DNA of 64,000 nt from Lagopus muta (Eukaryota; Chordata; Aves; Galliformes; Phasianidae): contig NC_064437.1 of the NCBI RefSeq assembly GCF_023343835.1, positions 52,526,972 to 52,590,971 of the forward strand, written 5' to 3'. This document shows positions 1 through 64,000 of the stretch, in pieces. Within the stretch, counting starts at the first letter, position 1; every line of letters begins with the position of its first letter. The notes beneath the pieces are model-generated. The model saw only the letters and a list, made by a program, of their open reading frames with translations. It ran no database searches and was not told where the DNA came from. Position numbers and translations under genes: made by a program.

Positions 1-506
1 CACTAGCTCCAGGGACAAGAGCTCAGGCAAGCAATACATGGGGAGGGGTTGCATTTGCCCAGCCTGCCAGAAGGGACTGGACAAGCAGTGATGTCTGCTG
101 CCTACCCACAGAGGCCCTAGCAGGCTCTGGGTCTGCCCTGGCGTCAGGGAAGCATGGAGCTTCCTCCTCTTCTCTCGCTTCCTTCCTGACGAGAATTCAG
201 TCCCAGATTTTCTTGCAGTTTCTCTCCCTGGTAAAGAACAAACAAGTCCCAGCAGAGGTAGCTGCAGAGCCTGCACAAGGCAAGTTGGACTGCTGGAGAA
301 CCCCACTCCTGTGGCAACAAGGTCTGAAGCACAGTGAGGGGTTTTGTGCGCTCAGGACAGGACCCACTCATAGTATCACTGCATTTTACAGTTGAGAAGG
401 GCTTCCCTTTCTGAAATGTGGTAATTTCAGGTGTTTCTTGCTGCTACTGCTAATTGCTGCATTGTGTCTCAGCTGTAGGTCCCAATCTGCCTGCAGACCC
501 CACGCG
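1..506. other. Upstream noncoding part of DNMBP (intron 1 / 5'UTR edge)
   Basis: This stretch lies just before the first DNMBP coding exon and contains no supported gene. The coding exon probably begins at an acceptor near 471-472 (a pyrimidine-rich tract, then AG), which leaves about 34 bases of 5'UTR before the ATG at 507. Other AGs at 429-430 and 495-496 could serve instead. The DNMBP promoter and untranslated first exon are presumably outside the window. Confidence 0.5.
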
Positions 507-3500
507 ATGGAGGCTGGCTCTGTGGTACGAGCAGTCTTTGATTTCTGTCCCAGCGTTTCTGAGGAGTTGCCCCTTTTTGTGGGAGATGTCATCGAGGTGC
601 TGGATGTGGTGGATGAGTTCTGGCTGCTTGGCAAAAAGGAAGGCGTCACAGGTAAGAGCTGGAAGTGCCCACATCTAGGTCCATAGGCCGCATCTTCTGC
701 TCTGAACATCTTCCCTCGCCTTCTCTCTGCCAGCGTAGCATGCATTTTATTAAATCTTTCACTGGACTTCACTTGAGTCTGAGGATGCAGATTCCCTGCT
801 ACCAGTCTCCTGTCAGCTGCACCTCACTGAGACAGCTCAGTTGTTTTTTGAGAGATCAGTGTTGTGTCACTCCTCAACACAGGAGCTTCATAACACTAGG
901 TGCTAGCTGCATCCTCTATAGTGGGACAGCCCATTTCCTGGCTAGTTTATGTGCTGACCTGCTGTGGCACTGGAATGGAAGAGGAAACAGATGCACTCAG
1001 AATGGAAATGCGAAGTGACCTTGTCAGGTCAAGTCAGTTGGAGATTCCGTGTCCCCCGTGGAGCCCTCTGACTCAGTCTGGCTTCCTCCTTTCTACTTTA
1101 AAACGCTTTCCCAAACAAGCTGCCATCAATACCTGGGCGCCTTAAGTATTGTGCAAGTCTGTTAAACTTTTGGGTAAGTGTGAGAAACTTCTGAAGCAGC
1201 AAAATGCTCTTAGTGAAACACTGAAAGTCTTGTCCTGTTTTAAGCAGCCGTTTCTCATTGTTATACTGATGCTGAGAAGGCACGTGAGCTTTCAGTGAGA
1301 TGAAAACCAGGCCACTTCAAAGCATAAACCCCCCTCCTTCCTCAGCATGCTGCGCTTCCAGGCCTGGCCATGGAGATGGGGCTGCCTTGCAGCAGCAGTC
1401 TGGGCTCTGCTGCCAGCCGTGGGCTGTCAGGCGCCTGTCTCTGGGTAAAACAAAGATGGACAGGAGCAAGGGTGGAGAGGAAGGATTTTCTCCTGTGCTC
1501 CACTTATCTTATAAATGGCATTGAATGAGTACATGCCTAATCCTGCTGCTGCTGAAGTTACTGGGTACAAATTACTTCTGCAGAAATCACCAACAGCTAC
1601 TTCACCACTGTTATTTCTTCCAGTGTAACTGATGCACTCATTCTCAAGAAGGTGAAGCTATGAAGGAACAACAAACAGATGTACATCATAGCTCAAAGAT
1701 AAAGAAACACACTGAAGTCAAACTGTGTGTTTTTAGTGACCTTTAACTCAAACCCCGCTTACATTCCTGCTTTTCCTTGGAACAGCTGTTATAGTTTTCT
1801 GCCCAGTTTTTTAAGCTAAAGTTTCAGGGGATTGAAAAAGCACTTTTTGGTAGAAGCTGTGGAAGTGCTGCAGTCTACCAATAATAATACTTAATGCTCT
1901 GTGGGGAATAATTAATGTAGTTCCATTATTTCCTTCCTAACACTCTTAGGTTGTTTTCATGTACAGAGCAGGAAACTGGCATGGAAAAAAGAGGAGTTGG
2001 TTAAAACTGTAAAGGAAGCCACTGAAACTGGAAGCCTGTGGGCTTTTGTTTCCACCTCAGGTTAATGACAGCAGGTGGGAAACTGCCTAATCCCAGTTGA
2101 AAGTGCTGAGTGCCTTCAATATGATGTTGTCAAGTTTTAAAAGAGAATGCAACCATCATATTGAGTAGACATCATGAGTGAATGCTGGAAGTGCTGCTGG
2201 CCATATTCCATCGTTTCTGCCAGCAATGAATTGTAAAGGATTGCAGTGACATTTGTAGTGGGCTTTGCAGCAGGCTCTGCTATATCCAGTGATGCTGGGA
2301 CTGAAATCAGTAGCTGGGTAAAGTCTTCAAATGGCCAACAAGTGTTCATGGCCCTGCCCGGCTGTGGCCTGCTCAGCATAGTGGGGCATCCAGCAGTAGG
2401 TGCCATGGTGAAATAGCTGCATGAGGTGTTAAAATGGGGAAGGCTCCTGCAGCCTTAGCAGTGCTGGAGCTGTGGCAGAGCCTCTGCATTACAGGTCTGG
2501 CCTTCCCAAGTTTGGTGTCCTGACTTAAGTGCTGAGGCTGTGCTGGGGCCAAGCCTTACAGAGTGAGAAGCACAAGGCGGATGTGCCCTGTCAGAAGACA
2601 CTGATGTTGTGGTCTAGCACTACTGTATCCCGGTCCTTGTCATGACCATGAGTGGGGAACTGAACAGTGAAAGAGGAAGGAGTAAACCTGGTATATCTGT
2701 TCCTAGAAACTCAGTGCTGATAGTACTGGTTGCCTGGAGTGAGCCAAAGACATAAAGATTTTTGTTCTCTGTTAGCATTTAAAGCCTCAGAAATTTCTGC
2801 CTCCCAGACCTATTTCTCTTCCTCCATGCTGCTTATGTCTTTGGGTAGCTGTGGGTACAGCATTTTCCTTTAGCATGAAAAGTAGATCCCAGGGTCTGGA
2901 AGGAGGGTGGAGGGAGTTGTGGTGGGTTACAGAAAGGACTCATTGCTGACAGCTGCTTCTCATTGCAGGGCAGTTTCCTAGCAGCTTTGTGGAATCGGTG
3001 GATGTTCCCCTTCTGAAGCAAGGAGAGAAGCTGTTTGTTTGTACCAGTAACTTCACATCTCAAGAGCCAGGGAGCTTGTCATTACAGAGAGGTAATCCCC
3101 ATTCTCTTCCTTTGCTTTGCATCTCATAGCCTCCTCCCCTTCTTCCAGAAGCATAGGGTGAGCCTAGTTGCAGCATCTTGCCTAGAGTGGCAGGGAGAGT
3201 TTCCTGATACCCCATGGCATCTGGAGCTTTGTGTTCCTGCCACCCTTCAGTACCAATTTCTTGTATTGTTGTATTATTACCCTTGAAACTCCAAATACCA
3301 GAGTGATTATGGTAGGCCTACAGCTACCATTTAACTGCCCTCCCATCCCCAAATCTTAGACATGTGTCTGAGATGGGGTGGGTGGGAATCAATCTGTAAA
3401 GCAACTTGACTATTTAGCAAATAGAAAGTCAGGGAGCTAAAACCGTGAATCTTAATTATCTGCATGCATGAGACTGGTGATGCTTCATGCCTCACCTCCA

Positions 3501-6500
3501 GTCTGCTCTTCTGCACCCCCAGAACACTGCACTTTGTGTGGAGTGCTGGGCCTTAGCCACAGCCAATAAAAGCCACAGGAAGGCAGGAACAAGAGGTGAG
3601 AAGCAGTCAGGAGGGCAGTTTTGAACTGGTGTGTCTCATTCCCTGCAGGAGACCTGGTGATCCTGGGTGGTTCTCTGGCCTCCAGCTGGCTCCAGGGCCG
3701 AAGCAGCTGGGGTTCCAAGGGCTTTTTCCCTTCATCATGTGTGCGGGAGTTGTGCCTTTCAGTTCGGAGCCGTCAGTTGTCCCACAACTCTCTACTGGAG
3801 ATGCCTGCTTACTCACTGGGCCAAGCCCGGGCCTTGATGGGCCTTTCTGCTCAGCTGGAGGAGGAGCTGGACTTCAGAGAAGGGGATGTGATCAACATCA
3901 TTGGCATACCAGAGCCTGGTTGGTTTGAGGGGGAGCTCCGAGGCCACAGAGGCATTTTCCCAGAAGGTTTTGTGGAGCTGCTTACTCCTCTGAGAGCAGC
4001 AGGAACCTCAGAGGATCAAGAGCCTGCAAGAACTTGTGACACCAATGGGACAGTGCCCACCAAGCAGGAGCAAGATGGCAGAGAGGATGAAAGGCAGGAG
4101 CCAGGGAGCACCTATGGTGTTGCCTTGTACCGGTTCCAAGCCTTGGAGTCTGAGGAACTGGATTTTGAAGTGGGTGACAGGATTCGGATTGTGGGCATTC
4201 TGGAGGATGGCTGGCTAGAGGGGGAGCTGAGAGGGAAACGTGGTATCTTCCCACACAGATTTGTGAGACTAGAGGCCTCTGACCCTTGCAAGGAAAAGGT
4301 GGGTGCTGGTGATTCCCACACTGGAGGCAGCTGTGAAGTGACTGTCCATCAAGACTTGGAGAGCACCTGCTCCAGAGTTCTCTCTTTGCCAGACAAAGAC
4401 AGCTGGGACAAGGAGGATGGCTTGGTTGCACAACCTGAGCCTGATGCTGTTGAGTCTCACACAGCAGGTAGATCTGAGGCTCCTTTGGGCACTGATTTAA
4501 GGCAGCATGAGGCTTTTCCTGACACAGGAATCCAGGAACTACATCCCAAAACTACAGCAGATTCCCTCCCCTTTGAATGCACAAAGACGGTCAACGGCCT
4601 TCTCCCTTCTACTCAGCTGCCTCCACAGCAGAGCAGCGAGCTTGACCAAGCAGGTGTAATGGAGCCTCCAGCCCTGCCTGAGCATGATGGAAGCAGTCCC
4701 ACCGTGCCCCCACAGGCTCCCTGCTTCTCACCAGACATTTGCGGAAGCCAGACCATTTCTCCTCCCAGCAGCCGGGCAGCATCAGAGCCCCAGGAGAACC
4801 AGAGCAGCATTCAGGACCTGGATGGTCTGGTGGACAACCAGCAAAAGTCCAAACCTTGTTCTTCCAGCTGGGGAGGTGTCCACACAGGACTGGACACACG
4901 GGCTGGGAGCTGGGGGGAATCTTCCTCACTGGCAACACAGGGGCACAGTGGCACAGACCTTGACTCCAAACTGACAGAGCAACTGGTGCAGTTTGAGAAG
5001 AGTCTTTCAAGTACCAGTGCTGAGCAGGACAAGGTCTCCCGCCACTTCTCTATTTTGGACTATAGCTCTGAGAAGGACATTGTTCGTGGGTCTCCTCAGT
5101 GTGTCCCCCATGCCAAGCTGCCAGAAAGGAGGAAGGCCCTGAGACCACCTCCTCCTCGGCCCAGCACCCTTGCAACAACTCCTGTGCCCAAAGGCCGGTC
5201 TCTGTCATTCTCAGTGAAGCCCTCCCGGCCCGCTCCCCGGCCTCCATCAAGCACTCAGAGGAGGAGCATGGTCCCTCCACAGCTGCAGCCAAATGTAGCA
5301 GAGCAGCATACGGAGGAAAGCCGTGAGGATGCAACACGGACAGGATCAACTTCCCCCTGCTCCATCCTGCTGATGAGGATTGGAGAGGTGGAGCGAGACC
5401 TGGAGGCTTACAGGAAGACCCGCACTGAGCTCAGCTTGCTGCTGGAGGAGCAGCAGGATGAGCTGGTGAGAGCAGAGACCCTGGAGAACCTTGATTTCTG
5501 TGACTCCAACATTGAGAGCCTCAGCGTGGAGCTGCAGGAGCTGAGAGGTGAGTACAGCAGCATGGAATAGAGGATCTTTGGGACAGCTGTCCCCTCTAGG
5601 TACAGGCACCACTTGAACCAGTCTTCCTTAATTCTTGATTTGGGGCATTTTTGTAAACACTGTGGTGCTGCAAATCATCATGAATTGGCTTTATTCTGGG
5701 AGGAGAGACTTGTCTGGTTTATATGGGCACATTCGGGCTTTGAAAAGCTGTATAATATTGAGATCAGTGCTGTTAACTACGTTATACTTGGTAATACAAT
5801 AGACAGAGTGGAAGCAGGACCACATACATCTCCCACAGTCCCTTCTCCCCAGCTTCTCCAAGGAGCTCTTACAGTGCACTTCTGTTCCTAAAACCCACGA
5901 TGTGCAGGAAATGTGGGCACTGCATGCGGGAGGTGGAGTGAAATGCCAACTCCTGCCTTGGAATTACTCACTCTGACTTCATTGCCTTCAGCCTCCCACC
6001 ACTTAATCAGTACTGTGGAGTCCAGGCAGTCTAATTCAGGATCATGTCTGATGCAGAGCACGTGGGAATGAAGGATGATATCAGCGCACAGGGTGACCCG
6101 CAGCCTCCACATCAGTGGAGTGCAAGAAGGATGCTTAGAAGATACGAGGTTTGAAGCTAGGAAAAGGCAAATCTAGGATGTATCTCTGGGAAATTTTCTG
6201 ATGGGACAGATCTCTGTCCCATTGCTTCTTGACAGAGGGAAGTCCTGCTGAACCCATGCTCTGTTGGTTATTTGAACTGGAAGTTTTAGGCAGGAACTAA
6301 CATGCTGGCAGGGACATTGTGCCCATTGAGATAGCTCCACGGTAGTCCCAGAGCATTTTTCACCCCTTCAAGAGACCTGAGGGTTTGAAAGTAGCTTCTC
6401 TGCTCCTATAGTAAATAAGTGCCCTACCTAAGGGCACAAAGTAGGGCTGGAGTAACCTTAGGAGACCCAACTTCTCTGTGCATCAAAGGAAAAGCAGAAA

Positions 6501-9500
6501 GTAGGTGTTTTTCTGAAACATGTTTAAAATCTGCAGGTTCCTTCTTAGGCATGTCTTGCACGTACACTGAAGGTTGTGCTAAAGACCAGACCAGCACAGG
6601 ATTAGTGCTCATCCTCCAACACTTGGAGCAAGAGGGTCTGATGGGTTTAGCCTTCTCCCAACTGGGAGTATGGAATATGAGTTGTGTATTAACTAACAGT
6701 GCTGCAGGAAGCTGAGATGTGGGTGATATCCGTGGACTCTCCTCTCTGTCCAGGGCACGTTGTGGTCACCTCTTGCTTTTTCAGTTCTGTGATATGGAAA
6801 ACGGGATATGCTGAATCCTGTAGTACGAGGAGTTACCGGAGGGCTGGAAGCTTTTGTTGTGTGTTGGAGATAACTCAGACTGTCCCCGCAGGCTTGTTCT
6901 TTGGTTCTGCCCCAGTGCTGCTTGCCTCCTGCTCTTCCCAGGGGCTGCGGGTGAGGACTGGAAGAAGGATGGCTCAGCACCAGGTTAGAAACGAAGCCTG
7001 AGGGCTTCAGTTTCTCTCAGGAGGCGTGGAGCAGAGCCCAGCCTCAGCCCGGCTACGGTGTTCAAGCTGCAGGCTGCCTGCTGGAACTGGCAGGAATGTG
7101 GAGGCAAGAGAAAGAGATCCAGTACCCACTATCTCCTCTGTGGCTCCCCGCAGTCTCACACGCACCTTTCCCTTCCCTGGGGATGTTGGTCTTAGAGCAC
7201 AGCCTCCTCATGCCCCATTGCTCTACTTTTTCTCTGCCTCTGAGCAGCCCATGGGGAGGCTGTGGGCTCTGCCAAAGCAGTGGAGCCGGTTTGGGCAGTG
7301 GAAGCCTGCTCCTAACTGGTTAATGATTAGCTTGGGCAGCAGGTGGAGGAGGCTGGGGCTGGCGGCGATTGGGCACGAGCCTCTTCCTACCTTTGCTGGC
7401 TGGTTTCAGGAAGCGCTGCTTGCATTGCGTTGCACCTGGGAAGGAAGCGCCAGAGCAGAGCGAGAAGAGGCATTAGCCCCAGTGTGGGCTTGGGAGCACG
7501 AGCGAAGGGAGCTGCATCCCAGCAGGACAATGTGCTCTTATCCTGGGACAGAATATGGCACAGAAAACTCAAGGCGGAAGTCACGGCTCCTCAGCTGGGA
7601 GTATGAAGATTGTGCTGTGAGGAGAGGGGACGTCGTGGGCCTGCACAGTGAGAGTCGCTGCAATGAGAGACCCAGGGTGCAGAGGGGAACAGACAGAGGC
7701 TGGAACAGTGACAGGAGAGGGGAGGGCATCTCTGTGGATGGATGGAGCATGAACGGAGACTGTGAAGGCTTTTGGAAAGCAGATAACCAGTACATGGACA
7801 ACAGGAGAGCAGACAGTGTTTGGAAAGGCAAAAGCCCATTTACAGAGGACAGAAACTGTGGGGTGAATGAGAGAGAGGCTGTTCAATACAGAGGCTGCAA
7901 TCCTGAGGTGGGAGAAAAGCAGTACAGGGGGGACAGAGGACCTGAGGAGGGCAGGGAGGGGGGAAGGCGGTGCAGAGAGGGCAGAGGCCCTGGAGAGTAC
8001 AGGGAAGGCAGAAGGTGGCATAAGGACAAAGGTCCTAGGGACTATAATGGGAATGGAAGATACTGTGGGGAAAGGGAAAGGCAGTGTAGGCAGGACAGGA
8101 GATATGGGGAAGGAGGGAGGCAGTGTAGAGAAGATGGAGGTTATGAAATAAGTAGGGAAAGGAAAAAGTGGCATAGAGAGGTTGGAGGCTCTGAGGAATT
8201 TAGAGAGCAGGAAAGGCAGAATGTAAACATCAGGGATCTGAAGGATCGTGGAGATTCTGAGCAGCACAAGCAGCTGAAAGGTCGTGCCATGGACTACAGT
8301 GTTACGTCTGGAGGTCATGGAGCTCACTTGTTGACATCTTGGTCCTTAGGAGACAGCAGCACCAACGTGGGGTCAGACCCCTACTGCAGACAGTCAAGGA
8401 TGCGGGACATGGGCTGCAATGGCTGTGGGGAACAAGGAGCAGAGCACTCAAGGGTCCGCACGGGCCGACCAGACTGGAGCCACGTCTGGGAGCAGGAGGC
8501 CAAGAAAGAAAGCAGAACAAGCTCTTCACTGCAGAGAAACAGTTTGTACAGGAGAACGGCTCCCAGCACCCTGCGGCGCTCAGAATTTGTACAGACCAGG
8601 AAGGAGAAGCAAGGTATGCAGAGAAATGCTTGGGAGGTGTCGCTGTGGTGGCTTTGGGCATTCCTTAACCCTGCCCTAGTGCTGAGGCAGCAGGATCCCC
8701 CAGGAAAGCCTGGGAGCGCACACAACTTTGTGGGGTTAGGCCTTTCTTTGCAAGGTGGTGGGGTCTGTGTGGAATGAGTGAAGGAGCCCCTTTGTGTTGG
8801 GCAGAGGTGTATCTGAAGACCTGTTTGCAGCTGTACCCTTTCTGCCAGCATCTGTCTGAGGCATCCGTGCATGTGCTGCCCTTGGAGGAGGTTAGAGTGC
8901 AGAGTGTGGCAGTGCAGCAGCCGCCCGGGCAGCAGGGCTGCAGGCTGTGGCTGGCTATCAGCTTACAGTGAAATTTGTTCTCTGGAGGTATTTGATTCAG
9001 CAAGCTCCAGAGGCTGCACTGTGTTGGTAGGTGGGACTTTGCTCAGTATCGTCCCCAGGGCAAGGGAGTGGTTTTGTGGTGCCAGGATGTCCAAAGGGCA
9101 GAGGGGAAGCTAGGAGAAGGTGGGAGCAGAGCTCAGGGAGGCTCAGAATGGGGCAGGGGCTGCCTGCAGGAGCTGCATCTGGAAACAACTCCCAGCTGGG
9201 CCTGGGGAACTCTGCAGTGCAGCACAGTGAGAGAGCTCTTTGATTAAAGCATCTCTGAGATAAGATTTGCATGTGTTTGCCCACTGCTCCAAGGAGAGAC
9301 CCCTCCAGTCCTGGTGGTGCTGTATGCTCATCCTCACTCTAGAATGTTTTGCGTGCTGATGTGTTGCCTTTCAGCTTTCAATGCCCAACCTTTATCTGCT
9401 AAATTGGAGCTTTTTGGTTGATGGTATTTTTCTCTGCGTTAAACTTGTTGGTTTGAGTAAAATACCTTGGCTTTGTCAGTGATTAGTGTACAGCATCCTA

Positions 9501-12500
9501 CATCATCATCATAAAAAATCAGTGTTTGGTTCTCTACAGAACAGCAGTGTTTTTTCTGTTTACTTTGAAAATATATATGGGACCAACTCTAAATACAGTC
9601 CCTGGAGAATCTCACTGGAAGTGCCCTCTTTTTTAGATGTTGTTCACATGCAAGTTTCAGATGCTAATTTGCAGGGTCTTACTTCTGCTTTTCAAATGGG
9701 AAGAGACATTTACCATATAATTCTGCCTTTTTCATCAAACTTATCAAGAATTCTACTCTCTCCCCTTAGTAGTGGAACTAGATCATTGAAAGGCTTTCTC
9801 TTGTCTGGAGTGGAAATAAAATTGGATTATAAAGTCACATTTTTTCCCCCTATTTGAAACTAAAACTTGAATTCTTATTTCTGCCATGAATCTTTTTGAT
9901 ATCTTCCTTCTCATTTTCATTTTTTAACAGTTCCTGGTGTTTACTGTCTATTGTCTGTTTTTGTATATTCATTCATGTATCTGTTTACATTTGCTGCTTT
10001 TGCTGAAGCATAGACCCATCGTTATTGTTCTCTTCCTTGATTGTGTAACAGTGTTTGGATTATCTGCTTAAAATATCCTTTTAAAGGCCTTTCACTTTCC
10101 ATTCTTTTTTTTTTTCTGTTGGTATTTTTGCTCACAGTCATTTTTATTAATGCTCTGTTCACCGTTGGAGTGAATGGTAGAGGAGAGGATACAGACAGGA
10201 GGCATGTGCATCCCATCTGCCTTAAGGGGAGCTGGGAGGGGGCTCTCCCAGGAAGGCCATGCAAATCCCTCCCAGGGCTCCTCACCTGTCTGCCAGTGAG
10301 CATCTCATGAGCCCTGTTCTCCGCCAAGGCTCAGGCATGTGCTTTGCTGCAGTTCCACTTTCACCAGAGGGCCTCAAAGGGAACCAGTGGGTTTCAGGTG
10401 AGGCAACTTTGTGTTGAGTCCTGGTAGCCCTGGAGAAGTGCCCCAGTCTGTTCCTCTTCAGCTCATCCTTAGGGTTTGGATTTCTGTCACTGCTGCCAGG
10501 GAGAAGTGAAATACTCAGTATATTTAGTTTCTTGCTTTCAGAGCAGTGGATATATTCTGTTATGGGCTGACTATCTAAATTCAGAGTGAATTTTTACCCC
10601 AGCCAGTTCCTGCTCCTGGCAGGGAGCTTAGCCTTTCCCTCAGATTAATTATTCCCCGCCCTAGTTTCATCCCTTCTCCTCTTGCTAGGCAGTAACCCCT
10701 CCCCTCCCAGCATCCACATACTTCAAATATTTGCAGCTGGTTTGTTTTGTCCTTAGTCACTGCTTGGCTGTGCTGAGCTGTGAGCCCAAGGCTGGGCCTT
10801 TCTTGCAGGCACAAAATCAGAGGCTCGTGCTGAGTGAGGCTGCACAGGGCTTGTCCTCAGCAAGCCCTCCTTGAGCTTGGCCTGGGAGCTGGCCCTTCTT
10901 TGTTGTTTTCTGAGTCACCTTCCCTCTGAAGGAGTCAGGGGCAGAGCCAGCTCCAGTTGCAGCAGCTGATGGACAGCACGGCCCTCCATGGACTGGGTTA
11001 GCAGTGGGAGCACGGTGTGACAAGGGATGCTGGCAGGTGAGCCCCAATGAGAAGCGCGTGATGGATGTGAATCCTGTTGGGTCTGGTGCACGTGGATCAA
11101 CTCCCAGAGTGAAGCAGGATAAAAAGCTCTAGCTGTATGTGCACTCACAGCCTGAGTTGCAAGTACTGGCTGTTTTTGTTGATTGGAAGATTGTTGGTTG
11201 AGCTTCTGAGCTGAGCAGTGCGATTGCAGTATTGAAGTCATGGTCTCCATGGGCAGGGTGAGGTGGGAGTTTGCTCCACCTCAGCACCTTGCAGCCTGTT
11301 CTCCAGCATTGGTGTTGGGCCTCCCATGTGTCAGCAACAGCAGCTCTGGTGGGAGACCAGCATAGCATGTCAAAGCAGTGCAGAATTAATGTGTCACAAA
11401 AGCACCAAAGGGAATAGAAAACAAAGCTGTTAGAGACTTAAATGTAGGAAGCTCCTGCAGGAGCTTCAAATGAGCAGAACTTCAATCTCTAAGAATTGTG
11501 GTTGAGAACAGTGTATTTCTGAAGAGTATTTCTGAATGCTCTTTCGGCATCTGTGTCATGGGTAAACATGAATTGGTCACTGGATTGGAATTTGGTGGCT
11601 TCATTAGAAATACCAGTTGCATTCCTGCAAACTAACGGGGACTGGTCCAGCTGTGGTGTGAGGGCACGGAGGTAATGTCCAAACAGAGCATCTGTGGGGT
11701 GAAATGGGGATCTGTTTAAAAACCATTTATTAGGTGAGCAAAAACCACAGTTGTGAAAGAATGTGAGTTTAGTTAAATGCTGAATGAGATTCATTTATGG
11801 AGTGCTGCAATTAGACGTACAGAAATGTGGAACAAGCAGGAAAAAAAAGAACTGGGTGGTAGTCAACAGAAATGCTCTGAAATACGAAAGGGAGAGTTTT
11901 TAAACGTCAGGAACGGGTTGTAAGAAGTATAGATGAGCTGGAAGCGTAGAGTGTTAACAACAAATTCTGTGTTTTGGGTCTTTGACCTCTGAGTGTTTAA
12001 ATAAGTGGGACAGCGTTCTGAGTTTGTGACTGGAGAAGGTTGTTGGACTGGTGATCAACAGCAAGGGTTATCGGAGAGCTGGCTGCAGCATCACTGTGTT
12101 TTTCAATGTCTTGAAATATTCAGAGCAAGAAAGCCAGAGGGGAATTAATTTGAGTGTTCAGAAATTACAGGCAAAATAATGGAAACACTGACAGTGTAAG
12201 TGGGTGGATCTGGCAGACAGCTTTGCCAGATCAGGCAGGCCGCTTTGATGGCCATTATGTGCTAAAAACTTGGGCAGGGAAGGTTTTCCCTTCCCTCTCC
12301 CAGATTGGGATTTGAGACTTGCACAGGAAAGGTGTCAGAGCTGGAAGTCTCGAGCATCAGGCACTTGCCCCGGGGCGCTCTTGGACTTGCCCAGGGTGTG
12401 CTGGACAGAGCGTGTGGAGCAGCTGCAGGAGCAGGGATCCCCAGTCCCTCTCTCTGAGCTGGAATTGGAGCAGGGCGTGAATGCAAAGGGGGATTTCCCT

Positions 12501-15500
12501 GGTTGGGGCTGGGCTGAGTACTGTGTGCTGTGCCTGGTTCCCAGCCCCACAGAGCCAGAGCTGAGCTGGGCAGCACTGAGCTGCTGGGGATGCCAACAAT
12601 GAGGATCCAGGGACCTGCTAGGGATAAGTAGGGGCTCCTCTGCAGTCACAGTCTCCTGCAGCCACCAGATGGCTGTGGCTGAGTGCACAGCAGGATTGTT
12701 CGGCAGTCGGTGAAGTCTGGGACGTCTTGCACGAAGTTTCATCTGGGTCGTCGTCATTTTGCATGTGGATAAATGCACAGTTCAGATATTTGGCTGTGGT
12801 AAATTTAATCTTTCCCATTTAATCTTGAAGCAAATTTAATGTTTCCCAGGAGCAGGATTTGATCGTTGTGGCTCCCTTCACTCTGCAGCTCCCTGATTTG
12901 TTTGTCTGCTGCACAGGCTGTTGTTGAATACAGTTCTTTTCACAACTTCCTGGGCAACCTTTTGTGCTTTGTCAGCTCGGTCAGGGCAGTATCAGCTCAC
13001 ACCCCACCTGCCCTTGATTTCGCTCATGGTTTTACATTCAAATTACCACCTTCCTGCTTCTTCCATGTTGCTCTTCCACTTGAATGTGCTTTCGTGACAA
13101 ACCAATGCCCTGACAAACTTCTTGAACTAACATACATCTAACATAACTCACTTGCCATTTCTGTTTCGCTGTTATTTGGGAGCTGCTAGCTGCAGACTGC
13201 ATTATCTGAGCATTTCTTTGTCCCTTCTGTTCCTTTTTTTTCCATCTTCTGTCCTATTCCATCTGCAGGCACTGTGTCTGGGGCAGCACATCCCTGTTGT
13301 GTTTGTAGAGGACCCTGCAGACAGGGCCTGCTCTGTAACTGAGGCTTTGCAAATGCTGTGCAAATGCAAGCAGTAAATGTAAAATCCAGCAAAAATATTT
13401 GTACAAATATCAGAGCTGGGGGGTGTGCTCGCAACTGATGAAATCCCTGTGACACAGAGCAGCTGGGGACGTGTGGGAGTTGATGGGCGTTTGTCACATC
13501 GGCCACTGGCCTAAAATCACAGGATGGGTGTGCTGCAAGCAGGTACCAGCTGTGCAAAACAGCAGTGCAAGGCAGGAGAGCTGAGTTCATGGGCTAGAGC
13601 CTGCCTGGGACAGCTGTGTGGCTGAACATGGAGGCTGTGTGGCTGAACATGGGGAACCGGTGCTGTGTTTCGGGCCAGAGGGCACATGCTTTCAGCAGCA
13701 GGCAGGTGGAGCAGAAAGTTGCTGGGGCCCGGGAATCCATGGGGATAAAATGTCTCTGAACCTGAATGAAAACAAGAGGGGGCTGGGCTGGGCTGGCCGA
13801 GGAGCTGCAGGTGGGACAGAAAACCAGGAGGAAAGCCAGCAGCCCGGCTCTGGGACAGAGAGAATGAGGGTGTAGAGCTGCCAGCGTGCCTCAAGCCTGT
13901 GGCAGGGCTCTCTGCACTGCAGTGCCCACAGCGTTTTGCCAGAGGCTGTTGCAAGGGCACGGTGGCCCCAGCCTGGGGCTGTCCCTGAGCTGTGCTGGGG
14001 AAACAGGGTTCTCCCAAGCCTGCTAACACTGCTGTCAGTGGGGGATGCATGCAGCCCCCCCATGCCTCTGCCCCTGTGTGTGCCCGCACTGCCTGCCTGC
14101 TACCCACGGCCTCGCCAGGTCTCAGGCCCGGTGCCAGATACTGGTCCTGATCGCTTCCACTCCACTTTGGGCCTCATGGCTACCAGTGATGGCTTCCCGA
14201 GCGCCACACAGCCCTTCTGGTCACACTCCAGCTCCAGGCTTTGCTGCTTGCAGCCCCATTGTGGTTGCCTGGAGGCCTTTTCAGCTATTCAGATGGAAAT
14301 GCCCCAGAGCTAGAGAATGGAGACCCTGTTCCCAGCCCCAAGGGAGGGGACAGCAGCCATAGCCAGGCCCCAGCCAGGATGCAGGTGGGAAGCTCCTCTG
14401 CTAGGGGTGGGAGGGCAGCGGGTTAGGGGATGGGTAGGAGCAGTGAGCATTAGGGTGTTGGGACCTGGCGGGACTCAGAACCTGCAGCAGGTTTTTGTGG
14501 CTGTTGGGAGTAGCAGGGAAGTGGCTGGGCAGTATTTGGATTACCACAATGAGCAGGAAGCGGCTCTGGCTCCTGGTATTCTGAGGCTTGGGGCAGAGAA
14601 GACCTGACTGCAAGCTGTCCTTGTCCTGCAGCACTCAGTACTGTGAGGCCCCAGTGCAGTGTACCAGTGCTGATAATTAAGGTAGGCTGTGGGATTGGCC
14701 TGCTGGCTCCGCTCTCTGACCATCATGTTTGATCATCTCAGAGGTGCTACATGTCTCCTGTCCTTGCCATGCAAGAGTTGGGCCAGATGTTACTGGAGGA
14801 TACTGATCTTGCTTGTCTGTCTTGCAGAGATGACCCTCCTGTCCTCTCGGATACCACCCCTGGAGACATCCTCATCTGTCACTGAGAGCCCAGAGCACAG
14901 GATGCTGGAGAAGAGGTCCAAGGTTATTGAGGAACTGCTCCAGACAGAGAGGGACTACATCCGAGACCTGGAGATGTGTGTAGAAAGGATTATGGTGCCC
15001 CTTCAGCAGGCACAGGTAAGAGTATGGGGGAAGGCTATGAGATGGTGGTGGTGGGGTGGAGTAAGATACAATCTGCTGAAGTTCTTAAAGACCTCAGGGG
15101 ACATTCAGCTACTCTAGGAGCAGCAGGGTGTTTTTCACTGTTCCTTGCAGTCATAGAAATAACCCATCAATTTTGGGATTCTGCTGAGTTCTCACTGTTG
15201 CTGAGAGCAAGAAACATAGCAGCAGATGTCACAGATTGATTTCCTAGGGTGGGAACTGTTGTTCCTATTTGTTTGGTTTGTGGATTATTTCACTGTCTGG
15301 AACTGATGGCACTGATAGGAATGGGAGGGTGGTTGGACTAGATGATCTTGCAGGTCGTTTCCAACCTTGTGATTCTGTGATTCTGTGAAAAAGAAGATAC
15401 AGGATCTTGGCGTGGTGTTGGATTTGATGGGAAGAAAGGGAGTGTCAGATGATCTGACACTCCCTTGGATGAAATTGCTGGGAAAGTAGAGGACACTGCA

Positions 15501-18500
15501 TTTAATAGGACGCATAAGGAGTAAGAGTTTCAGTGTGCTGCAGAATGAGGGAGAGAGTGCAGAAGTCACTGTGCTGGGAGCATTTTGTGGTGAGTGTCTG
15601 CCGGGGAGCTAAGGGCTGATTGAAGGTTGCAGGAGGACAAGGGAGAGGATACTACTGTGTCTAGCTGGGACATGCTCTCCCATCCGAGACTTCTCTCTTC
15701 TTTTTCTCCAGGTTCCGAATGTAGACTTTGAGGGTCTTTTTGGAAACATCCAAGTGGTAATTAGCTTCTCTAAGCAGCTGCTGTTGACCTTGGAGGCTTC
15801 AGATTCCATCGGTATGAACTCTTCTGTTGCCTTTACTCAGAGGCTGGGATGAGATCTGCTAGTGGGGTGGCAGAACAGGGCAATTTAAATGATAGATGAG
15901 AGAGTTTCCTCCCCCTTGGTCCCTGTCAGTTCTCATCAGCCCAGCAGCAAAGCTGTGTCACTGTGCTGAGAAACACATGTTGTCTATAAACTTCCCTGGC
16001 TCCTTCCTTAAAGCGAACCCCCCTCCTCACACCTGCGCTGCCAGCTTTCGCTGCTCAGCTCCAGTGCAGCTTGTGCCTTTGCTGTCCCCGTGGCTTTCAC
16101 TGTCAGTGACCAGTCATCTCCTGGAAAACTGGAACAGTTGAGGTGTCTCTGCTGGTCACTTCTGGAGCTCCTGTGGGGCTCTTCAACTAAATTAAACTAT
16201 CCCCTCGAAGTTTGAGCAAACATGTCCTGGTGAGTTATCGTAACAGGCTTCAGCCTCAGCAGACCTTTCACGCACCATTCCCATTTCTGTCCCCTCCTGC
16301 CCCCTCTACTCAGCCTGCAGTGACAGGGAAGCATGAAGGGTGTGTGGGCATGCACAGCATGGCAGGGAGGCACCCACCCTGAGTGCTCTGTTAGCACTGT
16401 CCTCTCAAGCTCCAGGTGTGGTAGAGAGTCATGGGGCATCTTGCCATGAATGCGCCATGACTGTTGGAAGCAACAGGAGTACTGGAAACACTGAAGTCCT
16501 ACTTTTGGTGCTGTATGCAGGGCCGGTGTTCCTGGCACAGCGTGCAGAGCTGGAGAGCGTTTACAGGGTGTATTGCCAGAACCACGATGAGGCCATTGCA
16601 CTGCTGGAAACATATGAGAAGGATGAGAAGATCCAGAAGCTACTCGTGGACCTGCTGGATAACCTCAGGTTGGAACCTCTGACTGTGGTGACCACCAAGC
16701 TGGGTTAGAGGTTCACTCTCCAGCACCCCCTGCTGCCCTGCAGCAGTGCTCAGACAGTTCAGTTGGTGACAGATCTGGGACTAGCTATATCACTGTTGGT
16801 GACAAAGCTCCAGGTTCAAATGAAAAGGGCTTTTGTTTCAGTGATAGCCTGCTGCCCCACAGGACATGTGTGCTGGGCCTACACCTGTAGGGCCATGAAG
16901 TATGGAGAAGGTGGTGTGTCCTGGATTGAGAGTTCCTGTTTCCCAAGTCCTTTGTCACTATGACCAGCAAAGGAATGAGACACTTTGCCTGGCTCAGCGA
17001 TTGCCATGGCTCTGGGCATGACAGGGCTGCCATGATAGTTTCACTGCAGGAGGGGGCAAGAGTGCTGGCTGTGGGAATGCACGCCTACCACACTATTAAC
17101 CTGTTGCTTTTCTTTGCTTTTTGGCACTCTGTGGGCCGTCAGGAGCCTGTACAGTGAGTGGTAAGTTCTTCCTTCTTGTTAGTCCATGCTTACCTGGCCT
17201 GGCCTGGCTGCTCCCTTGTGACTCACCTCCTACCACCAGCTTGGTGCATGTCTGAGTGCCCCACCAGTGCTGCTTGGGCTATACAGGCAGATGGTGAGGG
17301 GGGATCTTGGGCTGAACACTGGTCTGGGGAGCCATCAGCCCCAGGGAGGCTGGAGAGCCTTGTGCTGGCTGCAGAGCTGAGCGTGGTCAGTCTGTCCTAC
17401 ACTGTAGGTCAGGTGTGACAGTGAGGTAATGGGATAGTCTGAGGCAAGTGAAGCTTTGGTACCTTTTAGGCTGTGCCTATGTGGGATTTCACAGGGGGTC
17501 TGGTAATGGATAGGTTCCTGGCTGGGAAAGATAACCTGGTATGAGTAAGATCTGGAAACCTGAGGCTGATTGAGGTCACTAGGGGTGTGGGAGTGCTTTG
17601 GTTTTGGAGATGAGGGTGGCCTGACTTAGGAAGTACAGTAGATTTGGACATGCTGGTCCTCTGGATATGGTTGGGGTTGGTTCAAGGAGTCAGACTTTGC
17701 ATGATAGAGTTGGACTGAAATCTGGTGCATCTTTTCTGTCCCAACTTCCCAGGGGCTGCACAAACTACATTAACCTGGGCTCATTCCTCATCAAGCCAGT
17801 ACAAAGGGTGATGCGGTACCCCCTGCTGCTGATGGAACTGCTGAGTGCCACCCCTGAATCTCACCCTGACAAGGCACCACTCACAGCTGCTGTTCTTGCA
17901 GTCAAAGAAATTAATGTCAACATCAATGAGTACAAGCGTCGGAAGGACCTCGGTGAGGAGCTGGGGAGTGAGTGTGTTGACAGTGGAGTCTGTCAGCTGC
18001 ACGAGCATGAAGAGAATCTGTTCCCGGTAGACTGATCTGAGCAACAGTGTAGAACTGCATTTTAAAAGCTACACGTGAAACACAATACGTAGAGGATAAT
18101 GCAGTACACATCTGACAGGAGATATTTCTTGTGATACAGTGATATAAAATGCATGCAATTGCTGGATGCTGTTAGACTAGAACAAAGAAGGATAAGACAA
18201 AACAATGTCTGTTTAATGTTGAAAATTGAATTTTGAAGAATACAAGTAGGGAATCAGTCTGTCAGGGTATTCTCTATCTTACTGAGATACAGAGAGTGAG
18301 TTTAAAGGTGTATCTGTAGACAGGACAGAATTACAGAGCTGTTGGCTGGAAGGACCCAGGATGTAAGCTCTCCCTGTGGATTATGAGCTCTAGTTTTCCC
18401 ACATCCTTTTTGACCTGGGGAACCCAGGCTAGACAGAGAATCTTAACTGCAGCTTCCCTGAGACTGAACAGAGAGAGAAAATGTCATCTTATACTTTTAC

Positions 18501-21500
18501 TTATTCTACACATAACGTGAAAAATGTTAAAAGGTTGAATGTTGCATCCGCAAAATGTGTGACATATCCAGAGCCAAGCAAGGGAATTACAGGTGGTCCA
18601 GTGCTGGATTTTGAGTTGATGTACGATATGACAGAATACAAAACAATATTATGTGATACATGGAACACTTGGGATTACAGAGTCTTAGGGAAGAGGCAGC
18701 AAGGCAAGTGTTGATGAGGTACTGCAAGACACAGATGTTGTGCTGGTAAGTTTTCTAATTTCTACATCAATTTCTGTAGTGCTTAAGTACCGGAAAGGGG
18801 ATGAGGATAGCCTCATGGAGAAGATCTCCAAGCTCAACTTCCACTCTATCATCAAGAAATCCAACCGTGTGAGCAGCCACCTCAAACATCTCACAGGCTT
18901 TGCACCCCAGGTAATGTGCATCAGCTACCAAGTGCGCTTACACCCCATGATGTTTGAGGAGGTGGCGGTACCTGCTGGCTCCCTACATCCCTTTTTTGAT
19001 GGGTAGTTCTGATTCAGGTCAGCAAGGCAGTGAGCTTAGGGTCCGAACCACCTGCCTCTGCTCCCTGGCTTGTAGGCAAGAGGCCCCACATCTCACACTC
19101 TGGGAGGTAGCAGAGTCCCACGTTGCCTCCCTTGAGCATTTTTCTCTCACAGCTGAAGGATGAAGCCTTTGAGGAGACAGAGAAAAATTTCCGGATGCAG
19201 GAGCGACTGATCAAGTCCTTCATCAGGGACCTTTCACTCTACCTGCAGCACGTTCGGGTGAGTCTTGATATGATGCCACTTACTACTGCTTCTGCCCTCA
19301 GCTCTGCCTGCGTGTTGGCCTCTGGAGGTCTGGGCTGCCCTAGAAGCTTGAGCCTGTTCAGGGAGCTCTGTTCTCCTGGGCAGTAAGCATGGTGTGCTGA
19401 CTGCTTGTCCCTGCTGCAGGAGTCGGCCTGCATGAAGGCACTAGCAGCAGTCAGCATGTGGGATCTGTGCATGGAGAAGGGCAGCGGGGACCTGGACCAG
19501 TTCCAGAAAGTGAACCGACTCATCAGCGACCAGCTGTTCTCCAACTTTGTGAGTGAGCCTGTGTCCTTGTGTGTTGAAGGCACCCCCTGGGACCCTCTCA
19601 CCTATGATTGGCTGTGCAAGTGACGCAGCCTGGGAGAGGTGCAAGCACCCCTACTCATCTCTTGCCTCCTGAAAGCTTTGGTGGCTGTGGCTTTTGGTTA
19701 TGCCTTGAGCATATCTGTTAGATACGCATTTGTCTTCAGCCATACTTGAAGTGTTAGAACCTTTAGGTCCTTCCTGTAGTTTTTTCCATGCTGGCACATG
19801 TCTGTAATGCATATTGGAAAGGACCTCTAGAGCTCTGGTGGGATGCTATTGGAGTACGGACACTGTACTGTTCTGGAGAAGTTGTGTACCAGAGGGTGGG
19901 CTGCTGGTGTTCTCAGTTTGACAGAAGAGAGCACCTAATCTCACCTTTTCCCTGCATCTGTACCCACCAGAAAGAGCGAACAGAGCGGCTGGTGATCTCA
20001 CCCCTGAACCAGCTGCTGAGCATGTTTGTAGGGCCCCACAAGCTGGTGCAGAAACGCTTCGACAAGCTCCTCGACTTCCACAACTGCACAGAGCGAGCAG
20101 AGAAGCTGAAGGACAAGCGAACGCTGGAGGAGCTGCAGTCAGCCCGTAACAACTACGAGGCCCTCAATGCCCAGCTGCTGGATGAGCTGCCCAAGTTCTT
20201 GTACTTTGCCAAGGAGCTGTTTGCCAGCTGTGTGCGGGGCTATGCTGAGGCACACTGTGACTTCGTGCGCCTGGCCCTGGAGGAGCTGAAGCCTCTGCTG
20301 TCGGTGGGTTCCTGGATCACAGCCAGCACTCCAGACTCAGTGCAGTGCTAATCTCTGCACAGGGTTTGTCTGGTGGGGCACTGGAGTGATAGGTACATTC
20401 ACCAGCAGCTTTCACCTAACTGCTCTGATCCTGCTCTGGTTCCAGTTGCTGAAGACGTCTGGCCGGGAGGGGAACCTCATTGCCATCTTCCAGGAAGAGC
20501 ACAGTCGAGTCCTTCAGCAGCTCCAGGCTTTCACCTTCTTCCCAGAGTCACAGGCGGTTCCCAGGAAGCCTTTTGAGAGAAAGACCGTGGAGCGTCAGTC
20601 TGCCCGGCGGCAGCCTCTCGGTGCCTTGGTGAGTCACATGTGACCCCATGTCAGGGCTCACTGGTGTGCTGGAACAACCACTCACACTTGCTTTGTTCCT
20701 CTGCAGCCCAGCTACATCTTGCAGTCAGATGACATCCGAGCAGCCCTCCTGGCCCGCTATCCCCCTGATAGTCTCTTCCAGGCAGATCGCAATTTCAATG
20801 CTGCCCAAGACCTGGATGTCTCTCTGCTGGAGGGAGACATTGTGGGAGTCATCAAGAAGAAGGACCCCATGGGCAGCCAGAATCGCTGGCTCATAGACAA
20901 TGGGGGTAGGTGGCTGCTCTCTGCCTTTGGTGCCTGCTGCATCTCTCCTCTGGTTTTCCTGATCTTTGACATGAGCTCCTTTTTTCTCCCTCTCTGCAGT
21001 GACCAAAGGCTTTGTGTACAGCTCCTTTCTGAAGCCCTACAACCCGCGCCGCAGCCAGTCTGATGTCTCAGTAGGCAGCCACTCTTCCAATGAGTCTGAG
21101 AATAGCAGCTCTTCTCCCCACAGCAGCACCACGCTGACCTTCAGCCCCAGCAGGGCAGCCGTGGCCTTCACTCATAAACCCTCCCAGGACTCTGCCTCAC
21201 TGGGAGAGCTGTGCCACTCTCCACAGTCCCCCTCGGAGGTGGATTCTCCAAGCTCTGGTGACAGGACAGTCCCACTGGAGGCCGGAGTGGTGACATCTCC
21301 ACACCGCTACAGCCGACCCGAGCCAGGCTACAGCCCCAGCCCTCGCAATGAGCACCCCACCAAAACGCATCTTAGGTCTGCATCCTTGGTGGAGGACAGA
21401 GACTCTGGGCTCGAGAGCGGCGAGTCAGAAGGCAACCAGGTGAGCCCTGAGGTAGCTGGGGTTTGGGGTGTGAGGGTGAGACCCTCACTTGTGTAGAGGC

Positions 21501-21944
21501 TGAGTCATACTCTGCAGGCATGACCAGGGAGAGAAGTATGAGGTAGAGACTTGTCTGTCTCAATGAGACGTGTGCAGAACAAGGCTGTGAGTGGAGGTGG
21601 ACAGATGGGGACAGCTCTGGCAGAGGCTGGGCAGGGTCTGCTGCTCTTTGGGTACACAAGCCAAAACTCAGCGCAGAGTCTTGGTTCTCAGTGCACAACC
21701 TGTGCCATGTAGCACATGCTGAGTGCCTGTCTGACTGACACCTCCCTTTGCCCAGCAGGTCTACTATGCTCTCTACACCTTCAAAGGCCGAAACACAAAT
21801 GAGCTGAGTGTGTCAGCTAACCAGAGACTCAGGATCCTGCAGTTTGAAGACATCACTGGCAATCAGGAGTGGTGGCTGGCGGAGGCACACGGCAAGCAGG
21901 GCTATGTGCCCTCCAGCTACATCCGGAAGACAGAATACACGTGA
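507..21944 (+). CDS. DNMBP: DNMBP (Tuba), dynamin-binding Cdc42 GEF
   Basis: Tuba is a scaffold that activates Cdc42 and links dynamin and actin regulators at junctions and Golgi (family knowledge). Coding exons: 507-651, 2969-3091, 3649-5547, 14828-15015, 15712-15811, 16521-16668, 17143-17160, 17753-17952, 18780-18910, 19153-19257, 19420-19548, 19971-20303, 20446-20628, 20707-20905, 21000-21439, 21759-21944. They total 4527 nt, or 1508 residues (human 1577). The start MEAGSVVRA matches human. Domain order: four SH3 domains (about residues 1-300), a variable region, a proline-rich stretch with [12 protein letters not shown], a coiled coil (about 660-722), a DH domain (about 750-940), a BAR domain (about 985-1200), and two C-terminal SH3 domains (about 1255-1320 and 1447-1508). 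The end RKTEYT is identical to human. All junction phases agree. The variable linker accounts for most of the length difference from human. Confidence 0.97.
652..2968. other. DNMBP intron between the first two coding exons
   Basis: This 2.3-kb intron runs from the donor GTAAGA at 652 to the acceptor TTGCAG ending at 2968. I see no conserved coding sequence, tRNA or clear repeat in it. The short open frames inside have no recognisable protein content. Confidence 0.6.
7530..8613 (+). CDS. DNMBP: Candidate alternative first coding exon of a short DNMBP isoform
   Basis: An open frame runs without a stop from at least 7026 to 8777. Within it an ATG at 7530 has A at -3 and opens [14 protein letters not shown] donor follows CAAG at 8613 (GTATGC from 8614). 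The frame is then one base into a codon, the same phase as the normal upstream exon ending at 5547. Splicing to 14828 therefore reads through in frame into EMTLLSS and the DH domain. The predicted isoform has 1147 residues: 361 new ones, then DH, BAR and two SH3 domains, without the four N-terminal SH3 domains. The new part is rich in Arg, Glu, Gly, Tyr and Cys and I recognise no domain in it. An inverted CCAAT box at 7368-7372 lies 158 bases upstream. Short Tuba isoforms lacking the N-terminal SH3 domains are known in mammals; whether they use an equivalent exon I cannot confirm. The frame could also be a chance product of purine-rich sequence. Confidence 0.55.
7900..8225 (+). repeat. Degenerate charged 13-17 residue repeat inside the candidate exon
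   Basis: Purine-rich DNA encodes about seven imperfect units, most 13-17 residues long. Each opens with Arg/Lys, an aromatic or Cys, then Arg/His and an acidic residue, followed by a Gly-rich part and another Arg-Glu. Examples of unit starts are [27 protein letters not shown] and KWHREVGGS. Unit length varies but the reading frame is kept throughout, which is more like a protein-level repeat than a neutral minisatellite. Confidence 0.5.
11448..11467. repeat. Perfect 20-bp palindrome
   Basis: GAAGCTCCTG is followed directly by its exact reverse complement with no spacer, within the large DNMBP intron. It has no assigned role. Confidence 0.6.
12662..12675 (+). promoter_or_regulatory. CTCF-like motif
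   Basis: CCACCAGATGGCTG matches 13 of 14 positions of the common CTCF core CCASYAGRKGGCRS (motif from memory). It lies in the large DNMBP intron. Sequence match alone does not show binding. Confidence 0.3.
15320..15388 (+). mobile_element. CR1 LINE 3' end
   Basis: The segment has the usual avian CR1 tail: a tract reading toward GACTAGATGATCTTGCAGGT, then CCAACC, then tandem ATTCTGTG octamers ending at 15388. Only the 3' tip is present, as is typical of 5'-truncated CR1 copies. It lies in the DNMBP intron before the exon at 15712. Confidence 0.85.
15436..15466. repeat. 14-bp perfect inverted repeat with 3-bp loop
   Basis: The arms at 15436-15449 and 15453-15466 are exact reverse complements around TGA. 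The hairpin sits about 50 bp after a CR1 3' end in a DNMBP intron. The loop is too short for a typical microRNA precursor. Confidence 0.65.
17143..17160 (+). other. DNMBP: 18-nt DNMBP microexon (DH domain)
   Basis: Between an acceptor CAG ending at 17142 and a donor GTAAGT at 17161 lie only 18 bases. They complete an Arg codon, encode SLYSE and begin the Trp codon finished at 17753. The phases fit both neighbours, and the joined product SLYSEWGCTNYI matches human SLYNEWGCTNYI. Skipping would remove six residues from the DH domain without shifting the frame. Confidence 0.9.
21754..21758 (+). other. DNMBP: NAGNAG tandem acceptor of the last DNMBP exon
   Basis: The acceptor reads CAGCAG immediately before GTCTAC. 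Use of the second AG gives NQVYYAL, matching human NQVYFAV. Use of the first would insert one Gln just before the final SH3 domain. Confidence 0.6.
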
Positions 21945-22845
21945 GGCTGAGGGGGGCAGGAGGCCTCACCTTGTGCCTATCAGGACTGCCTGGGGGCCCA
22001 TTGCCTCCACTGCTTGCCCCTAGGGGATAAGGCTGTGTATGAGGAAAGAAGGAAGGTGGGCTGGCTGAGCAGGCACTTTGCTTAAGGGCAGGGGCCAGCT
22101 GTTGTCACCCTGAGCTGTTTTATCCTCCAGCCAGGAGCAGAGTGGGGCTGTGATCCAAGGGGGAATGGCTAGACCAGTGCTGATGAGCTACTGTGGATTT
22201 AAATTGTGGAAGACTGTTGCTGAGGCCATCCTTAGCCAAACAGTGTTAAAAGCAGCCTAGAGCCTTGTGAACATGTTGTCTGTGCCTTAGCAGCAGCAGG
22301 TCCTGTCTTGTTTGTGCAGGACCCCAGACTGGGGTCCAGAGGAAGTTGCTCTGGGGATTGCTGTGAGTAGTTCAGCTCCACAGTGAGTCCAGCCTCCAGC
22401 TGCACACATGGGGTACTGTGTCCATGTGCTTTGGTCTCCTGGAGCTGAGCTGGGGTGCCTATAAGCTCTGCTGCTAGCAGCAGCCATTAGGCACTTCCCT
22501 CCTGGACCAGCTGTAGGTTCTGAACACCATCTTGCCATGTCTTCATACTGTGTCCAGTGTCCAGGACCCCATCTTGGCTCCTCTGAAGCAAGACAAAAGG
22601 CAAAGCACTGGCTGTCCTGCAGCCTCATTTTTGTGGCCTCTGACCAGGAGTGCTTTATCTGTGCATACTGCAGGGCACTGGAGATGGTGCTTATGCTCTG
22701 GGAGGGATGCTGTGCCCTTTGCAGGGGTGCTGTGTCTTATGTGCTGCTGCCATAACCTGAAGGAAGGAAGCTCCTTTCTCTTTGGGGCAGTGTTTGTGTC
22801 CCCTGTACTGCTGCTCCATAAATAAAGGTTTGCCCTTGTACATAG
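21945..22845 (+). other. DNMBP: DNMBP 3'UTR with polyadenylation signal
   Basis: About 0.9 kb of noncoding sequence follows the stop. A canonical AATAAA at 22821-22826 is the first strong signal downstream and probably ends the transcript near 22845. Short open frames here have no recognisable content. Confidence 0.7.
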
Positions 22846-22849
22846 GAAG

Positions 22850-24025
22850 AACCTGTGCAAGTGTTGGGATAGAGATGGGGAATGCTTGGTGTGTGCCTGG
22901 CTTGGTATGTGAGGAGGCTGAGGGCAAAGTTCACAAAGGTCTTCATGTGGACCCTGCAGGGCCTTTTATGTTTCGGTGGTGTCCTCATGAAGATCATGGA
23001 ACCATAGAATGGTTTGGGTTAGAAGGGAGCTTTAACATCATCTAGTTCCAACCTCCCTGCTATAGGCAGGGATGCCTCCCTCTAGACCAAGATAGATTGC
23101 ACTGCCCTCTCTGGCTGCTGTGTTGCATGGCACAGCTGGGTTGTGGGTGGTTTGCATCCTTCCTGCCACCAGCTACTGGGAAGGGTTTTGCTCTACTCTG
23201 TCCATGCATGTACATAGCATGCACACATTCTCCATCAGTGCTGCAGCTCTTGGCATGATGTCCAAAAAACAAAGGGTCAAGTGTTCGTCAATGATAACCA
23301 GTATGTACTATGTGTGTGGCATTTGTGCATGTTGGTGTATCATGCATATGTGCCCACACTTCTGTGCTTATGTGGCATGCCCCAGCACGTGGGTACAGTA
23401 GCCTCAGGGACTGTCTCGTTCATTTGCATTGCAATCAAGGGCAGCTGCAGAGTTCCCAGAGTTCATGGCTGGTGCAGAGGCATGGGTCTATCTGTACACC
23501 CCCAACATTTATGTGCATAACCTCCATACCACCTTCCTCCAAACACCAGCCAGGATTGAAGCTGAACTGAGTCTTATTTAGCATGCCTTAAAATCAGACT
23601 TTGAGTAGGAAGAGTAGGAACAGTTACAAGAGGTAAATAAATTATAACATTCACTTGGATTATACTGCAAATTTCATTCAGTAGTGCTATGGCATCTCTC
23701 TGCTAGGTTCCCCTGGCATAACAAAGTACAAAAACTTGGACACTTGGGGTGTACATGGTCTCCCTGCTTGACATAACTTTCTTCTGCATAAGTTATGTAG
23801 CTCAAGATCCTCATGTGCACAGCTGGTGGGGTGTAGCAGTGGGTAATGGCTCAAGTCCATATGTTCTGCCCCTGCCAGCCAGAGAAGTCACTCTCTTCCC
23901 TTCACTTCACAGCTGCAGAGACAAAGTCTTGGGCAGTCCAGCTGCAAGGAGATCCAGGTGCTGGGTTGGTGAATCCCAGCAGGAGGGAGCTGCTCACACG
24001 CAAGCTGCATGCTGTTCTACTCCAC
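22850..24025. other. DNMBP-ABCC2 intergenic, tail-to-tail
   Basis: This gap of about 1.2 kb lies between convergent genes and must hold the ABCC2 3'UTR on the minus strand. I found no canonical AATAAA for ABCC2 here. It contains a CR1 fragment at 22993-23097 and no supported gene. Confidence 0.6.
22993..23097 (-). mobile_element. CR1 LINE 3' fragment
   Basis: Read on the plus strand it begins ATCATGGAACCATAGAATGG and continues through GGGTTAGAAGGGAGC and a CTAGTTCCAACC block, the mirror image of a CR1 3' end. It lies just beyond the DNMBP polyadenylation signal. Confidence 0.85.
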
Positions 24026-37580
<13,555 letters not shown>

Positions 37581-37710
37581 GGCTGGGGTGGACAGAGCCA
37601 GCAGCTCCTTCTCTCGCTCTGTTCAGCTGTGAGAGTCCTGGGTGGATGCTTGGAATAAAAGTCCCTACACACCCTTGGTCGCTGTCGGGATTAAATCCTA
37701 ATGGCATACA

Positions 37711-37723
37711 GTTAATTGTTAAC
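37711..37723 (-). promoter_or_regulatory. HNF1 site in the proximal ABCC2 promoter
   Basis: GTTAATTGTTAAC matches the palindromic HNF1 consensus GTTAATNATTAAC at 12 of 13 positions. It lies about 130 bp upstream of the ABCC2 ATG. ABCC2 is expressed in liver, kidney and gut, tissues where HNF1 proteins act, and mammalian ABCC2 is reported to respond to HNF1. Binding in this species is inferred. Confidence 0.65.
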
Positions 37724-40405
37724 TTGGTGTGGTTGCGCAATTCTGAAAGCAAACCAGTGACCAAAAGGGCCTTGGAAAACCATGAGTTCCAAAGAAGGGA
37801 GGAGATGGAGGCTCAGAGAAGAGATGGAAGGGAAACTGCTGTCACAGACTCCCTTCATCACATGGCCATTGCTTGAAAATCACAGCCTTCATCAGTGTAT
37901 ACTGAGATAGGTGTATGATCCCACAAAAGACAACCTGTGTTGGCGCAGTACATCTTTCCCCCGCTGGGACCACGCCAGCAACTCCCCAGTACCCATGTGA
38001 CCAGAGAGCCACACCTGGAGCAAGACTGACCCTAAACCATCATCCTGCTACTCTGGGAGGTGGGGGCTGGAACAGATGGGTCTATCCTAAAACAGAATTT
38101 GCTTTGTCTCGCAGGATTTCAAGGAGCATTAGGTAAAGGGGGAGGGTGCACAGACCAGAAGAATTCTGCTGCTTCATTGTTCAGTGTTTGGCTCAAGAGT
38201 CAAGGGTGATACAATGACTAATTGCATAGAAACAAGCCCCTTGTCATCAATTGCAGAGGAAGGTCCAACGTCTAACCCGCTGGTTAATTATTATTGCCTT
38301 GTCTGATTAAATCCTCTTCTTTTTTTGGTAAACAAAGCTGTCCCCAGTGCCATGTCCTCCAGCCAGCACCTGCTGAGGAGAGCAGCAATCTGATGTATTA
38401 GATAGAAGATCACCGAATGGAGCAGCCACTCCCTCGGGTTCTTCTCAGTTCAAAGTGCTGAGGTAATTTGTGAACTGTGGGGTGCTATGAACACATTCCT
38501 GTCTTCACCTTGTGGTTCACACCATGGTCTTTCCCATCCCTCTACCCCACAGCCCTGCCTTCTGAGCTGAACAAAGCCTCATACGTATTGTACCTAGGCT
38601 GCACCTAAATCCTACCTTTCTTTTTTCCAGCTTATTTTTGCACAGTAGCTGAGATCCAGTCTTTCCAATTTATCTTCATAAACACGATCCTTAAAGCCCT
38701 TGTCTCTACCAAGTTCTACTCTGCCCACTGGCCTTGCTTATAAGGCTCATGAATGGACCACTTGCCCCAGTGACAGCTTCCTATTAAATACTCCATCCCC
38801 TCGCTCGCCTTGCTTTCCAATGCATATCATAGAGCCCATCCTCTCGCAGTCTTTTGCCTCTTGTTCAGAGCTGAACAGCTCTCCTTAGCTAAGAATATTT
38901 AAGACAAGCATATCCACTCTTCCTCTACCCTCAGGCTTGCGACACACTCATCCTCCTGAAAACCTGTAAAGACACCTTAGTATCCTTCAGCTCCTTCCAC
39001 AAAGCTTCTTCCATTACAATATGCAGAAAATGGATATTGTATTGCTGGGACCAAGCTAACTGAAGTGCTCTTCATGCCCCCAAAGGGGGGGGAACTTAGT
39101 CTCCAGGACAAAGACTTCTGCAAGACAGTGTACAAATTGATCCAGACCTCATAATCTCTGAAAAGTTTATTTCTTGGCTTTCTTATCATGCAATGCCCTT
39201 TGAGTTCAGAAGCCTTTTTAAAACAAACAGAGCTTGACACAAAAGAACCGAACTACATATACGACAGCAGAAGGCTGCGTCAGCATGATACATTAATTGA
39301 GTTACAGGTATCGACATGACTCAAGAAATCTTACAATGTAAGCCACAAACTCTTAAACTCAATTAACCTTACGTGAAATCACTTCTACCAAGTTTGAATC
39401 CTTCCTACTGAGTGTCCATCAGCCAGCACCGACCCCAGGCTTTTCAGCTGTTTTCCCAGCTTATATGTTGTTTGAGAATTGCTTTCTATGTTCCCAATAT
39501 GAGTTTTGAGAGACACTGATACCTCTGATGGATCCATGTGAAAAAGGGGATACACTCTCCTACATGAAGCTCTAAAGTTATAGTCTTTAGCTATAGGTTT
39601 TCAACTATCTGATTCTGTTAAGGTAAAACCAAAAGAAGCCTAAGCTTTGATTCCGACTAGTCAGCAATAAACCCATAGGCACTTTCCCCCTCACACACTG
39701 TCTGAAGAATAAGGAGATGCTTGTGAAGATGTGTTAGGAAAAGGACCTGGAAACTCCCTGAGAAAAAATACCTCGGCTTCCCAAGGAATCTCACCACATA
39801 CCCTACCCTCTCTCATCTGTAGCCCAGGTTGGCTCATAGCTAGCTCATCCCATCAGTCAGGTAGTAGAAGCTTTTTGCCACATAGGCTCATCACCTCTGC
39901 ATATCAAGAGCTTTGATGTGCTTCCCTTTACCTGAGAGATGCTGGGTTTCTAATCCTCAGCTGTCCTACTGGCTGACACGAGCAGACCTTGTCTTCCAGC
40001 TGTGGCTGTTTCCCTTCCTGGCATTTTGGATGTAATCGTTTTCTCTTTTGGTGCAGCACGAGGATGATTAATTCAGCGTCCCCTCATCTGACTCTTACCT
40101 CTCTTCTGCTGCTCTCACACTTGGCCCTCCTGAGACACAACTAGGGTTTGAGTTATGTTCTTAACCGAGTGCTTTTTTGCTATTACTTTGTTCTCAGGAA
40201 ATGTTTCTATCATCTCCTGTACATATTGCCTCATATTACACAGATGAGCTAATGTGGACTTTCCCATTTGCAGTATCTAGAAGTGATGCCAAAGCACGCT
40301 GTACCAAACCATGCAAAATGGAGCACACAGTACCATCTGCAAAATAAATTCAAAACAACAAAAAAAACCACAGTAAAACAGAGTAAGAGGGAAGCAGCTG
40401 CAGCG
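37724..40405. other. ABCC2-CUTC intergenic region
   Basis: This 2.7-kb region holds the ABCC2 upstream region and the CUTC downstream flank. It is AT-rich and lacks a supported gene. It contains the HNF1-like motif at 38283-38295. The short open frames do not resemble known proteins. Confidence 0.6.
38283..38295 (-). promoter_or_regulatory. Second, weaker HNF1-like motif upstream of ABCC2
   Basis: GTTAATTATTATT matches 11 of 13 HNF1 consensus positions and lies about 0.7 kb upstream of the ABCC2 ATG in AT-rich sequence. It could be a distal site or a chance match. Confidence 0.35.
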
Positions 40406-40411
40406 TTTATT
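40406..40411 (-). terminator. CUTC: CUTC polyadenylation signal
   Basis: TTTATT on the plus strand reads AATAAA on the transcript strand, about 310 bp after the CUTC stop. It is the nearest canonical signal, so cleavage is expected near 40390. Confidence 0.65.
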
Positions 40412-40718
40412 TGATGATCACATGCAGTGCTACACAATTCATTCTCCCATACTTGCTCAGCTCCCTTCCTCTCTAAATACAAAGAGCTGAGCAGCTTGTT
40501 GCCATCACATCCAAGAATGAGTCCTTTTACTTAAAATGGCCAACATAAGTTTCCAGGCCAGGGACTGGTCACTCAGGGGAAACCAAGGGAAGAAACATCA
40601 GGCTTTGTCACCTAATTTGCATCCTCCGCAGCCTGAGGACGGAAACAGTACACATCTGTCCACGTGGCAGGAAAAACTCTGGAGTCTCGGTGCTCTTGTT
40701 CCAGCGCAGTGCTTTCCA

Positions 40719-43700
40719 CTACAGAATGTTCTTTGCAATGGCATTCAGTGTCCTCACTTTAGCCACATCCGCCACCTTAATGGAGTATTCAGGGGCAGAG
40801 AACGACGCTCCCATGGCAACATTGGGATTTCTGTATAGAAAATGACTGGTTACTTTCTGCAGGTGAAGCAGAAGGGTAGAAGACATTAATGAAAACCCAC
40901 AATTTCCCCCACAGTGTCAGCAGCAGTCAGAATACCTGCTGGTACCACTCAGACCAAAGATGAGGCAGAAGCAGAACAAAGAACAGTACAGAGGACAGAA
41001 AAAAACAGCATCTACAGAAACCCAGTGCAGACCTGTGGTCTTTATCACTGTTCAGAGAGGCACATCCCATGGGCCTTCCAAAACCCACATTCATCAGTGC
41101 TGCAGGTCAAAGGTAACTAAATCAGAACACACCCTCCAAGTGTCACCGGAGTGCACTCAGAAGATCTAGGGCAACAGTAGCATAGGAAATGGCCCAAGGA
41201 GCTGGTTGTGCATGGAGCTCGTGTCCAGACAATGAGCACCACTGGATTCACAGACTGCAGAACACAGAGCCAAGTAACACAATCCCAGCCACGACAGTAC
41301 AGTTAACACACAGAAAGCTGTTTGAAATTTACACCTGTTCCACACACCTACATTTGTATTAATCCTGATTTCCCCCAGTACAATTTTGCTAAGAAACAGT
41401 AAGAAATAATCAGTTACCTGAACTTCATCCCCGAGTCCCGTGCTGAGCGAGCAGAGCAGTGAAACTCAGAAGCAGAAGAGCCTTCCAGAATCCTTTGCAG
41501 GTTGCGCTCTGTGATGCCACCCCCTGGTGGGAAGAATCCTTGTTTATGTCACATCCAGCATAGAAAGGACTATCACATAGCCAACATTATCCCCGAGATC
41601 TATCCCCTAAGGGACCAGCACCACCTACACAGAAGGGGAAAGAGCCCTTGGGACGAGAGACTGGCACTTGAAGAGATGGGAGAAGACTTGATTCACGTCC
41701 TCCCGCAGATCTATAACTGCCCCCCAAATCCTCCAGTGAGCAGCAGCTGCAGCATTCTGCAGCCTTTACTCAGACCATGGCAGGAACACCTCCCTCCAAG
41801 GGATGTGGCTCAGAAAAACCAATCAGACAGTGCACCCCAGGGCAAGAGGAGCCAGAGGCAACTAGACCTGTTATAGATGACAAGTAAAAACTTTACCTGG
41901 CACTACGACAATTCTGCCCTTTGCCTGAAAGAAAAATAACTTGTTAACGATACTGGCACAGCACTAAGTCCTCACATGCCACTACGGGGAACAAAGAAAA
42001 CGTATGTATCGCAGCCTAGAAATTCACTGTGGCTTATGATTCTTGCATTCTCACTCCAGGGATCTAGCCCAAAGGGACTTGGGAAGTCAGATCAAGGACA
42101 ACCCAGAGGTGGGGGGCAAGCACTTGTGGACAGCAGCTTCCCCACGGAAATGAGGGTTATCACAAAGAATGTGCCCAAGAAGTGGCCACAGTAACCCAGA
42201 GGCATATAGGGAGCACTTACCTGTTCTGCAAGTTTCTTAATCAAGGATAATCCTTCCAGTGCTGAGCTGTCGCAGCCACTGGTCAATACCCGCTCAAACC
42301 CCAGAGAAATCAGAGTCTCCAGTGCCAACTGAGGGTCATGCACCATGTCGAAGGCTGAGAGATCAATGGAACAGTTCAGAAATAACTCACTGCTCAAGCT
42401 CAAGTCCCCGTTCCAGCCCAGGAGAGTGACGGCATAGTCCCTTCTCTCAGCCACAGCTCCCAGCTATAACATCACCCTCACAGTAACGGCAGGGCTGCAG
42501 CATTCAGCTCTTTGGACATTTTTATTCCATGCAAGGCAGTAACATTGCCACCAAGCTTAGACCCCCCTGAAGCTAAGCTCTCGTGGGCAAACAGCACAGC
42601 TACAGCTCTAGCACAGTACACACAGCTTTTTGCCCTCCACAGAAAAACCACCAGAATAGGCCCAGCTACTCCCCAAGCTCCCAATCTCTGTCAGTGGGGC
42701 AGAAGCTGGTCCCTGCCAGGGCCACCAAACTCTGTGACTCACCTCGATGAAATGTGACTGGCAAGGGCCGGCAAACAGCTGTAATAAGAAGACATGGTCA
42801 GTCTGGATTGCTACAGAGAGTCCTTTGTGTCAGAACCAGAAAAGCACATGAGATTTCCTTCACTACCTACAATTTTTGTACTAGATCAGCCCAATGATCT
42901 AGTACACCAGTACTTCACCAGTAGTGCTCAACACTGGCAGTTTGCAAGCCAGTTTACCTTTTACAAGAAGAAACGTAACTATCCTATACTATCTAACTAA
43001 TGCAAACTAACTAATGGAAATACTGATTGCAGGGCTCCACTGGATAGAAAGAGCAAGGACGCAAACAAGACCTGCAGACTATGGAACCCAATGCTGTGCA
43101 TTCTACAGTTACGGTGAGACAGCCCAGCACGAAGTTACCATTCCCGGTGACAGCAAAGAAATCAGGTGGCGCTTAGAGCAACATTTACAAGCAGGGATTC
43201 TCACCCAGCAACGCCGTGCAGAGCTCCGTATCGATGCGTCCATCCTCAGTGAGGGCCCCGAAGACCAGCCCATCCGCACCGTGCAGTTTGGCCAGGCGAA
43301 TGTCAGCCTTCATGACCTCCACCTCTCGGTCTGAGTAAAGAAAATCTCCACCGCGAGGCCGGATCATGACAAACACCGGGACCCGCACGCACTGCTTCAC
43401 CACCTGCAGGAGCCCTGGGGGGAGAAACGGGACGGGGGGAGGAGACGGGCTTACAGAAGGGCTGGCGGCACCCCCAGGGGGCGCGTCTCGAGAAGAACGC
43501 AGCGAGAACGGAGGGGAGTGGGGCCGCGCGGCTCACCCATGCTCGGGGTGGTTCCTCCCTCCACCAGGCCCGCGCACAGCTCGATCCGGCCGGCACCTGC
43601 GGAGAGGCGGTCACACCTGACCTCGGCCCTCACCCCGCTCCCGCCAACCGGACCGGGCCTCGGGCCTCACCTCCACGCTCCGCGTTGACGGCAGACTCCA

Positions 43701-44090
43701 CTGAGTCCACGCACACCTCCATAAGGAAGCCATCGTCCATGCCTAGGAAGGAATGAGACGGTCGGCCCGGCTCGGCCCATGGCTGTCCCCGGCTGCCTCG
43801 CGGCCTCCTGTCGAACTTCCCCGCCCGCTTCCGCCTCAGGCCCCGCCCCCCGCGTTCGGCATCCGGCCTCGCCCCCTCGCGGCCCGGAGCCCCGCGCCCT
43901 TCGTCACCGGCCCCGGGCCGCGAGGGGGCGAGGCCGATGCGCCGTGTCCGGGCCGAGCCCCGCCTCCCTCCGCCGCAGCCCCGCCCCCGCCCCGGCCCGG
44001 GGCCCCGCCCCCGTCTCACGCGCCTTCACCTGCGCTGGCAGCGCGCGGGGGTCGCTGCTGGCTCTGGGTCACGTGCCGCGGAATTGTCAT
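40719..44090 (-). CDS. CUTC: CUTC, CutC-family copper homeostasis protein
   Basis: CutC proteins are TIM-barrel proteins linked to copper handling; the biochemical role is unsettled. Coding exons in transcript order: 44090-44030, 43742-43671, 43596-43537, 43414-43205, 42778-42743, 42354-42221, 41924-41897, 41523-41418, 40830-40719. They total 819 nt, or 272 residues (human 273). The first exon gives MTIPRHVTQSQQRPPRAASA, and the joined next codon gives Gly21, placing GFLMEVCVDS in register with human. The ATG has a strong Kozak context (GTCACCATGA). Cys31 and Cys52 align with the pair proposed for Cu(I) binding in the human protein. Other landmarks are MIRPRGGDFLYSD, VTFHRAFDMVHDP and FERVLTSGCDSSALEG. 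Two exons are very short (36 and 28 nt). An alternative start at Met22 (43740) would drop the first exon but is less likely. Confidence 0.95.
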
Positions 44091-44164
44091 GGTGACGCCC
44101 GGAGGTGGCCGGAAGCGCTCATCTCGCTTCCGCTAGGCGGCCGCCGCTTCCGGGCTCGCTCGGG
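44091..44164. promoter_or_regulatory. Bidirectional CUTC/COX15 promoter core
   Basis: Only 74 bp separate the two divergent start codons. The interval carries ETS/NRF-2 type elements: CCGGAAG at 44109-44115 and CTTCCG near 44127 and 44149. A CACGTG E-box lies at about 44071 within the CUTC first exon. The surrounding CpG island spans roughly 43.5-44.4 kb. Paired GGAA sites are typical of TATA-less promoters of oxidative phosphorylation genes. Confidence 0.75.
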
Positions 44165-47912
<3,748 letters not shown>

Positions 47913-47976
47913 CCCGCGGGCCTCAGCTGCTCGACCTCCCGGCGGCAACGGTGCGCGGTCCGTTCCCGCCGTGTAA

Positions 47977-47982
47977 CATAAA
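47977..47982 (+). terminator. COX15: COX15 polyadenylation signal, variant
   Basis: CATAAA, a single-base variant of AATAAA, occurs 65 bases after the COX15 stop. No canonical signal is seen before the next gene's start codon at 48231, so the COX15 3'UTR is probably very short. Confidence 0.45.
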
Positions 47983-47984
47983 GG

Positions 47985-48230
47985 AGTTTTATGGAGCTGC
48001 CGGTGTGTGCGTGCTTGCGGAGCGAGGTGAGGGGGAGGGCGGTCAGGTTCGGGCTGATGCCGCGCTGCGGCGCCCCCTGCCGGTGAGGCGGTCTAAGCGC
48101 CCGTCCGTCAATAGGAGGCGGCAGGGCGGTCAGCGCGCCGCGCTCTCTACGCGGATTGGCCGCCGCCCGCGGCAGTGGGCGGGACTTTATCCCGAGCGGT
48201 GGGTGCGGGTGAGCGGCGGCGGGAGCGGCC
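47985..48230 (+). promoter_or_regulatory. CpG-island promoter of ATP6V0E2-type gene
   Basis: GC-rich sequence between the COX15 end and the next ATG contains an inverted CCAAT box (ATTGG, 48155-48159) and a GC box (GTGGGCGGGA near 48175). No TATA box is seen. The transcription start is likely within 48180-48230. Confidence 0.6.
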
Positions 48231-48711
48231 ATGACGGCGCACAGCTTCGCGTTGCCCATCGTCCTCTTCTCGGCCTTCTGGGGCCTGGTGGGCATCGCCG
48301 CCCCGTGGTTCGTGCCCAAGGGGCCCAACCGCGGGTGAGTACGGCCGGCCGGGCCGGAGGGGAGGGAAGGGAAGGGCCGCGGCGAAGCCTTCCGTCGTGA
48401 CGGTGTCTCCGCCCGCAGGGTGATCATCACGATGCTGGTCACCACGGCCGTGTGCTGCTACCTCTTGTGAGTACCCGACCCCGCGCGGCTTCCCGGGCCT
48501 GCTGACCGCGGCCGGCCTCCAGCGGGCGGGTGGGCCCCGCCTCGGGGCGGACGTCGGGCCCCGGGCCCCGCTGGGCCCTTCCCGTGCCTCCGGGGCTCAC
48601 GCTCGCGTCCCTTGCAGCTGGCTCATCGCTATCCTGGCCCAGGCCAACCCCCTTTTCGGGCCGCAGCTGAAGAACGAGACCATCTGGTACGTGCGCTTCC
48701 TCTGGGAGTGA
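48231..48711 (+). CDS. ATP6V0E2: V-ATPase V0 subunit e (ATP6V0E2 type)
   Basis: Subunit e is a small two-helix membrane protein of the V0 sector of the proton pump. Coding exons: 48231-48334, 48419-48466, 48618-48711. They total 246 nt, or 81 residues, the same length as both human paralogs. The start [13 protein letters not shown], the middle WGLVGIA and [11 protein letters not shown], and the end [11 protein letters not shown] are of the e2 type; human e1 begins MAYHGLTVPLIVM and ends YLKYHWP. Two membrane segments flank the KGPNRG loop. The introns and intact frame rule out a processed pseudogene. Human ATP6V0E2 is on chromosome 7, so its place between COX15 and ENTPD7 is unexpected. Confidence 0.95.
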
Positions 48712-48869
48712 CCCCGGCAGCAGCCTAGAGACCCGCCATTACCGTGAGTGGGCAGAGCTGGGGGGGAGCTGCTTTGGCTCCGGCACATCGCGGCTATGGA
48801 GCGCTGAGCGCGGCGTGGGGCCGCCGGTGCAGCTCTGTGCTAACATCTCCCCCTTTCTCCTCCTTCCAG

Positions 48870-49420
48870 CTCTTGCTGTTCGAGCATCTTCCCTCCCATA
48901 CCAGGCAGTTCCCAGAGGTGCTGAGCCAGGGACTGGAGCCGTTCCCCCGGTGCACTTCAAGCACTGCAGCCCAGCACTGGCTGGGCCCACGCTGTTGGCC
49001 GGCAGTGTCCCTGCTGCAACGTGGGCCCCGTGGCACCCTGCACGTGACCGGTCCCTGCTTGGCAGGGGGTGGTCCTTGCTAAGACAGGCTCTAGCTGTGG
49101 CTGGGAGAAGGGTAGGCTGAGCCTGTTGGAGGAAGCAGGCTGCCATGGATGTGAGGGAGGTGCTGGGGTATTGGGCAGGGGCTCCTGGTCAGCAGTGTGC
49201 CCAGCCTGAGACTGTGTCATCTCCCACCTCTGCAGTGAGGGTGCTGCAGTAGTATGTAGGTACCACCATCCCTCTCGTGTCTACATTCCAAGAACAAAAT
49301 AGTGAGTTGTCTTAGGTCTGCCCCTTATTTATCAGATAATTTATTGGCATTATTTATTGATTTGTATTTGTCTGTGTTTGCTGACTGCGTGTTGTGGAAA
49401 TAAATATTTTTTTCTAGTAA
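48870..49420 (+). other. ATP6V0E2: Probable 3'UTR exon of the V-ATPase e gene
   Basis: After the stop at 48711 a consensus donor (ACC then GTGAGT, cut after 48743) is followed by an acceptor (TCCTTCCAG ending at 48869). This would make an intron of about 126 nt in the 3'UTR. The last exon then runs to AATAAA at 49399-49404. The stop lies 32 nt before the junction, within the distance that normally escapes nonsense-mediated decay. Confidence 0.6.
49399..49404 (+). terminator. ATP6V0E2: ATP6V0E2 polyadenylation signal
   Basis: A canonical AATAAA is followed by a T-rich tract, the first strong signal downstream of the coding region. Confidence 0.75.
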
Positions 49421-50167
49421 GTGATGCTGGAAGCAGAGTCCCTTGCTGCTTGGAGGCTGAGGAATTCTGGGCTTCATGTTGTTGTTTTTTTTTCTTTTCC
49501 CACCTTTACTTCTAACCCTGCTCCTGCAGTGAGAATAAGACAGATCAACAGCTGTTATAGAGGTTGGCATCACATGTGCAGGGCTTTACCTTGGGGTAAA
49601 GGCACCTTGGACGTCACCTGTACAGCCCTTTGAAGTCAGGGTCACAGATAAGTAGCAGTGTGTCCCAGAGGGAGGCTGATAGGCAGCTGTGCCTTGAGCT
49701 GCTCTGGGCCATCTCTGTGGCTGTGCAGAAGCTGTAGCAGCTTGGAGGCCTGTTGCCCGTGTCCTGCCTTCTGCCCTGTTCTAGCAGTTCCTTAAAGCTG
49801 GGGTGTGAATAAGGTTTAAAAAAGAAACAAACAAATAGGGAGCTACACCTTCCAGAGCCTTGTAGGGAAAGCTCAACTGTTTTTTGTTAGGAAGAAAAAG
49901 GCAGGGAGTGTGGGATCCCTAGATCCACAGTTCAGGAGGGTCAGTTTCCCTTGATACCACTGGCTCAATTACTGAACTCAGTTGTGCAAGAAAGCAGCAT
50001 CTGCCAAGAAAGCAGTGCTGCTGCATACCACCTGCAAGACCCAGCAGCATGGAGCACTACTAAGCAGAAGGGTACAGGCAGCAGTCAGGCTCCCAGCCAT
50101 GTGCTGCTGCTGCTGGGTTGGTGCTCACTCAAAAACAAGACAACTGCTGGTTGGCTCAAAGGTTTTT
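49421..50167. other. Short intergenic gap between convergent genes
   Basis: About 0.75 kb lies between the ends of the V-ATPase e gene and ENTPD7. I see no gene, RNA or clear repeat in it. Confidence 0.6.
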
Positions 50168-50173
50168 TTTTAT
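50168..50173 (-). terminator. ENTPD7: ENTPD7 polyadenylation signal
   Basis: TTTATT on the plus strand is AATAAA for ENTPD7, next to a poly-T run. It implies a 3'UTR of about 0.9 kb. Confidence 0.6.
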
Positions 50174-51045
50174 TGCTTCAGGAATGGTAACAGATGATTT
50201 CAAGTATAAAGTGAAGAACTTGATTAGGGGAATTGGGGCTCCAGGCCTAGAAGATGAAGGCCATGCACGGAGGGATGCATAGCTACAGAGAGGTGGCTTC
50301 CCCACAGGCAGGCTCAGCCTGAACTAAGGGGGAAAGAACCACTGGTCCTTGCACTTAGTGCTGGATTAGCTTGTGGGATGCCACAGAGGGAGCACACTTA
50401 GGAGGGAACAACTAAAAGAAACGTAGCCTTACAAAATGTTCCCTGCGCCCTCAGTGCTGCCCCTTAGGCATGGCCTGGGAGCATCAGAGGAGCACATGGC
50501 ACACAGTAGGACCCCCTTCACTGTGACAGGGAATGTTATGAATGGGCTCAGGCCTGGCAGAACAGCTCAGTGGAGCCTGCTGCTTGCCTGGTTCATGGAA
50601 CCTGTGCCAAGACTATGGGAAGACCACACCAGGCACTGATAAGCTACAGCACTTTGCCAGTCTGCTCTGCAAACTGGTGGCTGAGCAGTAGGATGGCCTG
50701 GGGCTTCAGGCCACAGCCCAGAGCTGGCTGCCTCAGTAACGTCTTCTGCTCTGAGGGCCCAGCAAGGGCTGCAGTGCGAGTGCTGCCAGTAAAGGGTTTT
50801 TCTTTACTCTGCGCAGCAAAGCAAAGGTCAGAGGCCAAGAAACAAAGATTAGGACTGGGGTGTGGCAGAGAGGCTGGTTCCAATGTCCACAACAGCCTCA
50901 GCCATGTGGCCTGTGGTTCTGGCATACAGATAACAGAGTACAGAGTTGAGATGGTCCTCAGGAAAGAGTCCAAGTTCTTGGAGACCTGGCTGGCATTCAG
51001 TCCTGGTTCTGCTGGTGCAACTGGTCAGTGAATGTCCCACTGATA

Positions 51046-54000
51046 TCATGGCAAGTCCCCCTGGCCTGGGGGCAGCAGCACCACCTTGTCCAGCCAGAGC
51101 AGGTCCAGCTGCCGGCGGTGGATGCGGCGCAGCCGCAAGAGGTAGAGGACTATAGCCAGCCCTACAACCAGGATGCAGGCAAAGAAGAGATAGTGGTTGT
51201 AGACAAAAGAAAGGCGCAGCCAGGAGGTGTGTGCTTGCCGGCTGCTCTCTTGCCGGAGATCCCTGTGGAGAGGAGAGGTAGAACCAGGCATAATTGGCAC
51301 ATGTACCACAAGCTGTAGCTGCTGCTCTCTAAGGATGGCAGAGCTTTGTGCAGTAACTGCTGCACATCCCCTTCCAGCTAGGCTACAAGTCCTGGAGCTA
51401 ATGCTCCTTCCTGTGTTACCTGAGTGGCAGAAAGCGTGTCTTGTAGAGGATGGCTCCCAGCGTCCACTGCACCTCACGGTCATATACCAGCTGGGCTGTG
51501 TGCAGGCTGGGGTAGTCCAGGGGGAAGTGGAAGCCCTGGTGAAGGACTTGGTACATCCAGGCAGACTTGAAGCACTGATACCTGCAGGCAGCACACAGGA
51601 ACATCAGCTGGGTGCTACTGCAGGGTCCGAGCCCAAGACAGAGCCTACCACAGCCACTCCTATCAGTGAGCCCCCAGGAGGTATATCCCTGGTCCCTTAC
51701 TTGAGGCGATGCTCATCTGCATGTGCTGAGTACAGGCCACTCTGGAAGCGCTGGGTCAGCACCTCCCATCTCTGGCTGCAATATTCCTAGGCAAAGAAGT
51801 TTCAGTTCAAAGCAAGGGAACGACCCCAGATCCCTCCCAGCATGGTGAGACCCCGTGGTCTAGAACAGTGCTCACCTGGGCAGCAGAGATGAAGGCACGG
51901 GCACTGTAGCGGCCCCCTAGGCGCAGCACATCCTCAGTGCAGTAGAAGAACTCAGAGAAGCCATAAAACTCACTGTTGCTGAAGTCGATGGGTGCTTTGT
52001 AGGCCCCAGTCAGAGAGTCCTGGCTGCTGTTGGACCCCGCCAGAAGTGGGTGCAGCAGCAGAGCACAGGCCTGCCAGTCCCCTCGCCCACGGACATACAG
52101 TGTTTGGCTGCCCCTTGTAATTGTGTCTTCCAGTCCCACGGGCAGGCAGGGGTCCAGGAAGGGAGTCTCAGGGCTCAGCCCTGTCTGCTGGCTATGCAAG
52201 CTGTAAAGCAAGTCAGGAAAGAAAGGTCACTGCACATGGGGTTAATTAGTATATTAATATAATATAATTAATATTAATTAATAAAAATATTAGCTAGTGC
52301 TCCTCCACAACTAATACCACTGCAAGGCCCTGTCCCCTTGTACACTTGTGGTCCTGAGAATCACCCAACCAACTCCTGCTGAAGCTAAGCTCTCCAGATC
52401 TGTAGCCACAAACCCTGAGCACCTGATGGGTGCTATGGGGGTACAGTCTGTTCCCACCAACCTGTGGGGGCCTGCGCCCCCACAGAGACCCCAGGTCATG
52501 TGGTGGCAGGATCTTCTCCCAGCATGGGAGTACCTGGGCTCTGAATCTCTGCAAGTCTGGGAACAGCTTCAGGAAATAAGGCAGGAGACAAGTGGAGGTG
52601 AGAATGCAGTGGAAAGATGTGCTGAATGAGCCAGTGCTGAAGGAGGGAAAGCCAGAGCAGGGAAAACCAGAAGCTGCTGTAGGGGAGTCCCTATAGTGCT
52701 GGCAGGGGAAAGGTGACAAGCATTGGCACTGATAATGCCTGCAGGGCTCTGACAAGGGCAATGCCATTGTGCCACGTCCCAGCCCAAGCACCTGCTGCAC
52801 CCAGCTGCTGCCAGCGTGGCTGTAGCAGCTGTTATCAACCACAGGTGGCTCTTGGGGAAAATCCAATGGGGTGAGGGTGGCACAAAGGAGCCGGTGCTGT
52901 TGTGCAATGCCAGGGCAGCCCGAGGCAGGGCAGCAATACCGGTTGTGCACATAGGTCTGGTTCAGCACAAGCTCTTCATAGCGCTGCCGAGCAAAGTTGC
53001 CTCCGAAGCCCAGGAAGGTGTTGACGTAGACGCGATACACATGGCTGGTGTGCTGCACGTCACAGCCCAGGTTGAACTCTGCCAGTAGGTTCTTGGCAGC
53101 CTCCTCCTGGGTACAGGAGACCACCATCAGTGGTGAACGTTGGGCGGCTCTCAGTGCCAGCCACTTGCCCAACACACACCTGCTGCGGGGATGAAAAGGC
53201 TCCGGAGCCAGGCACCTCATAGGCGATCTGCAGAGAGGCCCCCCCCATGTCTAGGATCCCAACCGTTCGTCTCCGTACCAAGGACTCCACCTGGTCTCCC
53301 AGTGCTACAGTGACAACTGCAGCCTCCTCTGAAACCCGCAGCAGTGTGTCAGCGAGGGGCTGGGGGGCATTCCTTTACTGGTACCTCCCAATGCCCCTCG
53401 CACATAGGAACTGAGGGCCAAAGGGCTGCATGCTGCCTTCCCCACTGCTGCTGTGCAAGCAGCTGGACTCACCATCCTCATGATCAAACCGTCCCAGCAC
53501 AAAGTTGATTCCGATCCAAGCGTAGACACCTGGGCATGACAGAAAGATTTTGCCTTAAGGCAAAGCACAAATGATCCTACATAGGTTCCACGCAATGCCG
53601 GCAGCCCTGTGTGCTCCCTGCTAGGGAGGACAGGAGGACAGGGCAGCGTTTCCCACCTTCCTGCTTCCCTGAAATGACTTCAGCATGCGATTTGGAGAAG
53701 AGGAAATCGAACTCCAGGGGCACGTTTTTCACCAGGTTCTCCAGGATGGCAGCTTGCAGCCTGAGGGGCACAGTGACCTCTGGGAGATGCTCCTTGTCAG
53801 GACAAGAGCAGCAGAGAGCAGAATCTCGCAGCTTTGCCAAGTCCTCCCTGCCCATCGCCCCGTGCTCACCTCTCAGGCAGCAGCCGCATGCCGGCCGTGC
53901 ACAGGACATACAGCGGCGTCTCCTTGTGCTTTCCCGCTGGCACGTGTGCGGCCGCGAAGCGCAGCAGGGGCCGCAGGTAGGCCGTGGCTCGCTCCGGGGC

Positions 54001-54624
54001 CGCCGCTGCCACCGAGATGCCTGTGTGGATGGTTGTCACCGACCGGCCCGGCGCCGCCACCCATTAGCGGGGCTCGGTGCCGCACTCACCAGGTTTAACC
54101 TTCATGACCACGGGGCGGCTGCTGCGGTCCCGCATCTGCCGGATGTCCAGCAGGTCGTGCGGGTGCCCGTTGTGCGGCGGCCACACGTAGACGAATACCC
54201 GGGAGCCGCTGCTGCCGCAGTCCACCACTACCCCGTAGCTCAGCGACGCGTCTTCCGTGTCGGTGGCCGCCAGCTCCTCCATCCGCGCCAGGTACCTGCG
54301 CGTGGGGACCGGGCCCGCTCAGCGACGCCTGTACCGGGCCCGGAGTCCCCGCCACCCCGTCCCCGCTCACCTCTCGTCCCGCCGGGCGTCACGGCGCGGC
54401 GAGGCCCGGCGGCGGGGCCCGGCGGCCGCCAGCAAAAGCAGCAGCCCCGCGGCCACAGCCAACCCCAGCGCCGCCGGGCGATGCCGCAGAGCCGGGAAAC
54501 CGTAGGACACGGCCGAGCGGCACGGCGGGCAAGGGGCGGCGATCCTGCGGGAACAAGGCACGGCTCAGAGATGAGACCGCACGGGGACCGGACCGGGACG
54601 GCCCCGCCGCGCTCACCTGGCCAT
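51046..54624 (-). CDS. ENTPD7: ENTPD7 (LALP1), intracellular NTP diphosphohydrolase
   Basis: ENTPD7 hydrolyses nucleoside triphosphates in the lumen of intracellular compartments. Coding exons in transcript order: 54624-54617, 54544-54371, 54295-54090, 54020-53870, 53760-53657, 53529-53473, 53328-53180, 53106-52940, 52200-51876, 51786-51701, 51581-51420, 51262-51046. They total 1806 nt, or 601 residues (human 604). The first exon codes only MA and part of R3, then IAAPCPP, like human MARISFS. Apyrase regions are intact: DCGSSGSR (about 86), CTAGMR (about 170), the QEG and YAWIGINF pair, [12 protein letters not shown] (about 260), and [12 protein letters not shown]. An N-terminal membrane anchor ([17 protein letters not shown]) and a C-terminal one ([20 protein letters not shown]) are visible. 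The tail [10 protein letters not shown] identifies ENTPD7 rather than ENTPD4. The donor after 52940 (GTATTG) is weak but gives the conserved junction. Confidence 0.96.
52242..52295. repeat. AT-only low-complexity tract
   Basis: About 50 bases of almost pure A/T with repeated TTAAT and ATTAAT units lie in an ENTPD7 intron, in otherwise balanced sequence. Confidence 0.7.
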
Positions 54625-55396
54625 GTGCTTCCACCGCCCGCCCGCGCATCTCCCCGCGCCGCCAACACCGGCACCCGCTGCCGGTACCCGCAGCCACGTC
54701 ACCCAGCGCCTCTCCTCCCGGCCACCAATAGCGGGCCCCGGCCTCTCGCAGCGCTCCGCCCCCAAGCCGCCGCTTAATCCAATCGGCGTCCCCGCAAGGC
54801 AAACCAAGCTGCTGGGCTGCCTCGCCCATGCAGCCAATCAGCGCCCCCCGGCGGCCGAAAGCCGCACCTGGCTGAGCCCCGTCTTCCGCGACCGAGGGGC
54901 GCCGCGTGACATCACCCACCGACTTCCTCCCTCCCATCACCACCCGCGCCGAGCCAATCGCAGCCTTCCAAATAAACAGCACGCGCCGAGGCCTCGAGTG
55001 ACGGACGAAGCAGCCAATGGCTTCGCTCCAACCCCGCTCGGAGGGAAGCCAGCCGTGAGACCTATGACGGACCAAAGGTCGCGGGCTCGCCGCCCAATGG
55101 TCTGCGCGGAGGGGCGGGACGAAAAGTTGAGGGACCCAATGCACTGCGCGAAACCGCGGGGCGGTGAAGGGCGCGGACCAATAGGCAGCGCGGAAGAGCG
55201 ATCAACCAACGGCGGCCTCCGCCGCGGCGGAGCGGCTACCAATGAGCGCGGTGAGCAGGGGCGGGGGCCCGTGGTTCAAGCCAATGGTCGCGCGGAGGAG
55301 GCGGGGCGCGGGAGGAGGCGACCAATGGGCGAGGAGGGGCGGGGCGGCGCGGCGCGGGGTCGGGGCGGCGGCGGCGGCGGCGGCGGCTGCGGCGCC
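54625..55396. promoter_or_regulatory. ENTPD7/SLC25A28 bidirectional promoter with CCAAT array
   Basis: The 772 bp between divergent start codons is a CpG island with eleven CCAAT pentamers, all on the plus strand. They start at 54725, 54779, 54834, 54954, 55014, 55094, 55136, 55178, 55239, 55281 and 55322. GC boxes (GGGGCGGG) follow several of them, notably between 55094 and 55350. Spacing of 41-42 bp recurs among the last six, suggesting local tandem duplication of a CCAAT plus GC-box unit. CCAAT boxes normally bind NF-Y; occupancy here is inferred. Confidence 0.8.
55364..55387 (+). repeat. (GGC)8 in the SLC25A28 5'UTR
   Basis: Eight uninterrupted GGC triplets end nine bases before the SLC25A28 start codon. 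Such tracts are often length-variable. A Gly-rich stretch is also encoded soon after the ATG. Confidence 0.8.
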
Positions 55397-58118
55397 ATGG
55401 AGCTGGGGGCGGGCGCGGGGGCGGGCGCCAGCCCCGGCGCGCGGGGCGGCTCGGAGTCGGGCCGCGTCCTGCTGCTGCTGATGGGCGGCGGCGGCGGCGG
55501 CGCGGGCCGGGCGCGGCGGGGCGGCGCGGAGGCGTCGGGCCCCGGGGGAGCCGAGGCGGCTCGGGGCCCGGAGCCCCGCTCGCCGCCCGCCCCCGACTAC
55601 GAGGCGCTGCCGCAGGGCGCCGCCGTCTCCACGCACATGCTGGCGGGCGCTGTGGCGGGCATCATGGAGCACTGCGTGATGTACCCCATCGACTGCGTCA
55701 AGGTGCCGGCGCCAGGCGGGCGGCCGGGCCTACCCGGGGGCCGGTCCCGGTGGGGGGCCCGGTTGATCGGGGGTCACCAGGGCCTACCGGTTTGTCTTTC
55801 AGACTCGGATGCAGAGCCTGCGGCCCGAGCCCGCCGCCCGCTACCGGAACGTGTTGGAGGCCCTGTGGCGTATCGTGCGTACCGAGGGCGTGTGGAGGCC
55901 CATGCGGGGCCTGAACATCACCGCCACCGGCGCGGGCCCGGCCCACGCCCTCTACTTCGCCTGCTACGAAAAGTTAAAAAAGACGCTGAGCGACGTCATC
56001 CACGCGGGGGGCAATAGCCATATGGCCAACGGTACTCGTCCCGCCGTGCCCTGCACGGGGCCAGCGGGGCAGGGAGCGGGGAGGGGGCCGCCGGGCTGCG
56101 GGAGGGGCCCCGGGGCCCTAAAGCCGCGTCCTCTCCGCAGCTCCACCCGTCCGAGCCACCCCGGGTTCAGGCTGGCGGCCGGGCCCGGCTCCTGTTATCC
56201 ACGGACGGGAGCCGCTGATGGGAGCCGGGTGCGACTGCAGGGGTTGGTGGTGCAGAGCGGATGTGGCTGCGGTGCTGTGGTTTTCACCGAGTGGCCGCGT
56301 CGGGAGAGCGTGGGGACGAGGGGAGCAGGGTGGTGTCTGCTTCCCGTTGTCCTGTGGGAGCCCTGTGAGCCGGTGGCCATCTGTCCCACAAGCTCTGGGG
56401 CTCAGGTCCCACCTGGCCCACGAGACGTGACAGACTGCTGTGCCCTTCTCCTCTTTGCTGAACTCTTTCTGGGTGGGAACTTCTTCACGCCTGCCCGCCT
56501 CTCTGGAGATTGAGGCTGCCTCTGGATCTCATCCTTCTCAGCTTTGGCAGGGGACTCGGGGTCCTGGTGGAGCCCCGGGGTCTCTCGCTGTCTTCTCCCC
56601 TCACATGTGGCAGTTCTTGTTTTGCAGGTGCAGCCGGGTGTGTAGCAACATTGCTCCACGATGCTGCGATGAACCCTGCAGAAGGTAATGGTGATCCTGT
56701 TCAATGGGCTGGGGGGGGCTGTGTGGGGTCTGGCTGGGCTGCTCTGTGTCACCTGTCTTGCATCTCTGCCCTTGCTGCTTGCCCAGCCTCGGGGATCCTT
56801 TGAGGGAACTATAAGGTCCTTTTGGGGAGCCCAGTAGCTGCCAGTGGGCAAGCAAGAGGGATGCTGTGGGGAGCACTGTAAACTGCAGCCACAGAGGAAT
56901 AGGGAGAGGCAGATTTTGACCAAAGCTGTGTGCTGCTGTCAGCTGCCTGGAGCTCAGAGAAAGCAGCAGGTAGGGGATCTTCACATTTGTGAAGTCATTA
57001 CAAGTGCATTGAAACTAGAGAATACTGTGGTGAAAGGTCCTCTGGAGGATGTGATGTGGTTCTGTGCTTGTGCTGACAAATCCATGCTGTAAGCAGGGCT
57101 GCTGTTTGGCTCTCTGCCGCTGCAGTGGGCAGCTGTTTTCACTGTCTGTTGTCAGTTTGTCCTTGGAGCTCCACTTCTTACTGTAGCTGTAGGATTTGTA
57201 GTCACAGCATTTGTAGGATAATATGGATCTAGCAATGTTGGCTGGAACATGACAGGATGACTGCAGTGGGAATTATTTTCTGTACATAGATCTGTAGGGG
57301 TGGATGGTGGAATGTGTCACTTGAAGCAGAGTGAGGTGCACACTTTGGATATTGAACTTATTTACCTGGTGTGAGGCTGGTCCCTCAAAGTAGCTGCAGA
57401 GGTAGCAGGTGGTGTTTCTCCTGTGGCGTTACCTTGTTCAGACGTAATCACTACAGACCTGCCCAGGGGCCTGCTGGACACCACTTGTCAGAGGGGTCCA
57501 TCACCTGGCTTCACACTGATTCTTTTTTCTCTCCTCTTACTCTCCGTGCCTGGATCCTGGCTGCTGCTGCTGGTTTCTCACTGCTGCCATCTGTCCCAAG
57601 TGGTCAAACAGAGGATGCAGATGTACAACTCGCCTTACCAGCATGTGACAGACTGTGTACGGACTGTGTGGCGCAACGAAGGGGTTGGAGCTTTCTACCG
57701 CAGCTACACCACCCAGCTCACCATGAACATCCCCTTCCAAGCCATTCACTTCATGACCTATGAGTTCTTGCAAGAGCACCTCAACCCCCACAGACAGTAC
57801 AACCCAGGCTCCCACGTGGTCTCCGGGGCCTGTGCGGGGGCTGTAGCTGCTGCTGCCACTACACCTTTGGACGTTTGCAAAACGCTGCTCAACACCCAGG
57901 AGTCCCTGGCCTTGAGCTCCAACATCAGCGGACACATCACAGGCATGGCCAATGCCTTCAGGACGGTGTACCAAGTGGGCGGTGTGACTGCCTACTTCAG
58001 AGGGGTCCAGGCTAGAGTCATTTATCAGATGCCCTCAACAGCGATTGCCTGGTCTGTGTACGAGTTCTTTAAGTACATCCTCACCAAGCGCCAGGAAGAG
58101 CGTCGGGCTGGGAAGTGA
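55397..58118 (+). CDS. SLC25A28: SLC25A28 (mitoferrin-2), mitochondrial iron importer
   Basis: This inner-membrane carrier brings ferrous iron into mitochondria for heme and Fe-S synthesis. Coding exons: 55397-55702, 55803-56031, 56628-56684, 57601-58118. They total 1110 nt, or 369 residues (human 364). Three mitochondrial-carrier repeats show the signatures PIDCVK (97-102), PAEVVK (195-200) and PLDVCK (286-291). The motif [12 protein letters not shown] matches the mitoferrin signature. The first 65 residues are Gly/Ala/Arg-rich and poorly conserved, followed by [10 protein letters not shown]. It ends [10 protein letters not shown], close to human. The first donor (AAG then GTGCCG) departs from consensus, yet the junction restores PIDCVKTRMQSL exactly. 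The open frame continues upstream of the ATG, but MEL matches the human start. Confidence 0.96.
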
Positions 58119-58681
58119 GCCGAGCCAAACCTGACTCCAGACCTGCTTCATCTCCCCTCCTGGTTTGTCTTCTGACCCTCTCCCTTTTGATTCGGTTTGT
58201 GTTGTAGAGAGGGGGCAGCAAAGCCCTTCTGGGTTTAGCGGTGCCATTTCTTGCCTGGGGCAGCTGCAGCTCGGCTCTGGCTGCACAGCTCACTCACTCC
58301 TGTGGCCTCCCGAGATGTCCTGCTGGGAGCTGCAGCACAGATCACATCCCCCGGCACTTCACTGGAGCTGTGCTCCCATTCTTCCCTTAACAAAATCCTC
58401 CTCTAATGCAAAGTTCACCCCTGCTTGGAGGTGAAAGTGAATGTCCTGCCCTGCCACTGGTAGGGCCATAGCTGAGCTCAGTCACCAAGGAAGGAGCAGT
58501 GGCACTGCCGAGGATGGTGAGGGTTTCGTCTGGCTTTTGGCTGAAGCAGAGTGTAAGCTTTGCCGTTGTCTTGTAGCACGCACACATAACGCTGACTGCC
58601 CTGGTGGTGGTGGGTAGGGGAGGATGGCACTTGAGGAGGGGAGGCTGTAGGTTTGTTCTTGTTCCTGCTCTTGACACCTCC

Positions 58682-58687
58682 AATAAA
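58682..58687 (+). terminator. SLC25A28: SLC25A28 polyadenylation signal
   Basis: A canonical AATAAA lies 564 bases after the stop, the first strong signal downstream. Confidence 0.7.
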
Positions 58688-58705
58688 AACAGTTCTGCTC
58701 TATCA

Positions 58706-61700
58706 TCATGTCCCCTCCTTTTCTCGAGTGGCCTAGTGCTGTCACTTGACTTTTCTGACTGCCCAGCGCTGAGCTCTTTCATGGGGCTCCTGTTAGGGCA
58801 GTGGGTGAGACCACTGCCTGTTGGGGACATGGAAGCAGCAGCCAGATGTGCCTATATGCTCAGTGGAAGCTCTTGAATGAAGGATAGGAAACTTCTTCTT
58901 CAGCCTTCCCCAGTTTGATGGAGGAAAGCTTTAGATGGTGGAAAAGTCCATGAGAAAAGCAGTGTTCTTTGCTTGCTCAGCCCAGACCACTACTAAGTTA
59001 CTGCTGCAGCCCTGACCACAGGCAGGATGGAGATCAGAACACCTCCATTTCACTCCATGATGCCGTGAGCCTGCACTGCCTCATCCTCCCACAGGGTGCC
59101 ATGCCTGAAATAACTCCCTGGAGGAAATGCTTTCACAGTCCCGGTATGCGCTGCCTGTCAGTGTCCCTGTGGCTTTGGGGCTGCTGGCTGCCCTGCATGG
59201 GGTCATTCTGCCCCTCATGTTCCAGTTGTGGAAAGGGGAAGGGGGTCTGGCTGAATTGTGTGCCAGTCTTCTGCTCCTGTACCCCACTGTTCCATGCAGT
59301 CAGGAGGATCGGGCTCTCCTCAAAGAAACCAGAGCTGCTGGAGAGCTGGGAGCCTCATTTCACCACTGTTCAAGGAGCTGTGGGGCTTTAAGAAATATCC
59401 TGAGCACTGCGAGATTTGGCAGCCCTGCAGCTCCTCCACCCAAGAGGCAGAAATCCGAGAAGCCGAAACGGTTGGGCGAAACTGTGGCAGGACAAGTGGG
59501 CAGCACACGAGGAACAGCCTGGTCCTGCAGAGCCAAAGTGGAGCTGCAATTTCACCCTCAGCCCTCACACTGCAGCCGCCTCAGAGAGGAAGGCATAAAC
59601 AGGGGCAGGGGCCAGCGGAGCTTCACGCTATTAAATCCGTCTGCCACTGCGAGCTGCTCTATAAATGTCAGTGGGCAAAGGCATGATTGAAGGTGACTCT
59701 GGGATGAGGAGAGAGATGTTTCCAGGAATAACTGCCCACAGAAGTGCGGGGGGAGGGAGAGAGACCCCTGGGAGCAGGGATGTGATAAGTCAGCAGTCAA
59801 GAGGCAATGGACCTGGGCAGGGCATGGCCTCCTGGCTGCTGCAGCTCTGCTGGCACAGAGCAGTGCAGCATTGCACAAGAACAGCAGCACTGCAGGAAGC
59901 AGGGCTGCTCAAGAAACCCCAAGTTCAGCACTGAGGGTGCTCCAAGGTTGGTTCCTGGGGCACTCCTCGGGCTGCCAGGGTGCATCCCTGACAGTGAGCC
60001 ACCAGCCTCACGCTCTGAGCCTGCAGCCCTGCTCTTGGTGGTGGCTTCCCCAAAACACGTTCTCCATCAGCAGCGAAGGCACTGTGCTCTTCCCTGAGCC
60101 CTTCTGGCTCAGAGCTGGGCTGGATGGTTCAGCTATGGCTGCTGCCCTCCCCAGCTCCGATAATGCCTCAGTGAAGCCACGTGGGTGCGTCCTGTGGCCT
60201 CCCCGGCATTTGGCTGTGCGTCATGTGAAACCCCTCCTACAGCCTCTGCTGAGTAACTGCGCTATTTTTGGCCTTGCAACGAGGGAGCTGCGCTCATCCC
60301 AGCGAAAGGCTGGAGGCGACCCTTTCCCTTCACCTCCCCGCAGGACCCCCAGCCCCATCCCACCCATGGCCACGGGGCAGCCATTGCCCTGTTTGGAGGC
60401 ACGCTTCGGAAGCGCTGAGGTGTCATCACAGCCTGCCCAGCACTGGCTCTGGGATTCCTCAGGACTCTGTCAGACCCCAATAAAGTTATACACGTTCTCA
60501 CGACCCTACGGCCCCACAGCAGTGGTAAATTCAGGACACAGAGCAGATGTGGGTTCTGGGGAGCCCTGGAGCTGTGGTGTGCAGATAGGGGAGCGCAGGC
60601 TTCAGACTGAGAGGTAAACGGTGGCTGGGAACCTGCTTTGTGGACACTAACAGGTCACTGCAGGAAGCAGCGCCTGAATTAGTGCAGCAGGGACATTCGA
60701 AGGCTGTTCCAGGTGTTGGTGGCACAAGGGCTGGCATTAAAACCTCCTGACAGGGCACAGCACATTCCAGGAGAAATGCAAAAACCCAAGTGGCTTCCTC
60801 TGGCCCCAGAACATTCGGATGCGCGTTGGACCTTGGCAGCGAGCTGCTACACGAAGGGGAAGGAGTAGGAACTAGGCCAACATTGGGCACACGTCCCGTG
60901 GGGATACAGCTCCCTCTGGCGAGCCCGGGGCTGGCAGCGCTGCGGGCGACGGGCACCACGACCCCCAGTGCGGTGGGACCGGGAGCTGCAGCGCTGGACA
61001 TTGGGCTGGGGCTGAGGGCAGAGCAGGACATCTGCGGAGGGCGCTGCTGGAGATCCCACCGCTGTGGGACGAAGAGGGGCTGCCCGTCCCCTGTCCCCGT
61101 GTGCCCGCCGATAGGTGGCGGTGGTGGATCTTGCTTGGGGACAGGCCGGGCCCCGTGTCGCAGCTGGGAGCGAGCTCGTCCCTGCGAAGCGTTCGCGGAA
61201 TTTATTGCACAGCCGCGAAATGTGGCACGGAGCTCTGCGTAGTGCAGCAGACGCAGCCTTTTCCCTCTGTCCTCTGCTTGAATCCTTTACAGCGGCTCTG
61301 CATCGGGACTCACCAGCGCAGGGATCGGGCTGCAAAATGCAGGTGCCCCCCCTTTGGCCAGGTGTGGCCATTTCGTGATGCATGGGACAGGAGTGAGGAT
61401 GGGGGAGTGCTTATGGTTGTGTAGCTCACCCGTGAAAAGAAGAGTGCTGTTGTGCTAGTGGGAGAAACCCTCACTGGGAGCTGCACAGCAATGGGCTTTA
61501 TTGATATTTTAATATATTTACCTGTTCCACAGCTGGCCACAGCTTCCTTAGCACTCCCCAGCGCTGAGTTAACAATTCCATGCTGCACTGTGGGATGCTC
61601 CCAGCATGATCCCCCCCACCACTGAGTGCTGCTGCAGGTCCCCAAGTGCCTGGTCCCTGCTGTGCCACAGAGAGTGGAAAGGAGAAACAAGAAAAGGTGT

Positions 61701-62940
61701 TGGAGAAGGAAAGGAAAGCAGAGCATGTCTGTGGCGCTTCATATGGACCCATGCTGCTCCTGTGTGATCCTGAGTGTGACAGAGAGGTCATAGGAACGTG
61801 GCTGTGATGGGATGTGAGAAGCCTTTCTTGGGAGCCGCTCACCTGCTGCACAGAGCTGCTCATGGCTCATCCTCAGCCAGGAAATGTGAATAGAAATCAA
61901 AACCTGAGCCCATGCACCACGTGGACCATAGGTGTGATGGTTCAAGCCCAGCCTCTGCACCCAAGCCCTCCTTTGCTTTAGTCTTTGTAGGGCTTTTGGG
62001 CCCTAATCAATCATCGCTTTCCCTCTCCCAAACAAGAGTCAATTTGCCTTTTGGACCAGGAATAAACACCTCTGCCCCTTGGCCATGGCTTTCTCCTTCC
62101 TCAACATCCCTCTGGCCCCACCACCACAGCCACAGCTGTGCACACACACACATGTGCTGATGGGTCCCAACAGCACATCGCACACGTGGCCTCGCGCAGG
62201 GCGCGATGGGATGAAGTACGTCATGGGCAGGCGCTGCTTCCAGCACAGCAATGCAGCCACTTCCCCCCATTGTGTGTCCCCTCCTTGGGCAGCTTGGCCA
62301 ATCTGCAGTCTCCCATCACCTCCCTCCCACCACCACCGGCTGTTCCTCTTCTTCAGAATGCTTCACTTCCGCCGCCCCGCTCGCAGCTCGCCTTGTGCTG
62401 TTCCGTCCTCCCCATCTGCTGGGGGGCCTTGGTTGAGGGAGATGCTGAAGGGTCCCTCCCCCTGAGCTGTGCTGGTGGGACAGCTGGGATGTATCCCAGC
62501 AGAGGGGTTCACGATGGTGGACATCTAGAACCTCCCACAGTACTACACCCATGCCTACAGCAATGCTTGGTGCTGTTGGTGCTCCGTAACGCCACTGCTG
62601 CATGGCATTGCTGTGTAGGCCAGTAGGGTCTCCACGTGCCCCTTTGCTCTGAGTGCCCATTCTCAAGGCTTGGCCACAGATGTGTGCATCTCATTCAGAG
62701 CCTCAGGGTGCTGCCAGATGAGGAGGGTTCCCAACAAACCATCACTTACTTGGAGGCGATGCACTAAGTGGGGAGCTCTCCTTGCACACCCCTATTCTGG
62801 AGGAGGTTGTACTGAGGTTACCATTCCTCCATCTTGCTCACCGAGGCACAAACTCACGCACGTCCCCTATTTCTGCAAACGACAATATGGCAGAACACAG
62901 AAGGGAATACAATTCTTTCCTACAGCCGAATCCAACCTCA
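58706..62940. other. Intergenic region downstream of SLC25A28
   Basis: About 4.2 kb without a supported gene. Open frames of up to about 250 codons occur but have no recognisable protein content and are matched by frames on the other strand. An isolated AATAAAG at 60479 has no gene attached that I can identify. By synteny the next gene should be NKX2-3, beyond the window. Confidence 0.55.
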
Positions 62941-64000
62941 GCGCGGGGCTGCCGCTCCGCTATCTTTGTTCTTGGCTATCCTGTTTCTACCCACGAGACT
63001 GCGGAGCCTCCATCGCTCAGCTCCGACGGCCAAGAGCCGAGCTTGGGCTTCCTCTCCCTCGACACCTCGCTGCCACCCGGCAAACAATCGCTGGGCGTGC
63101 CGCATCCTCTTCCAGCGCTGCTCCAGAGCCCCCCGGCCTCGGGGTGGCCGTGCGACACGGCCACTGCGAGCCGTGCAGAGCCGAACCGCGTCGTACCGTG
63201 CCGAGCGTCGGAGCTGCAGCTGAAAATTTCTCCGGCTCTTTCCGAGCTGCGCGCTCTCACCCGCACGGTGCAGACGCGCAGCGTTTTAGCGGCGCCAACG
63301 CTCATAACGCGGCACGTCTGTGCTGGCTGCGGGACGGACGCACTGCGAGATCGACGCGTTGCGGGACCGCACCCCGCGCAGTCGGGGCTCCGCGGACGCC
63401 CATCCTCCGGGCTCTGCACGGCAGCGGCACTGATCCGAGGCTCCGCGGAGGGGCCGCACCCGTGGCTGCGAGCTCCCGGACGGGACGGGACGGGACGGGA
63501 CGGGGATGGGGCGGGAGCGGTCGCCGGGCAGCGTTGAGGATCTCGTCAGCCCCCTCCCCCTGCAGTCGAGCGGAATGGTTGAACATGTAGCAATAATGCC
63601 CCGGCATTCAGGCTGCCCGGCCCGGCCGGCCCTAATCAGCGGCCCGCGGACCCCCCTCATCTCCCCCTGCGCTCAGAGAAAGGGGAACAAAACCCAGCAC
63701 GTTTCTGCAGCCCCCGCGCATAAAGCGCCGGGCCTGGGCCTCAGTGGGGGGCAAAGCGGCCCGTCAATCTCGGCGCCGGGGCCCCTTTGTCCCTCGCCTC
63801 CCTGCCACACCTTTTGTTCCCGAATCCAATAAGCGCCTATTCCCGCTACCTTCCTCGGCGGCTCCTTTCAGCGCCGGCCCGGCGGCCACAATGGGCCGGC
63901 TCTGAGCTGCGCGGCCCCATTCAACGCCTTGGCACGCTCACAATCCGCCCGGGCCGCCCTGCCCCGCGGGCACGGCCTAGCGAGTCCCGCCGGGCACCGG
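62941..64000. promoter_or_regulatory. CpG island, candidate developmental regulatory region
   Basis: This GC- and CpG-rich kilobase runs to the window edge. The last 400 bases mix GC-rich DNA with AT-containing motifs: ACAAAAC (63690s), CCTTTGT (63780s), CTTTTGTT (63810s) and CACAATGG (63890s), which resemble SOX sites, and CATAAAG (63720), which resembles a CDX/HOX site. No open frame matches a known protein. It could be a promoter, an enhancer, or the flank of the NKX2-3 locus. Confidence 0.45.
63482..63515 (+). repeat. (GGGAC)n run with G-quadruplex pattern
   Basis: At least six runs of three or more G are separated by one to two bases, beginning with four GGGAC units. This fits the usual G-quadruplex pattern on the plus strand, within the terminal CpG island. 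Confidence 0.7.

Follow-up and report, generated by a model that had tools for sequence, protein, structure and literature searches.

The Lagopus muta gene for DNMBP (Tuba), a regulator of cell shape, raises the question of whether the intron that separates its N-terminal SH3 half from its DH-domain half also holds the start of a second, shorter protein. In the window, meaning the whole 64-kb stretch of DNA that was analysed, the intron between exon 4 (end 5547) and exon 5 (start 14828) contains a long open frame, and the reading that we favour, with fair confidence, is that DNMBP has a genuine alternative first exon at 7530–8613 on the plus strand, which codes for protein and is joined to exon 5. 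On the strength of the sequence, this bird probably makes a short DNMBP with a new front end.

Gene context of the candidate exon

The gene is identified from its sequence as DNMBP by the SH3 domains in the exon-4 frame, the DH, BAR and SH3 domains downstream, and a last SH3 that matches named structures. The open frame with exon 4 (3600–5547, plus strand), which represents the N-terminal SH3 half, gives Pfam SH3 matches and ends in a phase 1 donor (CTGAGAG/GTGAGT at 5547); it would be skipped by the short isoform. Exon 5 (14828–15015, plus strand) is the start of the DH-domain half, and its acceptor (CTTGCAG/AGATG) needs phase 1. The remaining modelled exons (15712–21944, plus strand), placed by means of the exon chain and Pfam, comprise the DH, BAR and C-terminal SH3 regions and would be common to both isoforms.

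The original prediction had given the short product a DH, a BAR and two SH3 domains. Pfam returned DH, BAR and one SH3 on a modelled chain of 1081 residues (RhoGEF/DH, E 2.9e-40; BAR, E 1.3e-44; SH3, E 5.8e-11), and the penultimate SH3 (SH3-5) went unreported at E 0.001, the exon at 20707–20905 being the one that we take to resemble human SH3-5. In the PDB, the last SH3 matched chains that carry the name dynamin-binding protein (E 2.1e-31). The exact length of 1147 residues was not reproduced, since our own exon chain gives 1138–1142. The sequence SLYNEW, presumably a short piece of human DNMBP, was expected between VDLLDNLR and GCTNYINL (16669–17752) and was not found by a simple search; it may have been lost in this gene, or it may lie beyond the reach of such a search. 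As regards the intron as a whole, a search of 5600–14827 against Rfam with gathering scores gave no hit, and at 13613–13652 a 21-nt unit is present in 1.9 perfect tandem copies.

The open frame and its coding-type signal

The frame (7002–8774, plus strand) runs for 591 stop-free codons and is the second longest in the window after the DNMBP exon-4 frame (656 codons). Within 7530–8613 it has no in-frame stop, and the other two plus-strand frames have 9 and 20. None of 3000 dinucleotide shuffles of 7002–8777 reached 591 codons (mean longest frame 114, maximum 296), and neither did any of 3000 shuffles made within 150-nt chunks, which keep the local composition and the purine skew (maximum 248). 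The open intronic frame of about 1.75 kb that had been predicted is thus present, at a length far past both shuffle maxima. The shuffle test alone is unspecific, since other long frames (306 and 318 codons) were also unreached by 500 shuffles of their own. These results include 0 of 500 for the 318-codon frame on the minus strand at 52297–53250 (maximum 267) and likewise for a frame of 400 codons (maximum 399); a frame of 480 codons near 55 kb was reached by 2 of its 500 shuffles and one of 323 codons by 1. The 306-codon frame lies at 59697–60614 on the plus strand (0 of 500, maximum 271). To be unreached by shuffles is no proof of coding, and what is distinctive here is the margin, the 591-codon frame comparing with a maximum of 239 in its own 500 shuffles. 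In addition, the same frame continues without a stop over the 528 nt that precede the ATG at 7530 and over 161 nt past the donor, and therefore part of its length is luck.

A signal that is specific to the frame was found in the composition of the codon positions. The position-specific composition chi was 33.9 in 7530–8612, a value that 2 of 2000 local shuffles purged of stops also attained, compared with 4.0 in 7020–7529, which is open in the same frame (1459 of 2000), and with 50.3 in exon 4, taken as a control (0 of 2000). A leave-one-block-out test, which scores every 90-nt block with a model derived from the remaining ones, placed the open frame best in 11 of the 12 exon blocks, the sole loss being the last one (8520–8609). 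In the controls the corresponding figures were 15 of 19 for exon 4 and, for 47 overlapping windows presumed to be non-coding, a mean of 3.9 of 12 and a maximum of 8 of 12. When the model was built from the whole exon, the open frame was best in none of the six blocks of 6990–7529, nor was it best in 8613–8774. The coding-type signal begins at or near the ATG at 7530, at a resolution of 90-nt blocks. It is uneven along the exon, with chi values of 17.1, 23.7 and 7.3 in successive thirds, the last being weak. The period-3 signal of 351-nt windows lay between the 35th and 63rd percentiles of the window for starts at 8281–8641 and between the 81st and 92nd for starts at 8701–8821, beyond the donor; within exon 4 itself the percentiles varied between the 21st and the 98th.

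Codon usage gives weak support to the exon, and it distinguishes neither one strand from the other nor the exon from the sequence upstream of it. With a model trained on DNMBP, the exon in its frame scored -0.023, above the highest value of the null set of 137 overlapping windows (-0.035), and its contrast was 0.128, the highest null value being 0.117. One minus-strand frame, however, was level with the sense frame over the exon (-0.021 versus -0.023), and by thirds the minus frames stood above the sense frame in two of the three (0.022 versus -0.030, and 0.022 versus -0.091). A model built from exons 5 onward also put a minus frame ahead over the exon (-0.072 versus -0.122 for sense); applied to exon 4, it chose the correct frame and strand (0.001, next best -0.136). 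Moreover, the stretch 7020–7529 scored -0.055 in the same frame, the boundary at the ATG being invisible to the codon model.

Ends of the exon and competing explanations

The proposed exon (7530–8613, plus strand), to which the frame, periodicity and leave-one-out tests were applied, begins with an ATG and measures 1084 nt, that is, 361 codons and 1 nt (phase 1). Its start codon lies in the context ACAATGT, with the A at -3 that had been noted as a Kozak feature. Upstream of it there are in-frame ATGs at 7251 and 7323 and out-of-frame ones at 7096, 7183 and 7210, with none between 7323 and 7530, and because these precede it, 7530 is the first ATG only for transcription that starts after 7323. 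The region 7026–7530, in which transcription had been expected to start, must therefore be narrowed on account of the five ATGs at 7096–7323; the part that stands is 7332–7529 (plus strand), a putative promoter and 5' leader which has no ATG and belongs to a stretch (7020–7529) with no coding periodicity. No CpG island was found around 7001–7401, the observed/expected CpG ratio being 0.25–0.42 in 400-nt windows starting there. A scan of 7000–7600 for sigma-70 promoters was set aside as irrelevant for a bird.

Immediately before this leader, at 7319–7331 on the plus strand and 199 nt before the ATG, lies GTTAATGATTAGC, an HNF1-like site and candidate promoter element with one mismatch to GTTAATNATTAAC, which we take to be the consensus of the HNF1 motif. 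Sites with at most one mismatch number 2 in the 64 kb, against a mean of 0.00 in 100 shuffles, and those with at most two mismatches number 3, against 0.53. Permuted motifs (n=300) had a mean of 0.22 matches in the window, at least one match being found for 19% of them and at least two for 1.7%. The second site, GTTAATTGTTAAC, is on the minus strand at 37711–37723 and precedes by 131 nt the start codon (37580) of a minus-strand gene which, from the likeness of its exons 1 and 2 to the human sequence, we take to be ABCC2. In mammals, ABCC2 is under HNF1 control. As a motif chosen post hoc and with a single match, the HNF1 reading may serve as a lead.

At the other end, the splice donor GTATGC (8614–8619, plus strand) scores 4.07 bits in the context AAG/GTATGC and leaves the frame in phase 1, the phase that exon 5 needs, so that the donor at 8613/8614 proved as plausible as had been proposed. 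It is the top-scoring GT in 7530–8790 and falls in the top 1.8% of the 3405 GTs of the plus strand; the median of 12 modelled DNMBP donors, 3.6 bits, is below it. These scores use general splice-donor frequencies.

The same stretch could be read in other ways, one of which is that a purine-rich part of the intron has given rise to the frame by chance and that the frame is untranslated. Such a segment, whose extent also speaks for the exon, was detected independently of the reading frame at 7439–8637, with a purine skew of 0.68, and this explanation would also account for the low-complexity Arg/Gly/Glu composition, the weak support from codon usage and the weak periodicity in the last third, in a window that holds other unexplained long frames (306 codons at 59697) and with no homologue found in Pfam, NCBIfam, PDB or the prokaryotic and viral contigs. 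Against it, shuffles that keep the local dinucleotides attain less than half of the frame length, the other two plus-strand frames are interrupted by their 9 and 20 stops, and the periodicity both outlasts the purging of stops (2 of 2000) and shifts near the ATG, so that chance appears an unlikely origin. The change of signal near the ATG also bears on whether the frame is instead a large cassette exon of full-length DNMBP (7021–8613, 1593 nt), the inclusion of which would add 531 residues in frame. An acceptor-like TTTCTCTCAG at 7020 would give phase 1 at both ends, with codon position 2 as the first base of the exon; that site follows shortly after 7002, where the frame opens, and the codon model on 7020–7529 (-0.055) is about level with the exon. 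Nevertheless, the periodicity that a cassette predicts from 7021 is absent (chi 4.0 in 7020–7529, reached by 1459 of 2000 shuffles), the open frame is favoured in none of the six blocks of 6990–7529, the pyrimidine tract at 7020 is moderate (0.65), and the acceptor-like sites with richer tracts (0.71–0.76, at 7154, 7248 and 7410) are out of phase. A cassette is accordingly judged very improbable, and a first exon from the ATG at 7530 is preferred to it because periodicity is present in 7530–8612 and absent from 7020–7529.

The exon could also belong to another gene that lies within the intron, or to an antisense gene, for which the minus strand offers a frame of 254 codons at 7584–8345. Only 1 of 500 shuffles reached that length, and in the middle third (7890–8249) the codon model gave the antisense frame 0.022 and the sense frame -0.091. 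Its codons, however, are exactly opposite the sense codons, which means that a scarcity of TTA, CTA and TCA among the sense codons is enough to keep it open, and over the whole exon it scored below the sense frame (-0.075 versus -0.023, and -0.138 versus -0.122 in a second model); we read it as probably a shadow of the sense frame. NCBIfam gave no match, and among the plus-strand frames listed between 8778 and 14685 the longest has 145 codons. An origin of this kind is considered extremely unlikely.

The predicted short isoform and its known counterparts

The 361 residues that the exon would encode contain 15.8% Arg, 13.0% Gly and 10.5% Glu, are of low complexity and have a net charge of +12. 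No Pfam or NCBIfam family was matched, which bears out the novel N-terminus lacking a recognised domain that had been proposed, and PDB gave no relative either. Neither did the prokaryotic and viral contig collections, a result of little weight given those sources; short-pattern matches occurred in 19 stretches of prokaryotic and 3 of viral contigs, and none was confirmed by tblastn. The segment is basic, rich in Arg, Gly and Glu, and probably disordered, disorder being suggested by this composition, the net charge and the lack of a matching Pfam or NCBIfam family. A degenerate repeat at the protein level was also observed, with a lag of 51, between residues 143–168 and 194–219 (7956–8033 and 8109–8186). 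Its score of 74 is borderline with respect to 200 shuffles of the core (maximum 75, mean 39), and different codons are used at 7 of the 13 identical residues, 7.3 being expected for independent codon draws. This codon test cannot separate an old selected repeat from low-complexity chance, and the repeat was not used as evidence.

From these features we infer how the short form would be made. Transcription would start within the intron between exons 4 and 5, at about 7332–7529, and translation at the ATG at 7530; splicing would then join 8613 to 14828, the first base of exon 5, and the joint would read K-E-K-Q-E-M-T-L-L. The product, of about 1140 residues, would carry the 361-residue segment in place of the N-terminal dynamin-binding SH3 domains, and would retain the DH domain, which activates Cdc42, together with the BAR domain and the C-terminal SH3, to which N-WASP and Ena/VASP bind. 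Such a form would drive Cdc42 activation and actin assembly without recruiting dynamin, perhaps in epithelia that express HNF1. A more tentative extension, which we regard as rather doubtful, is that an HNF1-controlled intragenic DNMBP promoter in polarised epithelia of this bird (kidney, liver, gut) yields a dynamin-uncoupled Cdc42 activator with a basic N-terminus of its own, a switch between long and short forms separating endocytic from junctional actin control. In this context, PMC6399408 describes DNMBP as coupling dynamin to actin via Cdc42 and as required for kidney tubule development in Xenopus; the pronephros of that animal both expresses and needs dnmbp, which speaks for the favoured reading, and against it the Western blot text of that paper names the 170-kD Xenopus form only. 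If the short form exists, its own promoter and N-terminus would split the dynamin and the Cdc42/actin activities of DNMBP by tissue, and knockdowns directed at the 5' part of the gene would spare a GEF-competent product.

To our knowledge, no transcript of the candidate exon has been described. A literature search found no description of the exon, its coverage of DNMBP being incomplete and hence no evidence of absence. In the passages retrieved from PMC4021885, PMC3728924, PMC10453029 and PMC3562341 no such isoform is described, and PMC7409654 lists, for mouse Dnmbp, an enrichment of 'exon 1' in trophoblast stem cells; this could be any first exon and was not taken as evidence. It may be that the candidate exon is already annotated in this genome, so that the word 'hidden' may not apply to it.

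Mammals are known to have short forms of DNMBP whose start lies in the DH half. The human one, presumably UniProt Q6XZF7-2, which we take to lack residues 1–754, and the 'mini-Tuba' reportedly described in Kovacs 2006 resemble the predicted bird form in having DH, BAR and the C-terminal SH3 without the dynamin-binding SH3 half, and in starting downstream of exon 4. In contrast to the bird form, the human short form presumably starts at a methionine within the exons of the DH half and has no new N-terminus of 361 residues. ARHGEF37 and ARHGEF38 (which we take to be Tuba2 and Tuba3) likewise combine DH and BAR domains and lack the SH3 scaffold at the N-terminus, although they are separate genes. 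As for the mechanism, the promoter in intron 17 of ADGRB1 (PMC11711277) is a comparable case of an intragenic promoter that leads to an N-terminally different protein, whereas in DNMBP the new first exon would itself encode a long unique segment.
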